From Sulfuricella sp. (lineage in GTDB: Bacteria > Pseudomonadota > Gammaproteobacteria > Burkholderiales > Sulfuricellaceae): 64,000 nucleotides of DNA. The notes beneath the pieces were generated by a model. The model did no database searches, was not told where the DNA came from, and was given only the letters and a program-made list of their open reading frames with translations. A program made the translations under genes and the position numbers. This document shows positions 1 through 64,000 of this stretch, piece after piece; positions within the stretch are counted from its first letter, which is position 1, and each line of letters starts with the position of its first letter. Location of the stretch: NCBI GenBank assembly GCA_023266195.1, contig JAHFRP010000003.1:1-64000 (forward strand), in the 5' to 3' direction.

Positions 1-203
1 ATTCGCCGGGATGACCGCTCCCATATGCTGTACCTACCCGAGTCCTGGAAAACCCGCGTGGATACACCATATCAGGGATGTCGGTCATCTCATTTCTCCG
101 TAGGATTTACCGGAAGAGCCGATTTTCAAGCAGATGCCTTTGCTCAGGTGCTTGCCCTATTTTGACATTTTCCATATGAACTCCTCAAATGCGTTTGACC
201 TCC
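1..203. other. left edge, no gene recognised
   Basis: No convincing reading frame or RNA gene is seen here. Composition shifts from moderately GC-rich at the very edge to AT-rich toward the kinase-like gene that ends at 204. It may be the border between ordinary chromosome and an acquired segment, but too little is visible to say more. Confidence 0.4.
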
Positions 204-689
204 TCATGCACCGCAAAAGCTTGGTACAACAAATTGAGCGTTTTCCTGTAAATCAGCGGGCTTGTCATAATCCAAAATATCCGTAACTGAGCATTTTTCG
301 GTATTTTCAAAATAGCAATAGTTATTAGTGGGAAACTTAGGAGAATGAGATTGCTTTACATATATTAAGAATGTTTCGTCTGGGTCAAATTTACTGAGAA
401 TTTTCAAAATGGAACATCCTTCAACTACTACATTTCGGTTGGTTTTCTTTTTGTTGCACAGGATGTTATGAATATAGCCATAATCGTAATCACTCTGTCC
501 CTCTTCATTAAACAAGAAAAGATCAGTTTCTAATTGTGAGATATCGAGCTTCCATGATAAGTAACGAGCTAATGTCGTTTTGCCGCTTCCGAGCACTCCA
601 CCGATCCCAATTATACAGAAATGAGAATTGTTGATTTTTTCCTTAACACAATTGATTATTCTTTCGCCGTTCCCAGAAAACTCATCCAT
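204..689 (-). CDS. P-loop kinase-like protein, AT-rich
   Basis: A 161-residue protein with a clear Walker A motif near residues 30-40 (GVLGSGKTT), preceded by a hydrophobic beta strand (FCIIGIG). This is the arrangement of small nucleotide or uridine-kinase-like P-loop NTPases. An acidic ETDLFLF segment follows and a hydrophobic strand VVVEGCS may carry the Walker B position. The substrate cannot be told. The gene is markedly AT-rich (many AAA, AAT and TTT codons) compared with its roughly 60% GC surroundings, which suggests horizontal transfer. It is separated from the hydrogenase operon by about 250 bp and nothing links the two functionally. The ATG at 689 is the only plausible start. It could also be a kinase-like component of an unseen mobile island to the left. 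Confidence 0.6.
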   Translation of the reverse strand: MDEFSGNGERIINCVKEKINNSHFCIIGIGGVLGSGKTTLARYLSWKLDISQLETDLFLFNEEGQSDYDYGYIHNILCNKKKTNRNVVVEGCSILKILSKFDPDETFLIYVKQSHSPKFPTNNYCYFENTEKCSVTDILDYDKPADLQENAQFVVPSFCGA

Positions 690-936
690 TCTAAATCCCT
701 TTACTTCTAATTAGATAGGCATACAGCATCCGTACCCAAGTAAAGCGAAGCGGCAAACGCAGCGCAACGGGGGTCACGTCTTGACATCGTTCTTTTCGGC
801 GACACACTACTCGCATGGCCCAACAATTATGCTTAGCATTTCTCGATGCCAACGCAGCCCGGATTGCGTTTTGCTTCATCCGGGCCACTTGCTGAACGAG
901 GAGGAAAAAGCGCACTAAAATCCGTTCCCCCCAACG
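690..936. other. intergenic with one REP-like palindrome
   Basis: This stretch separates the AT-rich kinase-like gene from hynL. A 74-codon open frame on the minus strand (691-915) has no recognisable domain and is largely repeat-derived, so it is not called as a gene. The only clear structure is the palindrome at 857-885, listed separately. Confidence 0.5.
857..885. repeat. REP-like palindrome (gcccggat family)
   Basis: The arms gcccggat (857-864) and atccgggc (878-885) can form a hairpin. The same element in reverse orientation lies at 12502-12530, upstream of the alkaline phosphatase, sharing the inner gaagc and gcgcaat blocks. Two copies in intergenic DNA mark it as a dispersed repeat. 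Confidence 0.7.
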
Positions 937-2703
937 TCAAACCACCTCCACCCGCGTCAACTCCTCGCCTTCCGGGGTGAGCAGATGCACCGCGCAGGCG
1001 ATGCAGGGATCAAAGCTGTGGATAGTGCGCAGAATCTCGATCGGTTGTTTCGGATCGTGGATGGCGTGGCCGCGCAAAGCGGCTTCGTAGGCGCCCGCAT
1101 TGCCCTGAGCGTCGCGCGGGCCAGCGTTCCAGGTGCTGGGCACCACCGCCTGGTAGTTGGCGATCACGCCGTCGCGAATCACCACCCAGTGGCCCAGCGC
1201 GCCGCGCGGGGCTTCCATGAAGCCCACCCCTTTCGCTTCCTTCGGCCATGACGACGGCTCCCACAGCGCAGCGTTGAAGGTGTCGAGGTCGCCGGCGCGG
1301 ATATTGCCCATCAGCTGGTCGTACCAGCCGGGCAGGGCATCGGCCAGGAGCTTGGTTTCCAGCGCCCGCGCCGCGGTCCGTCCCAGGGTGGAAAACAGCG
1401 CTTCGACCGGCAGGTCGAGCTGTTTCAGCGCCTGGCCGGCCAGCTCGCGGGTCGGCGCGTGGCCCTTGGCGTAGAGCATGGCGACGCGGGCGAGCGGGCC
1501 GACTTCGACCGCATGGCCGCGCCAGCGTGGCGACTTCATCCAGGAATAGGCTTCCATCGGATTCAGCTCGCGGTAGGGCGGCTTGGGGCCGGTGTATTTG
1601 AGTTTGGTTTCGCCGTCGTAGGGGTGCAGGCCGCGGTCCTTGCCGGATTCGTATTCGTACCAGGAATGGGGCACGAATTCCTGGATCTGGTCGGGTGCGT
1701 CGAGGTCGAGTTCGTGGACGCGGGACAGGTCGCGGTTGAGGATCACCCCGCGCGGCACCAGGAAACTGGCCGCGTCGCCGATGTCTTTTTCCGGGAAGTC
1801 GCCGTAGGTGAGGAAGTTGCCCAGCCCTTCGCCCTGCTTCGCCCAATCCTTGTAGAAGCCGGCGATGGCCAGTACGTCGGGCAGATAGACCTGGTCGACG
1901 AATTCGCGCATCTGGTCGATGACGGATTTGACCAGCTGCAAGCCCGCCAGATCGACCGCCGTGGCGCCGGCGCCGCCCCGAAAATGGGGGCCGCGTCCGT
2001 GGCCCGGATGGTCGGGATGGACGCTGATCGCGCAGGGCATGCCGCCCACGGTGAAATTCGGATGCGGATTCTTGCCGCCGAAAATGGCGTGCAGTTTGAC
2101 CACGTCGCGCTGCCAGGACAGCGCTTCGAGGTAATGCGCCACCGCCATCAGATTGGCCTCGGGCGGCAATTTATACGAAGGGTGCCCCCAGTATCCGTTC
2201 CTGAACAGGCCGAGCTGGCCGCGCTCGACAAAATCCTTGAGCTTTTTCTGGGTGTCGGCGAAATAGCCCGGCGATGACTTGGCGTAGCGGCTGATGCTCT
2301 GGGCCAGCTCCGAAGTTTTCTTCGGATCGGCCTTCAGCGCGGAAATCACGTCCACCCAATCGAGCGCGTGCAGATGGTAGAAGTGCATCACGTGGTCGTG
2401 CACGAACTGGGCGACGCCCATCAGGTTGCGGATGATGCGCGCGTTGGCGGGAATCGGATAATGCAGCGCATTTTCCACCGCCCGCACCGACGCCATTCCG
2501 TGCACCAGGGTGCACACGCCGCAGATGCGCTGGGCAAAGGCCCAGGCCTCGCGCGGGTCGCGCCCCTTCAGGATCAGCTCCAGCCCGCGCACCATGGTGC
2601 CGGCGCTGTAGGCCTCGGTGATGGTGCCGTCGGCGGACGTTTCAGCCTCGATGCGCAAATGCCCTTCGATGCGGGTGACGGGATCGACGATGATGCGGCT
2701 CAT
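937..2703 (-). CDS. hynL: [NiFe] hydrogenase large subunit (group 1e)
   Basis: A 588-residue catalytic subunit that binds the NiFe(CN)2CO centre and oxidises H2. Both nickel-ligand motifs are visible: RICGVC with Cys61 and Cys64, and DPCIACAVH near the C-terminus with Cys567, Cys570 and His573. A 15-residue tail (LLTPEGEELTRVEVV) follows His573; in this family it is removed by a maturation protease after nickel insertion. The ATG at 2703 has a GAGGA ribosome site. The gene is last in the minus-strand order hynS-isp1-isp2-hynL, the arrangement known from Thiocapsa HynSL, and is set off from isp2 by 165 bp holding two palindromes. The enzyme would act in the periplasm after Tat export with HynS. 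No hyp or protease gene is in the window, so maturation genes lie elsewhere. Confidence 0.95.
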   Translation of the reverse strand: MSRIIVDPVTRIEGHLRIEAETSADGTITEAYSAGTMVRGLELILKGRDPREAWAFAQRICGVCTLVHGMASVRAVENALHYPIPANARIIRNLMGVAQFVHDHVMHFYHLHALDWVDVISALKADPKKTSELAQSISRYAKSSPGYFADTQKKLKDFVERGQLGLFRNGYWGHPSYKLPPEANLMAVAHYLEALSWQRDVVKLHAIFGGKNPHPNFTVGGMPCAISVHPDHPGHGRGPHFRGGAGATAVDLAGLQLVKSVIDQMREFVDQVYLPDVLAIAGFYKDWAKQGEGLGNFLTYGDFPEKDIGDAASFLVPRGVILNRDLSRVHELDLDAPDQIQEFVPHSWYEYESGKDRGLHPYDGETKLKYTGPKPPYRELNPMEAYSWMKSPRWRGHAVEVGPLARVAMLYAKGHAPTRELAGQALKQLDLPVEALFSTLGRTAARALETKLLADALPGWYDQLMGNIRAGDLDTFNAALWEPSSWPKEAKGVGFMEAPRGALGHWVVIRDGVIANYQAVVPSTWNAGPRDAQGNAGAYEAALRGHAIHDPKQPIEILRTIHSFDPCIACAVHLLTPEGEELTRVEVV

Positions 2704-2739
2704 GATTTTTCCTCGAAAACGTAACTACTCAACGGGTTG

Positions 2740-2831
2740 CCCCCTTCTCCCGCAGGCGGGAGAAGGGCCAGGGATGAGGGTATGCGCAAAGCCCCTCTCC
2801 CCAACCCCTCTCCCGCCCGCGGGCGAGGGGG
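2740..2831. repeat. paired GC-rich REP-like palindromes between isp2 and hynL
   Basis: Two hairpin units lie side by side: cccttctcccg / cgggagaaggg around 2743-2767, and cccctct... / ...gcgagggg around 2792-2830. The same family occurs in opposite orientation inside the lipoate-ligase gene at 6773-6814. In the mRNA they would fold within the hynS-isp1-isp2-hynL transcript and could influence stability or hynL dosage. Confidence 0.75.
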
Positions 2832-2868
2832 CTTATCTGAGGCATTTTCACAATTTGTGTCTCTGTGG

Positions 2869-4143
2869 TTAATTTTTTTTCCCCGTTTCACCTTCCACCA
2901 GATGCTCCGCCACCAGCTCGGTCAGCCCGATCAGGCGCACGTCCATGTTGTAGTGTTCGATCGCTTCTTCCATCACGTTGCGGCAGTTGGCGCAGGCGGT
3001 GACCATGGTTTTCACGCCCAGCTTGTCGAGCTGGCGCTTCTTGACCTGGAATACCTTGAAGCGGAGTTCCTCGGCGCGCGGGTTGGCGCTCACTCCGCCG
3101 CCACCGCCGCAGCACCAGTTGTAGATGCCGGCGTCTTCCATCTCGCGGAAATCCGACGCCACCTGGTTGAGCAGATGGCGCGGCTCCTCGACCACGCCGC
3201 CGCGGCGCACGATCTGGCAGGGGTCGTGGAAGGTGAGCGGTTCGTCGAGCGTACCTGCGGTCGGCAGCCGGCCCTCGCCGCGCAGCCGCTCCAGCAACTC
3301 CAGCACATGCACCACCTCGAAGCCGTAAGGCCGGCCGATCAGGTTCGGCCCGTCCCAGCGCAGGGCGGTGAAGGCATGGCCGCATTCCGGGCTGATCACG
3401 GTCTTGACCCCGAGCTTTTCCGCCACGTTGACGATGCGCAGCACGATCTCGCGCGCCAGGTCGGACACGCCGATCTGGATGCCGGCGTTGGTCGCTTCGA
3501 ACGCCTCCGACGAAACCGTCCAGCTAATTCCCGCCTGCTTGAAGATGCGCGCCAGCGCGCCAAGGTATTCGGGGAAGCCGACGATCTCCATCGACGACAT
3601 CAGCACCAGATAATCGACGCCGGCCCGGTCCACCGGCACCTCGACGCCGGACTCCGCCGCCTCGACGCTCACCGTCTTGAGGAAGGCGGCCGGCTTGATC
3701 CCCATCGGGCTGCCCTGCTCGATGGTGCGCGTCACCGCATCGACCACGCCGGGCGGGGCGTAGCCGGCGATCGCCATGCCTTCGCGGATCTTGCGCACCA
3801 TGCCGGTGATGTCGTTGCCTACCGGGCAGATCAGCGAGCAGCGCCCGCACAGGGTGCAGGAATCGTAGACCAGCTCGCTCCAGGCGGCAAGCTCCTGTTC
3901 ACCAACGGGTTTGGTCAAGCCGAGCGCCGCGCCGATCCGGCCGAGCAGCGTGTACTCACTCCGCCACAGGCGGCGCAGCGGTTCGAGCTTGTGGATCGGC
4001 GTGTATTTGGGGTCGCCGGTTTCGGTGTAGAACAGGCAGGCTTCGGCGCACAGGCCGCAATGGACGCAACTGGTGAAATAGCTGGCGACGGGCGCATCCA
4101 GCACTTCGCGCATCAGGTTCAGGCCACGTTCGAGCGAACTCAT
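2869..4143 (-). CDS. isp2: HdrD-like iron-sulfur subunit Isp2 of hydrogenase
   Basis: A 424-residue cytoplasmic electron-transfer protein. The N-terminus carries two [4Fe-4S] motifs: Cys26/29/32/36 (CVHCGLCAEAC) and Cys96/99/102/106 (CTLCGRCSLIC). The C-terminal half contains CCG-type cysteine motifs (HDPCQI, WCCGGGGG, ACANCRN) like those of heterodisulfide reductase HdrD/HdrB and DsrK, which bind an unusual 4Fe-4S centre. The ATG at 4143 overlaps the TGA of isp1, which fixes the start. In group 1e hydrogenases Isp2 is thought to pass electrons between the membrane subunit Isp1 and a cytoplasmic or quinone partner. A DsrK-like identity is unlikely because the gene lies between hydrogenase subunits and no dsr genes are nearby. 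Confidence 0.9.
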   Translation of the reverse strand: MSSLERGLNLMREVLDAPVASYFTSCVHCGLCAEACLFYTETGDPKYTPIHKLEPLRRLWRSEYTLLGRIGAALGLTKPVGEQELAAWSELVYDSCTLCGRCSLICPVGNDITGMVRKIREGMAIAGYAPPGVVDAVTRTIEQGSPMGIKPAAFLKTVSVEAAESGVEVPVDRAGVDYLVLMSSMEIVGFPEYLGALARIFKQAGISWTVSSEAFEATNAGIQIGVSDLAREIVLRIVNVAEKLGVKTVISPECGHAFTALRWDGPNLIGRPYGFEVVHVLELLERLRGEGRLPTAGTLDEPLTFHDPCQIVRRGGVVEEPRHLLNQVASDFREMEDAGIYNWCCGGGGGVSANPRAEELRFKVFQVKKRQLDKLGVKTMVTACANCRNVMEEAIEHYNMDVRLIGLTELVAEHLVEGETGKKN

Positions 4144-4799
4144 AGCGTCACTCCCTTGCGGCCGAGCGCGCTGCCGTTGTACCAGCGCGAGATGGCGAAA
4201 GAAAAAGTGTGGGCCAGCTTGGTGAACGGCAAACACACCAGCAGCAGTTCCGCGCTGAGGATGTGCACCGCCAGCATGGCGGTATAGGGCAGCGCCAGAT
4301 GATGAAAGGCGAGGTAGCCGGTCAAGATCGGCGCGGTCGTCAGCGCCCAGGCCAGGTAATCGTCGAAGGTGGAAAGAAAGCGCTTCACCGGATGCGTCAG
4401 CCGCAGGATCAGCACTCCCGCCAGGGCCGCAATGGTCAGCAGCGATGCCGCATCCACCAGGGCGCTCGGCAGCCCAGGCCAGCCGAAGCCGAACAGGGAC
4501 TGGAACAGGCGGATATGGGGGACGAACAGGAATAGCGCCGCGAACAGGCCCAGGTGAAACGCGTAGCCCAGCAGGTAAGTAGCCACATTGCCGCGCATGA
4601 AGGGCAGGCGCGGCAGGCTGCGGCTGAACACGGTGCGCCAGCCGCTCCCCGCTGTGCCCGGCCGGGGTACGGCCAGGTCGCGCTTGCGGCCGAGGCCGAA
4701 GATTTCCGCCAGGCGCAGCACCGTCCCGGCGAGGAGCGCCGCGACCGCAATTTGCAGGCCGGGGCCGCGCGCCCACAACAACAAATCCATCTCGCTCAT
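4140..4799 (-). CDS. isp1: NarI-like cytochrome b subunit Isp1 of hydrogenase
   Basis: A 219-residue integral membrane protein with about five hydrophobic helices. Histidines within or next to helices (for example YAFHLGLF, LAFHHLAL and LAVHIL) are candidate heme b ligands, as in NarI, DsrM and HmeC. It would anchor the hydrogenase and carry electrons between periplasmic HynS and the membrane or cytoplasmic side. The start at 4799 overlaps the stop of hynS by four bases and its stop overlaps the start of isp2 by four bases. This tight coupling supports one complex. The same stretch carries a much longer read-through frame reaching back into hynS, which was rejected as a shadow. Confidence 0.9.
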   Translation of the reverse strand: MSEMDLLLWARGPGLQIAVAALLAGTVLRLAEIFGLGRKRDLAVPRPGTAGSGWRTVFSRSLPRLPFMRGNVATYLLGYAFHLGLFAALFLFVPHIRLFQSLFGFGWPGLPSALVDAASLLTIAALAGVLILRLTHPVKRFLSTFDDYLAWALTTAPILTGYLAFHHLALPYTAMLAVHILSAELLLVCLPFTKLAHTFSFAISRWYNGSALGRKGVTL

Positions 4800-5887
4800 G
4801 GTTTGCGCTCCAGATCGTCCACCGTGGCGGGCTGGTGTTGGGCGCGGGCTTCGCTCTTGGCCTTGCGGTTGGCGATCGCCACCGCGGCACCTGCGGCCAG
4901 GCCCGCGCCCGCCGCCGCCACGGCGATTTTTCCGAGCGGGCTGACCGGCGTGGAAAGCGGCTGGTAAAAGCCGCCCGCATCCCAGAAATGCGGCTCGGAA
5001 CAGCCCAGGCAGCCGTGGCCGGACTCGATCGGGAAGCTCGTCCCGCCGTTCCATTTGGTGGTCGCGCAGACGTTGTGGGTGGTCGGCCCCTTGCAGCCCA
5101 GCTCGAACAAACACCAGCCGTTGCGCGCGCCCTCGTCGTCGAAGCTCTTGGCGAACTTGCCCTGATCGTAGAACGGCCGCCGGTAGCAGCGGTCGTGGAT
5201 GGTTTCGCCGAAGAACGAGCGCGGACGAAGCTGGTCGTCCAGTTCCGGCAGCGCGCCGAACAACAGAAAATGGGCAAGCACGCCGGTCATCACGGTCGGC
5301 ACCGGCGGACAGCCGGGCACGTTGACCACCGGCTTGTCGCGCACGATCCGGCTCACCGGCACCGCGCCGGTGGGATTGGGGTTCGCCATCGGCAGACCGC
5401 CGAACGAAGCGCAGGTGCCCACTGCGATCACCGCCGCGGCGCCCTTCGCCGCTTCTTCCAGCAAATCCAGGTTGGTGCGGCCGGCGATGGTGGAATAGAC
5501 GCCGCCGTCCTTGAGCGGGATGGAGCCGTCCACCGCCAGCAGGTAATGGCCGAAATTTTCCTTCATCGCCTGTTCGCGGGCGAGTTCGGCGCCTTCGCCG
5601 GAAGCGGCCTGCAATGTGTGGTGGTAGTCGAGGGAAAGGAAATCGAAAATCAGCGATTCCAGGGTGGGCGAATAGGAGCGGGTGAGAGCTTCGGTGCAGC
5701 CGGTGCACTCCTGGAACGAAAGCCAGATGAGCGAGGGCTTGCTCACGCTGCCAAGCTTGTCCGCCAACGCTTCGCCGGAACCCGGCGGCAGCGCCAGCAG
5801 CGCCGCCAGGCCGCTGCAATACTTGAGGAACTCGCGCCGGCTGATGCCATGGCGCGCCAGTTGTTCCGCCAGATTGAGCTCCATCAT
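4796..5887 (-). CDS. hynS: [NiFe] hydrogenase small subunit, Tat-exported
   Basis: The iron-sulfur subunit, 363 residues. A twin-arginine motif SRREFLK lies at residues 16-22, followed by a hydrophobic stretch that ends near residue 45. The proximal cluster begins at Cys61 and Cys64 (ECTGCTEA). Downstream cysteines include GTCAS, PGCPP and the CLGC region for the other clusters. A C-terminal hydrophobic helix rich in Ala/Gly (after KIAV) is the usual membrane anchor. A strong GGAGGT site precedes two adjacent ATGs at 5887 and 5884; the second has the better spacing, and an upstream GTG at 5893 overlaps the ribosome site. It heads the hydrogenase operon. HynS and HynL would be exported together, so H2 is oxidised in the periplasm. 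Confidence 0.95.
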   Translation of the reverse strand: MMELNLAEQLARHGISRREFLKYCSGLAALLALPPGSGEALADKLGSVSKPSLIWLSFQECTGCTEALTRSYSPTLESLIFDFLSLDYHHTLQAASGEGAELAREQAMKENFGHYLLAVDGSIPLKDGGVYSTIAGRTNLDLLEEAAKGAAAVIAVGTCASFGGLPMANPNPTGAVPVSRIVRDKPVVNVPGCPPVPTVMTGVLAHFLLFGALPELDDQLRPRSFFGETIHDRCYRRPFYDQGKFAKSFDDEGARNGWCLFELGCKGPTTHNVCATTKWNGGTSFPIESGHGCLGCSEPHFWDAGGFYQPLSTPVSPLGKIAVAAAGAGLAAGAAVAIANRKAKSEARAQHQPATVDDLERKP

Positions 5888-5929
5888 TTCCACCTCCCAG
5901 AAGGCAAAACCGAAAGAACCATTGAGTAG

Positions 5930-5955
5930 GTCGGTTCAAGCGCAGCGGAACCGAC
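5930..5955. repeat. short palindrome in the divergent hynS / lipoate-ligase promoter
   Basis: Perfect 8-bp arms gtcggttc (5930-5937) and gaaccgac (5948-5955) flank a 10-base loop. It sits between the divergent hynS and lipoate-ligase genes. It resembles dispersed REP-type units elsewhere in the window more than a classic operator, although a regulatory role is possible. Confidence 0.5.
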
Positions 5956-6026
5956 GGCTCCTCTATTTTTGACAGTATAACCCCCGTGAATGCGAATAGC
6001 GTTAACTACTGCTATCCTTAGCCCTC

Positions 6027-7757
6027 ATGCAAAACAAATCATCCGAAAATCTGATACTGCTCGATACCGGCCTGCAATCGGCCGGGTGGAACGCCCGCTT
6101 CGACTGCACCTGGCTGGAGCTCCACGCCGCCGGCGAACGTCCCGGCCTGCTGCGCTTTTATCGCAGCCTGCCGAGCGTCAGCCTGGGGCGGCATCAGGCG
6201 CCGGAACATGAAATCCGCGCCGATTATTGCCGGAAAAAAAACGTCGAGATCGTGCGCCGGGTCAGCGGCGGCGGCGCGCTCTATGTCGATGAAAATCAGC
6301 TCGGACTCAGCCTGATCATGCGTCGCCCCGCGGCCTGGATCGGCTTCGGGATGGGACAAATGCTTGCCGTTTTCTGCGCGGCGATCGCCGACGGACTCTC
6401 CCGGCTCGGCATCAACACGGTTTACAAGGCGCCCAACGACCTGGAAATCGATGGCCGCAAACTGGCCTCTGCGTTCATCGCCATCGAAGGCGACGCCATC
6501 CTGCTGCACGCCACCCTGCTCGGCGAGGTCGATATCCAGACCCTGCTGGAAGCGCTACGCGCGCCGACCGAAAAACTGACCGTCACTGGGCTGGAGAGCG
6601 CGCGGCAGCGGCTGATAACGGTCAAGGAAGTGCTTGGCGAAATTCCGCCCGATGCGGTGCTGCAGCAGGCATTATGCGAAGGACTGGCTGGTGTGGTGGG
6701 TGGGATATTGCAGACAGGGAAGGCAACAACGTGGCGGACGCTTTCTTTCGCAAGTATTGCCCCGCCAGACACACCCTCACCCCAGCCCTCTCCCGCCTGC
6801 GGGAGAGGGGGAAAATCTCCGCTCGTATCCAAGCACGTGAACAATGAACCATCCGGCCGACTAACCACCATGCTCGAAGCCCTGCACAAGACCCCGGGCG
6901 GCGTACTGCGCGTGCGCCTGTGGCCGGATGCGGCCGGGCACTTCATCGACCGGATTCGCTTTGCCGGCGACCTCCACCTGCATCCGGCCAACGCGCTGGA
7001 GCGCCTGCAGCAAACACTGGCCGGGTTGTCGCTCGTACAGGCGGAAGCGGCCGTTTCCGCCTTTTTCGACCAGCATCCCTGCGACCTGCTCGGTTTCTCC
7101 GCCGACGACATCCGCCACGTGCTACGGCTGGCCATCGACAAGCTGGCGCAGCAAAAACTGATGGGCTTGAGCGCAGACCAGGCCAACCGCCTGATGGTGA
7201 CGGGCGAAGGGAACGCCGAAGCCGTCCTGTCCCGCGCCTCGGTCATGCTGCTGCCCTACTGCGCCAAACCCGCGTGGTGCAAGTGGCGACATCAGGACGA
7301 TTGCGTCGAATGTGGCAAGTGCGAAGTGGGCGACGCCTACCGCATGGCGCGCGAACGCAACATGCCGGTGACCACCATCACCGATTATGAACACCTCACC
7401 GCCACGCTCGGCGCGATGAAAGCCGACGGCATCGAGGCCTACGTCGGTGCCTGCTGCAACCAGTTCTTCGTCAAGCGCCACCATGCGTTCGAACAGGCCG
7501 GCATGGGCGCCGTGCTGATGGACATCAGCGGCGCCAACTGCTATGAGCTGAAACAGGAAGAAGCCGCCTATGCCGGCCGGTTCCAGGCCGAGGCCGAACT
7601 CGATGCGGATTTGATGGAGCGGGTGATGCTGCGGGTGCCAGTCCTGCCCGTTGATCAAGTTCACGACGCAACTCCTCCGCTTGTCGTTGCGACCCGGCCG
7701 CGTGCAAAATACATCATTCCCGTGATCCCTTTGACGAAAAAACGAAAGTCCGCATGA
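6027..7757 (+). CDS. lipoate-protein ligase / LplB-type domain / DUF116 fusion
   Basis: A 576-residue three-part protein. Residues 1 to about 235 form a lipoate-protein ligase A domain, with RRVSGGGAL (77-85) and KAPNDLE...GRKLASA, where Lys145 matches the lipoyl-AMP lysine position. Residues about 283-375 resemble the accessory C-terminal domain of bacterial lipoate ligases (R-F-x-GD pattern). Residues about 400-540 form a DUF116-like domain with Cys412, 418, 426, 429, 432, 476 and 477, a likely Fe-S site. The linker (about 248-264) is translated from an intergenic-type repeat. It probably lipoylates a carrier protein; the DUF116 part suggests a linked redox role. It overlaps the next gene by four bases. 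Which carrier it serves is unknown, because no LbpA or GcvH gene is visible. Confidence 0.8.
   Translation: MQNKSSENLILLDTGLQSAGWNARFDCTWLELHAAGERPGLLRFYRSLPSVSLGRHQAPEHEIRADYCRKKNVEIVRRVSGGGALYVDENQLGLSLIMRRPAAWIGFGMGQMLAVFCAAIADGLSRLGINTVYKAPNDLEIDGRKLASAFIAIEGDAILLHATLLGEVDIQTLLEALRAPTEKLTVTGLESARQRLITVKEVLGEIPPDAVLQQALCEGLAGVVGGILQTGKATTWRTLSFASIAPPDTPSPQPSPACGRGGKSPLVSKHVNNEPSGRLTTMLEALHKTPGGVLRVRLWPDAAGHFIDRIRFAGDLHLHPANALERLQQTLAGLSLVQAEAAVSAFFDQHPCDLLGFSADDIRHVLRLAIDKLAQQKLMGLSADQANRLMVTGEGNAEAVLSRASVMLLPYCAKPAWCKWRHQDDCVECGKCEVGDAYRMARERNMPVTTITDYEHLTATLGAMKADGIEAYVGACCNQFFVKRHHAFEQAGMGAVLMDISGANCYELKQEEAAYAGRFQAEAELDADLMERVMLRVPVLPVDQVHDATPPLVVATRPRAKYIIPVIPLTKKRKSA
6773..6814. repeat. 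REP-like palindrome embedded in frame in a coding region
   Basis: The unit ccctctcccgc / gcgggagaggg (6785-6809) with the flank accctcaccc is the same family as the palindromes at 2740-2831. Here it lies inside the lipoate-ligase/DUF116 gene, in frame, giving the proline-rich linker PSPQPSPACGRGG between two domains. Confidence 0.85.
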
Positions 7758-8239
7758 AACGCATCGACCGGCAGCTCCTCACCTCACTTTCCAGTCTGGC
7801 GGCGTCCGCACCACGCCTGCGGGCGCACCACAACCTGCACCCCGAGCTGGACGACCCGGTCCAGCGCCTGTGCATCGCGATGGAGCCGGGCACCTATGTC
7901 CGCCCGCACCGGCACGCCGACCCGGCAACCTGGGAGATCCTGCTGGTGCTGTCCGGCGCGGTGGTGCTCCTGGTATTCGACGAAGCGGGCCAGGTGACGG
8001 AGCGGACCGAACTCTCCGCCTGCGGCGAAGTCGGCGCGGTGGAAATCCCCGCCCATACCTGGCATGCGGTGGCCTCCACCCAGCCCGGCACGGTGGTATT
8101 CGAGGTCAAGCAGGGGCCGTACCGGCCGATTGCCGAAGCCAACTATGCGCCGTGGTCGCCGGCGGAAGGAGAAGCGGCACGCAAACTCGCGGCATGGTAC
8201 AGCGTGGCCCGCCAGGGCGATGCCATACCCCAGTTGTAA
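7754..8239 (+). CDS. WbuC-type cupin fold metalloprotein
   Basis: A 161-residue cupin. The metal-binding pattern His52-x-His54...Glu61 (PHRHADPATWE) and a second-motif histidine near 101-104 (PAHTWHAV) are visible. The protein matches the WbuC family by its N-terminal histidine-rich segment and the conserved stretch from RPHRH to the C-terminal GPYRP. WbuC relatives are best known from polysaccharide clusters, but here the gene is translationally coupled (ATGA overlap) to the lipoate-ligase/DUF116 fusion, which suggests a role on a small metabolite of that pathway. The reaction is unknown. No signal peptide is present, so it is cytoplasmic. Confidence 0.8.
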   Translation: MKRIDRQLLTSLSSLAASAPRLRAHHNLHPELDDPVQRLCIAMEPGTYVRPHRHADPATWEILLVLSGAVVLLVFDEAGQVTERTELSACGEVGAVEIPAHTWHAVASTQPGTVVFEVKQGPYRPIAEANYAPWSPAEGEAARKLAAWYSVARQGDAIPQL

Positions 8240-8281
8240 CCGGCTGAATCCACAAAACAGATAAATCTGGGAAAAGCATTT

Positions 8282-8381
8282 AGCCACAGAGAACACAGAG
8301 CTCACAGAGGAAAAACAATCAGTTGCGCGGGGCAACTGTTCCCCACCCATCATCTCTGTGGACTCTGTGATCTCTGTGGCT
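8282..8381. repeat. 100-bp inverted repeat (cacagag family)
   Basis: The 28-nt arms at 8282-8309 (starting agccacagag) and 8354-8381 (ending tctctgtggct) are inverted with only a few mismatches. The centre holds a smaller hairpin, cagttg / caactg. Fragments of the same cacagag motif appear near 2855-2870 and 63430. It resembles a non-autonomous dispersed element and lies just upstream of ubiT. Confidence 0.8.
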
Positions 8382-8438
8382 TGAACTGAGGTTTTAAGGA
8401 TAAAATACTACGCAACTAAATTTGCCCGAAAGAATCAC

Positions 8439-8930
8439 ATGAACCTGCCCGCGTTCAAAATCCCCAAGCCGCTCGGCGCCGCGCTGTCGCTGCTGCCCGC
8501 CTACCCGCATTCGCTGCTGTTCAGCCAGGGGCTCAACCTGGCGCTGGGGCGCATCATCAAGCGCGAATTGCTGGAGCCGCTGCACGGCAAGGTGATCCGC
8601 ATCGGCGTCACCGATGCCGGGCTCAGCTTTTTCTTCACCATCAACAGCACCGGCTTCATCGCCTGCAAGAGCGACAAGACGCCCGACCTGTCGATCAGCG
8701 CCACCGCCTACGATTTCCTGATGCTCGGCATGCGCAAGGAAGACCCGGACACCCTGTTCTTCAGCCGCCGCCTGGTGGTGGAGGGCGACACGGAACTGGG
8801 CCTGATCGCCAAGAACACGCTCGACGCGGTGGAACTGCCCAGGTTCGACATCGAGCAGCTGATGCCGGGCAAGGTGCTGGAAAAGGCCGCAGCCCGGCTG
8901 CTCGCCGCCAGCGCTCCCGGCTCTCGTTAA
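8439..8930 (+). CDS. ubiT: SCP2-domain protein UbiT, anaerobic ubiquinone biosynthesis
   Basis: A 163-residue protein with an SCP2 lipid-binding fold, recognisable from the N-terminal LLPAYPHSLLFSQGLNLALG segment and the central FMI-type pattern DLSISATAYDFLML...DTLFFSRRLVVEGDTELG. UbiT is the lipid-binding accessory factor that, with the peptidase-U32-family proteins UbiU and UbiV, allows oxygen-independent ubiquinone synthesis. UbiU and UbiV are not in the window. The ATG at 8439 follows a long inverted repeat, so it may have its own promoter rather than be read from the cupin gene 200 bp upstream. The assignment fits the anaerobic respiration genes around it. A generic SCP2 sterol-binding protein is the alternative. 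Confidence 0.8.
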   Translation: MNLPAFKIPKPLGAALSLLPAYPHSLLFSQGLNLALGRIIKRELLEPLHGKVIRIGVTDAGLSFFFTINSTGFIACKSDKTPDLSISATAYDFLMLGMRKEDPDTLFFSRRLVVEGDTELGLIAKNTLDAVELPRFDIEQLMPGKVLEKAAARLLAASAPGSR

Positions 8931-9116
8931 ACCATCCTTCTAAACTTCGCGGCCGCCGGCGGCCGCAAAGCCCCTCCTTACCCCTACTCCCAAAGGCGTT
9001 TTTTTAACTCCTTGGTTTCTTGCCGGATATCCCTCACGTACCCCAACTTGATTTTCAACGGTTAATTTTTCGTCATCCATTCTGGATAAAAAGCCTCTTC
9101 ATCTCCACTTGACACA

Positions 9117-9164
9117 ACACAAGACTATGGGTAATTTTGCACCCATACACACAACATCTTGTGG
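9117..9164 (+). promoter_or_regulatory. pair of NrdR boxes upstream of nrdD
   Basis: The sequence acacaacatcttgtgg (9149-9164) matches the 16-bp NrdR consensus at most positions. A weaker copy, acacaagactatgggt (9117-9132), begins exactly 32 bp earlier, leaving 16 bp between boxes. Tandem boxes three helical turns apart are the hallmark of NrdR repression of ribonucleotide reductase genes. The rest of the 305-bp gap (8931-9235) shows no gene. Confidence 0.75.
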
Positions 9165-9235
9165 TTTATGATATTTGTCAACCAATTCTGGATTCACGGC
9201 AAATTCATGAACGGCAAGCACGCCAGGAGGAAGCA

Positions 9236-11281
9236 ATGACGGAACACGAGCCGCAAGGCGGCAGCATCAATCTGGTCTCTCTCTCCAAGGGAGTCCTCAA
9301 GCGCGACAACACCCTGGCGCCGTTCGATTCGGACAAGATCCGCTCCGCCATCCAGCGCGCCGGCGCGGCGACCGGCGAGCTCGACGCCAACGAAGCCTTC
9401 CTGCTCACCGCCCAGGTGGTCAAGGTGCTGATCCACAAGTTCCGCTCCGAGCCGCCCCACATCGAGAAAATCCAGGATGCGGTGGAGCAGGTGCTGATCT
9501 CCGCCAACCACCTCAAGACCGCCCGCGCCTACATCGTCTACCGCGAACAGCACACCAAGCTGCGCCAGGACCGCAAGACGGTGGTGGACGTGGAAAGCTC
9601 GATCAACGAATACCTCGACCAGATGGACTGGCGCGTCAACGCCAACGCCAACCAGGGCTATTCCCTGGGCGGCCTGATCCTCAACGTTTCCGGCAAGGTG
9701 GTGGCCAACTACTGGCTGAATCATGTCTATCCGCCCGAAGTCGGCGTCGCCCACCGCGAGGGCGACATCCACGTGCACGACCTCGACATGCTGGCCGGCT
9801 ACTGCGCCGGCTGGTCGCTGCGCACCCTGCTCAACGAAGGCCTCAACGGCGTGCCCGGCAAGGTCGAGGCCGGCCCGCCCAAGCACATGTCCTCCGCCGT
9901 CGGCCAGATCGTCAACTTCCTCGGCACCCTGCAGAACGAATGGGCCGGCGCGCAGGCGTTCAGCTCGTTCGACACCTACATGGCGCCGTTCATCCGCAAC
10001 GACAATCTGTCCTACGCCTGCGTCAAGCAATACATCCAGGAACTGATCTACAACCTCAACGTGCCGTCGCGCTGGGGCACGCAGACCCCATTCACCAACC
10101 TGACCTTCGACTGGGTGTGCCCGGAAGACCTGCGCGAACAGGTGCCGGTCATCGGCGGCAAGGAAATGCCGTTCGCCTACGGCGACCTGCAGGACGAGAT
10201 GGACATGATCAACCGCGCCTACATCGAGGTGATGACCAGGGGCGACGCCAAGGGGCGCGTGTTCACCTTCCCCATCCCGACCTACAACATGACGCCGGAT
10301 TTCCCGTGGGAATCGGAAAACGCCACCCTGCTGTTCGAGATGACCGCGAAATACGGCCTGCCCTATTTCCAGAACTTCATCAATTCCGAGCTCAAGCCGA
10401 ACATGGTGCGCTCGATGTGCTGCCGGTTGCAGCTCGACCTGCGCGAGCTCCTCAAGCGCGGCAACGGCCTGTTCGGCAGCGCCGAGCAGACCGGCTCGGT
10501 CGGCGTGGTCACCATCAACTGCGCCCGCCTGGGCTATCTCTACCAGGGCAACGAAGAAGCCCTGTTCGCCCGCCTCGACGAGCTGATGGAAATCGGCAAG
10601 AACAGCCTCGAAATCAAGCGCAAGGTGATCCAGCGCCACATGGACGCCGGCCTGTTCCCCTACACCAAGCGCTACCTCGGCACGCTGCGCAACCACTTCT
10701 CCACCCTGGGCGTGAACGGCATCAACGAAATGGTGCGCAACTTCACCCACGACGAGCACGACATCACCACCGAATTCGGCCACACCTTCGCGGTGCGCCT
10801 GCTCGACCACGTGCGCGCCAAGATGCTCGCCTTCCAGGAAGAAACCGGCCACATGTACAACCTCGAAGCCACGCCGGCGGAAGGCACCACCTACCGCTTC
10901 GCCAAGGAAGACCGCAAGCGCTTCGCCGACATCATCCAGGCCGGCACCAAGGAAATGCCCTACTACACCAACTCGTCGCAGCTGCCGGTCGGCTTCACCG
11001 ACGACCCGTTCGAAGCGCTGGAGCGGCAGGAGGAATTGCAGCGCAAATACACCGGCGGCACCGTGCTGCACCTCTACATGACCGAGCGCATCACCAGCGC
11101 CGAAGCCTGCAAAACGCTGGTGCGCCGCGCCCTGGAACGCTTCAGCCAGCCCTACATCACCATCACGCCGACCTTCTCGATCTGCCCCAAGCACGGCTAT
11201 CTCGACGGCGAGCACAAATTCTGCCCGAAATGCGACCAGGACCGCCTGGCCGAAAAACGCAAGAAACTGGCGGCCGCCTGA
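9236..11281 (+). CDS. nrdD: anaerobic (class III) ribonucleotide reductase, catalytic part
   Basis: A 681-residue subunit that reduces ribonucleoside triphosphates to dNTPs without oxygen. An ATP-cone regulatory domain occupies about residues 12-105. The catalytic barrel follows, with the paired cysteines Cys395-Cys396 (RSMCCRLQ) and the TGSVGVVTINCARLGYL region. The C-terminus ends with a CxxH...CxxC zinc-type site (Cys650, His653, Cys663, Cys666). The usual glycyl-radical loop after this site is missing; it is encoded by the next small gene. The ATG at 9236 has an ideal AGGAGGAA site; an in-frame ATG 99 bases earlier overlaps the NrdR box and was rejected. The gene is controlled by tandem NrdR boxes. 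Confidence 0.95.
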   Translation: MTEHEPQGGSINLVSLSKGVLKRDNTLAPFDSDKIRSAIQRAGAATGELDANEAFLLTAQVVKVLIHKFRSEPPHIEKIQDAVEQVLISANHLKTARAYIVYREQHTKLRQDRKTVVDVESSINEYLDQMDWRVNANANQGYSLGGLILNVSGKVVANYWLNHVYPPEVGVAHREGDIHVHDLDMLAGYCAGWSLRTLLNEGLNGVPGKVEAGPPKHMSSAVGQIVNFLGTLQNEWAGAQAFSSFDTYMAPFIRNDNLSYACVKQYIQELIYNLNVPSRWGTQTPFTNLTFDWVCPEDLREQVPVIGGKEMPFAYGDLQDEMDMINRAYIEVMTRGDAKGRVFTFPIPTYNMTPDFPWESENATLLFEMTAKYGLPYFQNFINSELKPNMVRSMCCRLQLDLRELLKRGNGLFGSAEQTGSVGVVTINCARLGYLYQGNEEALFARLDELMEIGKNSLEIKRKVIQRHMDAGLFPYTKRYLGTLRNHFSTLGVNGINEMVRNFTHDEHDITTEFGHTFAVRLLDHVRAKMLAFQEETGHMYNLEATPAEGTTYRFAKEDRKRFADIIQAGTKEMPYYTNSSQLPVGFTDDPFEALERQEELQRKYTGGTVLHLYMTERITSAEACKTLVRRALERFSQPYITITPTFSICPKHGYLDGEHKFCPKCDQDRLAEKRKKLAAA

Positions 11282-11314
11282 TTCCTGCCTTATAACTACG
11301 CAAAGGAGAACACC

Positions 11315-11509
11315 ATGAACGATCTGTCCCACCAAGCCCAACTGGAAACCGAAGAAATCCTGCTGACCGACGAAGAACGCCAGCCCTGCGAAGTATGGAC
11401 CCGCGTCATGGGCTACCACCGCCCGGTCGCTTCGTTCAACATCGGCAAGAAAGGCGAGCACAACGAGCGCCAGTATTTCCAGGAATGCCGCGCCAAGCTG
11501 GCGGCTTGA
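11315..11509 (+). CDS. separate glycyl-radical tail of NrdD
   Basis: A 64-residue protein that matches the extreme C-terminus of ordinary NrdD enzymes. The segment CEVWTRVMGYHRPVASFN (25-42) carries the RVxGYxRP pattern in which the glycine (Gly33) forms the radical, followed by NIGKKGEHNERQYF. It has its own ribosome site (AAAGGAGAA) 33 bp after the nrdD stop, so this is a true separate gene rather than an unnoticed frameshift. It would have to dock onto NrdD to complete the active site and be activated by NrdG, much as the free-standing glycyl-radical protein GrcA complements PflB. Such short 'anaerobic ribonucleotide reductase' ORFs are known beside NrdD in some proteobacteria. Confidence 0.85.
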   Translation: MNDLSHQAQLETEEILLTDEERQPCEVWTRVMGYHRPVASFNIGKKGEHNERQYFQECRAKLAA

Positions 11510-11531
11510 AAGCGATAGCAACGCTTCACAT

Positions 11532-11670
11532 GTAGGTTGGGTTCACCCTAAAGGGTACAAGAGCGGCTTTATCGCGTAACCCAACAAACCCAAAACTTCA
11601 AAACCAACAATTTGAAGGAGGATCGGGTTTGTTGGGTTACGGCGCAAAATGCGCGCCTAACCCAACCTAC
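11532..11670. repeat. 139-bp nested inverted repeat between the NrdD tail and nrdG
   Basis: The outer perfect 12-nt arms gtaggttgggtt (11532-11543) and aacccaacctac (11659-11670) enclose perfect 16-nt inner arms (11576-11591, starting gtaaccc, and 11625-11640, ending gggttac). There is no ORF inside. It has the build of a MITE-like dispersed element and lies directly before the nrdG start, so it may affect coupling of nrdD and nrdG expression. Confidence 0.85.
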
Positions 11671-11708
11671 ATGACCGCAGCTTGCGTAAGCAGTATCGCG
11701 ATCGCACC

Positions 11709-12419
11709 ATGCCTCCGACATCATCCAACCTCCAAATCGGCGGCCTCACCCCGCTGACCAGCACCGATTACCCCGGCTGCCTGGCGGCCGTGGTGTTCTG
11801 CCAGGGCTGTCCGTGGCGCTGCGGCTACTGCCACAATCCCCACCTGATTCCGCGCAGCGGCGAAAGCGCGCTGAACTGGCCCGGTGTGATGGACTTCCTG
11901 CGCCGCCGCCGAGGCCTGCTCGACGCGGTCGTCTTCAGCGGCGGCGAACCGACCCTGCAGGACGAGCTCCCCGCCGCCATCGAAGAAGCAAGCAGCCTCG
12001 GCTTCAAGATCGGCCTCCACACCGGCGGCACCTACCCCGCCCGCCTGGGCGCCGTGCTGCCGCTGCTGTCCTGGGTCGGCATGGACATCAAGGCCGAGTT
12101 CGCCGACTACGACCGCGTCACCGGCACACCGGCCAGCGGCGAGAAAGCGCGGGCCAGCGCCCAAATGCTGCTCGACAGCGGCGTCGCCCACGAATTCCGC
12201 ACCACGGTGCATCCGTTGTTCCATACCCGGGAATCCCTGCTGCGACTGGCGGAGGAACTGCGCGGCATGGACGCGCGCCACTACGTGCTGCAGGAATTTC
12301 GCCCGCAGGGCTGCGCGGACGAGGCTGTCGCCGCCTACCCCGCCCAGGAGCTGCTGGACGATGCGCTGTGCGACCGGATCGGCGCGATGTTTGACACTTT
12401 CTCCGTGCGGCGAGCATAA
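11709..12419 (+). CDS. nrdG: anaerobic ribonucleotide reductase activase (radical SAM)
   Basis: A 236-residue radical SAM enzyme that generates the glycyl radical on the NrdD tail. The cluster motif is Cys34-x3-Cys38-x2-Cys41 (GCPWRCGYCHN), followed by VVFSGGEPTLQ, the SAM-binding GGE motif. The sequence is of the NrdG2/YjjW-like type, longer than the roughly 155-residue E. coli NrdG. The ATG at 11709 follows the nested palindrome; an in-frame TTG at 11682 falls beside the repeat and was not preferred. Its place after nrdD and the radical-tail gene supports the assignment over other activase families. Confidence 0.9.
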   Translation: MPPTSSNLQIGGLTPLTSTDYPGCLAAVVFCQGCPWRCGYCHNPHLIPRSGESALNWPGVMDFLRRRRGLLDAVVFSGGEPTLQDELPAAIEEASSLGFKIGLHTGGTYPARLGAVLPLLSWVGMDIKAEFADYDRVTGTPASGEKARASAQMLLDSGVAHEFRTTVHPLFHTRESLLRLAEELRGMDARHYVLQEFRPQGCADEAVAAYPAQELLDDALCDRIGAMFDTFSVRRA

Positions 12420-12501
12420 AACAGCGGTGCGCCACGCGGACCGCAACGCCTCATAACCGGAGGAAACGACACCGCCGCCTGTCGGTCAGGCAGCAAGCAT
12501 A

Positions 12502-12530
12502 GCCCGGATGAAGCTCCGCGCAATCCGGGA
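12502..12530. repeat. REP-like palindrome upstream of the phosphatase
   Basis: The arms gcccggat (12502-12509) and atccggga (12523-12530) enclose gaagctccgcgca. It is the inverse-orientation copy of the unit at 857-885. The remaining 12420-12689 spacer shows no gene. Confidence 0.7.
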
Positions 12531-12689
12531 TGTGTCTCTACGCCAAGACCGCCCCGCATTCCGCTGCGCTTCGTAGAGGCTACGACTCTAATCCTGCGGT
12601 CCACCGGATGCCGCTCGCCCCTCCCGTCACAAAGCAGTCATATTGCATCTTTATACTCGCGCAAGCCATCCAACCCGCGAGATAAATCC

Positions 12690-14963
12690 ATGCACCTGAA
12701 ACGCATTATCGCCTGTTCCTTGATTCTGCTGTCGTCAACCGCATGGGCCGGACTCGATGACGATGCGCCGTTCAAGAGCGACGGCAGGACGCGCAATGCG
12801 GTCGATCCGATCCAGGGCGACGCCAGGCTCGCCGACTTCCCGACTCATGCGGAGGCCCAGAGCGGGCTGCGCATCCTGCCGCCGGCCGGCACCGAGCTGT
12901 TCGCCGGCCAGCGTTTCGATCTGCGCGTGGAAACCCAGATTCCCGCCCAGGCGGCGCCGGTGCTCAAGCGCCTGAACGTCAACCGCCGCGACATGACGGC
13001 CCGGTTTCTGCGCACCGTCGCACGCCAGGGGAGCGGCCCGGAATCCGGCACGCCGCAGAGCGATTCGCTATTCGGTGCAACGGCGCGCAACCTGACGTTC
13101 GATCGGCCCGGGCAGTATGCGGTGGAGGCGGTCGTCGAAGTCGACGGCGTCGAGCGGCGCATCGCGAACACTTACAGCGTCGCCGCCGCACCCAACCCCA
13201 GGGCGCCGCATGCGGCGCGCCGGGTCGTGTTCTTCCTGGGCGACGGCATGGGGCTGCCCTTGATCACCGCCGCCCGCATCGCCGGCAAGGGCCTGTTCGA
13301 AGGCCGCGCCAGGGATCAGCTGGCGATGGAAAAAATGGCCTATCACGGCATCAGCATGACGACGTCGTTCGACAGCATCATCACCGATTCCGCACCGGGC
13401 ATGGCGACCCTGATCTCGGGCATGAAGCAGTCCAACAACGCACTGCAGGTCGCGGTGGACAACACCCCGGAAAATCCGCTCGACAATCCGCGTGTGGAAA
13501 CCCTGTTCGAATACATGAAACGCGTGCACGGCTGGAAAATCGGCGTGGTGACGGATGCTTTCCTGACCGACGCGACTCCGGCTGCCACGCAGGCACATAT
13601 CCGCTCGCGCCGGGTGTATCCGGCCATCGCGCAACAGATGATCGGCTATTACGCCGACGGCACGGCCATGCCCAAAACCGGCTATGCTTCCCTGGCCGCG
13701 CTGTCGCAGCCGCTTGACGTGCTGATGGGCGGCGGCGCGGCGCAATGGATGAGCGAGAAAAATCCCGACCTCGCGCGGTTCTACCAATATGCAAAAGGCG
13801 GGCGCAAGGATGTCGATCTGGTTGCCGACGTGGCACCGGGTCTGGGTTACAGCGTGGTACGCAACGGCGACGAACTGAAGGCGGCGCCCAACGGCCGCAA
13901 ACTGCTCGGCCTGTTCACCGGCGAATTCCGCCCGGCCTCCAGCGGCCTCGGCCCCGACAACGTGCCGGGCGTGCTCGACCGTCTGGTGGCGCGCGGCGCG
14001 GCGACCATACGCGGCAAGGGCGCCGACGACGCGGAAACCGGCATGAACGTCGCGCCGCCCAAAGGCACCGGCTGCGGCGACAGCGTCGCCGAATGCTTCC
14101 GCAAGGTGCCGATGAAGACCGAGATGGTGGACAAGGCGATTTCGGTACTGGACGGGCTGGCCGGCAAAAATGGCGGATGGATGCTGCTGGTCGAACAATC
14201 GCAATCGGACAAGTTCGGCCACATCCTTGAATACGACCGCGCCGTCTACGAAGTGCTCGAACTCGATCAGACCATCGCCCACACGCAACGGCGCCTGGCC
14301 GGCGACAAGCGCAGTCTGCTGGTAGTCACCTCCGACCACGCCCAGCCCGAGACCATCATCGGCGTCACCATGCCGGGCCTGTTGAAGGGCGATCGCGAAG
14401 GCTGCTTCCGCGCCGCCAGCGGACGCTACCCGATCATCCTCGGTTCGGAATCCGACCCCGAACGTCCGTGCGCGTTGCAGGATGCGATCGCCACTTTCAA
14501 CGACGCCACTTTCCCGACCTATCGGGACAGCAACGGCGACGGCTTCCCCGACGACCCGGACCCTGCCATCAAGCTGGTCATCGAGGACGGGGGACGGCCG
14601 ACTTACAGCACGACCTATGAAACCAACTACATGCCGCTGAAGCCGCACGCCGAACGCAAGGACGAGAAAGGGGCCGCCGTCGGCCTGCCCGCCCTGCCCA
14701 ATTCCGCCCGCCAGCCGCAAGGCCTGCTGATGACCGGCAACATGCCGACGCGCAACATCAAGAATGGCGCCAACAAGACCTCGGGCGCGGTGGAGATCGC
14801 ACCGCACACCGCCGACGACGTGCTCGTTTCCGCGAATGGCGCGGGCGCCGCGCAGTTTGCCGGCATCTACGAAAACTCGTCGATCCATCTGCGCCTCGCC
14901 CGCGCCATGGGTAGCCGGGCCGCGCGGTCCACCGCGCAAGCCGGCACCCTGACGGGGTGGTAG
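12690..14963 (+). CDS. secreted alkaline phosphatase (PhoA-type)
   Basis: A 757-residue phosphatase with a Sec signal peptide (MHLKRIIACSLILLSSTAWA). After an N-terminal beta-rich segment (about 30-170), the catalytic domain starts at VVFFLGDGMG (metal Asp). The nucleophile is Ser234 in DSAPGMATLISG. Later metal ligands include VEQSQSDKFGH and TSDHAQPE. The family hydrolyses phosphomonoesters in the periplasm using zinc and magnesium. It is far longer than E. coli PhoA (about 470), with an added N-terminal Ig-like region and a long C-terminal part with acidic DSNGDGFPDDPDP, a calcium-binding-like run. The neighbours include a secreted metallophosphoesterase and a TonB system, which hints at phosphate-ester scavenging, but no Pho box was identified. 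Confidence 0.85.
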   Translation: MHLKRIIACSLILLSSTAWAGLDDDAPFKSDGRTRNAVDPIQGDARLADFPTHAEAQSGLRILPPAGTELFAGQRFDLRVETQIPAQAAPVLKRLNVNRRDMTARFLRTVARQGSGPESGTPQSDSLFGATARNLTFDRPGQYAVEAVVEVDGVERRIANTYSVAAAPNPRAPHAARRVVFFLGDGMGLPLITAARIAGKGLFEGRARDQLAMEKMAYHGISMTTSFDSIITDSAPGMATLISGMKQSNNALQVAVDNTPENPLDNPRVETLFEYMKRVHGWKIGVVTDAFLTDATPAATQAHIRSRRVYPAIAQQMIGYYADGTAMPKTGYASLAALSQPLDVLMGGGAAQWMSEKNPDLARFYQYAKGGRKDVDLVADVAPGLGYSVVRNGDELKAAPNGRKLLGLFTGEFRPASSGLGPDNVPGVLDRLVARGAATIRGKGADDAETGMNVAPPKGTGCGDSVAECFRKVPMKTEMVDKAISVLDGLAGKNGGWMLLVEQSQSDKFGHILEYDRAVYEVLELDQTIAHTQRRLAGDKRSLLVVTSDHAQPETIIGVTMPGLLKGDREGCFRAASGRYPIILGSESDPERPCALQDAIATFNDATFPTYRDSNGDGFPDDPDPAIKLVIEDGGRPTYSTTYETNYMPLKPHAERKDEKGAAVGLPALPNSARQPQGLLMTGNMPTRNIKNGANKTSGAVEIAPHTADDVLVSANGAGAAQFAGIYENSSIHLRLARAMGSRAARSTAQAGTLTGW

Positions 14964-14965
14964 CC

Positions 14966-15307
14966 GTGCCGCGCAAGGCCATCCGGATATTGCTGGCAGC
15001 CGGTGCGTTCATCTCCATGGCGGCGCTGGCTGCTCCGCTCACGGGGCGCTTGGTCGATACCATGGAGGCCGTGGTTTTCAGCGGTGCACAGGTGCGGCTG
15101 GTCGGCACGGAGCGCAGCGTAAAAACCGATTCGCGCGGCTTCTTTCGGTTTGCCGACGTCAACAGCGGCGGTCATTGGCTCGACATCGCACTGCCCGACG
15201 GCCGCAACTTGCGCGCCCATGTACTGATAGGCCCAGGCCAGGGGGCCGCCTATACGGAGTTCGATCTCGCCCGCATCGTTCCGCCCGACGACGATGCCGA
15301 CTACTGA
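14966..15307 (+). CDS. small secreted carboxypeptidase-regulatory-like protein
   Basis: A protein of about 113 residues with a signal peptide (KAIRILLAAGAFISMAALA) followed by one beta-sandwich repeat (LTGRLVDTMEAVVFSGAQVRLVG...TDSRGFFRFADVNSG). This is the pattern of carboxypeptidase regulatory-like or transthyretin-like domains found in extracellular and TonB-linked proteins. The GTG at 14966 has a G-rich site 6 nt upstream; a GTG at 14957 would add three residues and overlap the phosphatase gene. It is probably co-transcribed with the phosphatase and may help it bind substrate or surface. The function is unknown. Confidence 0.65.
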   Translation: MPRKAIRILLAAGAFISMAALAAPLTGRLVDTMEAVVFSGAQVRLVGTERSVKTDSRGFFRFADVNSGGHWLDIALPDGRNLRAHVLIGPGQGAAYTEFDLARIVPPDDDADY

Positions 15308-15325
15308 GCCGGCCCCGGCATCCCT

Positions 15326-18300
15326 TCAGCTGTCTCCCGATTTTTCAAAGCGCGCGTAGCGCAAAGCCAGTCCGGGCAATATCAGGAGGTTGAGCGCGGT
15401 CGATGTGATCAGTCCGCCCAGAATCGCGAGCGCCATCGGCCCTTCGATCTCGCGCCCCGGGTCGCCGCTGCCGATGGCCAGCGGCAGCAGGCCCAATGCC
15501 GTTACCAATGCGGTCATGAGGATCGGGGAAAAGCGTTCGCGTGCGCCCCTGACCGCCGCATCTGGCCCCCATTCCATGCCTTCCGTGAGCACCAGATGTT
15601 CGTAATGCGACAGCAGCATGATCGAGTTGCGCAGCGTAATGCCGAACAGGGTAACGAACCCGACCAGGGAGCCGATGGAGAGCACACCGCCGCCGGCGAA
15701 CACGGCGAGGATGCCGCCGACCAGCGCGAAGGGCAAATTGACTAGGACCAGCAACAGATTGCGCGTGCTCCCCATGACCAGCGACAACAGCAGAACGACG
15801 GCCACGCCGGCCAGCAGCGAATGCCGGATGAGGTCGCCGGCCGATTGCGCCCGCGCGGCCTCCGCGCCGCCGAATTCGACATAGCTGCCGGCCGGCAGGG
15901 CAACGTTTCCACCGATTTGTTTTTTCGCTTCGGCGACGAACGCATCGACATCGCGCCCGGCCACATTGCAGGTAATCGTTTGCACGCGTCTGGCGCCATT
16001 ATGCGACACGCCGTAACGCCCCGATGTTTGGTGGATGTCGGCCAACTGGCCCAACTGCAGATAGGTTCCATCCGGATTGCGCAGGGGCAGCGCGTCCACA
16101 TCGTTGATGGTGTTGCGGCGGCCCGGATCGAGGATCACGGCAACGGCGGACGTCTGACTGCCATCATAGGCCTGGCCGACGATTTCACCGTCGAAAGCAG
16201 TATGGATAACATCCAGCACCTCGGCGGAGTTCATCCCCCAACGCGCCAGTTGGTCGCGGCGCAGTCGCACGATCAGCTGCGGCGTTCCCGGCGGCGACTG
16301 GGCCTGGACTTCCGTGGCGCCCTGCACGCGCCCCAATGTTTTGGCGATTTCCTGCGCCTTGCGGTCCAGCATTTCCAGATCGTTGCCATAGACATTGACG
16401 ACGACGGCGGCGGAATAACCGGACAGCGTCTCTTCCACCCGCTCGGTGAGAAAAGTCTTCACGGCGAAATTCACGCCGGGGAATTTCGCCAGGGCATTGC
16501 GGATATCCGCCTGCGCCGATTCGGCCTCCTCGCCTCTCAGCGGCTTGAGATCGACCTGCATTTCGCTGTAATGGGTGCCCGCCGTGTCGTCGGCTTTTTC
16601 CGCACGGCCCGCGCGTTGGCCGACAGAGCGGACGAACGGCAACTTCAGCAGCTCGCGCGTCACTTCGCGCCCGATGCGCAGCGATTCCTGCAGCGACGTG
16701 CCCGGCACCGCCGACATGTGGACCACAAAATGCCCTTCCTTCAGCTCGGGAATAAAGGCGCCGCCGAAAAACGGCAGGGTCGCGAAAGTCGCCAGCGTAA
16801 GCACTGCAACTCCGATGACGATGGTTTTATGGCGCGCTTCGACGCACCCCAGCAGCGACGCATAGCCATCCCGGAGCCAGCGCACCAGGAGCGGCTGGCG
16901 TTCAGGCAAACGGCGCCGGCCGAGCAGCATCAGGCACAGGGCTGGCGTGATGAAGAGCGCCACCAGCAGCGATGCCAGGGTGGCGAGAACATAAGCCACG
17001 CCCAGCGGCGCAAACAGGCGGCCGGCAATCCCCGACATGGTCAACACCGGAATGAATGTCACGGCAACCGCCAGGGTGGCGTAAACCACGGCGCTGCGCA
17101 CTTCCCACGTCGCCGCCAGCACCACCGCCGACGCCGTCCTCGCCTGTCCGGAGCCGTCATTTTCGCGCAACCGGCGGAAAATGTTTTCGACGGTCACAAC
17201 GGCATCGTCGACCAACAAGCCGATGGCGATGGCGAGCCCGCCCAGGGTCATGGTATTGAGGCTGTATCCCAGGTATTCCATGACGATGACGGCGACCAGC
17301 AGCGACAGGGGAATCGCGGCAATGGAAATCGCGGTCGCGCGAAAATCGAACAAAAACAGGAACAACACGACGACGACCAAGGCCGCGCCCAGCAGCAGCG
17401 AATTTATTACATTCTCGGTGGCGATCTGGATGAAATTGGCCGGGCGGAACAGATCGGTCTTCAGGCTGACGCCCTGCGCCTCCACCGCCGGCCGCAGTTC
17501 GCGCAGCGCCGACTCGACCCGCTTGGTCGCTTCAAGGGTATTGGCGCCATATTGCTCGGACACCAATATTTGCACACCGGGCTGCCCCATCACCGAGGCC
17601 GCGCCGATGGCCGGCTCGGGAGCTTCGACGATTTTCGCAACGTCGTCGAGCCTGATATTGCTGCCGTTCTGATGAAGCACGACGGTCTGCGCCAACGATT
17701 GCGCCGTCAAGGCCTGGCCTTCTGCCTGCAACACCAGGCGCTGATTGGGGCTGTCGATGAAACCGGCGCCGCGCACGCCGGTCGCACGGCGCGCCGCGGC
17801 CAGCACATCTTCGACCGAGAGTTGATACAGCATCAGCCGTTCCGGGCGAATCTGGACCTGCACCTGCCTGACTTCGCCGCCGAACACGACGACCTTGGCG
17901 ACGCCCGGCACCGCCAGCAAACGAGGCTTGATCGTCCAGTCGGCAAGGCCGCGCAGCGCCATCATGGAGCGGTTGCCGGGCGTCAACCCAATCGCCAGAA
18001 TCTCGCTGGTCGATGAAGTCAGCGGCGTCATCGCCGGCACCTGAACGCCTTGCGGCAACTGTCCGCCGAGCGTAGCCAGTCGCTCGGCGACGGCTTGCCG
18101 ATCACGATGAATATCGCCGCCCCGTTCGAACGTGACAGTGACGACCGACAAGCCCTGTATCGAATTCGAGCGCAGGGATTCAATGCCGGCGACGCCGCTG
18201 ACGGCATTTTCCACCCGTTGCGTGACCAGCGCTTCGACTTGCTCCGGGGCCAGGCCTGGCGCTTCGGTCTGGATGATCGCTTGCGGCGGGGCGAATTCGG

Positions 18301-18439
18301 GAAAGACGTCGTACTTGGCGCGCGACAGCGAATCGAAGCCCAGCCCGAGCAGAACCGCGGCCAGAATCAACGCCGTGCCGTGAAAGCGCAGGGAAAGCCC
18401 GATGGCCCTGGCAAGCAGGCTCGTTTTCGGCTTGTTCAT
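15326..18439 (-). CDS. czcA: RND metal efflux pump, inner-membrane transporter (CzcA/CusA family)
   Basis: A 1037-residue RND transporter with 12 expected transmembrane helices and two large periplasmic loops. The N-terminal RAKYDVFPEFAPPQ signature, the TM4 segment GLLVDDAVVTVEN and the final helices match heavy-metal-efflux RND proteins. The TM4 motif differs from the classical CzcA and CusA versions, so the exported ion cannot be named. It is last in a three-gene operon (outer-membrane factor, adaptor, pump) and overlaps the adaptor gene by four bases. It would export a divalent or monovalent metal, or possibly a small molecule, from periplasm to outside using the proton gradient. Confidence 0.9.
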   Translation of the reverse strand: MNKPKTSLLARAIGLSLRFHGTALILAAVLLGLGFDSLSRAKYDVFPEFAPPQAIIQTEAPGLAPEQVEALVTQRVENAVSGVAGIESLRSNSIQGLSVVTVTFERGGDIHRDRQAVAERLATLGGQLPQGVQVPAMTPLTSSTSEILAIGLTPGNRSMMALRGLADWTIKPRLLAVPGVAKVVVFGGEVRQVQVQIRPERLMLYQLSVEDVLAAARRATGVRGAGFIDSPNQRLVLQAEGQALTAQSLAQTVVLHQNGSNIRLDDVAKIVEAPEPAIGAASVMGQPGVQILVSEQYGANTLEATKRVESALRELRPAVEAQGVSLKTDLFRPANFIQIATENVINSLLLGAALVVVVLFLFLFDFRATAISIAAIPLSLLVAVIVMEYLGYSLNTMTLGGLAIAIGLLVDDAVVTVENIFRRLRENDGSGQARTASAVVLAATWEVRSAVVYATLAVAVTFIPVLTMSGIAGRLFAPLGVAYVLATLASLLVALFITPALCLMLLGRRRLPERQPLLVRWLRDGYASLLGCVEARHKTIVIGVAVLTLATFATLPFFGGAFIPELKEGHFVVHMSAVPGTSLQESLRIGREVTRELLKLPFVRSVGQRAGRAEKADDTAGTHYSEMQVDLKPLRGEEAESAQADIRNALAKFPGVNFAVKTFLTERVEETLSGYSAAVVVNVYGNDLEMLDRKAQEIAKTLGRVQGATEVQAQSPPGTPQLIVRLRRDQLARWGMNSAEVLDVIHTAFDGEIVGQAYDGSQTSAVAVILDPGRRNTINDVDALPLRNPDGTYLQLGQLADIHQTSGRYGVSHNGARRVQTITCNVAGRDVDAFVAEAKKQIGGNVALPAGSYVEFGGAEAARAQSAGDLIRHSLLAGVAVVLLLSLVMGSTRNLLLVLVNLPFALVGGILAVFAGGGVLSIGSLVGFVTLFGITLRNSIMLLSHYEHLVLTEGMEWGPDAAVRGARERFSPILMTALVTALGLLPLAIGSGDPGREIEGPMALAILGGLITSTALNLLILPGLALRYARFEKSGDS

Positions 18440-19485
18440 TGGCCGGCGCCTTCTTCGCCGATCTGGATTTGCGCGCGAAACTCTTCTGACAGCAGCAATT
18501 GCGCTCCCGCCACCACCACACTATCGTTCGGCGTCAAGCCATTATCGACGACAAAACCATCCTCGACCGGATGAAACGCGGGAATCTCCCGCCTGACATA
18601 CCGCCCGGTGCCGGCTTGCAGGTAAACCCAGGTTTTCCCCTGCCACCAGACCGTCGCGGCTCGCGGCACCACGATGCTCCGGGGGGTGATGCCGGCAGGC
18701 AGGTAAGCCAGCACGTTCATGCCCGGCACCAGCATCCCGGCGGGGGCCAGGTAAAGGAAGCTCAACCCCTGGGTGCGCGGATCGACGCGCGGCAAACGGG
18801 AAGCCAGCATCGCCGCGACAAGGACATTTTCCCTCGCCTGGATTCTGATATTTTTCGGCGGCGCGGCGCTCGCCCCGTGCGATGGGAAAGCCACCTGAAC
18901 CAGGACTTCCTGTTGCCGCAGAAGCCGTTCATAGGCCGGCGCATCGCCAGCCAGCCAGGCGCCCACGGTTTCGCCATAGCGTTGCGCGACGCTGCTGGCG
19001 CTGGCCTGGAGGGCAGCCTGCGCGGCCCGCACGTTGGCCTCCTCCAATTGCATCGCGACCACGCCGGCATGAAAGGCTCTATCCGAGACATTATGGTCAT
19101 CCTCGTGCAACTCTTTGAGGCGTTCATGATCTTGGCGCGCCAGTTCCAGCCCGGCCAGCGCCTTGTCCAGGCGTGCTCTGGCCGCAACGTAGCCGTTATG
19201 GGCATCGACCAGTTCCTGGGTTTGCAGCACGGTAGCGCAGACCTGCTGCTCCTGCCCGGAATTCGCCATTAAAGGCGCTGCCGTAATCCCGCTTTTGGCC
19301 TGGGCCGCCCGATCGAGCGTAATCACCGCCTCGTGGTTGGATATCGAAACACGCGAGGGCGATTTCACCGGCGCCTCGCGCGCCAGCTCCCCGGCAAATT
19401 CGGCACGTCCCTGGATAAAGGCGAGGAACAGGAGCGCGGCCAGGGCAATGAAAATGGTGGCGATAGCCAGCGACTCGCGGTTCAT
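18436..19485 (-). CDS. czcB: RND efflux periplasmic adaptor (CzcB-like)
   Basis: A 349-residue membrane-fusion protein. It has an N-terminal anchor (ESLAIATIFIALAALLFLAFI), then a beta segment, a long alpha-helical hairpin rich in Ala/Arg/Glu (about 100-180) and C-terminal beta-barrel and membrane-proximal domains (VPRAATVWWQGKTWVYLQ...VVVAGAQLLLSEEF). It bridges the RND pump and outer-membrane channel. The ATG at 19485 is preceded by GAGGA; an ATG 30 bases upstream lacks a ribosome site. There are no extra metal-binding histidine or methionine clusters, so it gives no clue to the exported ion. Confidence 0.88.
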   Translation of the reverse strand: MNRESLAIATIFIALAALLFLAFIQGRAEFAGELAREAPVKSPSRVSISNHEAVITLDRAAQAKSGITAAPLMANSGQEQQVCATVLQTQELVDAHNGYVAARARLDKALAGLELARQDHERLKELHEDDHNVSDRAFHAGVVAMQLEEANVRAAQAALQASASSVAQRYGETVGAWLAGDAPAYERLLRQQEVLVQVAFPSHGASAAPPKNIRIQARENVLVAAMLASRLPRVDPRTQGLSFLYLAPAGMLVPGMNVLAYLPAGITPRSIVVPRAATVWWQGKTWVYLQAGTGRYVRREIPAFHPVEDGFVVDNGLTPNDSVVVAGAQLLLSEEFRAQIQIGEEGAGQ

Positions 19486-19501
19486 GGGTTGTTTTTCCTC
19501 A

Positions 19502-20860
19502 TTATTGGGCGGCATCGTTCAACGCCCGCTGCATGGCGTCTTCGAGGACGCCCAGTGCCTGTTCTGTTTTTGCCAGGGCGTCAAGGCGGGACAAATCGAC
19601 CTGCACCTGTTCGAGTTGTGCGCCGAGCAGCGCCACTTTGTCTGTTTCGCCGGCTTTAAAAGATGCCATCGCACCACGGGCACGCTTGCCCTGCTCACTG
19701 GCGAGCGCGTCGGCTGCGGCAAGTTCTCCCAGCATGGCGCGGTATCCGGCCGCTGCGCCGTCGATTTCACCGATGGCGCGGGCCTGAACAGCATTGAAAT
19801 TCGCCATCGCCTGGGCGCGCAGGGCCGTCGCCTCCGCAATCGGCCCCTGATTCCTGTTGAATATCGGCAGCGCGAGCGACAGGCCCAGCGACCATTTGCG
19901 CTCGCCGGCGTCCCAGGTGTAGCCGGGGCCAAGATGGAGGTCGGGATATTGCCTGGCGACTTCGAGCTGCAATGCGCTCTGGCTTGCCGCATATTCCGCC
20001 AGCGCGATCAGGATGTCGGAACGGGAGAGCAGCGCCGCCCGACGCCCCGCGTCGACCGGCGCTGCCGGCAAGCTGCCGAACAGGTCGGGAGAGATCGGGA
20101 TCCCCGCGATGGATTGGTCGCTTACCCCCAGAGCAACGGCCAATTTTTCCTGCGCCTCGACCCGGGTTTTCCGGTTTTCGCTCAGGGCCAGCGTGGTCCG
20201 GTTCAACGCGATCCGCGCCTGCGTCACTTCCGGTTGAGAGGCCATGCCCAGTATCAGACGGCGCTCCAGCAAAGCCACATTGTTCTGCTGCAGGCTTTGC
20301 TGCCGCAGCAGCAGCACTTGCGCCTGTTGCGCAAACTGCGTGTCCACCAGGCCGGCACGCAGCCGGCTGCGGACCTGCCAGGCCGTGCCGGCAATGGCCA
20401 AGCGGGCCGCCTCGGAGAGATGGCGCGCCTGATCGGTGCGGTAGCCGCGTTTTCCGGCGGTTTCGACCGGAACGTCGAAGCTCCAGCCCAGCGTCCACGG
20501 CGAGGTGCCGCCGGGCGCATCGGCGTTGCGCTGGACGCCCAGACCGACAGCAGGATTGGGAAGCATGCCGGCGGTGGCGATCGCAGCCTCGGCCACCTGC
20601 CACCTGGCGCGGGCCAGGTCGAGATCGGGGTGGTAGTAAAATGCGGCCAGGACCAGCGCATCGAGATCCCATTGCGACAGCGGCCAGGAAGCGATGCCGC
20701 CCGCCCTGTTCTTTTGCATGAATGCGCGCAGGCCGGAACTGTCCAGCGCACGCGATTCGTAATGGGCCGCAGTACCGGACGGCGACAGCGGCAGCGGTTC
20801 GAAGCTTGCGCAGCCGCCGAGAACGGCGGCGGCCAGGGCGGAAACGGCAAGAACGCGCAT
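19502..20860 (-). CDS. czcC: outer-membrane efflux lipoprotein (TolC/CzcC family)
   Basis: A 452-residue outer-membrane factor. The start at 20860 gives a lipoprotein signal peptide with lipobox VLGGC (MRVLAVSALAAAVLGGCAS), so it is lipid-anchored. Two TolC-type repeats rich in Ala, Gln, Arg and Leu follow, predicted to form the trimeric channel and helical barrel. It is the first gene of the czcC-czcB-czcA-like operon and lies 92 bp from the end of the metallophosphoesterase gene, which is transcribed in the same direction, so read-through is possible. Confidence 0.88.
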   Translation of the reverse strand: MRVLAVSALAAAVLGGCASFEPLPLSPSGTAAHYESRALDSSGLRAFMQKNRAGGIASWPLSQWDLDALVLAAFYYHPDLDLARARWQVAEAAIATAGMLPNPAVGLGVQRNADAPGGTSPWTLGWSFDVPVETAGKRGYRTDQARHLSEAARLAIAGTAWQVRSRLRAGLVDTQFAQQAQVLLLRQQSLQQNNVALLERRLILGMASQPEVTQARIALNRTTLALSENRKTRVEAQEKLAVALGVSDQSIAGIPISPDLFGSLPAAPVDAGRRAALLSRSDILIALAEYAASQSALQLEVARQYPDLHLGPGYTWDAGERKWSLGLSLALPIFNRNQGPIAEATALRAQAMANFNAVQARAIGEIDGAAAGYRAMLGELAAADALASEQGKRARGAMASFKAGETDKVALLGAQLEQVQVDLSRLDALAKTEQALGVLEDAMQRALNDAAQ

Positions 20861-20952
20861 GGGTTGGAGTTTTCTGTTGAATTGTTCGGCGACACGCCCG
20901 CCGCCAAAGGCTGGAGGCGGCGGGGCGGGGGTGCTGGAGGCTGATCGGCTGG

Positions 20953-22329
20953 TTACTTTTCCGTGGCCGGCACGCAGTGGGTCTTCGCACCGGCCAGACC
21001 GCACCGCAGCATCGCCTTGCCGTGGCGGTCCCATTCGGTGAACGTCCAGGCGCGGCCGGCGCGCTCCATGGTCAGATACCCGAATTCACCGCTACTGAAG
21101 AACTCGTCCACCACGGCGCCCGGTGCGGGCTGCGCGCCATTCGCCAGGGCTGCGGGCAGAGGCCGGCTCAGATCGGCGCCGGCATTGCCTCCGACGAAAA
21201 CGGAAGGATGGTCGGATTTGAAGCTGATCGACTCGAACAGATGCACATGGCCGTGCAAGGTCAGGTCGATGCCCGGCCCGAACAGCCGGTCCGGGTGCAG
21301 GGCGCGCATGACGGACTGCATCGCCGAATTGCCCGGAATCACCGTCTGATCCTTGCCCGAGGCAAAGCCCAGCACGGGGTGATGGCTCAGAAAGAAGCTG
21401 TGCGGCTTGCTTCGCGCCAATTCGTCCACCTGCCGCAGTTGGACCAGATAACGCTTGTAAGCCGCGTCTTCCGCCGCATAGGACTTGCCCGCCGCCTTGG
21501 ACGAGTCGAACACGATCAATTGGGTATCCGCCGCAATCGGCACAGCATAAGGCTCGGAGAAATCGCCGTCGGTATCGAAAGCCGGATCGTCGCACGAGCG
21601 CCTGCTGTCATAGGGGCTCGGATCGAGAAAGCGGAACCAGCCCTGGCCGGCGCGAATGCAGGATTCATGGTTGCCCCGCACCGCCACCCAGGGCGCGGCG
21701 CGCAGCAGCGCTTTGCCGGGCTGGAAGAAGTCGGCATTCCAGGTATCGAAGCCGTAGCCCCAGGCACTGTCGGCACAGCCGGCATTGTCCGCCGGACAGG
21801 GGCTTTCGCGGTAATTGATGTCGCCCAGGTGGACGATCAGGTCCGGCTTCCATTTCGCGGCGGTCTCGCTGATCGTCCGAAAAGCCCAGGTTTCAGGGTC
21901 GTTGCAGGACTGGAAGGCGTTTTCCGACCCCTTCATGCGGCAGCCGGTATCGCCGATGATCAGAATCCGCTTCGGATGCGCGACGGGAACCGGCAACGCC
22001 ACTCCCGCCACCGAGATTTTCTTCGCCCCGGCGGGCACAGGGCTATCGCAGACGGCCACGGAAAAATTGACCCCCTTGGACTCCGTCTGGGCGCCGCCCC
22101 GATTGGGCACATTGGCCGCGGCCGCCCGCATTTGCATGGCGCGGGGCGGTTTGCCGTCGATCGATATGTCCGGACAACGGGTGTCCGTGGTCACCGCGCG
22201 GGCAACGGGCTTGCCCGCCTCGCCCACCACCACGTAGGCCTGGAAAAACGAACCCGCCGAAGCCCCGGCCGTCAGGCCGAAAGTGAACAGCACAGAGAGG
22301 AATGAACGGATCAATGCTTTTGGTTTCAT
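20953..22329 (-). CDS. secreted calcineurin-like metallophosphoesterase
   Basis: A 458-residue phosphoesterase with a Sec signal peptide (FLSVLFTFGLTAGASAG). The five metal-binding motifs of the family are present in order: GDTG, HLGDINY, VRGNHES, FLSHHP and LHGHVH. It probably hydrolyses phosphomonoesters or diesters in the periplasm or outside the cell, like purple-acid-phosphatase-type enzymes. The N-terminal 110 residues are unassigned and cysteine-containing. The ATG at 22329 was preferred to a TTG 15 bases upstream. It sits between a TonB system and a metal pump. With the alkaline phosphatase 6 kb away, it suggests the cell scavenges organic phosphorus. Confidence 0.85.
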   Translation of the reverse strand: MKPKALIRSFLSVLFTFGLTAGASAGSFFQAYVVVGEAGKPVARAVTTDTRCPDISIDGKPPRAMQMRAAAANVPNRGGAQTESKGVNFSVAVCDSPVPAGAKKISVAGVALPVPVAHPKRILIIGDTGCRMKGSENAFQSCNDPETWAFRTISETAAKWKPDLIVHLGDINYRESPCPADNAGCADSAWGYGFDTWNADFFQPGKALLRAAPWVAVRGNHESCIRAGQGWFRFLDPSPYDSRRSCDDPAFDTDGDFSEPYAVPIAADTQLIVFDSSKAAGKSYAAEDAAYKRYLVQLRQVDELARSKPHSFFLSHHPVLGFASGKDQTVIPGNSAMQSVMRALHPDRLFGPGIDLTLHGHVHLFESISFKSDHPSVFVGGNAGADLSRPLPAALANGAQPAPGAVVDEFFSSGEFGYLTMERAGRAWTFTEWDRHGKAMLRCGLAGAKTHCVPATEK

Positions 22330-22360
22330 GGATATACCCTGCAATTATTTTTTCCAGTTA

Positions 22361-22392
22361 AATTACCTCCGGCTTTGCCGGGGGCTTACCTC
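22361..22392 (+). repeat. short repeat, left copy flanking the TonB block
   Basis: A unit beginning aattacct with the palindrome ccggctttgccgg, then gggcttacctc. A second copy in the same orientation lies at 28711-28742, just past the histidine kinase. The two copies exactly bracket tonB to the sensor kinase. In the minus direction this unit also lies immediately after the tonB stop and could fold as a hairpin. Confidence 0.75.
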
Positions 22393-22399
22393 CTATGCG

Positions 22400-23092
22400 T
22401 TAGCGTGAACCATTCAGCTCGAAAACCACTGTCACCTGGTAGGTCATGTTTTTGCCCTTGAGCGAATCAGGCAGCGGCGGAACGGCAGCGTTGGCCACGG
22501 CAGCCAAGGCCGCCTGGTCAAGCAGGCCGTTGCCGCTGCCCTGGACAATGCGTACATGGCTGGACACGCCGTCCCTGAATGCGAATTCCACCCGCGCCTT
22601 GCCATGGGAACCCATGGCGCGTGCTGCGTAAGGGTAGGCCACCGCTGCCTGAATGGCCGCCCTCAGCTTGGCTGCGAAATCGGCTTCTTTCGCCGCCGCA
22701 TCATTGCTGGGCATGGGTGGCGGAGGCGGTGCCGGCGGCGCAACGGGTTCGCTCACCGGCGACTCCGCGACCGGATCGGCGACCGTCGGTACTGGCGGGG
22801 CGACGGGCGGCGCCGGCAAGGGGGGCGTCGGTGAGCGCTTGACCGGCACGGGCCGTTCGACCGGTTTCGGCACTGGCTTGGGTTCTTCCTTGGGCGCTAC
22901 CGGCTTGGGTTCTTCGATGGCCAGTTCGATTGCCTGATCCGCCGCTTGGGGGCTGGCGGTCCTAGCCTGCGCAATCAGCGAACCCGCCGCCAAGAGCAGC
23001 AGAGCTTCGATGGCTACCGCCAACAGGACAGTGCGGGCGGGCGACAACGAAGGTAGCGCCGACGGCCGGATAGTTAGGCTGCTATTTGACAT
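22400..23092 (-). CDS. tonB: TonB energy-transducing protein
   Basis: A 230-residue TonB. A single N-terminal helix (ARTVLLAVAIEALLLLAAG) anchors it in the inner membrane. A long Pro/Lys/Glu-rich then Pro/Val-rich spacer (about 50-125) crosses the periplasm, and the C-terminal domain (about 140-230) has the YPYAARAMGSHGKARVEFAF...PPLPDSLKGKNMTYQVTVVFEL pattern. It transfers proton-motive energy from ExbB-ExbD to outer-membrane receptors. It overlaps exbD by 11 bases and is last of the exbB-exbD-tonB order, next to its probable client receptor. Confidence 0.9.
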   Translation of the reverse strand: MSNSSLTIRPSALPSLSPARTVLLAVAIEALLLLAAGSLIAQARTASPQAADQAIELAIEEPKPVAPKEEPKPVPKPVERPVPVKRSPTPPLPAPPVAPPVPTVADPVAESPVSEPVAPPAPPPPPMPSNDAAAKEADFAAKLRAAIQAAVAYPYAARAMGSHGKARVEFAFRDGVSSHVRIVQGSGNGLLDQAALAAVANAAVPPLPDSLKGKNMTYQVTVVFELNGSR

Positions 23093-23477
23093 TCTGCGTG
23101 GAGAGCCCGATTTGAGTGATGCCGCTCTGGTGGCAGACGTCCATGACTTCCGCCAACTGCTGCAGTGACGCCGCTGCGGAGCCCGCGATGGTGGCCACCG
23201 TTTTCCCTCCTGAAGCCAGCGAACGCAGCCTGGCGCGCAACTGGTCGAGCGTCATGGGAACCTGGTCCACCACCAGGCCGCCGCCCTGGTGAATCTCGAT
23301 CAACACCTTGGTCGGCGGCAGCGCCTGGCTGGTGGTGCTGGAAGGCAGGTGGCCGATCAGCCCGCTGGAGGGGATCATGTTCATCGCCATCATGATGAAA
23401 AACACCAGCAGGAACAGCATGATGTCGATCATCGGGACGATCTCGATGCGGGGCTTGCGAACTTCGAAATAGCGCAT
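23082..23477 (-). CDS. exbD: ExbD biopolymer transport protein
   Basis: A 131-residue ExbD/TolR family protein. The N-terminal segment RKPRIEIVPMIDIMLFLLVFFIM contains the essential transmembrane aspartate (MIDIM), and a periplasmic domain follows. With ExbB it forms the proton channel that energises TonB. The start lies 3 bp after the exbB stop and its end overlaps tonB. Confidence 0.92.
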   Translation of the reverse strand: MRYFEVRKPRIEIVPMIDIMLFLLVFFIMMAMNMIPSSGLIGHLPSSTTSQALPPTKVLIEIHQGGGLVVDQVPMTLDQLRARLRSLASGGKTVATIAGSAAASLQQLAEVMDVCHQSGITQIGLSTQNVK

Positions 23478-23480
23478 CGC

Positions 23481-24155
23481 TCAGCTCCCGGTGCGGGCCA
23501 GCGCCATGGGGCGTACTTCACCCCGATCCCCCACGTCGCCCGAATGGGCGTAGCGGTTGATCAGCATTTGCTTGAGCGTTTCCAGTTGGTGTACCAGGAG
23601 GCGGACGCGGTTATTCAGGCTGTTCAGGAAGATCATGCCGACCATCGCGATGAACAGGCCGCTGGCGGTCGCGATCAGGGCTTCCGCCACGCCGCCGGTG
23701 ACTTGGGTGGGAACCGACCCGCCCTGGCCGAGGCCGGCGAAGGCGTTGAACATACCGATGATGGTGCCGAACAGACCGAGCAGGGGCGCCAATGTCACCG
23801 CCGTATCGAGCATCCACATCGACCGGTCCAGTTTCGGCACTTCGTGCAGGATGGACTCTTCCAGGCGGTCCGCCAGCACGTCGCGGTCATTCAGCTCCGG
23901 ATGCGAAAGTGCCATGGCCAGCAACGCAGCGTGTGGAAGATGCCCGGCATGTTCGACTTCCTGCTGCAACAGATCGGCACGCAAGCGCGGCAGACTCGCG
24001 ACGCGCTCATTCACTTCCCTGCCGCCGGCCATGACACGGTACAAGAACCAGCCGCGCTCGATGATCACGGCCAGAGCCACCAGAAGCAGCAGCGCCATCA
24101 GGTATAGGGTTCCCCCCGACGCGGCGGCAAGATCGACAACATATTGAATATTCAT
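23481..24155 (-). CDS. exbB: ExbB/MotA/TolQ proton channel protein
   Basis: A 224-residue inner-membrane protein with three helices: an N-terminal helix (YLMALLLLVALAVIIE), then two helices in the conserved C-terminal half (TAVTLAPLLGLFGTIIGMFNAF and ALIATASGLFIAMVGMIFLN). These match the ExbB/TolQ/MotA signature. It assembles with ExbD around TonB. It is the first gene of the exbB-exbD-tonB set and lies 93 bp after the receptor gene, in the same direction. Confidence 0.92.
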   Translation of the reverse strand: MNIQYVVDLAAASGGTLYLMALLLLVALAVIIERGWFLYRVMAGGREVNERVASLPRLRADLLQQEVEHAGHLPHAALLAMALSHPELNDRDVLADRLEESILHEVPKLDRSMWMLDTAVTLAPLLGLFGTIIGMFNAFAGLGQGGSVPTQVTGGVAEALIATASGLFIAMVGMIFLNSLNNRVRLLVHQLETLKQMLINRYAHSGDVGDRGEVRPMALARTGS

Positions 24156-24201
24156 ATTTGCTCCGCATAAACGTTGGCAAACTTCGATACCGAGAAAGTC
24201 A

Positions 24202-24231
24202 GCCCGGCGATCAAAGGCTGAACCGCCGGGC
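24202..24231 (-). terminator. possible hairpin between receptor and exbB
   Basis: Perfect 8-bp arms gcccggcg (24202-24209) and cgccgggc (24224-24231) flank a 14-base loop. It follows the receptor stop on the minus strand. The run of U that would make a strong intrinsic terminator is absent, so it may attenuate rather than stop transcription. Confidence 0.35.
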
Positions 24232-24248
24232 CGACCCGCAACCTGCTG

Positions 24249-26528
24249 TTAAAATTCGGCTTTGGCGGAAACCATGTAGCTACGCTCCGGCTGGAACAGG
24301 AAGGTGTCCGCAGCGTTCGGCTGGCCATAAGTGGCCGAACCGACGGTGGTGTTTTTGGCTTTCACCGAAATGACGTCCTGATTGTTGGCCAGGTTGAATA
24401 TTCCCAGTTGCAGCTTGAGGCGCTTGGCCCCCAAGCCGGGATGGGCGAAGGTGTAGCCGACGTTAAAATTGGTCGTGCTATATGGATCGAGTTTGTACCC
24501 CTCATTATCCAGCGCATAAGTGCTGCCGACCCGTTTGTACATCAGGGAGCTCGACCATCCGCCCGACGTGTAGAGCAGGCCGAGCGCCGAAGTCGTATCG
24601 GGCACGCCGGAAATTTGCAGGCCGGTATCCTTGGCCGCGGCGCGGTTGACGGAGCCGTTGGCATAGACCGAGAAGCCGCTGCCGATCATGTAGGTTACGT
24701 CGCTTTCCAGGCCCTTGTAGACCACGCCGCCCTGGTTGTAATAAATCGGGTTGTTCGCATCGCTGCCCGGAACGACGCCGATCTTGTTGGCGAAATCGAT
24801 GTAGTAGGCGTCCGCATCGAAAATTACCCGCTCCGACTTGTGCACCACACCCCACTGGTAATTGGTGGAAGTTTGCGGGGAAATGTCGGTCGCGTTGGCG
24901 TTGGTGCTGTAGTAGTTGCTGATGTCCGGCACCAGCATGCCCTTGGCGTACTGGGCATAAGTCGACCAGACCGGATTGAGCTTGTAATTGGCGGTCAGGA
25001 ACGGCAGCGTGGCGGTGTAATCCTTCGAGACATTCTGTGGAATACGGTCGGTCTGGTTGACTGCCGCATTGATATTCAGGTTGTAGCTCAGATATTTGAG
25101 CCCCGGCGTGACGGTCAGATCCTTGGTGGCGGCCCACTCGAACTCGGCGAAGGGCTGGTATTGCTTCCAGCCGGAATTCTGCTCGAATTTCACATTGTTG
25201 ATGCCGCCTGCACCCACCGAACCGACACCGGCAGGAAGGCCGGGCACTGCGGCGTCGGCGTAGCTGGGCGCCATGTTCAACAGATTGATGTCGTACTGGG
25301 CACGATGGGTATCGGCTTTTTCGTACCATACGCCAGCCCGCGCCAAACCGGATTGGAGTTGCTTGGTGGCCTTGAAGATGTCGCCCCAGACGTCGTACTC
25401 GTTGAGTTTGGTATACCCCGGCATGCCGCTGACGCTCGCTCCCGCGGCAGTCTTAACCTTGGCGGAACCGACGCCCGGGACATTGCCGCTGTTGCTGGCC
25501 AGCGTGGTGTTGGTGTAGTTGTAATAGTAAGCGTTGTTGTCGATGGCCCAGCCGGAGCCCAGGTCGCTCTGGATGCGGACATAGTTCATGGCCGTGCTTT
25601 TGTCCGTCCGGTTGTAGCCGAAGTAGTTGGCCTTGGTCGGATCGTCGCTGAGGGCGTAGTTCTTGCCGTAGGTAGCCACTTGCGCCGTCGTCAGGCCGTT
25701 GTCCTTGTCCGGCTGGTAGAAGTAGTTTTTGTTGTAATTGGTGTTTACGGTCAGCAGCGTGCTGTCGCTGATCGCCTTCTGCAGCTTGAAATTGAGGTTC
25801 TCGCCCTGCAACGCACTGAAGGTGCGGTAACCGTCGCTGGTTTCCTTCTGGTAATTGACCGCGAACGTGGTATCGCCCAGGCTTTCAAGCGCGCCCGAAT
25901 CAAAACGGACGCCGGTCAGCCGCGTATTCCAGGAGCCGATGGAAAAATAGGGGGTAAAAGTCTGCTCTTTGGCCAAATCTCTCGAGAACAGCGCAATCGT
26001 GCCGCCGAAAGTCGCGTTGCCGATATTGCTGGCGTTGCCCGGGCCGCGATCCACCACGATGCTGCCAATGGTCTGCGCCGGGAAGTAGGCAGTGGAATGG
26101 TGGGTCGGGCCATTGGTGTCGCCGAAGGGGATACCGTCCCAGGTGATGTTGTATTCGCCGTCCTTGAATCCGCGGATGCCGTTCTTGGCCTCGCTCAGGC
26201 CGGGGCCGTTGACCGAAATTCCACCTGTCACGCTCGGGGCGATGGCGGCGATGGCGGTAAAGTCGCTGACTGGCGAAGCCGAATTTTCAATAAACGAACG
26301 GCTGATGACCGACTGCGGCTGAGTCGCATCCAGCGAAGTCTGCGTCGGCGCAACCGCGGCCGCCCCCTGGACACCGGCCGCCGCACCCTGGACCGTTGCC
26401 TGGGTTCCAACCGTTCCAAGATCAGTGGCATGCTCATCGGCATGAGCGACGAAAGGCGCGGCCATACACATGACAGCAAGCGCACGCTGAATATTCAGGG
26501 TAAATGGCTTAAGACTGGAGTGGTTCAC
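24249..26528 (-). CDS. TonB-dependent outer-membrane receptor
   Basis: A 759-residue receptor. A GTG start with GAGGAGC upstream gives a signal peptide ending near AHA (residues about 28-30). The plug domain runs from about residue 70 (SVISRSFIENSASPVSDFTAIAAI..., RGFKDGEYNITWDGIPFGD) and the rest forms a 22-strand barrel, ending in the phenylalanine-terminated strand MVSAKAEF. The ligand cannot be told: there is no heme FRAP/NPNL box and no siderophore-synthesis gene nearby. It is adjacent to dedicated exbB-exbD-tonB and divergent from a two-component system, so it is likely induced by that system. The neighbouring phosphatases and metal pump make phosphate esters or a metal chelate possible ligands. 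Confidence 0.88.
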   Translation of the reverse strand: MNHSSLKPFTLNIQRALAVMCMAAPFVAHADEHATDLGTVGTQATVQGAAAGVQGAAAVAPTQTSLDATQPQSVISRSFIENSASPVSDFTAIAAIAPSVTGGISVNGPGLSEAKNGIRGFKDGEYNITWDGIPFGDTNGPTHHSTAYFPAQTIGSIVVDRGPGNASNIGNATFGGTIALFSRDLAKEQTFTPYFSIGSWNTRLTGVRFDSGALESLGDTTFAVNYQKETSDGYRTFSALQGENLNFKLQKAISDSTLLTVNTNYNKNYFYQPDKDNGLTTAQVATYGKNYALSDDPTKANYFGYNRTDKSTAMNYVRIQSDLGSGWAIDNNAYYYNYTNTTLASNSGNVPGVGSAKVKTAAGASVSGMPGYTKLNEYDVWGDIFKATKQLQSGLARAGVWYEKADTHRAQYDINLLNMAPSYADAAVPGLPAGVGSVGAGGINNVKFEQNSGWKQYQPFAEFEWAATKDLTVTPGLKYLSYNLNINAAVNQTDRIPQNVSKDYTATLPFLTANYKLNPVWSTYAQYAKGMLVPDISNYYSTNANATDISPQTSTNYQWGVVHKSERVIFDADAYYIDFANKIGVVPGSDANNPIYYNQGGVVYKGLESDVTYMIGSGFSVYANGSVNRAAAKDTGLQISGVPDTTSALGLLYTSGGWSSSLMYKRVGSTYALDNEGYKLDPYSTTNFNVGYTFAHPGLGAKRLKLQLGIFNLANNQDVISVKAKNTTVGSATYGQPNAADTFLFQPERSYMVSAKAEF

Positions 26529-26599
26529 TGAAAGCTCCTCGAAAAAGTGGTGGCGCGGTAAAGTGATGGCGCATCTTAGGCAGCCAGACTTAGAGCCGG

Positions 26600-26616
26600 A
26601 TTAAACTTTTATGAAG
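26600..26616 (-). promoter_or_regulatory. PmrA/QseB-like direct-repeat box
   Basis: On the minus strand the sequence reads CTTCAT, 5 bases, TTTAAT, close to the CTTAAT-N5-CTTAAT sites bound by PmrA/QseB-type regulators. It lies in the divergent spacer between the receptor gene and the regulator gene of the same family, where an autoregulatory and receptor-activating site would be expected. The match is imperfect. Confidence 0.5.
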
Positions 26617-26714
26617 AATTTGTGACGGCGATAGGAAAGGAGAATGTTGGCCGTAAAATACCCGCCGTCTGCCGAGCCCTGTCGGCGCCGGCCGTGAAGC
26701 GAAACGGGCAAAAC

Positions 26715-27380
26715 ATGCACGCTCTTATTATTGAAGATGACTCCATGATCGGCCAGAGCGTGGTGCGCGCGCTGGCTGATCGCAGCATCCAGAGCGACTG
26801 GGTACGCGATGGCCTGGCGGGACAAAGCGCGATTGAAACCGGCAAATACGAGCTCGTCCTGCTCGATCTGGGATTGCCGCGCAAGTCGGGCTTCGACGTG
26901 CTGAAAGCAATACGCGACCAGGGCAATCACACGCCCGTCCTGATCATCTCGGCCAAGGACGAAATCGATGATCGGGTGGCAGGACTCGAATTGGGTGCAG
27001 ACGACTATCTCGTCAAACCGTTCGGGCTTAATGAGCTCATGGCGAGAATCCGCGCCGTACTGCGCCGGCACGCCAGAGCCGGCTTGCCCGTCGTGGGCAA
27101 TGGCGAAATCATGCTTGATCTGGCGTCGCATGAGGCGACCTATCGGCACAGGACCGCACCGCTTTCCGGCAGGGAATTGGCCTTGCTGCACGCGCTGGTC
27201 GAGCACCCGGGCGCGATTCTTTCCCGCAGCCAGATCGAAGGACGGATATGCGCACCCAATGAAGCCATCGAAAGCAACGTGGTCGATGTGCTCATTCATA
27301 GCCTGCGAAAAAAATTCGACCGCGAAATTATTCGCAATGTTCGCGGCATCGGCTGGATGGTGCTCAAACACCCATCGTGA
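26715..27380 (+). CDS. OmpR-family response regulator (QseB/PmrA-like)
   Basis: A 221-residue regulator. The receiver domain (1-115) has the acidic pair Asp8-Asp9, phosphoacceptor Asp51 (LLDLGLPR) and the Lys of KPF near 102. The C-terminal winged-helix DNA-binding domain (about 125-217) has the ELALLHALVEHPGAILSR and VDVLIHSLRKKF segments. The ATG at 26715 starts the canonical receiver strand; longer in-frame starts are not credible. Its stop overlaps the kinase GTG start. It is most like the QseB/PmrA/TctD group and probably controls the divergent TonB-dependent receptor. Confidence 0.9.
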   Translation: MHALIIEDDSMIGQSVVRALADRSIQSDWVRDGLAGQSAIETGKYELVLLDLGLPRKSGFDVLKAIRDQGNHTPVLIISAKDEIDDRVAGLELGADDYLVKPFGLNELMARIRAVLRRHARAGLPVVGNGEIMLDLASHEATYRHRTAPLSGRELALLHALVEHPGAILSRSQIEGRICAPNEAIESNVVDVLIHSLRKKFDREIIRNVRGIGWMVLKHPS

Positions 27381-28711
27381 GATCCTTGAAAAGACAGCTG
27401 ATCGGATGGCTCTCCGGCTTATTGGCCTTAGTGGCCGTATTTGCCGGCATCGTTGCCTACTCCCTCATGCGGGAAGATACCAGCAGCTTTCTCGATCGGC
27501 AGTTGCAACTGGTCGCGGGCAGCATCGATGAAGGTTCCCGGTTTGACACGATGCAAGCGGACTTTCTCACGGCGAACCCGCAGAAGAAAAATAAAGAGCT
27601 GGTCCTCCAGGTTTGGCTGGGGCAGAGCGCTACGGCCAGAACATCCCGCCCTGGCTTCGACCTCCCCAGGGGGAAAACAACCGGATTTTCCCATGGCTGG
27701 CTTCATGAAAAAAAATGGCGGATTTACACCATTGTTTACCCCGACCGCACGGTTCAGGTCTCGCAATCGGTCGACGTCCGCCACGATATCGCCAAAAAAA
27801 CCGCGGCGCTCTCCCTCGTTCCCTTCGCCGTGCTCATCCCGCTTTCATGGCTCATTATTTCCATTGGGGTTGGCCGCATTTTGAAACCGCTGGGCGCCAT
27901 GGCCGAAGCGCTCACCAAACGCGATGCGTTCTGCACCACTCCTCTTCCTGCCGAGGATGTTCCCGAGGAAATATCGCCCCTGATCGGCGCCATGAATACC
28001 CTTCTGCTGCGTCTGCGGGAAACGCTCGAATTGCAGCGCCACTTCATTTCCGACGCGGCCCACGAATTGCGCACGCCGCTCGCCGCGCTCCAGTTGCAGA
28101 TCGACAGCCTGTTTCAAGACTGTCCGCCGGCGGATTTCGAATCCAGAATCGGGGCACTGAAATCCGGTGTAAGACGCGCCTCCCATCTGGTAAATCAATT
28201 GCTGAAAATGGCCCGCCACGAGGCGAAAAAAGAAACGCTCCGGGCCGAAATCGATTTGGCATCGTTCGTGAAAACCCGCATTGCCGATTTCATTCCGGTT
28301 GCCGAAAAACGCGGCATCGACCTGGGCATGGTCAGAGACGAGAGCGTTTCCATCCAGGCCAACGCCGACGACCTGCGCAATTTGATCGACAACCTGCTCG
28401 ACAACGCGGTCCGCTACGCTTTCGCAAACGGCAGGGTCGATGTAAGCGTCGCCGCTTCCGCCCATCAGGCTGTCATAGAAATTGTGGATACCGGCCCGGG
28501 AATACCCGAGCACCTGCTGTCCAGCGTTTTCGACCGCTTTTTCCGCGTCGCGGGACAGGAGGCAGAGGGAAGCGGCATTGGGCTTTCCATTGCGAAAACC
28601 ATTGCCGACCGCGAGTCCGCCACGATAACCCTGACGAACAGGACGGATAGAAAAGGCCTTAAGGCCGCCATCCATTTCAGCCGAAAAATTGAAAGGTTTT
28701 CCCAATGTTAA
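27377..28711 (+). CDS. sensor histidine kinase (QseC/PmrB/TctE-like)
   Basis: A 444-residue membrane kinase. Two transmembrane helices (about 8-28 and 150-172) flank a short periplasmic domain of about 120 residues of the two-component-sensor N-terminal type. A HAMP-like linker, the phosphoacceptor His229 (SDAAHELRTPL) and the ATPase motifs follow: N box (DNLLDNAVRYAF), G1 (DTGPGIPE), F (FDRFFR) and G2 (GSGIGLSIAK). The GTG at 27377 overlaps the regulator stop. The stimulus is unknown; metal, phosphate or acidity are typical for this group. Confidence 0.9.
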   Translation: MRSLKRQLIGWLSGLLALVAVFAGIVAYSLMREDTSSFLDRQLQLVAGSIDEGSRFDTMQADFLTANPQKKNKELVLQVWLGQSATARTSRPGFDLPRGKTTGFSHGWLHEKKWRIYTIVYPDRTVQVSQSVDVRHDIAKKTAALSLVPFAVLIPLSWLIISIGVGRILKPLGAMAEALTKRDAFCTTPLPAEDVPEEISPLIGAMNTLLLRLRETLELQRHFISDAAHELRTPLAALQLQIDSLFQDCPPADFESRIGALKSGVRRASHLVNQLLKMARHEAKKETLRAEIDLASFVKTRIADFIPVAEKRGIDLGMVRDESVSIQANADDLRNLIDNLLDNAVRYAFANGRVDVSVAASAHQAVIEIVDTGPGIPEHLLSSVFDRFFRVAGQEAEGSGIGLSIAKTIADRESATITLTNRTDRKGLKAAIHFSRKIERFSQC

Positions 28712-28742
28712 ATTACCCCGGCAAAGCCGGGGGCTTACCTCG
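28711..28742 (+). repeat. short repeat, right copy flanking the TonB block
   Basis: The same unit and orientation as 22361-22392: aattacc, the palindrome ccggcaaagccgg, then gggcttacctc. The loop bases are inverted relative to the left copy (aaa for ttt). It begins at the last base of the sensor-kinase stop codon. Confidence 0.75.
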
Positions 28743-29138
28743 GTAAATCAATCAGGTCGACCCCGATTGATTCAGCGATTTGAAACCGAACGAATGACAT
28801 AAAGGCATACCAGGAGGCTGATTCAGCCGCCTTTATGTCGCAGTGAATCGCACTCGGCCCGATATTGGCTCCACATAATAATGCCGTGCCCAAGCGATGT
28901 TTTTCGGGTGGCGCGTACCGCCAATATCAGCTCGACATCTCAGCCGGGATATTTTTGATCCGGCTCCTGCCGCAAATCACTTCCAGTTCAGACAGGCCCC
29001 GCGACACCCCGCCCAAATTCGGCACGGCGAGGTCCTGCCGTCCGCCGCCTTGCAGACGGCGGAAACCGTCACTGCTGCCTTGCCGGTGATGTAGCGGTAG
29101 CAGACTTTCACCTGGGGCGGATCGATCGATGAGAACAC
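28743..29138. other. gene-free structured spacer between kinase and narI
   Basis: No coding region is supported here. Two clear inverted repeats are present. One has perfect 11-bp arms gacataaaggc (28796-28806) and gcctttatgtc (28829-28839), with a smaller hairpin ggctg/cagcc inside. The other has 9-bp arms gatattggc (28861-28869) and gccaatatc (28920-28928). Short frames on both strands have no recognisable domain. The role is unknown. Confidence 0.5.
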
Positions 29139-29168
29139 AAAAAAACGGCCACCCGAATCTGGGTGGCC
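29139..29168 (-). terminator. intrinsic terminator of the nar operon
   Basis: The 8-bp stem ggccaccc (29148-29155) / gggtggcc (29161-29168) has a short loop. On the minus strand it is followed by a run of seven U (complement of the A-run at 29139-29145). It lies 25 bp after the narI stop, so it ends narK1K2GHJI transcription. Confidence 0.85.
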
Positions 29169-29192
29169 GGATTCCTGCAACTCGCGGTCCCC

Positions 29193-29888
29193 TTATCGGG
29201 CTACGGCGCGCTTGGTGCGCACGATCTGGTACGAGCGGCCCAGGTAACCCAACGGCACGCTCCAGACATGCACCAGGCGGGTGAACGGGAACAGCAGGAA
29301 CACCGTCATGCCGAAGAACAGGTGGGTGCGGAAGATGCCGTCCACGCTGTCCAGCAGGGCGGGGTTGGGGTGCAGGTAAACGATGCTTTGCACCCACTCC
29401 GCCAGCGCGATCATCACGCCGGGGTTACCGTTCTCGGCATGGCCGATGGACACCGGGATGGTGGACAGCCCGAGCATCAGCGTGACCAGCAGCCAGGACA
29501 GGATGGGCTTGTCCATGCCGCGGCTGGTGATCGAGATGCGCGGGTTGAACATGCGGCGGAACCACAGCATCGCGCCGCCGACCAGGCACATGCCGCCGAA
29601 GATGGAGCCGGCGGTGATGGCGAGGTACTGGTGCTGCATGTCGGTCACGCCCAGCGCCAGGAACAGGTGGTGCGGGGTGAGCAGGCCGACGGCGTGGCCG
29701 AAGAACACGGCGATGATGCCGACGTGGAACAGATTGCTCGCCAGGCGCATGTTGCCCTTGGACAGCAACTGGCTGGAGTCGCTCTTCCAGGTGTACTGCT
29801 CCCGGTCGAAACGCAGCCAGCTGCCCAGCACGAACACGGTGAGGGCGATGTACGGGTAGGCCCCGAAGATGAAGGTGTGCAAGTTCAT
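29193..29888 (-). CDS. narI: respiratory nitrate reductase, cytochrome b subunit
   Basis: A 231-residue membrane subunit with five helices that oxidises quinol at the periplasmic side and passes electrons through two b hemes to NarH. Candidate heme histidines are seen in NLFHVGIIAVFFGHAVG (helix 2) and in RTHLFFGM and RLVHVWSVP (last helix). The ATG at 29888 follows an AAGGAG site; the upstream in-frame ATG gives an extra seven residues without a site. It is the last gene of the nar operon and is followed by a terminator. Confidence 0.95.
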   Translation of the reverse strand: MNLHTFIFGAYPYIALTVFVLGSWLRFDREQYTWKSDSSQLLSKGNMRLASNLFHVGIIAVFFGHAVGLLTPHHLFLALGVTDMQHQYLAITAGSIFGGMCLVGGAMLWFRRMFNPRISITSRGMDKPILSWLLVTLMLGLSTIPVSIGHAENGNPGVMIALAEWVQSIVYLHPNPALLDSVDGIFRTHLFFGMTVFLLFPFTRLVHVWSVPLGYLGRSYQIVRTKRAVAR

Positions 29889-29898
29889 GGTTGACTCC

Positions 29899-30417
29899 TT
29901 AAGCAGCAAGCCGGTTCAGGCTTGCCCGGTTCTCGATAATGCGCACCAGCGGTGCATAGGGGCTGTTCGCCTTTTCCAGGTTGACCGCCAGCACGGCGAA
30001 CACCTTGACGGCGTCGCTGAGGAAATCCTGCGCCTCGCTGTCCTCCTGGTAGGCGGCGAACTCCAGGATCAATGGCAGATAGTCGGGCAACTCTTTGGTT
30101 GCCACTTCCACGCCATAATCCTTGTACAGCTCGGTCAGGTCGATCAGGGCCGGGCCGCGGTTCTTGTCGTCGCCGAACAGGTGATGGGTCAGGTGCAGGC
30201 TGTGCTCCGGCGTGAGGTCGAAGGTCTGCACGTACTCCTCCTGGAGTTCCGTGAGATTCCCCCGGTCCAGCCGCGCCAGGAACTTCCGCACCACCGCCCG
30301 CTCCGCCTCGTTGACGTCCAGGCTGTCGTCCAGCGCCAGCCGGATTTCAGGCAGGGCGTCGAGCAGGTCCTGTTCGGGATACTCCAACAGCACCGATAGC
30401 AGTTTGTAGATAGTCAT
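29899..30417 (-). CDS. narJ: nitrate reductase molybdenum-cofactor chaperone
   Basis: A 172-residue member of the NarJ/TorD chaperone family. The motif LSVLLEYPEQDLLDALPEI at the N-terminus and EEYVQTFDLTPEHSLHLTHHLFGD, with NRGPALIDL following, are typical. It keeps NarGH soluble until the molybdenum cofactor is inserted and the complex docks to NarI. An AAGGAG site precedes the ATG. It lies 12 bp after narH and 10 bp before narI. Confidence 0.95.
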   Translation of the reverse strand: MTIYKLLSVLLEYPEQDLLDALPEIRLALDDSLDVNEAERAVVRKFLARLDRGNLTELQEEYVQTFDLTPEHSLHLTHHLFGDDKNRGPALIDLTELYKDYGVEVATKELPDYLPLILEFAAYQEDSEAQDFLSDAVKVFAVLAVNLEKANSPYAPLVRIIENRASLNRLAA

Positions 30418-30429
30418 GCCGATCTCCTT

Positions 30430-31974
30430 TTAGCGATCGCCCGACGGCGCAAGTTCCTTCGGTTCCACGGTGTCCTTGCGGCGCCGCGGGAACAGGGTGA
30501 TCTTGGATATGCCGCGCGAGCTGTCGTTGCCGAAGGTGAAGCCGTTCTGGCCCTGGAAGCCGAACGGATCGTCCAGCCGCTCTTCCTCGTGGCTGGTGGG
30601 GATGACGAAACGGTCTTCGTAGTTGGCGATGGCCAGGTAGCGGTACATTTCCTTCGCCATGACCTCGGTGATGCCCGCGGTTTCCAATGCGCGGGTGTCG
30701 GCCACGCCTTCCACATGCACCGAGCGCTGGTAGCTGCGCATGGCGATGAGGCGGTTCAGCGCGCGTTCGATCGGCTGCTCGTTGCCCGCGCAAAGCAGGT
30801 TGGCGAGGTACTGGATCGGCAGGCGCATGGTGCCGGACAGCGGAATCGCGCCGTCCGGGCCGACCGGCAGGTTGCCCTGGTCGATCTGGGACTGCACCGG
30901 CGACAGCGGCGGCACGTACCACACCATCGGCAGGGTACGGAACTCGGGGTGCATCGGGAAGGCGATCTTCCAGTCGATGGCCATCTTGTAGATCGGCGAC
31001 TTCTGGGCGGCGATGAGCCAATCCTCAGAGATGCCGTCCTTGCGCGCCTGGGCGATCACGGCCGGGTCGTTCGGGTCGAGGAAGATCTTGCACTGGGCGT
31101 CGTACAGATCCTTCTCGTTGGCGGTGCTGGCCAGGGTATCGATCTTGTCGGCGTCGTAAAGCATGATGCCGTTGTAGCGGATGCGGCCGACGCAGGACTC
31201 GGAGCACACCGTCGGCATGCCGGATTCGACGCGCGGGTAGCAGCCGATGCACTTCTCGGCCTTGCCCGATTCCCAGTTGTAGAACACCTTCTTGTACGGA
31301 CAGGCGGACACGCACATGCGCCAGCCGCGGCACTTGTCCTGGTCAACCAGCACGATGCCGTCTTCCTCGCGCTTGTAGATCGAGCCGGAGGGGCAGGCCG
31401 CCACGCAGGCCGGGTTCAGGCAGTGGTTGCAGATGCGCGGCAGGTACATGTGGAACGTGTTCTCGAACTGGCCATACATCTCTTTCTGGATGTTGTCCAT
31501 GTTCTTGTCTTTGCTGCGCTTGGCGTATTCACCGGCGAGGTCGTCTTCCCAGTTCGGGCCCCAGGTGATTTTTTCCATGCTGCTGCCGTCGATCTGCGAC
31601 AGAGGACGGGCGGTCGGCGCGGCTTCGGACAGCGGCGCGTTCTGCAGGCGGGCGTAGTTGTAGGTGAACGGCTCGTAGTAGTCGTCGATCTGCGGCATCT
31701 CGGGGTTGGCGAAGATGTTGAGCAGCTTCGATGCGCGGCCGCCGGATTTCAGTTCCAGCTTGCCGTCGACCAGCTTCCAGCCGCCCTTCCACACTTCCTG
31801 GTTTTCCCACTGCTTGGGATAGCCGATGCCGGGCTTGGATTCGACGTTGTTGAACCAGGCGTATTCCACGCCCTTGCGGTTGGTCCACACGTTCTTGCAC
31901 GTCACCGAGCAAGTGTGGCAACCGATGCATTTGTCCAGATTGAAGACGAATGCGAATTGTGCACGTACTTTCAT
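30430..31974 (-). CDS. narH: respiratory nitrate reductase, iron-sulfur subunit
   Basis: A 514-residue subunit with four cysteine groups for three [4Fe-4S] and one [3Fe-4S] cluster: CIGCHTCSVTCKNVW near residues 16-30, CNHCLNPACVAACPSG, CRGWRMCVSACPYKK, and CIGCYPRVESGMPTVCSESC. The Trp in CRGWRMC replaces the Cys of the [3Fe-4S] site, as is typical for NarH. It carries electrons from NarI hemes to the NarG molybdenum site in the cytoplasm. It is separated from narG by a 116-bp palindromic spacer, unlike the close packing elsewhere in the operon. Confidence 0.97.
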   Translation of the reverse strand: MKVRAQFAFVFNLDKCIGCHTCSVTCKNVWTNRKGVEYAWFNNVESKPGIGYPKQWENQEVWKGGWKLVDGKLELKSGGRASKLLNIFANPEMPQIDDYYEPFTYNYARLQNAPLSEAAPTARPLSQIDGSSMEKITWGPNWEDDLAGEYAKRSKDKNMDNIQKEMYGQFENTFHMYLPRICNHCLNPACVAACPSGSIYKREEDGIVLVDQDKCRGWRMCVSACPYKKVFYNWESGKAEKCIGCYPRVESGMPTVCSESCVGRIRYNGIMLYDADKIDTLASTANEKDLYDAQCKIFLDPNDPAVIAQARKDGISEDWLIAAQKSPIYKMAIDWKIAFPMHPEFRTLPMVWYVPPLSPVQSQIDQGNLPVGPDGAIPLSGTMRLPIQYLANLLCAGNEQPIERALNRLIAMRSYQRSVHVEGVADTRALETAGITEVMAKEMYRYLAIANYEDRFVIPTSHEEERLDDPFGFQGQNGFTFGNDSSRGISKITLFPRRRKDTVEPKELAPSGDR

Positions 31975-31987
31975 TTCATTCTCCTAA

Positions 31988-32088
31988 ATTCTTAAGCTTG
32001 TAGCTCGTGGCTTGTAGCTTGTAGCCGGGTTTTGCGGCTTTGCCGCGCTGTTTTTGCTACCGGCTACCCGCTACTAGCTACCAGCTTC
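31988..32088. repeat. large imperfect palindrome between narG and narH
   Basis: The left arm (about 32000-32029, gtagc-rich, with tagcttgtagccggg) and the right arm (about 32059-32088, with ctaccggctacccgct) are imperfect inverted copies over roughly 29 nt. An inner hairpin gcggc/gccgc lies in the loop. It is an intergenic dispersed-type repeat placed inside a conserved operon, between the narG stop and the narH ribosome site. Confidence 0.75.
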
Positions 32089-32090
32089 TC

Positions 32091-35000
32091 TCATTTCGGG
32101 CCGATACCGGGCGGGTTGGTTGCAGCTTCGCGCTCCGGGGTCAACGGCCGTTCCAGCCAATCCACATCCTTGTCGGCGATCTTGTGCAGCGCCACCATGG
32201 TGTCGCGCTGGCAGCCCACCGTTCCGTAGTAGTTGAAGCCGTAGGACAACTGAACGTAGCCGCCGATCATGTTGGTCGGCTTGATGATGACGCGAGTCAC
32301 CGAGTTCAGGATGCCGCCGCGCTTGCCGGTGGTAGGCGATCCGGGCACGTTCACGTTCTTCTCCTGGGCGTGGTACATCATCGCCATGCCGCTTGGAACA
32401 CGCTGCGAAACCACGGCGCGAGCCACGGTTGCACCATTGTGGTTGACCGCTTCCACCCAATCGTTGTCCTCGATGCCGGCAGCCTTGGCATCGACCTCGG
32501 AAATCCACACGTAAGGGCCGCCGCGGAACAGCGTCAGCATGCGCAGGTTGTCCTGGTAGGACGAGTGGATACCCCACTTGGAGTGCGGCGTGATCCAGCT
32601 CAGCTTGAGGTGCGGCTTCTTGGTGACGCTGGCGGGCAGGCAATTGAGTTCGTTCAAGTCCACCTGCGGCTTGTAGGCGCAGAAGCCTTCGCCGAAATCC
32701 AGCATCCACTCGTGGTCCTGGTAGAAGTGGGCGCGGCCGGTCAGGGTGCGGAACGGAATGTGTTCGTGGACGTTGGTGTAGCCCGCGGTGTAGGACACCG
32801 TTTCCGATTCGATGCCGGACCAGGTCGGCGCGGTGATGATCTTGCGCGGCTGGGCCTGGATGTCGCGGTGGGTGAACTTGTCCTCGTGGCGGCCGGCGTA
32901 CAGGTGATGGTGGTCGATGCCGGTTTTCTTCGACATCGCGCTCCACGCCTTGTGCGCCACCTCGCCGTTGGTTTCCGGCGCCATGCGCATCACCGCGTCG
33001 CACACGCCCATGTCTTCCTCAAGCGAAGGCATGCCAAAGGAAACGCCCGGCTCGGTCACGGTGTAGTTGCACTTCTTCAGCTCTTCGTATTCCTGGTCGG
33101 TGTTCCAGTCAACGCCCTTGATGTTGTTGCCAAGCTTGGTCATCAATGGGCCGAGGGCGATGAATTTGCGATAGGTGTCGCCGTAATTGCGCTCAACCAG
33201 CTTGATGATCGCCATGGTCTTGCCGGGGATCGGGTCGCACTCGCCTTCTTTCCAGTTCTTCACTTCGCCGAAGGGCTGCGCCATTTCCGCCGCCGAATCG
33301 TGCTGCATCGGCAATGCGACGACTTCCTTCTTGGTGCCGAGGTGCTTGTCGGCCAACGCGGAGAAGTTCTTCGCGATGGTCTTGAAAATCTGCCAGTCGG
33401 ACTTGGACTCCCAGCCCGGCGACACCGCTTCCGACAGCGGATGGATGAAGGGGTGCATGTCGGTGGTGTTGAGGTCGTTCTTCTCGTACCAGGTGGCGGT
33501 CGGCAGGACGATATCCGAATAGGCGCCGGTGGAGTTGAGGCGGAAGTTGATATCCACCATCAGGTCCAGCTTGCCGATCGGGGCATTCTCGTGCCAGGCG
33601 ACTTCCTTGCTGCCGCGGCCCGCGCCGGATTCCTGCAGCACGCCGTTCTGGGCGCCGAGCAGGTGCTTGAGGAAATACTCGTGACCCTTGGCGGAGGTGC
33701 CGATCAGGTTGGCGCGCCAGACGAACAGGTTGCGCGGCCAGTTGACCGGGTTGTCCGGGTCGGCGAAAGCCACGTCCAGCGCGCCGGATTTCATCTTGTC
33801 GGCGACGTATTTGGACACGCCGGCCTCGTCGGTGGCACCGGCTTTCATGGCCTCTTCGGCCAGCTCGATCGGGTTCTGGTTGAAGTTGGGCACCGACGGC
33901 AGCCAGCCCATGCGGGTGGCCTTGACGTTGTAGTCGGCCAGCGTGTTGCCTTTGTTCTTGCCTTTGCCGGCCGGCGACAGCAGCGTGTCGGCATCAAGCG
34001 TCTCATAGCGCCACTGGTCGGTGTGGAAATACCAGTAGGAGGTCGAATTGGCGTGGCGCGGCGGACGGTGCCAGTCGAGCGCGAAGGCGATCGGCGCCCA
34101 ACCGGCTTGCGGACGCAGCTTTTCCTGGCCGACGTAGTGCGCCCAGCCACCGCCGGATTGGCCGACGCAGCCGCACATGTGCAGCAGGTTCATGATCGAG
34201 CGGTAGGCCAGATCGTTGTGGTACCAGTGGTTGATCGCCGCACCCATGATGACCATGGATTTGCCCATGGTCTTGGAAGCGTTGTAGGCGAATTCGCGCC
34301 CGGTGCGCTCGATGTCGGCGGCCTTGACGTTGGTGACCTTGGCGGCCCACGCCGGGGTATAGGCGACGCTGGCGTCGTTGTAGTCCTTGGCGACGTTGGC
34401 GCCGCCCAGGCCACGGTCGATACCGTATTGTGCGATTTGCAGGTCGAACACGGAAGCGACCAGCGCTTCTTCGCCGTTCGCCAGCTTGATCCTGCGCGCC
34501 GGCACGTTGCGGTAGAGCAGTTCGCCCTCGCCCGGCTCGAAGTGCGGGAAGCCGACCGAAACGATCTCGTCCTGTTTGCCGACAGCGGTCAGCTCGGCGA
34601 CGATTTCTTCCTGGTTGGCGGCGTTCTTCGGCAGCAGGTTCCACTTGCCTTCCTCGCCCCAGCGGAAGCCGACGGAGCCGTTGGGCGCCACGAAGGATTT
34701 GCTCTTCTCGTCATAGACGATGGTTTTCCAGTCGGGGTTGTTGGTCTCGCCCAGTGCGCCGTCGAAGTCGGAAGCGCGCAGGTTGCGGTCGGACACGTAG
34801 CCGTCGCCCAACTTGCGCAGCAACACCTGCATCGGCAGGTCGGTGTATTGGCGGGCGTATTTCTGGAAGTACGGATCCTGCTTGTCGATGTAGAACTCTT
34901 TCAGCGCGACGTGGCCCATCGCCAGGAAGGCGGCGGCGTCCGTACCTTGGCGGATCGGCATCCACAGGTCGGAGAATTTGCAGAATTCGGCATAGTCCGG

Positions 35001-35846
35001 CGCCATCGAAATGATCTTGGCGCCCTTGTAGCGCACTTCGGCGGCGAAGTGCGCGTCCGGGGTGCGGGTCATCGGCAGGTTGGCGCCGGTGATGATGATA
35101 TAGGTGGAGTTGTACCAGTCGGCCGCTTCCGGCACGTCGGTCTGCTCGCCCCAGGTCTGCGGGGACGCAGCAGGCAGGTCGCAGTACCAGTCATAGAAGG
35201 AACCGCAGGCACCGCCGATCAGCGACATGTAGCGCGATCCGGCAGCGTAGGAAATCATCGACATGGCGGGAATCGGCGAAAAGCCGAAAATCCGGTCCGG
35301 GCCCCACTTCTTGATGGTGTGGACGTTGGCCGCGGCGATGATTTCATTCACCTCGTCCCAGTTGGCGCGCACGAACCCGCCCAGGCCGCGCACGGCGGTG
35401 TACGACTTGCGTTTCTTTTCGTCGGCCTGGATGGCAGCCCAGGCATCGACCGGATCCTTGCCGCTGCGGCGCTCCGCGCGGTAAAGATCGAGCAGGCGGC
35501 CACGGATCAGCGGGTGCTTGACGCGGTGCGGGCTGTACAGGTACCAGGAGAAGCTGGCGCCGCGCTGGCAGCCGCGCGGTTCGTGGTTGGGCAGGTCCTC
35601 GCGGGTGCGCGGGTAATCGGTTTGCTGCATTTCGAACGACACCAGGCCGTTTTTCACGAAAATCTTCCAGCTGCAACCGCCGGTGCAGTTCACGCCGTGG
35701 GTGGAACGCACCACCTTGTCGTGCTGCCAGCGATGGCGGTAGACGTCTTCCCACTGACGGTCTTCGTTGGTGACGATGCCGTGGTCGTTGGAAAAAGTCT
35801 CTTTGATTTTGTCGAAAAACTTCAATCGGTCGAGAAAGTGACTCAT
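32091..35846 (-). CDS. narG: respiratory nitrate reductase, molybdenum subunit
   Basis: A 1251-residue catalytic subunit that reduces nitrate to nitrite on the cytoplasmic side. The N-terminal FS0 cluster ligands are His and three Cys in THGVNCTGGCSW plus a later Cys. The molybdenum-ligand Asp lies in FYDWYCDLPAASPQTWGEQTDVPE. Length and motif order match the membrane-bound NarG family. The leader MSHFLDRLKFF is the vestigial, non-cleaved Tat-like N-terminus typical of NarG. It follows two narK genes in the same direction, with an 88-bp spacer carrying a GC hairpin. Confidence 0.97.
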   Translation of the reverse strand: MSHFLDRLKFFDKIKETFSNDHGIVTNEDRQWEDVYRHRWQHDKVVRSTHGVNCTGGCSWKIFVKNGLVSFEMQQTDYPRTREDLPNHEPRGCQRGASFSWYLYSPHRVKHPLIRGRLLDLYRAERRSGKDPVDAWAAIQADEKKRKSYTAVRGLGGFVRANWDEVNEIIAAANVHTIKKWGPDRIFGFSPIPAMSMISYAAGSRYMSLIGGACGSFYDWYCDLPAASPQTWGEQTDVPEAADWYNSTYIIITGANLPMTRTPDAHFAAEVRYKGAKIISMAPDYAEFCKFSDLWMPIRQGTDAAAFLAMGHVALKEFYIDKQDPYFQKYARQYTDLPMQVLLRKLGDGYVSDRNLRASDFDGALGETNNPDWKTIVYDEKSKSFVAPNGSVGFRWGEEGKWNLLPKNAANQEEIVAELTAVGKQDEIVSVGFPHFEPGEGELLYRNVPARRIKLANGEEALVASVFDLQIAQYGIDRGLGGANVAKDYNDASVAYTPAWAAKVTNVKAADIERTGREFAYNASKTMGKSMVIMGAAINHWYHNDLAYRSIMNLLHMCGCVGQSGGGWAHYVGQEKLRPQAGWAPIAFALDWHRPPRHANSTSYWYFHTDQWRYETLDADTLLSPAGKGKNKGNTLADYNVKATRMGWLPSVPNFNQNPIELAEEAMKAGATDEAGVSKYVADKMKSGALDVAFADPDNPVNWPRNLFVWRANLIGTSAKGHEYFLKHLLGAQNGVLQESGAGRGSKEVAWHENAPIGKLDLMVDINFRLNSTGAYSDIVLPTATWYEKNDLNTTDMHPFIHPLSEAVSPGWESKSDWQIFKTIAKNFSALADKHLGTKKEVVALPMQHDSAAEMAQPFGEVKNWKEGECDPIPGKTMAIIKLVERNYGDTYRKFIALGPLMTKLGNNIKGVDWNTDQEYEELKKCNYTVTEPGVSFGMPSLEEDMGVCDAVMRMAPETNGEVAHKAWSAMSKKTGIDHHHLYAGRHEDKFTHRDIQAQPRKIITAPTWSGIESETVSYTAGYTNVHEHIPFRTLTGRAHFYQDHEWMLDFGEGFCAYKPQVDLNELNCLPASVTKKPHLKLSWITPHSKWGIHSSYQDNLRMLTLFRGGPYVWISEVDAKAAGIEDNDWVEAVNHNGATVARAVVSQRVPSGMAMMYHAQEKNVNVPGSPTTGKRGGILNSVTRVIIKPTNMIGGYVQLSYGFNYYGTVGCQRDTMVALHKIADKDVDWLERPLTPEREAATNPPGIGPK

Positions 35847-35866
35847 GTTCTACTCCTGATGTTGCG

Positions 35867-35886
35867 GGCCGGGACACCCCGGCCCT
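35867..35886 (-). terminator. GC-rich hairpin between narK2 and narG
   Basis: A perfect stem gggccggg (35867-35874) / cccggccc (35879-35886) has a 4-base loop. There is no clear U-run on the minus strand. It may act as a partial terminator or processing/stability element between the transporter and reductase genes rather than a full stop. Confidence 0.45.
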
Positions 35887-35934
35887 TAGTCTACGTTTGT
35901 TGTACTGCTATTATCTTCGCAGTCGCTGCTGCTG

Positions 35935-37617
35935 TTACGGATTCTTGATTTCGGAGCCTGAGCGCAGGTAGAACCACCAGTTCAGGACCAGGCAAAGAGC
36001 GTAAAAAACCGCGAAGCCGTACATCGCGTTTGCCGGCGTGCCGGCCTTGATCTGCGCACCAATCACCACCGGGGCGATGAACGACCCGTATGCCGCCACG
36101 GCGGAAGTCCAACCCAGTACCGGGCCAGCTTGTACACGATCGAAGATCACGCCAACAGTACGGAAAGTCGATCCATTTCCCAGACCGGTCGCGGCGAACA
36201 GCACGATAAACACAACCAGGAACTGGGCAAAGTAGACTTCCGGGGTGGCGGAGTTGTATGCCTGCATCATAATATAACCAGCATAACCCGAGGCTGCCAC
36301 CATCACTACCGAAATGATCTGGGTGACGATGGAGCCGCCAACCTTATCCGATATCCACCCCCCGATCGGGCGCGCCAGCGCGCCAACGAACGGACCAATC
36401 CAGGCATAGGTCAGCGCGGATGGAGCGTTGGGGTTTTTCAGGGTATGCATCATCAGGCCCGTAGCCGGGTCAATCACGTGTTGAAAACCGAAAATCACCG
36501 TGATTGCGAGCGGCAGCGCCATGGAAAAGCCAATAAACGAGCCGAAAGTCAGCACATACAGCACGGTCAGAGACCAAGTGTGCTTATTCTTGAAAATGGC
36601 GAACTGCTTGGCAATGTTTTCCTTCATGGAGCCAAAAGCTGCAAGCTTCATCACCAGCAATGTGCTGGCAATGATCAGCGGCATTGCGACCCACATGTTC
36701 AACATCCCCAGGCCGGTCGGCGCAGGAAGGTATAGATAAAGCCCAATCCCCGCTGGAATAAACGCCAATGTGTACAGCCAAGTGATTTTGATAAACGCCA
36801 TCAGTGTACTCTCAGAGTCCGGAGAGATGGGTAACAAATTGTTCATGCCGAACCAGCCGGCCACGGCGAGGGGTGCCAGCAACAACAACCAGACAAAACC
36901 GGCATTCTGGACGTAGGTGGGCGTACCGGCGGAAATCTTGCCTAGAATCCAACCGGAGTCCTTGACCAGCACCATCGGGTCGCCACCCATCGCGCCGAAC
37001 ACGCCCATGGTCATCACCAGCGGAATCAAAATCTGCATGGTGGTCACTCCGAAATTCCCCAGCCCCGCGTTCAGCCCCAGCGCGGTGCCTTGCAGGCGCT
37101 TGGGAAAGAAGGTGCTTATGTTACTCATCGAGCTGGCAAAGTTCCCGCCGCCGACGCCCGACCACAAGGCGATCAGCTGGAATACCCACAACGGCCAGTC
37201 CTTGTGCTGCAGCGCGATCCCAGTGGCAATCGCCGGCGTGATCAACATCGCGGTGGTGAGAAAAATAGTGTTGCGGCCGCCGGCGAGGCGGATGAAGAAA
37301 GAGGACGGGATACGCATGGTAGCCCCAGCCAACCCGGAGATTGCGGTCAGCGTGAACAGTTCTTCCGGCTTGAACGGAAAGCCCAGATTCAACATCTGCA
37401 CCGTGATGATGCCCCACATCAACCAGATGGCGAAGCCCAGCAAAAGGCTCGGGATCGAAATCCACAAGTTGCGGTTGGCGATCTTCTTGCCGGTGGATTC
37501 CCAGAATGCCTGGTCCTCCACGTTCCATTCTGAAATATTGGCCGGCGTTCCGCTTTGGCCAACCTGGCTGCCGGCCATGCTGCCGACCGATCCGCGCTGC
37601 TTGTTTCGGGTTGTCAT
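35935..37617 (-). CDS. narK2: nitrate/nitrite transporter, NarK2-type
   Basis: A 560-residue major-facilitator protein of the NarK family, longer than usual (about 460-480) because of a roughly 45-residue hydrophilic N-terminus. Conserved nitrate-signature glycine-rich segments are visible: WSGVGGGNFASSMSNISTFFPKRLQGTALGLNAGLGNFGV in the first half and ATGLGNGSTFRTVGVIF in the second, with the substrate-binding Arg in RIPSSF. It most likely exchanges nitrate for nitrite. The start at 37617 has AAGGAG upstream. It lies 27 bp after narK1 and before narG. Confidence 0.92.
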   Translation of the reverse strand: MTTRNKQRGSVGSMAGSQVGQSGTPANISEWNVEDQAFWESTGKKIANRNLWISIPSLLLGFAIWLMWGIITVQMLNLGFPFKPEELFTLTAISGLAGATMRIPSSFFIRLAGGRNTIFLTTAMLITPAIATGIALQHKDWPLWVFQLIALWSGVGGGNFASSMSNISTFFPKRLQGTALGLNAGLGNFGVTTMQILIPLVMTMGVFGAMGGDPMVLVKDSGWILGKISAGTPTYVQNAGFVWLLLLAPLAVAGWFGMNNLLPISPDSESTLMAFIKITWLYTLAFIPAGIGLYLYLPAPTGLGMLNMWVAMPLIIASTLLVMKLAAFGSMKENIAKQFAIFKNKHTWSLTVLYVLTFGSFIGFSMALPLAITVIFGFQHVIDPATGLMMHTLKNPNAPSALTYAWIGPFVGALARPIGGWISDKVGGSIVTQIISVVMVAASGYAGYIMMQAYNSATPEVYFAQFLVVFIVLFAATGLGNGSTFRTVGVIFDRVQAGPVLGWTSAVAAYGSFIAPVVIGAQIKAGTPANAMYGFAVFYALCLVLNWWFYLRSGSEIKNP

Positions 37618-37644
37618 AATTACATCTCCTTTTATTTCGTGAAG

Positions 37645-38907
37645 TTACTCCAGCGTATCCACCACCGCCCGCTTGAGATGCCTTTTGGCATCCAGCGGCC
37701 GCACTTCCGTCCAGTACATCCACATCAACGACACCCACACGACGCCGAACATCAGCATGAAAGCCGAGGAGCGAATGCCGGTCAGATCGACCAGCGCGCC
37801 GAACATGATCGGCATGAGGAAACCGCCCATGCCGCCCGCCAGGCCGACCACGCCGGAAATCACGCCGATGTTGTGGGGGTAGTCGTCGGAGATGTACTTG
37901 AAAACGGACGCCTTGCCGATGGCGAAGGCGATGCCCATGGAAAACATAATGACCGTAAAGACTGGCGCGCTCAGGCCAATATGGAATGCCTGCGGGCCTT
38001 TCACGGTCTGGATGGTGAAATCGGTCTGCGGGTAGGACAAAAAGAACAGGCAGATCAGGGAAAACCACAACACCCACCAGGTCATGGCGTGAGCGCCGTA
38101 TTTGTCGGAAAAATAGCCGCCGATCGCGCGCAGCACGCCGCCCGGAATGCTGAACGCCGCGGCCAGCAGGGCGGCGGTCTTCAGATCGAAGCCATATTCT
38201 GACACGTAGTATTTGGTCATCCACAGGGCAAGCGCCACATAGCCGCCGAACACGATGGAGTAGTATTGGCTGTACTTCCACACCTTGGGATCCTTGAGGG
38301 CGGCGAGCTGCTCCGCTATGGTGATCGACTTGCCGACCTTGTGATCGTGGTCGGTATAGCTGAAGAACCAGAACAGGAGCGCCGTCACCAGCATCAGCAC
38401 GGCATAAACCTGCGGCACCATCGTCCAGCCATAGCCCACGACGATGATCGGGGCCACCAGCTTGGTCACCGCCGCGCCGGTATTGCCGGCGCCGAAGATG
38501 CCCATGGCGAGACCCTGCCGCTGCTTGGGAAACCAGCGAGCGCAGTAGGCGATGCCCACCGTGAACGAGCCGCCGGCGACACCGACGAACAGCCCCGTCA
38601 CCAGGAATCCGAGAAACGTGGTGGCTTGCGAAATCATGTAAATCGGGAATATGGTGGACAGCATCAACACGAAGAACACGATGCGCCCGCCGAATTTGTC
38701 GGTCCACATGCCCAGCGGCAAGCGAATCAGGGAGCCCGTCAGCACCGGCGTCGCCACCAAGATGCCGAACTGGGTTTCGTTGAGCCCGAGGGTTTTCTTG
38801 ATGGGTATGCCGATCACTGCGAACATCATCCAGATCATGAAACAAACAGTGAACGCAATCGTGCTTGCGGCCACCACAGACCAAGCCTTATATTGTTGCG
38901 AAGCCAT
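37645..38907 (-). CDS. narK1: nitrate transporter, NarK1-type
   Basis: A 420-residue major-facilitator protein with 12 expected helices. The nitrate signature GVAGGSFTVGIAYCARWFPKQRQGLAMGIFGAGNTGAAVT and its second-half counterpart GLAGGMGGFLMPI are present, and an Arg lies in RLPLGMWTDKFGG. It matches the NarK1 branch, thought to import nitrate with protons to start respiration before nitrite accumulates. An AAAGGGGAG site precedes the ATG at 38907; a longer frame to 38991 lacks one. It is the first gene of the nar operon. Confidence 0.92.
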   Translation of the reverse strand: MASQQYKAWSVVAASTIAFTVCFMIWMMFAVIGIPIKKTLGLNETQFGILVATPVLTGSLIRLPLGMWTDKFGGRIVFFVLMLSTIFPIYMISQATTFLGFLVTGLFVGVAGGSFTVGIAYCARWFPKQRQGLAMGIFGAGNTGAAVTKLVAPIIVVGYGWTMVPQVYAVLMLVTALLFWFFSYTDHDHKVGKSITIAEQLAALKDPKVWKYSQYYSIVFGGYVALALWMTKYYVSEYGFDLKTAALLAAAFSIPGGVLRAIGGYFSDKYGAHAMTWWVLWFSLICLFFLSYPQTDFTIQTVKGPQAFHIGLSAPVFTVIMFSMGIAFAIGKASVFKYISDDYPHNIGVISGVVGLAGGMGGFLMPIMFGALVDLTGIRSSAFMLMFGVVWVSLMWMYWTEVRPLDAKRHLKRAVVDTLE

Positions 38908-39506
38908 GTTTCTCCCCTTTGTTTGCCGAAGAATCTTCCCCGAAATGGAAACCCCGCTTCCGTTTCCCGCGTCCATTCCAAGATGTGACATTTATATCAA
39001 AGCGGATACATAAAAACGATTGGGCTGAATACTTAGCGGCCGACTAGTTCTTTTGGGGGAGACGTCTGGCCGGACGGCCTAAGGAAACGCTGAATTAATC
39101 GTCGCCCCGGCGAAGGCTGGGATCCGGTTCGGAGACTTTCCTGGATTCCGGCATTCTCCGAAATGACGGCTCCGAACGGATTGATTCAGCCTTTTAATGT
39201 CGTCATTCCGGGCTTGACCCGGAATCCAGGAGTCTTAGCGATACTGGGATTCCCGCCTGCGTGGGAATGCCGTTTAATCCGCGCATCCTCAAGGGAAATC
39301 GGCTGCAAACCCGCCTGGCCGGTCCCTATTTCGCCGCGTTTTTGGCCGATGGAATGACTACTGACGCGTAAAACCGGCAATATCCATCCTCACCCAGCCG
39401 GATTTTCGCTTCGATTCCTTATGTCCGACAGGCTCCTAGCGGTACCGCGGCTTGATTCCGCCAGGTCTTCCCGGTAGTCTCCGAGTTTTCCGCACCGGAC
39501 CGTCCC
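38908..39506. other. 599-bp divergent narK1 / narX spacer
   Basis: No gene is supported here. The left third (38908-39060) should contain the narK1 promoter. A sequence gtgacatttatatcaa (38984-38999) has weak Crp/Fnr half-site character but does not fit the 14-bp Fnr spacing, and no confident NarL heptamer cluster was found by eye. The middle (39101-39271) is a composite repeat, listed separately. The region before narX (39300-39506) shows no clear motif. Confidence 0.4.
39101..39271. repeat. composite of inverted dispersed repeats upstream of narX
   Basis: The block ctggattccgg...aaatgacg (39141-39168) recurs inverted at 39201-39229 (cgtcattccggg...ggaatccag). A related hairpin, gggattcccgcctgcgtgggaatgcc (about 39246-39271), follows it. 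Outer segments gctgaattaatcg (39100s) and ggattgattcagc (39179-39190) are roughly inverted. The whole looks like nested insertion of common proteobacterial palindromic elements. Confidence 0.7.
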
Positions 39507-41447
39507 ATGGTTGCCCTCGATCAAAAGCTCGGCACCAAAATCGTCAATATCCTGATCGTCTTTTTCATCGTCGCGCTCGCCGCGATCAGCATGACCCTGT
39601 ACGTTTCCTGGCAGCTGGAAGGCGCCGGGGCGGCGATCAACGACGCGGGCAGCGAGCGCATGCGCTCCTACCGCATGGCCTACCTGCTGTCGCAGTTCAC
39701 CCACGAACGCACCGACAAGGCGGCACTCAAGTCGGAGGTCATGCAGGAAATCGACCAGTTCGAATTCACCCTGCGCACGCTGGAAAAAGGCAATCCGGCG
39801 CGCCCGCTATTCCTGCCGAAAGAGCCGGAAGTGCAGGCGCAAATGAAGCGGCTGCGGCAGGGATGGCTGGATCGGATAAAACCGCTGATCCTGCAAATCC
39901 TGAACAGCGACCAGCCCACCGGGCAGTCGGTGCTCACCGGCGCCTACCAGCCCGCCTTGCAGGATTTCGTTGGGATGGTGAACGACCTGGTGCTGATGGT
40001 GGAGCGCAGCAATTCGCGCAACACCTCCTTGCTGCGCTCGTTCCAGATCGGCCTGGTGGTACTGGCATTGATCGGTACGATTATCTTGATCTCTCTGTTC
40101 TTCGTCATGGTGATCCGGCCGGTGGCAAAGCTGCGGGGAGGCATCCAGCGCATGGCGGCCGCCGATTTCAGCGTGCGCCTGCCGGTGCAGAGCAAGGACG
40201 AATTCGGCGCGCTGGCCGAAGGATTCAACCAGATGGCGGACCGGCTGAAAAACCTTTATGGCACGCTGGAAGACCGTGTGCAGGAAAAAACCCGCAAGCT
40301 GGAGGATAAAAACCAGGAATTGGCGATGCTGTACGAAATCGCCGCCTTCCTCAACAAGCCGGCCTCGGTGGAAGACTTGTGCACCGGCGTACTGAAAAAG
40401 CTGATGGGCATCCTCGCTGCTCAGGGTGGGCTGGTGCGCCTGACCGCCCCCAATTCGGACGCCCTGTACATCATCATTCACGAAGGGATGTCTGAAAGCT
40501 TCACTCATGAAGAGGAATGCCTGACCCTGGGCCAATGCCTGTGCGGAGAATCGGCACGGGACGGCACGCCGGTATCGTGGAATCTCAGCCTCCAGTCGCC
40601 GCGCCAGCTGCTGCTGCGCTGCCAGCGCGACGGTTTCCAGTCGGTTTCCGCCATCCCGATCCGTTCCAAAAAACGGGTGCTCGGCATCTTCAACCTGTTC
40701 TACCAGGAACAGCATGTGCTGGACAGCCAGGAAATCCAGCTGCTCGAAAGCATCGGCCAGCACCTCGGCATCGCCATCGAGAACCAGCGCCTGGTTTTGC
40801 GCGAAAGGGAAATGGCGGTATCCGAGGAACGCAACCTGCTCGCCCAGGAACTGCACGACAGCATCGCCCAGTCCCTCGCCTTCCTCAACATCCAGGTGCA
40901 GCTGTTGGCGGATTCGCTCCGGCGCGGCAACGCCACCGAGGCGATGGAAGGACTGGAGCAAATCCGCGAGGGCGTCCAGGAAAGCTACGACGACGTACGC
41001 GAGCTCCTGGTGCACTTCCGCACACGGGTGGGCAACGCCGATCTGGCCAGCGCGATCACCAGCGCGCTGGAAAAATTCGAAGGCCAGACCGGGATCGAAA
41101 CCACTTTCGACAAGAGCGGCGGCGGCCCCCCGCTCGCCCCGGAATACGTGATCCAGTTGCTGCACATCATTCAGGAAGCGCTGTCCAACGTGCGCAAGCA
41201 CGCCCAGGCGACGCGGGTCGACGTGGACCTGGCGCAGAACGAAGAATGCCGGATCACCGTGACCGACAACGGCAAGGGATTCGTCGTCGGCCCCAAGCCC
41301 GGCATCGACACCGATAGCCACGTCGGGCTCAAGATCATGCGGGAAAGGGCCCATCGCATCGGCGCGCAGCTGGAGGTCCATTCCGCGCCTGGAGAGGGCA
41401 CGCGCATATCCCTGACCCTTGCCCGGCAGCCGAAAGGAACCGCATGA
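39507..41447 (+). CDS. narX: nitrate/nitrite sensor kinase NarX
   Basis: A 646-residue membrane kinase. The first helix (residues about 12-35) is followed by the periplasmic nitrate-sensing P-box, AGSERMRSYRMAYL (47-60). The second helix (about 180-200) leads to HAMP, then a GAF-like domain (about 280-430) with several cysteines. The phosphoacceptor is His450 (LAQELHDSIAQSL, HisKA_3 type), and the ATPase domain ends with DNGKGF and HVGLKIMRERA. It senses nitrate or nitrite and phosphorylates NarL. Its stop overlaps narL (ATGA). It is divergent from narK1K2GHJI, which it should activate. Confidence 0.93.
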   Translation: MVALDQKLGTKIVNILIVFFIVALAAISMTLYVSWQLEGAGAAINDAGSERMRSYRMAYLLSQFTHERTDKAALKSEVMQEIDQFEFTLRTLEKGNPARPLFLPKEPEVQAQMKRLRQGWLDRIKPLILQILNSDQPTGQSVLTGAYQPALQDFVGMVNDLVLMVERSNSRNTSLLRSFQIGLVVLALIGTIILISLFFVMVIRPVAKLRGGIQRMAAADFSVRLPVQSKDEFGALAEGFNQMADRLKNLYGTLEDRVQEKTRKLEDKNQELAMLYEIAAFLNKPASVEDLCTGVLKKLMGILAAQGGLVRLTAPNSDALYIIIHEGMSESFTHEEECLTLGQCLCGESARDGTPVSWNLSLQSPRQLLLRCQRDGFQSVSAIPIRSKKRVLGIFNLFYQEQHVLDSQEIQLLESIGQHLGIAIENQRLVLREREMAVSEERNLLAQELHDSIAQSLAFLNIQVQLLADSLRRGNATEAMEGLEQIREGVQESYDDVRELLVHFRTRVGNADLASAITSALEKFEGQTGIETTFDKSGGGPPLAPEYVIQLLHIIQEALSNVRKHAQATRVDVDLAQNEECRITVTDNGKGFVVGPKPGIDTDSHVGLKIMRERAHRIGAQLEVHSAPGEGTRISLTLARQPKGTA

Positions 41448-42109
41448 AACAGCCGATTAGAGTATTGATCGTGGACGACCACACCCTCTTCAGGAGCGGC
41501 ATCAAGGCCTTGCTGCAGCGCCAGGACGACTTCGAGGTGGTGGGCGAAGCCGGGGACGGCCTTGAGGGTCTGAAACGCGCCAAATCCATGCGGCCCGACG
41601 TGGTGCTGCTCGACCTGCACATGCCGGGCATCGGCGGACGCGAAGCGGTCAAGCTCCTGGCCGAGGAAGCGCCGGAGTGCAACGTACTGATGCTGACCGT
41701 GTCGGAAGACGCCGAGGATCTGGTCGAAACCCTGCGCGCCGGCGCCAGCGGCTACCTGTTGAAAAACATCGAAACCGAATTCCTGCTCGACGCCATCCGC
41801 GCCGCCGCGCGTGGCGAATCGGTGATGTCGCCGCAGCTGACCGGCAAATTGATGATGGGCCTACGCACTGGGGATAAGGCCGGAATCCACCCCGACCCGG
41901 AAGAAGAGAAGCTCAGCCCGCGCGAAGCGGAAATCATCATTTTCCTGGCACGCGGCGCCAGCAACAAGGAAATCGCACGGGAACTGAATGTGGCGGAGAG
42001 CACGGTAAAAGTCCACGTCCAGAACATCCTCAGGAAGCTGAAACTGACCAGCCGGGTGCAGGCCGCAGTGTTCGCGGTGGAGCATGGACTGGTCAAGAAA
42101 GAGGAATAA
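41444..42109 (+). CDS. narL: nitrate response regulator NarL
   Basis: A 221-residue regulator with a receiver domain (phosphoacceptor Asp57 in LLDLHMPG, Lys of LKNI near 106) and a C-terminal LuxR-type helix-turn-helix (LSPREAEIIIFLARGASNKEIARELNVAESTVKVHVQNILRKL). It is paired with NarX and probably activates the divergent nar operon and other anaerobic genes at TACYYMT heptamers. Confidence 0.95.
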   Translation: MKQPIRVLIVDDHTLFRSGIKALLQRQDDFEVVGEAGDGLEGLKRAKSMRPDVVLLDLHMPGIGGREAVKLLAEEAPECNVLMLTVSEDAEDLVETLRAGASGYLLKNIETEFLLDAIRAAARGESVMSPQLTGKLMMGLRTGDKAGIHPDPEEEKLSPREAEIIIFLARGASNKEIARELNVAESTVKVHVQNILRKLKLTSRVQAAVFAVEHGLVKKEE

Positions 42110-42135
42110 TCCTTAACGCCGAGTAGAGCAGCCCG

Positions 42136-42157
42136 GACCACCCCGCTTCGGGTGGTC
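42136..42157 (+). terminator. hairpin after narL
   Basis: The 8-bp stem gaccaccc (42136-42143) / gggtggtc (42150-42157) has a 6-base loop, 26 bp after the narL stop and before a convergent gene. There is no clear U-run, so termination is only possible. Confidence 0.4.
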
Positions 42158-42237
42158 GTCGGCCGATTGAAGAAATACGAGGAAAACCCCGGTAAAACGT
42201 CATTCACGCTTTGCCAAATCAGAATTCTTCGGCTTGA

Positions 42238-44583
42238 TTAACTGCCGCACTTTTCAACCTCGCACAAGTACGAACGCAGCGCCACCGAGCCGCTGACCGG
42301 ATCGCCGTGCTGCCCGTCGATGAGCGCACTGAAATTGGCCTGCCCGCCCGCCTCGGCGCCAGGCGCCCCCTTCGCCTCCCACCAGCCGTATTGGGCACAA
42401 ACCACGCGCGGGTCGAGGTGCGCATTGAACTGAGCACGGGCAAACATTTTGCCGACGGGAGAACGAATGACGATCCAGTCCCCTTCCAAAATATCGCGCC
42501 CGGCGGCAGTGCCGGGGTGTATCTCGACCAGCGGGTCAGGCATCCGGCGGCGCAACGGTGCAAGGTTACGAAACTGGCTGTGGCAGTACTGCACCCACTT
42601 GGCTGAAGTCAGTATCAGCGGGTATTCTTCATTTAGCTCGGGCCGGCTGGCCGGACTCACCGCCGGCTCGAAAAATTCCGGCAGGGGGTTCTGGCCGATA
42701 TCGAGCAACTGCTGCGAGTAGATTTCCACCCTACCGCTGGGCGTCTTGAAGCCATGATCGCGGTATTTCCGGTATTGCATGGACAGCGGCAGCCGAATTC
42801 CCCCGGGCGCATTTCGCAGCGCCTCGAACGAAAGGCCAGTCGGGGCAAGCACATGCCTGGCTCCGGCCTCGATGCTGCCATCGAAAAAATGCTCGCCGAG
42901 CCGCAAGCGTTTCGCCAGCTCGAAGGCGATCCAGGCATCGGACTTCGATTCGCCTCCCGGCTCAATGACCTTCTGCCGGAATTGAACCAGGGCGCTCGCG
43001 TCCTGGCTGACCTGGAAGCCCGCGGCAAGCCCTTCCCTCTCCCACGGCGAAGCCACCGGCAGCACGATATCCGCCAGATCGGCCATGGAGTTGAGGAACA
43101 GATCCGCATGGACATAGAAATCAAGCGATTGCAGCGCCTCGATTCCTGAAGTCGGGTCCGGCCGGGATTGCAGCAGGTTGCTGCCGAAGGCCAGCAGGCC
43201 TTTGACCGGATAAGGCTGCCCATGAAGTATCGCGCGATAAAGCTCTGTTTCGGTGATCCAGCCGTGCCGGGCCGGGCCCAACGGCCGGGCGGGCAGCCCG
43301 ATGGCGGGCTTGCCCGCCCGGCCGGTGCGCAGCTCTACACCTGAAACATCGTTCAGCGCCGGCTTGGCAAAGTAAACATTGCCGCCGGGGGCGTCGATGC
43401 TGCCGGTGAGCGCGTACAGCAGATTTACCGCACGGGCCGTTTGCGAGGCATTGGTGTTCTGGCCGATACCCGACCAGGCATAGTAGGAAACCGGCGCATG
43501 CTCGTGCAGCACACGGGCAGTCTGCCCGATCTGCGTTGCCGGAACCCCGGTGATCCGCTCGGCCCGCTCCGGCGTGTATTGGCGGCATAATCGGGCATAG
43601 CGCTCGAAGGCGGGGGTACAGGCGACCGTGCCATGCAGGGTTTGGATATCGAACTCCCCGAACAGCGCCGCCCGTCCAGGCGCGGCATCGTATTGGCGCG
43701 TCAGCGGGTCGTAGATTGCAGGCCCGCGGCCATGTTCGTCCCAGGCGACGAAACGGCTGACCGATCCTCCCGGCCGGATGTCGGCCTCGGTAAGAAAACG
43801 ACGGTTGTCCGCGCGGACCAGGAACGGGCCGTTGGACCACGACCGGACAAAATCGGCGTCGTACCAGCCGCGCTCGATCATCACCCCGGCGAGGCTCAAC
43901 GCCAGCGCACCGTCGGTGCCGGGGCGGACGCGCAGCCATTGGTCGGCTTTCGCCGCCAGGCCGGCGTGGCGCGGATCGATCGCGACCAGCTTCGCGCCGC
44001 GTTTGACGGCAGCGCCTGCCAGCCTCGCCTGGGCCGGCCAGGACACCGCGGGGTTGAATCCCCAATAGACGATGCAGCCCGTATTGGCGTAATCCGGCAT
44101 ACCGATGTCGGCGCCGAAGGTCAGGGCGTTAGTGAAATCCCGATGCCAGTTACAGACGTGGGTGGTCCAAACGGCATTGGGGCTGCCGAACGCATTGATC
44201 AGCCGGAAAATCCAGCCCATGCCATCGGCGACTGCCGTGCCGCTCGGCGTGGTGACCGAAAACGCCACCGACTCCGGCCCATGTGCCTGGGCCGCGCTGT
44301 TCATATGGGTCGCGGTGAATTCCAGCGCCTCGTCCCAGGTAATGCGCTGCCAGCCAGGGTCAGGCGCGCCCTTGGGACGGGTGCGTTTCATGGGATAGAG
44401 AATGCGGTCCGGGCTGTTCACCAAATCCGGCGCAGACCTGCCCTTGATGCACAGAGCCTGGCCGGTCGGATGGCTGGTGTCGGGCTCCACCGCTGTGAGG
44501 ATGCCGTCCCCGTTCACCACGCTGACGCAACCACAGCGGGAAATGCACAAGGGGCAATAACCGGGAATTCGCCTGTCCGTCAT
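42238..44583 (-). CDS. molybdopterin oxidoreductase, DMSO-reductase family, substrate unknown
   Basis: A 781-residue catalytic subunit with a bis-molybdopterin site. An N-terminal [4Fe-4S] motif (CPLCISRCGC, with a later Cys in ALCIKG) and the domain order up to a C-terminal dinucleotide-binding domain (LILTSAKWVQYCHSQFRN...) are clear. A candidate molybdenum-ligand cysteine is in WTTHVCNWHRDF. There is no Tat signal, so it acts in the cytoplasm, and no iron-sulfur or membrane partner is adjacent. It is not NarG, NapA or NasA by motif; similarity to the thiosulfate-reductase/acetylene-hydratase branch is an impression only. The ATG at 44583 starts the cluster domain; an in-frame ATG at 44727 was rejected because it runs through the palindrome. 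Confidence 0.8.
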   Translation of the reverse strand: MTDRRIPGYCPLCISRCGCVSVVNGDGILTAVEPDTSHPTGQALCIKGRSAPDLVNSPDRILYPMKRTRPKGAPDPGWQRITWDEALEFTATHMNSAAQAHGPESVAFSVTTPSGTAVADGMGWIFRLINAFGSPNAVWTTHVCNWHRDFTNALTFGADIGMPDYANTGCIVYWGFNPAVSWPAQARLAGAAVKRGAKLVAIDPRHAGLAAKADQWLRVRPGTDGALALSLAGVMIERGWYDADFVRSWSNGPFLVRADNRRFLTEADIRPGGSVSRFVAWDEHGRGPAIYDPLTRQYDAAPGRAALFGEFDIQTLHGTVACTPAFERYARLCRQYTPERAERITGVPATQIGQTARVLHEHAPVSYYAWSGIGQNTNASQTARAVNLLYALTGSIDAPGGNVYFAKPALNDVSGVELRTGRAGKPAIGLPARPLGPARHGWITETELYRAILHGQPYPVKGLLAFGSNLLQSRPDPTSGIEALQSLDFYVHADLFLNSMADLADIVLPVASPWEREGLAAGFQVSQDASALVQFRQKVIEPGGESKSDAWIAFELAKRLRLGEHFFDGSIEAGARHVLAPTGLSFEALRNAPGGIRLPLSMQYRKYRDHGFKTPSGRVEIYSQQLLDIGQNPLPEFFEPAVSPASRPELNEEYPLILTSAKWVQYCHSQFRNLAPLRRRMPDPLVEIHPGTAAGRDILEGDWIVIRSPVGKMFARAQFNAHLDPRVVCAQYGWWEAKGAPGAEAGGQANFSALIDGQHGDPVSGSVALRSYLCEVEKCGS

Positions 44584-44714
44584 TTGGCGGTACCTGTGTC
44601 GAAGATCAATGGGTTTGCCTCGATTCCTCGTCCGCAGCTCAACCACGGGAACGACCGGCTGCGCGACATGGTCAGAGTATTGTCCTTGATATTTTTGTAT
44701 GCATGGGTTATAAG

Positions 44715-44743
44715 TTAAATATATCACAGTGTGATATATTTAA
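44715..44743. promoter_or_regulatory. perfect palindrome in the divergent promoter, probable operator
   Basis: Perfect 13-nt arms ttaaatatatcac (44715-44727) and gtgatatatttaa (44731-44743) are separated by agt. The element lies between the divergent molybdo-oxidoreductase gene and the Yip1-type membrane gene, and is far more AT-rich than its surroundings. It looks like a dimeric repressor or activator site. The regulator is not identifiable from the motif. Confidence 0.75.
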
Positions 44744-44792
44744 TAACGCTCGATCCGCTTTTTAATGCCAACACTTTAGCAGGAGATGCGTC

Positions 44793-45356
44793 ATGAACAT
44801 TGCACAATTCCCGAAAATGATCATATCTTCCCATGAAGGATGGGACCAGCTGGAGAAAACCCACCCCTCGGCGGAGAAACTGTTCTTCTCGCTCGTCGTC
44901 CCGCTGTCCTTGCTGCCGCCGATCATGCTGTACCATGCCGGACCGCATTTCGGAGATGCTTTCTTTCCGGGATTGGGCGGCAAGCCGTGGAATATGATCG
45001 CCGTCATGTTCTTCCTGGCGGAAATGGTGACCTACGCCGGCATGGGCTGGCTCATCAAGACGATCGCCGACACCTACAAAGTCGAAATCACTTTGCACGA
45101 CGCTTATACCCTGTCCGCCCTCAGCCCAATCCCACTCTGGCTTTCTTCCCTGTCGCTGCTGGCTCCGAGCCTCGCCTTCAATGCCGGCGCGGCGCTCCTG
45201 GCTTTGGGTATTTCATGCGCCATCATCTATCATGGCGTTTACGCGTTCTGCCATATGCATGAAGAAACGGTCGCAGCCTCCTTCACCTACACCGTCGCTG
45301 GCGCCGGACTCGTCGCCTGGGCATTCCTCATGCTGCTGGTCATTCTTCCCATTTGA
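44793..45356 (+). CDS. Yip1-family integral membrane protein
   Basis: A 187-residue membrane protein with about five helices. The N-terminal cytoplasmic segment MIISSHEGWDQLEKTHPSAEKLFF and the following LLPPIMLYHAG resemble bacterial Yip1 (YohC-like) proteins, whose function is poorly known. The start has an AGGAG site. It is divergent from the molybdo-oxidoreductase across a palindrome and is followed by a strong terminator, so it is monocistronic. A membrane or quinone link for the oxidoreductase is conceivable, but no heme ligands or Fe-S motifs are seen. Confidence 0.65.
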   Translation: MNIAQFPKMIISSHEGWDQLEKTHPSAEKLFFSLVVPLSLLPPIMLYHAGPHFGDAFFPGLGGKPWNMIAVMFFLAEMVTYAGMGWLIKTIADTYKVEITLHDAYTLSALSPIPLWLSSLSLLAPSLAFNAGAALLALGISCAIIYHGVYAFCHMHEETVAASFTYTVAGAGLVAWAFLMLLVILPI

Positions 45357-45375
45357 ACCAACCGCCGCTCGGCCG

Positions 45376-45414
45376 GATGCCGCCGCTCGATCTGTCGAGC
45401 CGGCGGCATCTTTC
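45376..45414 (+). terminator. intrinsic terminator after the Yip1 gene
   Basis: The outer stem gatgccgcc (45376-45384) / ggcggcatc (45402-45410), with inner ctcga/tcgag pairing, is followed by TTTCT. It lies 19 bp after the stop of the membrane-protein gene. The rest of the 328-bp spacer to 45684 holds the Fnr-type site of dnr. Confidence 0.8.
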
Positions 45415-45465
45415 TGTAGTTCCTCGTCAACCGGGCAATACTGTGCGCAAAAGCTGCGCCATGCC

Positions 45466-45479
45466 TTGACACTAATCAA
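45466..45479 (+). promoter_or_regulatory. Fnr/Dnr-type site upstream of dnr
   Basis: TTGACACTAATCAA matches the TTGAT-N4-ATCAA consensus with one mismatch. It lies about 205 bp before the TTG start of the Crp/Fnr regulator, so an Fnr-class protein or the product itself may control expression. Confidence 0.7.
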
Positions 45480-45684
45480 ATATTTCGAATATCTTGTGCC
45501 TGTTGCACCACGGTAGAGCATGCACGACGCCGGTGGCTCGCCCTTCCATTGAACCCGGAAAGCGCGATTGACCCAGCCGGTTTGCGGGTGCGAAATTACT
45601 TAGCCCCTGCAACGCCCGCCAACCGTGGCTGGCCCAATGAAATATTTTTCGCGGCCCACCTGCCGACTCCCGAGAGGAAACGAC

Positions 45685-46374
45685 TTGAGCAGTACTAAGG
45701 TTCACGCCATTCTGGCCAATCTCCCCCTGTTCAAGCAGATGAACCCGGAAGAGATCGACCGGATTGCGCAAAGCACCAGGGAATTGCACGCTACGCGTGG
45801 GGAAATGATGTTTCAGCGCGGCGATCCGGCGCATGGCTTTTATGTCGTGGTGCACGGCCAATTGAAACTGGCGTTTTCATCGCCGCAAGGGGTGGAAAAA
45901 GTGGTGCATCTGGTCGGCCCCGGCAAGACCTTCGGCGAAGCGGTGATGTTCATGGGCATGCCTTATCCGGTCTATGCCCAGGCTTTGGTCGATACCCTAC
46001 TGCTGCATATTTCCAAGACGGCAGTGTTCGAGGGGATCGAGCGCGACCCGGTATTCTGCCGCAAAATGCTGGCCGGCTTGAGCAGCCGGCTGCATAGCCT
46101 GATCGGCGACGTCGAAGCTTATTCCCTACGTTCCAGCACCCAGCGGGTAATCGGCTATCTGTTGCAACACGACTGCGACAACCCCGACAGCTGCCAGGAT
46201 ATTCATGTCAATCTGCCCGCCAGCAAAACCGTCATCGCCTCGCGCCTCAACATCTCACCGGAAACTTTTTCCCGCGTCCTGCACGACTTGTCCGCCGCCG
46301 GCCTGATCAGCGTCAAGGGCAAGGATGTGGCCATCCTGGACATGGGAAAGCTGCGCGCCTACGGGCAGCAATAG
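45685..46374 (+). CDS. dnr: Crp/Fnr-family regulator, Dnr-type
   Basis: A 229-residue regulator. The N-terminal beta-roll sensor domain spans about residues 10-125 and the C-terminal helix-turn-helix lies near residues 170-205 (ASKTVIASRLNISPETFSRVLHDL), followed by GLISVKGKDVAI. The Fnr-type cysteine cluster at the N-terminus is absent, so oxygen is not sensed by an Fe-S centre. This fits Dnr/Nnr proteins, which sense NO through heme and activate nir and nor genes. A TTG start is chosen because GAGAGGAAA lies just upstream; an ATG at 45625 adds 20 residues without a site. It faces the nir cluster (convergent with nirN). Heme binding is inferred, not visible. Confidence 0.8.
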   Translation: MSSTKVHAILANLPLFKQMNPEEIDRIAQSTRELHATRGEMMFQRGDPAHGFYVVVHGQLKLAFSSPQGVEKVVHLVGPGKTFGEAVMFMGMPYPVYAQALVDTLLLHISKTAVFEGIERDPVFCRKMLAGLSSRLHSLIGDVEAYSLRSSTQRVIGYLLQHDCDNPDSCQDIHVNLPASKTVIASRLNISPETFSRVLHDLSAAGLISVKGKDVAILDMGKLRAYGQQ

Positions 46375-46403
46375 AGCCCGAGCTACCGGGCAGTGTACCC
46401 ACG

Positions 46404-47963
46404 CTAATGGCTGGTGCCGGCCGAGCGGGTAATCTTGTTGAACACGTTGTACTTGCCGGACGGCTTGTTCATCGGCAACCGCTTGACCTCCTTGAGCGTG
46501 GCCGCATCGTAGATCACCAGCGCGCCGTCGTTCTCCCATACACTGACCAGCGCATATTTGCCGTCGCGGGTGAATTCCACGTGCGCCGCGGTCTTGCCGG
46601 GAATCGGCCGCAGCACCTGCGCCACTTCCAGGGTGCGTTTGTCGATGAGAGTCATAGTGTCGCGGCTGGCCGGGTCACCACTGCTGAATCCGTCGGTCCA
46701 GGCATAGGGTGTATTTTCATGGCTGCGCATGAAGAAGCCGGGGCCGGAGGTCTTGATCTGCTTCACGGTTTGCCAGGTGGTCATGTCGATCACGCTCACC
46801 AGCGCCTCTTTCAAATTGGGTGTCGCCATCACCGGATGACCCTGGTATTCCCAGGTAATGCCCGAGCCCAGGTGGGGCATGCCCGGCAGGTCGACTTGAG
46901 CCACCTTGGTCCCGGTGTCGAGGTTGATTACCTGACCTTTCCGCCCATCGCGTGCCGCGCCGATCAGGTGACGGTAGGACGGATCGAAGAAGAAATCGTC
47001 GAGATAGCCGTCCACCTCTATCCGCCGTACCGGGAAAGTGCGTGCCGGCGGCACCACCATGCTCGCTGACGCGGGGCTATAGTCGCGCCGCCAGCCGTCG
47101 GCGGGCAGAGTCTGCAAGGTGTAGGGAATCTCCCACACTTCCTTGGCGTCTTTCAGCGCAGCGATGAAGCTGCCGCGCGGCTCGGCCTGGTAAACAGCGG
47201 ACACTCGCGAACTCTTACCATCCAGCCCGACCGCGGGAATCACCTTGATCAGCGACAGGTCATCGGCGTTCAGCAGCACCAGCGAGTGCGGCAGATAATT
47301 GCCCACCAGCACCGTCTTGCCGTCGCCGGAAACCGCTATGTTGCGGGTGTTGATGCCGGCACGCACTTCCGCCACCATTTTCAGGTTGTAGATATCGAAC
47401 TTGCTGATCCAGCCGTCGCGCGAAGCGAAAAATACATAACGCCCGTCCGGGGAAAATTTCGGCCCACCGTGGAGCGCAAAGCGAGTGGGGAACCGATAGA
47501 TCGGCTCGAACTTGTCGCCGTCCAGGATGGTGGCATGGTGATCGCCTACTTCCACCACAACGAAGAGATTGAGCGGGTCGGCGTCGAATACCGGCTTGTC
47601 GGGCAGACTCCCGACCGGCACGTGCTGAAGGTGGGAAGCGGTGATTTCCTTGGCACCCCACTCCGGCGCTACCGGCAGCGGCTGGTAGATGAAGTCCACC
47701 AGCGCCAGAATCTCGTCCTTGGCGAGCTTGTCGGCGAACCCCGCCATCTGGCTGGCGATGCGGCCCTCGCTGATGGTTTTCACCGCCTCGGGCCGGCGCA
47801 GGCGTTCCAGGTTTTCCGGCAGCAGCGCCGGGCCGGCGCCGCCCAGCCGGTCGGCGCCGTGGCAGGCCGCGCAGTAATCGGTATAGTTTTTCTGCACCGA
47901 TTGCCCCGCCAATGCGTTTATCGAAAGAACCGCCACCCCTACAAAAAACAAAAACCTGCACAT
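46404..47963 (-). CDS. nirN: NirN, d1-heme c-type cytochrome of nitrite reductase maturation
   Basis: A 519-residue periplasmic protein. A signal peptide (MCRFLFFVGVAVLSINALA) is followed by a single c-heme domain (CAACH) and then an eight-bladed d1 propeller. In P. aeruginosa NirN oxidises dihydro-heme d1 to d1 and passes it to NirS. The architecture equals NirS but the sequence differs (FALHGGPKFSPDGRYVFFASRDG, SGITWEYQGHPVMAT). The ATG at 47963 has GAGGA and lies 13 bp after nirJ, making nirN the last gene of the nir run and convergent with dnr. NirS itself is at 56232-57950, so this is not a second reductase by context. Confidence 0.9.
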   Translation of the reverse strand: MCRFLFFVGVAVLSINALAGQSVQKNYTDYCAACHGADRLGGAGPALLPENLERLRRPEAVKTISEGRIASQMAGFADKLAKDEILALVDFIYQPLPVAPEWGAKEITASHLQHVPVGSLPDKPVFDADPLNLFVVVEVGDHHATILDGDKFEPIYRFPTRFALHGGPKFSPDGRYVFFASRDGWISKFDIYNLKMVAEVRAGINTRNIAVSGDGKTVLVGNYLPHSLVLLNADDLSLIKVIPAVGLDGKSSRVSAVYQAEPRGSFIAALKDAKEVWEIPYTLQTLPADGWRRDYSPASASMVVPPARTFPVRRIEVDGYLDDFFFDPSYRHLIGAARDGRKGQVINLDTGTKVAQVDLPGMPHLGSGITWEYQGHPVMATPNLKEALVSVIDMTTWQTVKQIKTSGPGFFMRSHENTPYAWTDGFSSGDPASRDTMTLIDKRTLEVAQVLRPIPGKTAAHVEFTRDGKYALVSVWENDGALVIYDAATLKEVKRLPMNKPSGKYNVFNKITRSAGTSH

Positions 47964-47976
47964 CGCCAATCGTCCT

Positions 47977-49131
47977 CTAAACACTGCCTGCCTCCAACCC
48001 GATTTCCTCGTCATCCAGATAACAAGCCGGGTCTTCCGCCCACGGATCGCCCGTTACCTGCCACGCGCGCACCCGCGTATTGCCGCCGCAGATGTCGAAA
48101 TGCCTGCATGCGCCGCAGCGCCCGCCGATCTTGCGCGGCTGGGCCTTGAGCCCGGCCATGATAGGATCGCCGACATCCGCCCAGATTTCCGAAAACGGCC
48201 GCTCGCGCACGTTGCCCAGGGTGTAGTTCCACCACATGGTGTCGGGGTGGACGTTGCCCAGGTTGTCGATGTTGGCGACGTTGACGCCGGAGGAATTGCC
48301 TCCCCACTGGCGAAGCTTCGCGCGAATGTGCTCCTCCAGTTCGGGGAATTTGCGCCGCACCCAGTGAAGCAGATAGACGCCGTCGGCATCGTTGTTGCCG
48401 GTGACGAATTCCCGCTGCCGTCCGTCCTGCCGGTCGCGCCAGCAGGTATCGAACAGCAGGTCCATCGCCTGGCGGGTGACCTGGTGGAACACGTCGTCCT
48501 TGCGGTTTTTGTTGCCGCGCCCGGCGTAGTTGAGGTGCGACAGGTAAAACTTGTCGATTCCTTCCTCGTTCATCAATTGCAGCAAACCGGGCAGGTCGTG
48601 GGCATTGTCCTGGGTCAGGGTGAAGCGGACGCCAACCTTGATACCGCGCGCCTTGCACAGGCGGATGCCGCGCATCGAGGCGTCGAAGGCGCCGGCCATG
48701 CGGCGGAATCTGTCGTGGGTGTCCCGAATGCCGTCCAGGCTGACGCCGACGTAGTCGAACCCAACCGCCGCAATGCGCTCGATATTGCCCTCGTCGATCA
48801 GCGTGCCGTTGCTCGACAGGCCGACATAGAAGCCCGTCTCCTTGGCGCGATGGGCAATGTCGAATATATCCGGCCGCAGCAGCGGCTCGCCGCCTGACAG
48901 GATCAGCACCGGCACGCGAAAACGCTGGAGATCGTCCATCACGCCGAATGCTTCGGCCGTGGACAATTCGCCGGGGAAATCCTTGTCGGCCGAGATCGAG
49001 TAGCAATGCTTGCAGGTCAAGTTGCAGCGCCGGATCAGGTTCCAGATCACGACCGGGCCGGGCGGGTTGCGTTTCGGGCCAAGCGGGGTCGGCTGGGCGA
49101 TTTCCTGCATGAACTGGGAAATGCGGAACAT
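47977..49131 (-). CDS. nirJ: NirJ, radical SAM enzyme of heme d1 synthesis
   Basis: A 384-residue radical SAM enzyme. The cluster motif Cys36-x3-Cys40-x2-Cys43 (RCNLTCKHCY) lies near the N-terminus with GGEPLL downstream. A C-terminal SPASM-type region has CGACRHFDICGGNTR and a final Cys. NirJ removes propionate side chains and installs the keto groups of 12,18-didecarboxysiroheme to form heme d1. The start abuts the nirH stop (TAG ends at 49132), indicating translational coupling. Confidence 0.95.
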   Translation of the reverse strand: MFRISQFMQEIAQPTPLGPKRNPPGPVVIWNLIRRCNLTCKHCYSISADKDFPGELSTAEAFGVMDDLQRFRVPVLILSGGEPLLRPDIFDIAHRAKETGFYVGLSSNGTLIDEGNIERIAAVGFDYVGVSLDGIRDTHDRFRRMAGAFDASMRGIRLCKARGIKVGVRFTLTQDNAHDLPGLLQLMNEEGIDKFYLSHLNYAGRGNKNRKDDVFHQVTRQAMDLLFDTCWRDRQDGRQREFVTGNNDADGVYLLHWVRRKFPELEEHIRAKLRQWGGNSSGVNVANIDNLGNVHPDTMWWNYTLGNVRERPFSEIWADVGDPIMAGLKAQPRKIGGRCGACRHFDICGGNTRVRAWQVTGDPWAEDPACYLDDEEIGLEAGSV

Positions 49132-49629
49132 CTATCCTCCGATCCGCAAACCGGTTTTTTTCAGGATGCGGGTACTGTAAAGAATTTCGTGGCCGCGGTC
49201 GGCTGCGCCGAGCAAATCGGCGATCAGACGCACCTGCGCCTCCACCTCGCCGCGGTCGTGGCCGTGCACCATGGCAAAGAAATTGTAGGGCCAGTCCGGC
49301 AAATGGCGCGGGCGATGGTAGCAGTGGCTGACGCAATCCAGCGCCCCGACCTGCGCGCCCAGCTCGTCAACTTTGTCGTCCGGCACATCCCACACCGTCA
49401 TGCCGTTGGCCTTGTAGCCCAGGGCGTAATGATTGGGCACCGCGCCGATGCGGCGGATCACGCCGGTTTCGAGCATCCGCCGCATGCGCGCCATCACTTC
49501 TTCGGGAGAAACGCCCAATTGCCGGGCGACCGCGCGATAGGGCTCCGCTTCCAGCGGCAAACCGGCCTGGGTGGCCAGGATGATCTGCCGGTCAAGGGGA
49601 TCCAGGTCGGGGGATTCATGTTCCATCAT
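49132..49629 (-). CDS. nirH: NirH, siroheme decarboxylase subunit
   Basis: A 165-residue protein of the AsnC/Lrp-like family that decarboxylates siroheme in heme d1 synthesis. It has an N-terminal winged helix (AVARQLGVSPEEVMARMRRMLETGVIRRIGAVPNH), then a ferredoxin-like domain containing CVSHCYHRPRHLPDWPYNFFAMVHG, the characteristic active-site segment of the NirL/NirH side. It would pair with NirG, encoded further upstream. The gene lies between the P-box-domain protein and nirJ. Confidence 0.88.
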   Translation of the reverse strand: MMEHESPDLDPLDRQIILATQAGLPLEAEPYRAVARQLGVSPEEVMARMRRMLETGVIRRIGAVPNHYALGYKANGMTVWDVPDDKVDELGAQVGALDCVSHCYHRPRHLPDWPYNFFAMVHGHDRGEVEAQVRLIADLLGAADRGHEILYSTRILKKTGLRIGG

Positions 49630-50436
49630 TTAGCTTCCATCCGACTTCTCATAGAGCGCGGCGATGTCGTCCATCAATTCCAGGATGTGCTCGCTGGAAG
49701 TCGCCACGTTCGATGCGTACATCAAATCCGCGCCACTGTCGTGCTGCGTGAGCGCGTTCTTGAAGAAAATCCACTGTATCTTCGCCAGATCCAGTTCCTG
49801 CTGGATCTGCATCGTTTTCCCGGGCGCATCCGCCAGCGTCTGCAACGCGCCGCCAAACTCATTCTGGGCCTGTTCGATTCCGCTCGCAATTTCGGGTTGG
49901 CTGAAGCCCCATCTTCTCAGCATGTAAAACTTGGCCAGACGCTGCGACAGCATGCGCTGCCGGCCGGCAAGGTTAACCAGTTTGCCGGATTTCGTGCCCG
50001 ACGCACTTTCCAGCAGCATGGTCGCCTTGTGCGCGGCCTGCAACAGCGCTTCGTTCTGCTCCATCAGTTTTTTGGCGCCGTCATGGCTGACCGGCGCCAG
50101 AGCGATCGCCCGAAACTCACCCCAAAGTGCGGCTTCCTTGGCGAGGGCATCCTGAATATCTGGTGTAAAAGAATACTGCCTGAGCTCGGCCAATTGCGCG
50201 TCGAACAAACTCACGGATTTCTCCAGAATCACCCTGGACTTGTCCGGCTGCACCCTTAAACCAAGCTGGCAATAAGCCTTGACGATGCGCTGCGTCAGCA
50301 TGCGCTGGCGTCCCGCCTTATTGATCGCGCCGGACAGAGGCATCGGTTCCGGCTTCGCGGCAGACGACGCCTCACCCACGGCGAATGCGAACACCCAAAA
50401 AAACAGGAGCGCAAATTGTTTAGCAGGTATTTTCAT
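49630..50436 (-). CDS. stand-alone secreted protein with two NarX/PilJ-type P-box repeats
   Basis: A 268-residue protein with an N-terminal signal peptide (FALLFFWVFAFAVGEASSA) and no later transmembrane helix, HAMP, kinase or methyl-accepting domain. It contains two repeats, each starting with AGRQRML(T/S)QR at 41-50 and 157-166. This helix motif is the PilJ/NarX sensor signature, related to the nitrate-binding P-box of NarX. The C-terminus is helical and rich in Ala/Glu/Lys. It is encoded within the nir cluster between a cytochrome c gene and nirH. It may bind nitrate or nitrite in the periplasm for a partner sensor or for NirS assembly. The function is unknown; the start was chosen at the signal peptide. 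Confidence 0.75.
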   Translation of the reverse strand: MKIPAKQFALLFFWVFAFAVGEASSAAKPEPMPLSGAINKAGRQRMLTQRIVKAYCQLGLRVQPDKSRVILEKSVSLFDAQLAELRQYSFTPDIQDALAKEAALWGEFRAIALAPVSHDGAKKLMEQNEALLQAAHKATMLLESASGTKSGKLVNLAGRQRMLSQRLAKFYMLRRWGFSQPEIASGIEQAQNEFGGALQTLADAPGKTMQIQQELDLAKIQWIFFKNALTQHDSGADLMYASNVATSSEHILELMDDIAALYEKSDGS

Positions 50437-50558
50437 ATCATGAATAGCCAACAATGATCTATATAGGATACCTGTTTTTGTGCAGAACTTCCGCTGCCCG
50501 CGGACAACTCTGAACTGGAACAGAAACACAAAAATCAGTGCGGCAACGACCCCAAACA

Positions 50559-51215
50559 TCATTCCATGGTGGAGATATATGTTGCCAGCGCGATGATGTC
50601 CGCGTCCGTGAGAACCTTGGTATTAGCCGCCATAAAAGGGTCCAGCCGTTCCCCGGTGCCGTCGCGATAGCGCTTCAACGACGAGGTAACATATTCGAAT
50701 TTCTGCCCAGCCAAGCGCGCGATTTTTTCACTGCCCCGCCCAGCCTCGCCATGGCAGCGCTGGCAAATCTTGAAGAACAGGCCCCTGCCCCGAGCCGCCA
50801 GAGCCTGGTTCACCACCGGCGCAGGCTTGACGTTCATGCTTGCGTAATACACGCTCACACTGACTTTTTCCTCGTCGCTCAGCGCCTTGATCAAGCCTTG
50901 CATGAATTCGTTGCGCCGCCGACCGTCCCCGAATTTATGAATCTGCTCAAGCAGGTAAGACGAATTTTGCCCCGCCAGGTTAGGAACTTCCGGCAAATTG
51001 CTGTTGCCGCCTTCGCCGTGGCAATTCGCGCAGAAAAAAGTCACTTTCTGCGCTGTCTTGATGGCCGCCTCCGTCGCCTTGGCATCCTGCCTGACTGCGT
51101 TCAGCCGCTCATCCAAGGCCGCTTCCGACAGGCGCCCTTTATCTGCCGCCGCCGCGAACATCGAGGTGGCAAGCAAGCAGAAACCCAGCAAAAACAAACA
51201 ACCCGTTTTGTTCAT
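50559..51215 (-). CDS. diheme cytochrome c (c4-like)
   Basis: A 218-residue periplasmic cytochrome. The signal peptide is CLFLLGFCLLATSMFAAAA. Two CxxCH sites, FCANCH (about residue 62) and ICQRCH (about 155), divide two c-type domains, with the methionine ligands expected later in each. It could donate electrons to NirS or to NirN. It lies in the same direction as the nir genes. The start at 51215 gives a proper signal peptide; the upstream frame runs into the next spacer. Confidence 0.85.
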   Translation of the reverse strand: MNKTGCLFLLGFCLLATSMFAAAADKGRLSEAALDERLNAVRQDAKATEAAIKTAQKVTFFCANCHGEGGNSNLPEVPNLAGQNSSYLLEQIHKFGDGRRRNEFMQGLIKALSDEEKVSVSVYYASMNVKPAPVVNQALAARGRGLFFKICQRCHGEAGRGSEKIARLAGQKFEYVTSSLKRYRDGTGERLDPFMAANTKVLTDADIIALATYISTME

Positions 51216-51346
51216 GGCGCCCTCGAAATCCAATAACCCTATTCCGGGCAATTGTATCAAGGAACGCCAGATACAAGACAAACCTTCCAATCCGACATAG
51301 GCAATTAGTGCATTGCCCGTCAAGCAGGCGCTTGGCGTATTTTACT

Positions 51347-51796
51347 TCACGCCCGCAGTACCAGCCCGACAAAATACTCCCTGATCTTGGGCATGTCGTA
51401 CACCGGATAACCGGTCTCCAATTCGATCTTCCTGAGTGCCGCAGCATGAGCCTGGAGGGTCTCGGTGGCGAGCACGAACCACATGCTGAACACGTGGTCG
51501 CGCGCATAGTTATGCGCAACCTCCGGCATCGCATTGACGATCCCTGTTACCCGCTCGAAATCAGCCACGGGAATTTTCATCGCTGCCAGGCTCAACCTCC
51601 CACCCATCCGTTCAGCGTGGTACATCGGGCCGAAGCGCGATAAAACGCCTTGTCGCAAAAGACGCTCGACGCGGCCGATCAGTTCCTGTTCGGAAATGCC
51701 GTGCTGCGCCGCAGCCTCGGCAAACGGCCGCTCGCACACCGGGAAGCTGCCGGCCTGCTGCAAGCCGTTGACGATCGCACGGTCGAGTTCGTCCAT
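51347..51796 (-). CDS. nirG: NirG, siroheme decarboxylase subunit
   Basis: A 149-residue AsnC/Lrp-like protein. The N-terminal winged helix (FAEAAAQHGISEQELIGRVERLLRQGVLSRFGPMYH) is followed by PEVAHNYARDHVFSMWFVLAT, the histidine-rich segment typical of the NirD/NirG side of siroheme decarboxylase. It would pair with NirH, encoded 1.7 kb downstream. It starts 7 bp after the nirDL stop, so the two are likely co-translated. Confidence 0.88.
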   Translation of the reverse strand: MDELDRAIVNGLQQAGSFPVCERPFAEAAAQHGISEQELIGRVERLLRQGVLSRFGPMYHAERMGGRLSLAAMKIPVADFERVTGIVNAMPEVAHNYARDHVFSMWFVLATETLQAHAAALRKIELETGYPVYDMPKIREYFVGLVLRA

Positions 51797-51802
51797 CCGT
51801 GC

Positions 51803-52843
51803 TCAAACCCCGGCGGCCGCGCTGCTTGGGGCTGCCGGATGCGCCGCGTCGTTTGCCACGTAACGCGCGCCGCATTGCTTGAAGCGCCGGCGGCTGAACA
51901 ACACTTCGTGAGCGATGCCGTCCAGGCCGCACTCACTTTTCAGCCGTTCCACCAGACGCAATACCTCTTCTCGGCTCTGGCCGTGGATCATGGAGAACAG
52001 GTTATAGCGCCAGGCGGGCAAGCGCCGCGGCCGCTGGTAGCACAAGGTAACGAAATCGAGACGGCCGATGCGCCGCCCCAACGCGCTGACGTGTTCATCC
52101 GAGATATCCCACACCACCATCGCGTTGGCGCGGTAGCCGAGCTCGTGGTGGCGCACCACCACGCCCATGCGCCGGATGATGCCCTGTTCGGCCAGATAGG
52201 CGAGCCCGGCGATCACGTCGCTTTCCGGCAGGCCGATGTCCGTCGCAATCTGGGCGAAGGGACGCGGCACCAATGGCAAACCCTGCTGGATCGCACCGAC
52301 CAAGGCGGTTTCATACGCCGGCGGCAAACAGGGCGCGGCCGCCCGGTGCCGGGGCCCCGCGGCCGCGCCGGGCCGGTCGGTGTTGCGTGCCGCGTGCGGG
52401 TGCAGCAGGTCGAAGCCGAGATCGATATGGTAGTCCTCGGCCATCGGCAAATGCAGCGTCGGCAACCCGGTTCTCCGCCCGATCTCGCCCAGCACCTCAC
52501 GCACCCGCGCCTCGTCGGGAGCGGCGATGACAAACCATAAATTGAACCGATGCTCGCGTTCGTAATTGTGGTTTACCTCGGGATAGCCGTTCACCAACTG
52601 CGCGACCTTTTCGAGCTCCGCGGCGGGGACCGCCATCGCCGCCAACGCGCTGGAACCGATGCTGTGCGGGCGGAACACCGCGCCCACCCGGCTGATGGCA
52701 CCACGCTCCTGCAGCAGCGCCAGCGTTTCAAGCACCTGGGCCTCGCTCACGCCCAGACGCCCGGCCAGCACGCCGAAAGGCGCCGGCACCAACGGAAAAT
52801 CGCGCTGGAAGTCATTAAGCAGGTGAAGCTCGAGTTCCGTCAT
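51803..52843 (-). CDS. nirDL: NirDL fusion, siroheme decarboxylase
   Basis: A 346-residue fusion of two AsnC/Lrp-like modules. The N-terminal half (about 1-150) carries VNHNYEREHRFNLWFVIAA (NirD type). The C-terminal half (about 180-330) carries FVTLCYQRPRRLPAWRYNLFSMIHG (NirL type), and a low-complexity linker rich in Arg/Pro/Ala sits between. It removes carboxyl groups from siroheme at C12 and C18. Such NirDL fusions are known from other bacteria. The ATG at 52843 is preferred since residues before it are not family-like. An Fnr-type site at 53019-53032 lies upstream. Confidence 0.9.
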   Translation of the reverse strand: MTELELHLLNDFQRDFPLVPAPFGVLAGRLGVSEAQVLETLALLQERGAISRVGAVFRPHSIGSSALAAMAVPAAELEKVAQLVNGYPEVNHNYEREHRFNLWFVIAAPDEARVREVLGEIGRRTGLPTLHLPMAEDYHIDLGFDLLHPHAARNTDRPGAAAGPRHRAAAPCLPPAYETALVGAIQQGLPLVPRPFAQIATDIGLPESDVIAGLAYLAEQGIIRRMGVVVRHHELGYRANAMVVWDISDEHVSALGRRIGRLDFVTLCYQRPRRLPAWRYNLFSMIHGQSREEVLRLVERLKSECGLDGIAHEVLFSRRRFKQCGARYVANDAAHPAAPSSAAAGV

Positions 52844-53018
52844 TTGGAAGTAGGGCCTATAAATGCGGCGCAAGGCGCAGCCACGGGGCAATTCCAGGCA
52901 AGCGGCCGGTTCCGCCGCGCGCCCGCCGCTACGGCAAGAATGTTCATGCTATTCATTTATAGGTCCCTAGCCCGTTAACCAGATGGGTACAGTGTGCACC
53001 GCCGGTTTCGGGACGACC

Positions 53019-53032
53019 TTGTTCTAGATCAA
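53019..53032 (-). promoter_or_regulatory. Fnr/Dnr-type site upstream of nirDL
   Basis: TTGTTCTAGATCAA matches TTGAT-N4-ATCAA with one mismatch. It lies in the 207-bp spacer between nirF and nirDL, about 175 bp before the nirDL start, so nirDL-nirG and downstream genes may have their own anaerobic promoter. Confidence 0.55.
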
Positions 53033-53050
53033 ATTTTCGCCATTTCCAGG

Positions 53051-54226
53051 TCACAGGCCGGTGCGGTGCGCGCGCGGCGTAAAGAAAATACCGCTGGGCT
53101 TGTCGGCGGGCAGCTCGCCGATTTTCGCAAAAGTCTCGCTGTCGTAAACCTCCACCCGATCGTCGTCGCGCACCGACACCCAGACGTTTTCGCCGCGCGG
53201 AGTGAATTCCATGTGCAGCACGGCCTTGCCCGGTTTCAGGGTTTTCACGACCGCGCGGCTCGGCACATCGATCACCTGCACCGTATCGTTGTTGGGGAAG
53301 GCGAAATTCACCCACACCTGGCGATTGTCGGGGCGCGCCACGACAAATACCGGCTGGCCGTGAACCGGTATGCGGCCAGCCTCCATCCAGTTGTTCTGGT
53401 CGATCACCAGCACCTCGTTGCGCCCGACCGCCGGCACCAGCAATTCGTTGCCGGTCGCGGCCCAGCCCTCCAGATGCGGCATCTTGTATACCGGCAGCTT
53501 CTGCTCGCCTTTGCCGTAGCCATTGAGCACGCGCTTGACGCCGGCGTCCAAATGCCATAAATCCAGCAGCGCCAGGCCGTCCTCGCCAAATAGCCCGGCC
53601 ACGTAGTAGCGTCCATCCGCCGTAATCATGCCATCATAGGGCTCCTTGCCGATATTCGTGAATTTGTGCAGTGCCGGCTTGGCAGGATCACGCAGTTCGG
53701 CCACCCATATCTCGCCGGCATCATAGAGACTGAAGACAAAGCGGTTACCGGGCGCATCCACCAGCCCGACCACCTTGGACGGCTTGCCGGTGTGGTCGAT
53801 GGCCGGAATATCGGCCACCTGTTCGAGCGTTTCGCTATCGAAAACCTTGATTCCCCCCGGCGTGTAATTGGCCACCGCGATCAGCCTGCCATCCTGGGAA
53901 ATCGCGCCGCCAATGCTGTTGCCGGATTGCATCACCCGCTTTTCGATGCGCATCTTGAGCAAATCGACCTTGGTCAGCGCGCCGTCGCGGCCGAACACGT
54001 ATGCGTAGCGTTCGTCGCGGGAATAATTGACCGAGGCATGGGACAAATCGCCGAGACCGGCGATTTGTCCCAATCGCGTGCGGTGCGTGGTTTCCACCAC
54101 CTGGATGCTGCCGGCGGCGCGTTCGATCACCACGCCCAGATCGCCGGTACCGCGCAACGGCGGGGTGGCGCATCCCTGCAGCGCCAACAGGCCAATGAAT
54201 ACAGTAAAAATTGAATAACGGCGCAT
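53051..54226 (-). CDS. nirF: NirF, heme d1 biosynthesis lipoprotein
   Basis: A 391-residue protein. The N-terminus has a lipobox, ALQGC (MRRYSIFTVFIGLLALQGCATP), so it is anchored to a membrane in the periplasm. The rest is a d1-type beta-propeller related to NirS but lacking the c-heme domain. NirF takes part in the last steps of heme d1 synthesis, binding d1 or its precursor. It lies directly after nirC in the same direction (1-bp spacing). Confidence 0.93.
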   Translation of the reverse strand: MRRYSIFTVFIGLLALQGCATPPLRGTGDLGVVIERAAGSIQVVETTHRTRLGQIAGLGDLSHASVNYSRDERYAYVFGRDGALTKVDLLKMRIEKRVMQSGNSIGGAISQDGRLIAVANYTPGGIKVFDSETLEQVADIPAIDHTGKPSKVVGLVDAPGNRFVFSLYDAGEIWVAELRDPAKPALHKFTNIGKEPYDGMITADGRYYVAGLFGEDGLALLDLWHLDAGVKRVLNGYGKGEQKLPVYKMPHLEGWAATGNELLVPAVGRNEVLVIDQNNWMEAGRIPVHGQPVFVVARPDNRQVWVNFAFPNNDTVQVIDVPSRAVVKTLKPGKAVLHMEFTPRGENVWVSVRDDDRVEVYDSETFAKIGELPADKPSGIFFTPRAHRTGL

Positions 54227-54227
54227 C

Positions 54228-54590
54228 TCAGGGCAATCCTTTCAACAGCATTTGCACAATCCAGCCGGATTCCGCATCGGTCAGAAACGGTTTCCACGGC
54301 GGCATCGGAGTGCCGGCGCGCCCATATAAAATAGTTTCCTTGAGCGCGTCGGGAGATTTTTCCCGCAACGCCTGCGGCGTGAGCGGCAAGCCGAGCCCGC
54401 CCTCCAACCGCAAGCCGTGGCAGGAGCCGCAATCCTGTCGCACCAGGTTGATCAGCTCCTTCTGGCGCGCCGGAGCGGGAGCCACCGCCTCGGCGGTTGG
54501 CTCCGCCTGCGCCAGGCCAGGAAAAAATACGGCGACACACAGCAAGCCGCAACCGGCCACTTGAAAAAGCTTATTCAACAACTTCACCAT
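54228..54590 (-). CDS. nirC: NirC, cytochrome c55x
   Basis: A 120-residue monoheme cytochrome c. The signal peptide (KLFQVAGCGLLCVAVFFPGLAQA) is followed by the heme motif CGSCH and the methionine-containing GTPMPPWKPFL segment. NirC is the usual small electron carrier encoded with nirS, thought to accept electrons during d1 formation or donate to NirS. The ATG at 54590 was chosen for the signal peptide. A hairpin terminator lies between it and nirT. Confidence 0.9.
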   Translation of the reverse strand: MVKLLNKLFQVAGCGLLCVAVFFPGLAQAEPTAEAVAPAPARQKELINLVRQDCGSCHGLRLEGGLGLPLTPQALREKSPDALKETILYGRAGTPMPPWKPFLTDAESGWIVQMLLKGLP

Positions 54591-54634
54591 TTTAAGAACC
54601 AAGAGCCTATTTTCAATAGATTTCAACCAAAAAA

Positions 54635-54660
54635 TATGGGGTGCCCGCAGGCACCCCATA
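54635..54660 (-). terminator. intrinsic terminator after nirT
   Basis: A perfect 11-bp stem (54635-54645 / 54650-54660) with a 4-base loop, followed on the minus strand by a U-rich run (complement of the A tract before 54635). It lies 31 bp after the nirT stop and would separate nirS-c4-nirT from nirC-nirF-etc. Confidence 0.8.
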
Positions 54661-54691
54661 AATTGCCAGGCGTCGCCGCAATGCCGGCGTG

Positions 54692-55294
54692 TCAGTCGTC
54701 GTCGCCTTCACCCTTGGGCAGCTTGTGGGCGATGCCTTGATGGCAGTCGATGCACGATTTGCCCGAATCGGGCTTCGCCGCCATCGCGTGCTTTTTCGCC
54801 GCGCTCTTGTCCTGCTTCTCAGGGTCCATGCCGTCGTAGTTGTGGCAATTACGACATTCCCGCGAACCGACGGACCGCATGCGCGCCCGCTCGTGCTCCG
54901 CCAACTCCTTCCGGTGAGCCTCGAATTTTTCGGGGGTATCGATCACGCCAGTGATTTTCCCCCACACTTCCTGGCTGGCCTGCAGTTTGCGCAGCATCTT
55001 GTGCCCAAAGTCTTTGGGCACATGGCAATCGGCACACACCGCGCGCACGCCGGTACGGTTGGAGTAATGGATCGTTTTCTTGTATTCCTGGTAAACCGTA
55101 TCCTTCATTTCGTGGCACGAAATGCAGAATTCGAGTTTATTGGTCGCTTCCATGGCGGTATTAAACCCGCCCCAGAAAATAATGCCGGCGACGAATCCCC
55201 CACCCAGCAGCGTCAAAAGCGAATAACGGGCGCTCGGACTACGCAGTGCGCGCCAGAAACCGCCGGATTTTTTTTCTTCAGTCGGGTTCGACAT
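54692..55294 (-). CDS. nirT: NirT/NapC-family tetraheme cytochrome c
   Basis: A 200-residue membrane-anchored cytochrome. One N-terminal helix (SLLTLLGGGFVAGIIFWGGF) is followed by four CxxCH motifs: CISCH (57-61), CADCH, CRNCH and CIDCH. NapC/NirT proteins oxidise quinol and feed periplasmic reductases; here the likely acceptor is NirS or its cytochromes. The C-terminus is short and acidic. It lies between cytochrome c4 and nirC in the nir cluster. Confidence 0.93.
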   Translation of the reverse strand: MSNPTEEKKSGGFWRALRSPSARYSLLTLLGGGFVAGIIFWGGFNTAMEATNKLEFCISCHEMKDTVYQEYKKTIHYSNRTGVRAVCADCHVPKDFGHKMLRKLQASQEVWGKITGVIDTPEKFEAHRKELAEHERARMRSVGSRECRNCHNYDGMDPEKQDKSAAKKHAMAAKPDSGKSCIDCHQGIAHKLPKGEGDDD

Positions 55295-55357
55295 GGTTTT
55301 GCCTCTCTCTGATCTTTACCCGGTGCGTACGCAGGGTGTCAACGAACGAACCTGGCT

Positions 55358-55984
55358 TTACTTGAAGCTGCCGTAGTAATTGATCAGCGCCTCCATGTCC
55401 GCCTTCTCCAGCTTTTCGAATTTCGGCTTCATCTTTTTGTGCATCGGCCGCTTGCCGGAAGCGAATTCCTTGAACGCCTCGTCGATATAGGCCATGTGCT
55501 GGCCGGCGGTAATACCGGCATCGTCGTCGGCAACCGAACCGCCTTCGGAATGGCACTTTTCGCAGCTATGCGCGTGGATTTCCTTGCCCTTGGCGGCCAA
55601 GGCCGGATCGAATTTCTGCGTCGCGCGAACGAACTTCTGGTGGCTGAAGTACTGGGCGATCTGCTTGATGTCGGCGTCGCTCAGTTCCTTGGCCGTTTGG
55701 CACATGTCGGTCTTCGTCCCTTTCTTGGCGCCGGAGCGGTATTTCGTTTCCGGGCATGGCCTTTCCTGGTTCTTGTACGCAGTCAGACTACCGGCCAGAT
55801 AGGTTTCGGAGTAGCCGCCGATGATCGGCACGTCCGTTTCCGTGCTGGCGCCGCCCTTGCCGTGGCAGCTGACGCAGTTGCCGGCCAGCTTGTCGATATC
55901 GGCCGCCGAGGCGCCCGCGGCAAAAGAAAAACCGAATAACGCGGCACATGCCAACAACGCGTGAACTTTATTTCCCTTCATCAT
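55358..55984 (-). CDS. diheme cytochrome c4
   Basis: A 208-residue periplasmic cytochrome. The signal peptide (VHALLACAALFGFSFAAGASA) is followed by two c-type domains with CVSCH and CEKCH. The second domain ends with MHKKMKPKFEKLEKADMEALINYYGSF. It is a probable electron donor to the cd1 nitrite reductase encoded directly upstream. The start is one of two adjacent ATGs (55984/55981) after a G-rich site. A terminator separates it from nirS, so it may have separate expression. Confidence 0.88.
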   Translation of the reverse strand: MMKGNKVHALLACAALFGFSFAAGASAADIDKLAGNCVSCHGKGGASTETDVPIIGGYSETYLAGSLTAYKNQERPCPETKYRSGAKKGTKTDMCQTAKELSDADIKQIAQYFSHQKFVRATQKFDPALAAKGKEIHAHSCEKCHSEGGSVADDDAGITAGQHMAYIDEAFKEFASGKRPMHKKMKPKFEKLEKADMEALINYYGSFK

Positions 55985-56190
55985 TACCCTATTCCCCCAA
56001 GTTGACGTCGCGAGCCCGACCATGCCACCGGACCCGGCGTAAATTTTTTTAATCAAGATACCGCGAGCCCCGGATATTCGAGGGCGATACAAACTGAAAA
56101 CCGATTATATGATGCGTTTCGGAATAATTCCATTATCGGAAGAACTTCAGCATATTATTGATTTCTTAAATGCCTCGACCGTAAATAAAA

Positions 56191-56214
56191 CGGGGGGAGC
56201 GCAAGCTCCCCCCG
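56191..56214 (-). terminator. intrinsic terminator after nirS
   Basis: A stem of nine GC-rich pairs (ggggggagc 56192-56200 / gctcccccc 56205-56213), extended by c-g, with loop gcaa. On the minus strand it is followed by a U-rich GTTTTATTT. It lies 18 bp after the nirS stop and probably limits read-through into the cytochrome c4 gene. Confidence 0.85.
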
Positions 56215-56231
56215 TTCTGGTTGGCACTGGA

Positions 56232-57959
<1,728 letters not shown>

Positions 57960-58064
57960 TTAGTTCAAGTAAACAGCGCTGTTCGCGCCTCCAAAAAACC
58001 AAAAACACCACTTACCCGTGTCATACACGATGGCCCATCATGCAACGCGTAGAAATAGCTCACA

Positions 58065-58078
58065 TTGATCCATATCAA
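58065..58078 (-). promoter_or_regulatory. consensus Fnr/Dnr site upstream of nirS
   Basis: TTGATCCATATCAA is an exact match to TTGAT-N4-ATCAA. On the minus strand it lies about 115-128 bp before the nirS start. Placed at -41.5, it predicts transcription from near 58030 with a CATGAT -10 element around 58037-58042. This is the strongest anaerobic/NO-responsive site in the window. Confidence 0.88.
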
Positions 58079-58155
58079 GATATTTTGATTTTCAGCGGGG
58101 GCTTACTTGTGCCATCTTCCGTCCCGGAGTGGAAAGACCAAGGCGCAGGCATCAA

Positions 58156-58276
58156 CCCAAATTATCCCTTAGCCCAGAAACCTTTCGCCCTGAGCCTGTC
58201 GAACGGCCGTTCATGGTTCGATGAGCTCACCACGAACGGCTTTTTGCTCGATTTTCGTCTAACTGGATAATTTGGG
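58156..58276. repeat. 121-bp MITE-like element with 12-bp terminal inverted repeats
   Basis: Perfect terminal arms cccaaattatcc (58156-58167) and ggataatttggg (58265-58276) enclose a common palindromic repeat (58181-58240) with its own arms gccgttc / gaacggc (58206-58212 and 58234-58240). The element lies between the nirS promoter and the menD stop. No ORF lies inside it. Confidence 0.75.
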
Positions 58277-58298
58277 ATTAAATTTGGGGAGGGAAAAT

Positions 58299-59993
58299 TC
58301 AGCTGCCGGAAACCGCGGCCCAATAAGCGCGATGCAGATCGACACTGGCTTCACGCGGCACCGACACCTCAATCAGGTCAGGCCCGGCATGCGCCAGCGC
58401 CTGGGTGAACGCATTCTCGAAAGCGCACACCGTATCCACCCGGCGGAAATTCAGTCCATACAGGCTCGCCGCCTGCTCGAAATCCAGGCCGGCGGGCGTC
58501 AGCCATAAACGCTCGAAATTCTTTAGTCCAGCCTGCGGCAGATAGCCGAAAATACCGCCGCCGCCGTTATTCAGCACCACCAGCGTGACGTCCAGACCGC
58601 GCGCCAGCGCCAGCCCGCCAAGGTCGTGGCTCAGTGCCAGGTCGCCGAGCAGGCCGACGACGGTCTTGCCGGCGGCCGCCATGCCCAGCAGCGTGGACAC
58701 GTTGCCGTCGATACCGCTGGCGCCGCGATTGGCGACAATGCGCAGCGATTTTTCACCGCTGCCGGAAAAACCGTCGAGGTCGCGGATCGGCATGGAATTG
58801 CCGCTGAACAGGACGGCGCCGGCGGGCAGATGCTCCACCAGCGCGCGCACCACGCCGCTCTCGACCGGCGGCTCCATTTCCGCCAGCCGCTCTGCGGCGA
58901 ACCGCTCCTGTTCGAGAAAATCGGCCAGCCAGGCGGCCGGCGCGGGAAGCGGTTTTTCTTCGGCAAGCGCGCCGCATGCCGCCGCCGCGTCGGCGCGCAG
59001 CAGATCGGTCGTCAGGTGCAGCGGATCGGGCCAGCGGCCATGCGCGTCAACCAGGATGTGGCGGGCTTCGCCCTGCGCCGCCAGGTATTGCTGCAGCGCT
59101 CTTGAAACCGGCAACGCACCGAAGCGCAGCACCCAGGCCGGACGATGGCCGGCGGCGAAATTCTCGTTGCGCAGGAAAGCGTCGTAGCGGCTCAGCACGC
59201 AACCGCGCGAGTGTCCGCCGAAGCGCAGCCCGGACAGCGGATCGGCCAGCACCGGACATTCCAGCGTGTGCGCGAGCTGCGCCACGGCGGCGGGAAAACC
59301 GTCGGGATAATCCGCGCTGCCGCAAACGATCAGACCAGGCCGGCCGGAAAATTCGGCGGCGAGGCGAACAATCTCTTCCGGGCGTGGCGCCATGACCGGG
59401 TAAACCACGGTTGCCGGGGCGGAAAAGGGGAAGTCGATCATGGCGCGCGGCACCAGCGGCTCGCGCAGCGGCACATTCAAATGTACCGGCCCGGCCAGCG
59501 GCCAGCGGCTCCTGTCCGCCGCCTGAGCGGCCCGCAGCGCAACGTGGCGCAAGGCGGCGGGGCTGTCCTCGGCGATACCCAGATCGAAAAAGAGACGGAC
59601 ATGGCCGCCGAACAGCCGGACCTGATCCACCGTCTGGTTGGCGCCGCACTCGCGCAACTCCGGCGGGCGGTCGGCGGACAGCAAAATCAAGGGATGCGCG
59701 CCGTGATTGGCCTCGATCACCGCCGGAAACCAGTTGGCCGGGGCGCTGCCGGAAGTCCCGGCCACCGCGACCGGCCGCTTTTCTGCCATGGCCAGGCCGA
59801 GCGCGAAGAACGCGGCGCTGCGCTCGTCCAGCACCACCCAGGTGCGCAGCGCCGGATGGCCGTCGCACGCCAACGCCAGCGGGGTGGAGCGCGAACCTGG
59901 CGAAATCACCGCGTGGCCGACCCCGGCTGCGACCAGACCGTCGATCAGGGTCAGCGCCCAGCGCAGGTTGACGGCGGCGGTGTCGAGGCTCAT
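58299..59993 (-). CDS. menD: MenD, SEPHCHC synthase
   Basis: A 564-residue thiamine-diphosphate enzyme of menaquinone synthesis that joins 2-oxoglutarate to isochorismate. The N-terminal SPGSRSTPLALAC and DERSAAFFALGLA segments and the C-terminal GDLALSHDLGGLALA...NNGGGGIFG (cofactor binding) are typical. The start at 59993 overlaps the menF stop. An upstream frame reaching 60170 was rejected as read-through. It is last in the ubiE-menE-menF-menD operon. Confidence 0.95.
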   Translation of the reverse strand: MSLDTAAVNLRWALTLIDGLVAAGVGHAVISPGSRSTPLALACDGHPALRTWVVLDERSAAFFALGLAMAEKRPVAVAGTSGSAPANWFPAVIEANHGAHPLILLSADRPPELRECGANQTVDQVRLFGGHVRLFFDLGIAEDSPAALRHVALRAAQAADRSRWPLAGPVHLNVPLREPLVPRAMIDFPFSAPATVVYPVMAPRPEEIVRLAAEFSGRPGLIVCGSADYPDGFPAAVAQLAHTLECPVLADPLSGLRFGGHSRGCVLSRYDAFLRNENFAAGHRPAWVLRFGALPVSRALQQYLAAQGEARHILVDAHGRWPDPLHLTTDLLRADAAAACGALAEEKPLPAPAAWLADFLEQERFAAERLAEMEPPVESGVVRALVEHLPAGAVLFSGNSMPIRDLDGFSGSGEKSLRIVANRGASGIDGNVSTLLGMAAAGKTVVGLLGDLALSHDLGGLALARGLDVTLVVLNNGGGGIFGYLPQAGLKNFERLWLTPAGLDFEQAASLYGLNFRRVDTVCAFENAFTQALAHAGPDLIEVSVPREASVDLHRAYWAAVSGS

Positions 59994-61357
59994 GAATCCT
60001 CCAGCGCCTTCAGCATCGCATTGAGCTTCGCTTCGGTCTCGGCCAGCTCGACCCGTGGCGCGGAACCGGCGACGATGCCCGCGCCGGCCGACAGTTCCGC
60101 CTCGTTCCCGGCAATCCAGGCGCAGCGCAGCGCCACCGCGAAATCGCCGTCGCCGTCCAGCCCGAGCCACCCGGTTGCGCCGCTATACCAGGCCGGCCGC
60201 GCCTCGCCATGGTCCACCAGCCATTGCTGCGCGCACCGCACCGGGTAGCCGCCCACCGCCGGGGTGGGATGCAGGCGCTCAACCAGGCTTAACAGCGTGG
60301 TTCCCGCCTTGATTTCGCCCCTGACCACACTTTTCAGATGGCGTAGATCCTGGAGTTCGAGCACGCCTGGGCGGGTCGGTATCTGCAGCAGGCGGCAGGC
60401 AGGCTCCAACGCACGAACGATGGCGTTGACCACCAGGCGGTGTTCGCGCCGGGTCTTGTCGTCGCCAAGATCGTTCGCGGAACCCTCGTCCCACGCCGTG
60501 CCTGCCAGCGCCTCGCTGGTTGCCTGGCCGCTGCGCAAGGACACCAAACGCTCCGGCGTCGCGCCGAGGAATGCGCCCCGACCGGCTTCGGCATGGGAAA
60601 ACTGGAAACACTCCGGGTAGCGTGCCGCCAACGCCGCGATCACGGCCGCCGGCACGAACGGTCGGTCGCTACGCACACGCACGCGGCGCGACAGCACCAG
60701 CTTGTCGAGCGCCCCGGCGCGGATATCGTCGATCGCCTGCTGCGCCAGCTCCAGCCAGGCTTCATCCGGGGGATAAACACCGACCCGGCCGAGAACATGG
60801 CCGTTCTTTGCGAAAGGTATTTTCCCTGCGAAGGCGGCCCGCACCTGCCGCCAAGCGTCCAGCCAAACGGCCAGCGCCTGGGCGGCGCCGCTCTCCCGGT
60901 CGCAACTGAAAGTCGCGGCGCATATCCCGTTGCGCTGTTGCAGCAACAGCAACGGGATCGTCAGGCGCGCATTGGGCAAGCGCTCGCCGCGCCGATCCTG
61001 GCCGAAGGCGAAACCGGCCAGCGCCGCCGGCTGCATCCCGGTGCCGTCCGCATCCACCGCCTGCCAGCGCCGGCGATATTCGGCGAAGGCGGCGTCCATG
61101 GCGCGGAAGCGCCCTTCTCCCTGGGTCTCGACATTGGCCGCGCGGCCCAGACCGAGCAGGAACAGGCCTTCGGCCGGGTTCGCCCAATAACTGTGTTCGC
61201 CCAGCTTATGCGGCAGCCCGGAAAAATCCAGGTCGGGCAAGGCGATCGTCAAACTTAGCAAGCCCTGGCCGCGCCCACCGCCGTGGCGGCGCAGCAATTC
61301 CGCCAAGCGCGTTTCGAGCGTCGGTGGGGTAAAGTACAAGTTGGCGTTATGGTTCAT
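59990..61357 (-). CDS. menF: MenF, isochorismate synthase
   Basis: A 455-residue chorismate-binding enzyme that converts chorismate to isochorismate, the entry step of menaquinone synthesis. The C-terminal domain has LVLSRRVRV, FLGATPERLVSLRSGQATSEALAGT, ELQDLRHLKSVVRGE and RLHPTPAVGGYP, with GIVAGSAP near the end. It overlaps menE by 11 bases upstream and menD by four bases downstream. EntC or PchA identity is unlikely given the neighbours. Confidence 0.95.
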   Translation of the reverse strand: MNHNANLYFTPPTLETRLAELLRRHGGGRGQGLLSLTIALPDLDFSGLPHKLGEHSYWANPAEGLFLLGLGRAANVETQGEGRFRAMDAAFAEYRRRWQAVDADGTGMQPAALAGFAFGQDRRGERLPNARLTIPLLLLQQRNGICAATFSCDRESGAAQALAVWLDAWRQVRAAFAGKIPFAKNGHVLGRVGVYPPDEAWLELAQQAIDDIRAGALDKLVLSRRVRVRSDRPFVPAAVIAALAARYPECFQFSHAEAGRGAFLGATPERLVSLRSGQATSEALAGTAWDEGSANDLGDDKTRREHRLVVNAIVRALEPACRLLQIPTRPGVLELQDLRHLKSVVRGEIKAGTTLLSLVERLHPTPAVGGYPVRCAQQWLVDHGEARPAWYSGATGWLGLDGDGDFAVALRCAWIAGNEAELSAGAGIVAGSAPRVELAETEAKLNAMLKALEDS

Positions 61358-62675
61358 CGTTTATCGCTTCCTGCGCCATTTGTCTCAGTTTGCTGCGCTC
61401 CAGCTTGCCCAGCGCGTTGCGCGGCAGGGCGGGCACGCGCCGCAGCAAGCGCGGGCGGCTCGCGCCGGCGATATGTTGGCGGCACCATGCGTCCAGTCGC
61501 ACCGGTTCGGCATCGCCAACCACCAGCGCCACTAGCCGGTCGCCCCAGATTTCGTCGGGCAGCGCCGTCACCGCCGCGTCGTCCACGCCAGGGCAGCTCA
61601 GCAATTGCGCCTCGACTTCGGCCGGGTGCACGTTGGTGCCGCCGCTCACCAGCATGTCGTCACGCCGTCCCAGCACGTGAAGCCTGCCGGCGGCGTCGAT
61701 TTTCCCCAGATCGCCAGTGGTCAGCCAGCCGTCGATCAGACCTCGCCCCAATTCGCGGCCGGAGTTGGCGTAGCCCGCCATCACCGCCGGGCCGCGCACC
61801 TGGATAATGCCCGTTTGGCCGCCGGCTTCGCCGGTTTTACCGGCGAGCCGGATTTCGAAACCCGGCAGCGGAGCGCCGACCGAGCCCGGTTGCCAATCCT
61901 CCGGCACAGGAAACAGCGTCGCCAGCTGCGAGCCGGTTTCGCTCATGCCGTAGGAAACGCACAACGGCCAGCCGGCGGCGCGGGCGCGCCCGGCGAGCGC
62001 GGCCGACAGCGCGCCGCCTCCCACCAGAGCGTATTTGAGCGTAGCCGGCGGCAATGCGCCATGAGCAATATCAAGCAGGCGCGCCAGCATCGCCGGCACC
62101 AGCGAAATATGCGTTACGTTGCGGCTCGATAGGTCGTCCCACACCCGCTGCGCGTCGAAGCCCTCGTGCAGCAGCACCGCCGCGCCCGCCCCGGCGCAGC
62201 GGTAGAGAATCGCCAAGCCGCCGATATGGTGGAGCGGCAAGCAATCCAGCCACACGTCGCCCGGCTTCAGCGGCAAAATGGCTTGCGAGGCGACGACGCC
62301 GGCGGCCAGGTTGGCATCGCTCAGCATCACCGCCTTGGGCTCGCCCTGGGTACCACTGGTGGCGATCAGCAATTCGATTCCCGCCGGCAGTGCCGCGGCT
62401 GTTTGCAGCAAAGCCGCGTGGCGTGCGGCGGACAGTGCCGGGCCAAGCGGCAGCAAAACACGCCCGAGCAAGGAGGCGGCATAGGCGGCCAGCGCCAGTT
62501 CCAGCGCCGAGGCAGGTTGCGGCGCCAGCAGGGTCGCCGGCGCCACTCCTTGCGCCTGCGCTTGGGCGCGATCAAGCAACTGGCGATAGCTGAGTTTTTC
62601 GTTCGACGCAATCAGCGCTACCGCGTCGGGGTGCCCGGCCGCCATCCGGCTGGCCCACGTCGCCAGCAGGTTCAA
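61347..62675 (-). CDS. menE: MenE, o-succinylbenzoate-CoA ligase
   Basis: A 442-residue adenylate-forming enzyme, at the short end for the family. The P-loop ATSGTQGEPKAVMLS, core motif YGMSETGSQLA, TGDLG and the C-terminal lysine NALGKLERSKL are present. It activates o-succinylbenzoate with CoA in menaquinone synthesis. Its position next to menF and menD supports MenE over a general acyl-CoA ligase. It overlaps ubiE by four bases. Confidence 0.92.
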   Translation of the reverse strand: MNLLATWASRMAAGHPDAVALIASNEKLSYRQLLDRAQAQAQGVAPATLLAPQPASALELALAAYAASLLGRVLLPLGPALSAARHAALLQTAAALPAGIELLIATSGTQGEPKAVMLSDANLAAGVVASQAILPLKPGDVWLDCLPLHHIGGLAILYRCAGAGAAVLLHEGFDAQRVWDDLSSRNVTHISLVPAMLARLLDIAHGALPPATLKYALVGGGALSAALAGRARAAGWPLCVSYGMSETGSQLATLFPVPEDWQPGSVGAPLPGFEIRLAGKTGEAGGQTGIIQVRGPAVMAGYANSGRELGRGLIDGWLTTGDLGKIDAAGRLHVLGRRDDMLVSGGTNVHPAEVEAQLLSCPGVDDAAVTALPDEIWGDRLVALVVGDAEPVRLDAWCRQHIAGASRPRLLRRVPALPRNALGKLERSKLRQMAQEAINDEP

Positions 62676-63394
62676 GATGCCTTGGTTGCGCGATGCAGGC
62701 AGGCGACGCCGAACGTCAGGTTACGGTAGCCCACGCCGGCGAATCCGGCCCGCAGCAGAGTTTGCTTGAACGACTCCTGATCGGGGAAACGGCGGATCGA
62801 TTCAACCAGGTAGGCATAGGCCTCCGGCTCGCGCGCGATCCACGCACCCAGACGCGGAATCACGGCGAAGGAGAACAGGTCGTAGAACGGCCTGATCGGC
62901 CGCCACGGGCGGGAAAATTCCAGACAGAAGAAGCGGCCGCCCGGCTTGAGCACGCGCAGCACTTCCCGCAACGCGTCTTCCATACTGGTGACGTTGCGGA
63001 TGCCGAAAGCGATGGTGACGGTGTCCACCGAGGCGGACGCCAGCGGAATGCCCTCGCCGCTGCCGGCCAGCCAGGATACGTGGCGCATGCCGCGCTCGCG
63101 GCCGACGCACATCATCGCCAGGCTGGGATCGCACACCAGCACGCGCCGATCCTCGCCCGCCAGCAAACGGGCCACGTCGCCGGTGCCCCCGGCCAGATCG
63201 ACGATCACCTGCCCCGGAAGGGGATGGGCGGCACGGGCCAGGGTGCGCTTCCACAACCGGTGGATGCCGAAGCTCATGGCGTCGTTCATCAGGTCATAAC
63301 GCCGGGCGACGCCGGCGAATACCCGGCGGATGCGGCGCCGGCGCTCGTCCTGGTCCACCTGCTGATAACCGAAGGTGCGGGAAAGGTCGGACAT
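62672..63394 (-). CDS. ubiE: UbiE/MenG quinone methyltransferase
   Basis: A 240-residue SAM-dependent C-methyltransferase of ubiquinone and menaquinone synthesis. UbiE signatures are present: VARRYDLMNDAMSFGIHRLWKR, the SAM-binding VDLAGGTGDVAR, and RNVTSMEDALREVLRVLKPGGRFFCLEFSRP. Because it heads the menEFD operon, it probably acts mainly as the demethylmenaquinone methyltransferase; a second ubiE may exist elsewhere. It lies 86 bp after the ABC permease gene in the same direction. Confidence 0.92.
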   Translation of the reverse strand: MSDLSRTFGYQQVDQDERRRRIRRVFAGVARRYDLMNDAMSFGIHRLWKRTLARAAHPLPGQVIVDLAGGTGDVARLLAGEDRRVLVCDPSLAMMCVGRERGMRHVSWLAGSGEGIPLASASVDTVTIAFGIRNVTSMEDALREVLRVLKPGGRFFCLEFSRPWRPIRPFYDLFSFAVIPRLGAWIAREPEAYAYLVESIRRFPDQESFKQTLLRAGFAGVGYRNLTFGVACLHRATKAS

Positions 63395-63480
63395 GAAGAA
63401 AAATCCTCACCGCAAAGATGCGAAGTAACCACAAAGAGCGGCGCCCCGCTTCCTCCGCGCCGTTGCGGTTGTTTTTTAAC

Positions 63481-64000
63481 TTATGGCAAATCGCCGCGGC
63501 GGAACAGGAGATAGCCGCCACCGGCCGCCACCGTTCCCAAAACCACAGGGTAAACCAGTGCGTAAACCTTGAACAGGGGACCGCCGAAATAGTCGAAAAT
63601 CACATAGGCCGCCGGGCCGATCACCACCAGCTGCGGGTCAAACAGCATCAGCGCGGCGGTGCGGAACACCTGCAGGGGATTAGCCAGGGCCAGCGCGACC
63701 GCCACTTCCGGCGCGACATGCCCCTGAATCATGATACCGAGCAGGATCAAATCGAGAAACAGGAGCATGGTCAGCCAAACCAGGAATGCCGCGCCCTGGG
63801 CGACGTCGATCGAGCGCGCCACAGTGGAGATCAGCATACCGACGCCAAGAAAGCACCACGATATCGAGGCCAGCAGGCCAGTGTAATACAGGAACATCGC
63901 CCACGGCACTTCGACGTCCTTGACCATCGCCCAGCCGGCAGCGGCCGCCATTGCGGCGAACACCGGCAGAAACACCACCAGGTAGCGACCGATGATCTTG
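63481..64000 (-). CDS. ABC-2 type permease, NosY-like (5' end beyond the window)
   Basis: Only the C-terminal 172 codons are in the window; the gene continues past the right edge. The fragment has about four to five hydrophobic helices (VFLPVFAAMAAAAGW, FLYYTGLLASISWCFLGVGMLIS, AAFLVWLTMLLFLDLILLGIM, and a final helix near YPVVLGTVAAGGGYLLF). The segment NPLQVFRTAALMLFDPQLVVIGPAAY resembles NosY, the permease for maturation of nitrous oxide reductase, which would fit a denitrifier. The last residues, RRGDLP, are like NosY ends. An unrelated multicopper-enzyme permease cannot be excluded. Confidence 0.5.
   Translation of the reverse strand, partial: KIIGRYLVVFLPVFAAMAAAAGWAMVKDVEVPWAMFLYYTGLLASISWCFLGVGMLISTVARSIDVAQGAAFLVWLTMLLFLDLILLGIMIQGHVAPEVAVALALANPLQVFRTAALMLFDPQLVVIGPAAYVIFDYFGGPLFKVYALVYPVVLGTVAAGGGYLLFRRGDLP

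Follow-up and report, generated by a model that had tools for sequence, protein, structure and literature searches.

We describe here what is very likely a genuine two-chain class III ribonucleotide reductase, in which a large catalytic chain and a 64-residue glycyl-radical chain are the products of separate genes. The genes were found in a stretch of 64,000 nucleotides from Sulfuricella sp., referred to below as the window, and on sequence grounds NrdD seems to depend on the small chain as an obligate subunit. The locus comprises the following features:

9117..9181, + strand: candidate control region upstream of nrdD (consensus scan)
9236..11281, + strand: nrdD, catalytic chain of the class III ribonucleotide reductase (PF13597, positions 2–530 of 562, E value 3e-176)
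9290..9556, + strand: ATP-cone domain of nrdD (PF03477, residues 19–107, 79 bits)
10415..10426, + strand: MCCR finger-loop motif (residues 394–397), C395/C396 being the expected thiyl-radical site
11183..11233, + strand: putative C-terminal zinc-type site of the catalytic chain, CPKH...CPKC (residues 650–666)
11302..11308, + strand: AAAGGAG ribosome-binding site of the small gene (read from the sequence)
11315..11509, + strand: separate 64-residue glycyl-radical chain with RVMGYHRP (PF13597, positions 531–562; a separate gene in relatives)
11682..12419, + strand: nrdG, radical-SAM activase of the NrdG2 type (TIGR02495, 198 bits; PF04055)

As read from the open reading frames, nrdD opens with the ATG at 9236, closes with the TGA at 11279–11281 and encodes 681 residues. 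Its product exceeds the Pfam cut-offs for both the NRDD catalytic domain and the ATP-cone, as well as those for NF006126 (1149 bits) and TIGR02487, and NrdG is encoded nearby, the combination that marks a class III ribonucleotide reductase. The finger-loop cysteine is in place: the motif belongs to a class described in PMC9669993, and C395, C396 and R397 are invariant across two 34-row alignments. The initial annotation had nrdD ending just past a CxxH/CxxC zinc-type site, and this is indeed the case, with CPKH starting at residue 650 and CPKC at residue 663, both inside the last 32 residues; the reading of the frame revealed no glycyl-radical motif 3' of them within the window NrdD chain. The glycyl-radical loop is absent from this polypeptide and is found on a separate ORF, which agrees with the annotated 64-codon gene having its own ribosome site. 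This ORF runs from the ATG at 11315 to the stop at 11509, 33 nt past the nrdD stop, and contains CEVWTRVMGYHRP, in which Gly33 is the G of RVMGY (codon 11411–11413). Among Pfam families the small protein matches only PF13597 at an E-value threshold of 0.01, covering positions 531–562 of the 562 (E value 2e-7, over the cut-off), so that the two products jointly span nearly all of the NRDD positions. The genome itself, rated 100% complete, contains no second NrdD, and its two PF02867 matches are other ribonucleotide reductases; a second full-length copy making this one dispensable, an objection anticipated in the initial annotation, was rejected on these grounds.

Upstream of nrdD, a scan with NrdR-box and FNR/ANR consensus sequences returned candidate NrdR-box-like sites at 9117–9132 (5 mismatches) and 9149–9164 (3 mismatches), 32 bp apart, a candidate FNR/ANR-like site at 9168–9181 (2 mismatches), and two weaker NrdR-like matches. 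Between the small gene and nrdG, at 11530–11680, inverted-repeat-like sequence was noticed by eye (GTAGGTTGGGTT ... AACCCAACCTAC). Elsewhere in the window, positions 6027–7757 hold a long ORF that presumably resembles a fusion of a lipoate-ligase-type domain with a cysteine-rich one.

The same split, sought in related genomes as initially proposed, is widespread there. Small-protein matches were obtained in 33 of 61 genomes, the window's own included: 11 of the 12 genomes of the genus (the one without a match is 79% complete) and all 10 others of the family. Thirty of these matches came with loci, and all 30 were examined. The catalytic and radical ORFs are separate in 29, with gaps of +1 to +280 nt as measured to the last ATG before the motif; in the remaining one (G029) the radical gene and nrdG form a cassette approximately 9 kb from nrdD, with other genes between. 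All three frame relations between nrdD and the radical ORF occur among the relatives, the nrdD stop codon may be TAA, TAG or TGA, and in three genomes (G001, G020, G047) repeat-like sequence was seen by eye inside the gap. Some of the class-wide loci have overlapping ORFs, the smallest gap being -23, and in a Holosporaceae genome (G705) nrdD and the radical-nrdG cassette are on different contigs, no nrdD being present within 2 kb before the cassette.

At the class level NRDD was found in 29 of 281 genomes (21 split, 6 fused, 2 partial), and at the phylum level in 69 of 396 genomes, with a minimum of 16 split; many of the remaining ones are fused with an RRVCGYLG tail, the E. coli type. The order-level survey gave a match in 128 of 399 genomes, comprising 104 catalytic-only, 22 fused only, 1 partial and 1 with the radical segment alone. 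In 99 of the 104 the catalytic match ends at positions 528–540, and in 5 it continues through one stop codon into the radical segment; all 99 have at least one further short match beyond the long ones, which for many of them rests on the per-genome match count. In one genome (G819) a contig break parts the pair. Of 80 named loci, 74 are split, 4 have no catalytic gene in the stretch examined, and 2 are fused, namely those of Maricaulis (L134) and Massilia H-1 (L127), the latter with nrdD in several broken frames. Paracoccus denitrificans has a split NrdD, and the split is also present on plasmids of Sulfuricurvum kujiense, Azospira, Shinella and others, as well as on pHG1 of Cupriavidus necator H16 (676 aa + 66 aa), where both genes are annotated, the small one as nrdD. 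Some records already annotate the small gene, but only under that name. The nrdDG genes of pHG1 were reportedly described in 1999. The P. aeruginosa PA1920 product is listed in PMC12284477 as 76 kDa, approximately the size of a catalytic-only chain, which we regard as a lead only.

The small gene is followed within 400 nt by nrdG in 74 of 79 loci, which fits the idea that the small chain would be the substrate of NrdG. A possible start of the small gene is preceded by AGGA, GGAG or GAGG in 75 of 79 bacterial relatives versus a fraction of 0.11 of random windows, and its median dN/dS is 0.15 in bacteria, as calculated (for 79 bacterial and 62 viral sequences) only from pairs with pS of 0.15–0.70, which are not independent. 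Purifying selection and the ribosome-binding motif together support a real protein product, and the co-occurrence and conservation counts mean that chance does not explain the split. At the level of sequence, the comparison establishes a separate gene that accompanies nrdD almost constantly, evolves under purifying selection, is linked to nrdG and can be encoded away from nrdD.

Because the two ORFs of the window share a reading frame with a single TGA between them, it had to be considered that a mutation or a sequencing error in one genome had placed an in-frame stop in a normal fused nrdD. Nearly all close relatives, however, are split, with other frames, other gaps and any of the three stop codons, and in G029 the radical gene is encoded at a separate place; the error that the initial annotation had wished to see excluded was rejected on this variation, and we consider the chance of such a truncation negligible. 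Programmed stop-codon read-through or recoding, which would yield one joined chain, is hardly more credible. The radical motif does stand in the nrdD frame in 17 of 53 named rows, 16 of these with one to three intervening stop codons and the remaining one being the fused Maricaulis locus, but in the other 36 the motif is missing from that frame within the stretch read. The variable stop codon, the ribosome-binding motif ahead of the small start and the existence of lone copies of the radical gene, described below, likewise speak against a joined product. That the active enzyme would be assembled from two chains, as first suggested from the window alone, is strongly supported by the comparative evidence.

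Fused kin include the NrdD of Acidiphilium, Acidithiobacillus and Actinomyces oris. In a quick maximum-likelihood tree of 89 rows, calculated from the catalytic part with the radical columns left out, the split/fused label changes four times versus 10.5 in shuffles. The base of this tree is unresolved and long branches meet; it may be compatible with a single origin of the split, and it does not settle the number of splitting events. The fused Acidiphilium/Acidithiobacillus pair is nested among split rows, a position that suggests re-fusion. A phage nrdD from a viral contig (L342) has another radical motif (VYTRIVGYYRAVQNWN) and is also broken at the same place, which hints at a possible independent split event.

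The split enzyme has the ATP-cone (present in most), barrel, finger loop and zinc-type site of the fused NrdD of T4, Thermotoga maritima, Prevotella copri and E. coli, and the glycyl-radical motif and the NrdG partner are common to both. It differs in that the radical glycine is on another, separately translated chain. According to PMC11226230, the glycyl radical domain of P. copri NrdD consists of the zinc site and, after it, a buried loop bearing the radical glycine, and dATP renders the entire domain disordered; the break in split NrdD falls inside this domain, between zinc site and radical loop. The window pair was modelled with AlphaFold2 as one read-through chain using a diverse alignment, which resulted in a mean pLDDT of 84, with blocks of the radical segment (711–750) at 78–93 and the artificial join (681–710) at 52–65. 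The first model, for which the alignment contained closer relatives only, had residues 721–757 at pLDDT 30–41. A Foldseek search of the read-through model against the PDB ranked class III ribonucleotide reductases first, and the small-protein profile gave no match against PDB sequences. The model suggests that the radical segment can fill its usual place; having been built as one chain, it speaks to fit rather than to binding of a free chain.

In the proposed mechanism, the large chain would contribute the ATP-cone, the barrel, the MCCR finger loop and the zinc-type site, and the 64-residue chain would contribute the radical glycine. NrdG would take a hydrogen from Gly33 of the small chain, and this chain would dock beside the zinc site and the finger loop, in the place occupied by the C-terminal loop of fused NrdD. 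The radical would then move on to a finger-loop cysteine for catalysis. Because the oxygen-labile glycine sits on a cheap separate chain, a cleaved small chain could in principle be swapped for a new one while the 681-residue catalytic chain is kept. We infer docking, radical transfer and exchange after damage.

Several known systems share part of these characteristics. GrcA (YfiD) and T4 Y06I, which serve pyruvate formate-lyase as spare parts, are also small free-standing proteins with a glycyl-radical segment, the latter in a phage (PMC8683613). The small protein described here, unlike GrcA, matches the NrdD family and not the PFL-type family, and whereas GrcA is a spare for an enzyme with its own radical domain, no NrdD radical segment other than this chain was found in the genome. 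The small protein was therefore not assigned to the GrcA family, as there is no PFL-type match and the partner NrdD has no radical domain of its own to be replaced. In the split class II enzyme NrdJa+NrdJb of Pseudomonas aeruginosa a C-terminal cysteine-rich functional tail is likewise on its own gene; that enzyme is B12-dependent, however, and its tail re-reduces the active site and carries no radical (PMC5704485). Phage nrdD genes may also have their coding sequence in pieces, but the cases seen in PMC3653736 go back to introns, inteins, homing-endonuclease insertions or broken frames, with no conserved break before the radical loop. As a separate observation, NrdD in two of our genomes (G325, locus L061, and G164, loci L056/L057) is interrupted in frame after RWGTQ and before TPFTNLTF by insertions of 271 or 313 residues with the appearance of an intein, the L061 insertion having CVDAETECL as its first residues and TFVTGN as its last.

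The radical gene was also found alone. Viral contigs scanned with the small-protein alignment contained 210 relatives. None of the best 80 of these 210 loci has a catalytic NrdD or an NrdG in the DNA examined (tblastn, window proteins), and in 16 of 16 whole viral records chosen from the 80 (27–212 kb, which may themselves be fragments) NRDD matches were located only at about 530–562. A phage collection of 50,697 records yielded one weak hit, i.e., the lone gene is rare or absent there at that sensitivity. Ten proteins, eight of them neighbours or clusters of neighbours of lone genes, were compared with PHROGs. The neighbours of lone viral genes include endolysin, integrase, terminase, and portal or connector genes, and positions about 111–159 of phrog_4132 (179 positions, a family of unknown function) match all nine small radical proteins compared.

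In bacterial genomes, extra lone copies beside the paired copy were found in G012, G274, G754, G831, G892, G901 (two), G959 and G978, which is a lower bound since they were followed where match counts stood out. Three of them have the following positions:

L084 (genome G012), about 7683–7838: lone radical gene flanked by genes for an endolysin and an Rz-like spanin
L404 (genome G892), 2412–2621: lone radical gene flanked by genes for an endolysin and an Rz-like spanin
L403 (genome G959), 6754–6978: lone radical gene between two Rz-like ORFs just past an endolysin gene

For G892 and G959 the similarity to Rz is weak (E value 5e-5 to 8e-4). In G274 the lone gene shares a stretch with RecE- and RecT-like genes, and the surroundings in all four genomes look like prophages. 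The second copy of G831 is near an nrdG-like ORF (L103), some other extra copies have a plasmid-like context, and lone copies are also present on two Allochromatium plasmids.

Conservation was tabulated from rows anchored on the motif, one set with 65 viral rows and 4 orphans from plasmids or bacteria, the other with 79 bacterial rows; the construction of these sets fixes the anchoring-motif positions, and partly those of the search pattern, as conserved. Outside the search motif the viral copies keep their residues nearly as the bacterial ones do, and the median dN/dS of the viral lone copies, 0.20, indicates purifying selection. The ribosome-binding motif is less common there than in bacteria, being present in 47 of the 65 viral rows. 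No ORF passed the motif test in three viral loci (L194, L219, L220), and in two (L178, L209) V replaces the motif cysteine. The same viral collection was searched for the RRVCGYLG-type radical segment as a control, using a single-sequence query and hence with narrower reach; of the 22 loci found, 20 were examined, and in all 20 the segment is fused to an open frame of 576 aa or more. In the order survey, a second match occurred in 0 of 22 fused-only genomes versus a lone extra copy in at least 7 of 104 split genomes. By these two results, lone copies were seen only for the radical type that would find a vacant position in the host enzyme. Some phages encode a split NrdD themselves: the radical ORF is separate in at least 15 of 57 fetched loci, some of which are near-copies, and in L298 and L349 it does not directly follow nrdD. 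Some phage NrdD chains from viral contigs, e.g., L309, L312, L319 and L331, were seen to have an extra C-terminal domain with an APTL motif, which by eye resembles thioredoxin or glutaredoxin.

The small protein might be a GrcA-like spare, made in excess and exchanged after damage, with phage copies re-arming the host enzyme during infection; we judge the chances of this to be even. A radical chain in viral DNA devoid of catalytic NrdD, its purifying selection, the lone copies inside prophage lysis cassettes of three bacterial genomes, the exclusively fused control segments and the difference between split and fused-only genomes all argue for it. Against this, the phage proteins could instead inhibit the host enzyme, the viral records are contigs without assigned hosts and possibly fragments, the control had the narrower reach noted above, 7 of 104 against 0 of 22 is too small a difference to decide, and 50,697 phage records contained a single weak hit. 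Were the phage and prophage copies inhibitors, poisoning the class III enzyme of the host as dead-end radical chains, their location in late or lysis gene blocks would suit a takeover gene too. We nevertheless consider this improbable, since the viral copies keep their non-motif residues nearly like the bacterial ones, under purifying selection, as working parts would. The initial annotation had envisaged that a radical part damaged by oxygen could be replaced in the manner of GrcA and PflB; this is plausible, and the free-standing phage and prophage copies lend it indirect support.

A literature search, with most subscription papers outside its scope, turned up neither a split NrdD nor a spare part for this enzyme. 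In PMC8683613 only YfiD and Y06I are given as validated spare parts, others being regarded as possible, and the question posed there, whether other glycyl-radical enzymes have spare parts, becomes directly testable with these small proteins. Tractable bacteria for such a test are Cupriavidus necator H16 and Paracoccus denitrificans, both of which are split; nrdD and nrdG alone, expressed from a split species, should fail. In many genomes a working NrdD would depend on a gene of about 60 codons that is easy to miss, and the lone phage genes of PHROG 4132 would gain a function. On balanced odds, we propose that much of the Proteobacteria has an exchangeable radical subunit of class III ribonucleotide reductase, which has become a mobile spare part that phages and prophages carry on its own, in some cases within the lysis cassette, and plug into the split NrdD of the host, sustaining dNTP synthesis. 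If true, this would be the first known case, outside pyruvate formate-lyase, of a spare part serving a glycyl-radical enzyme.
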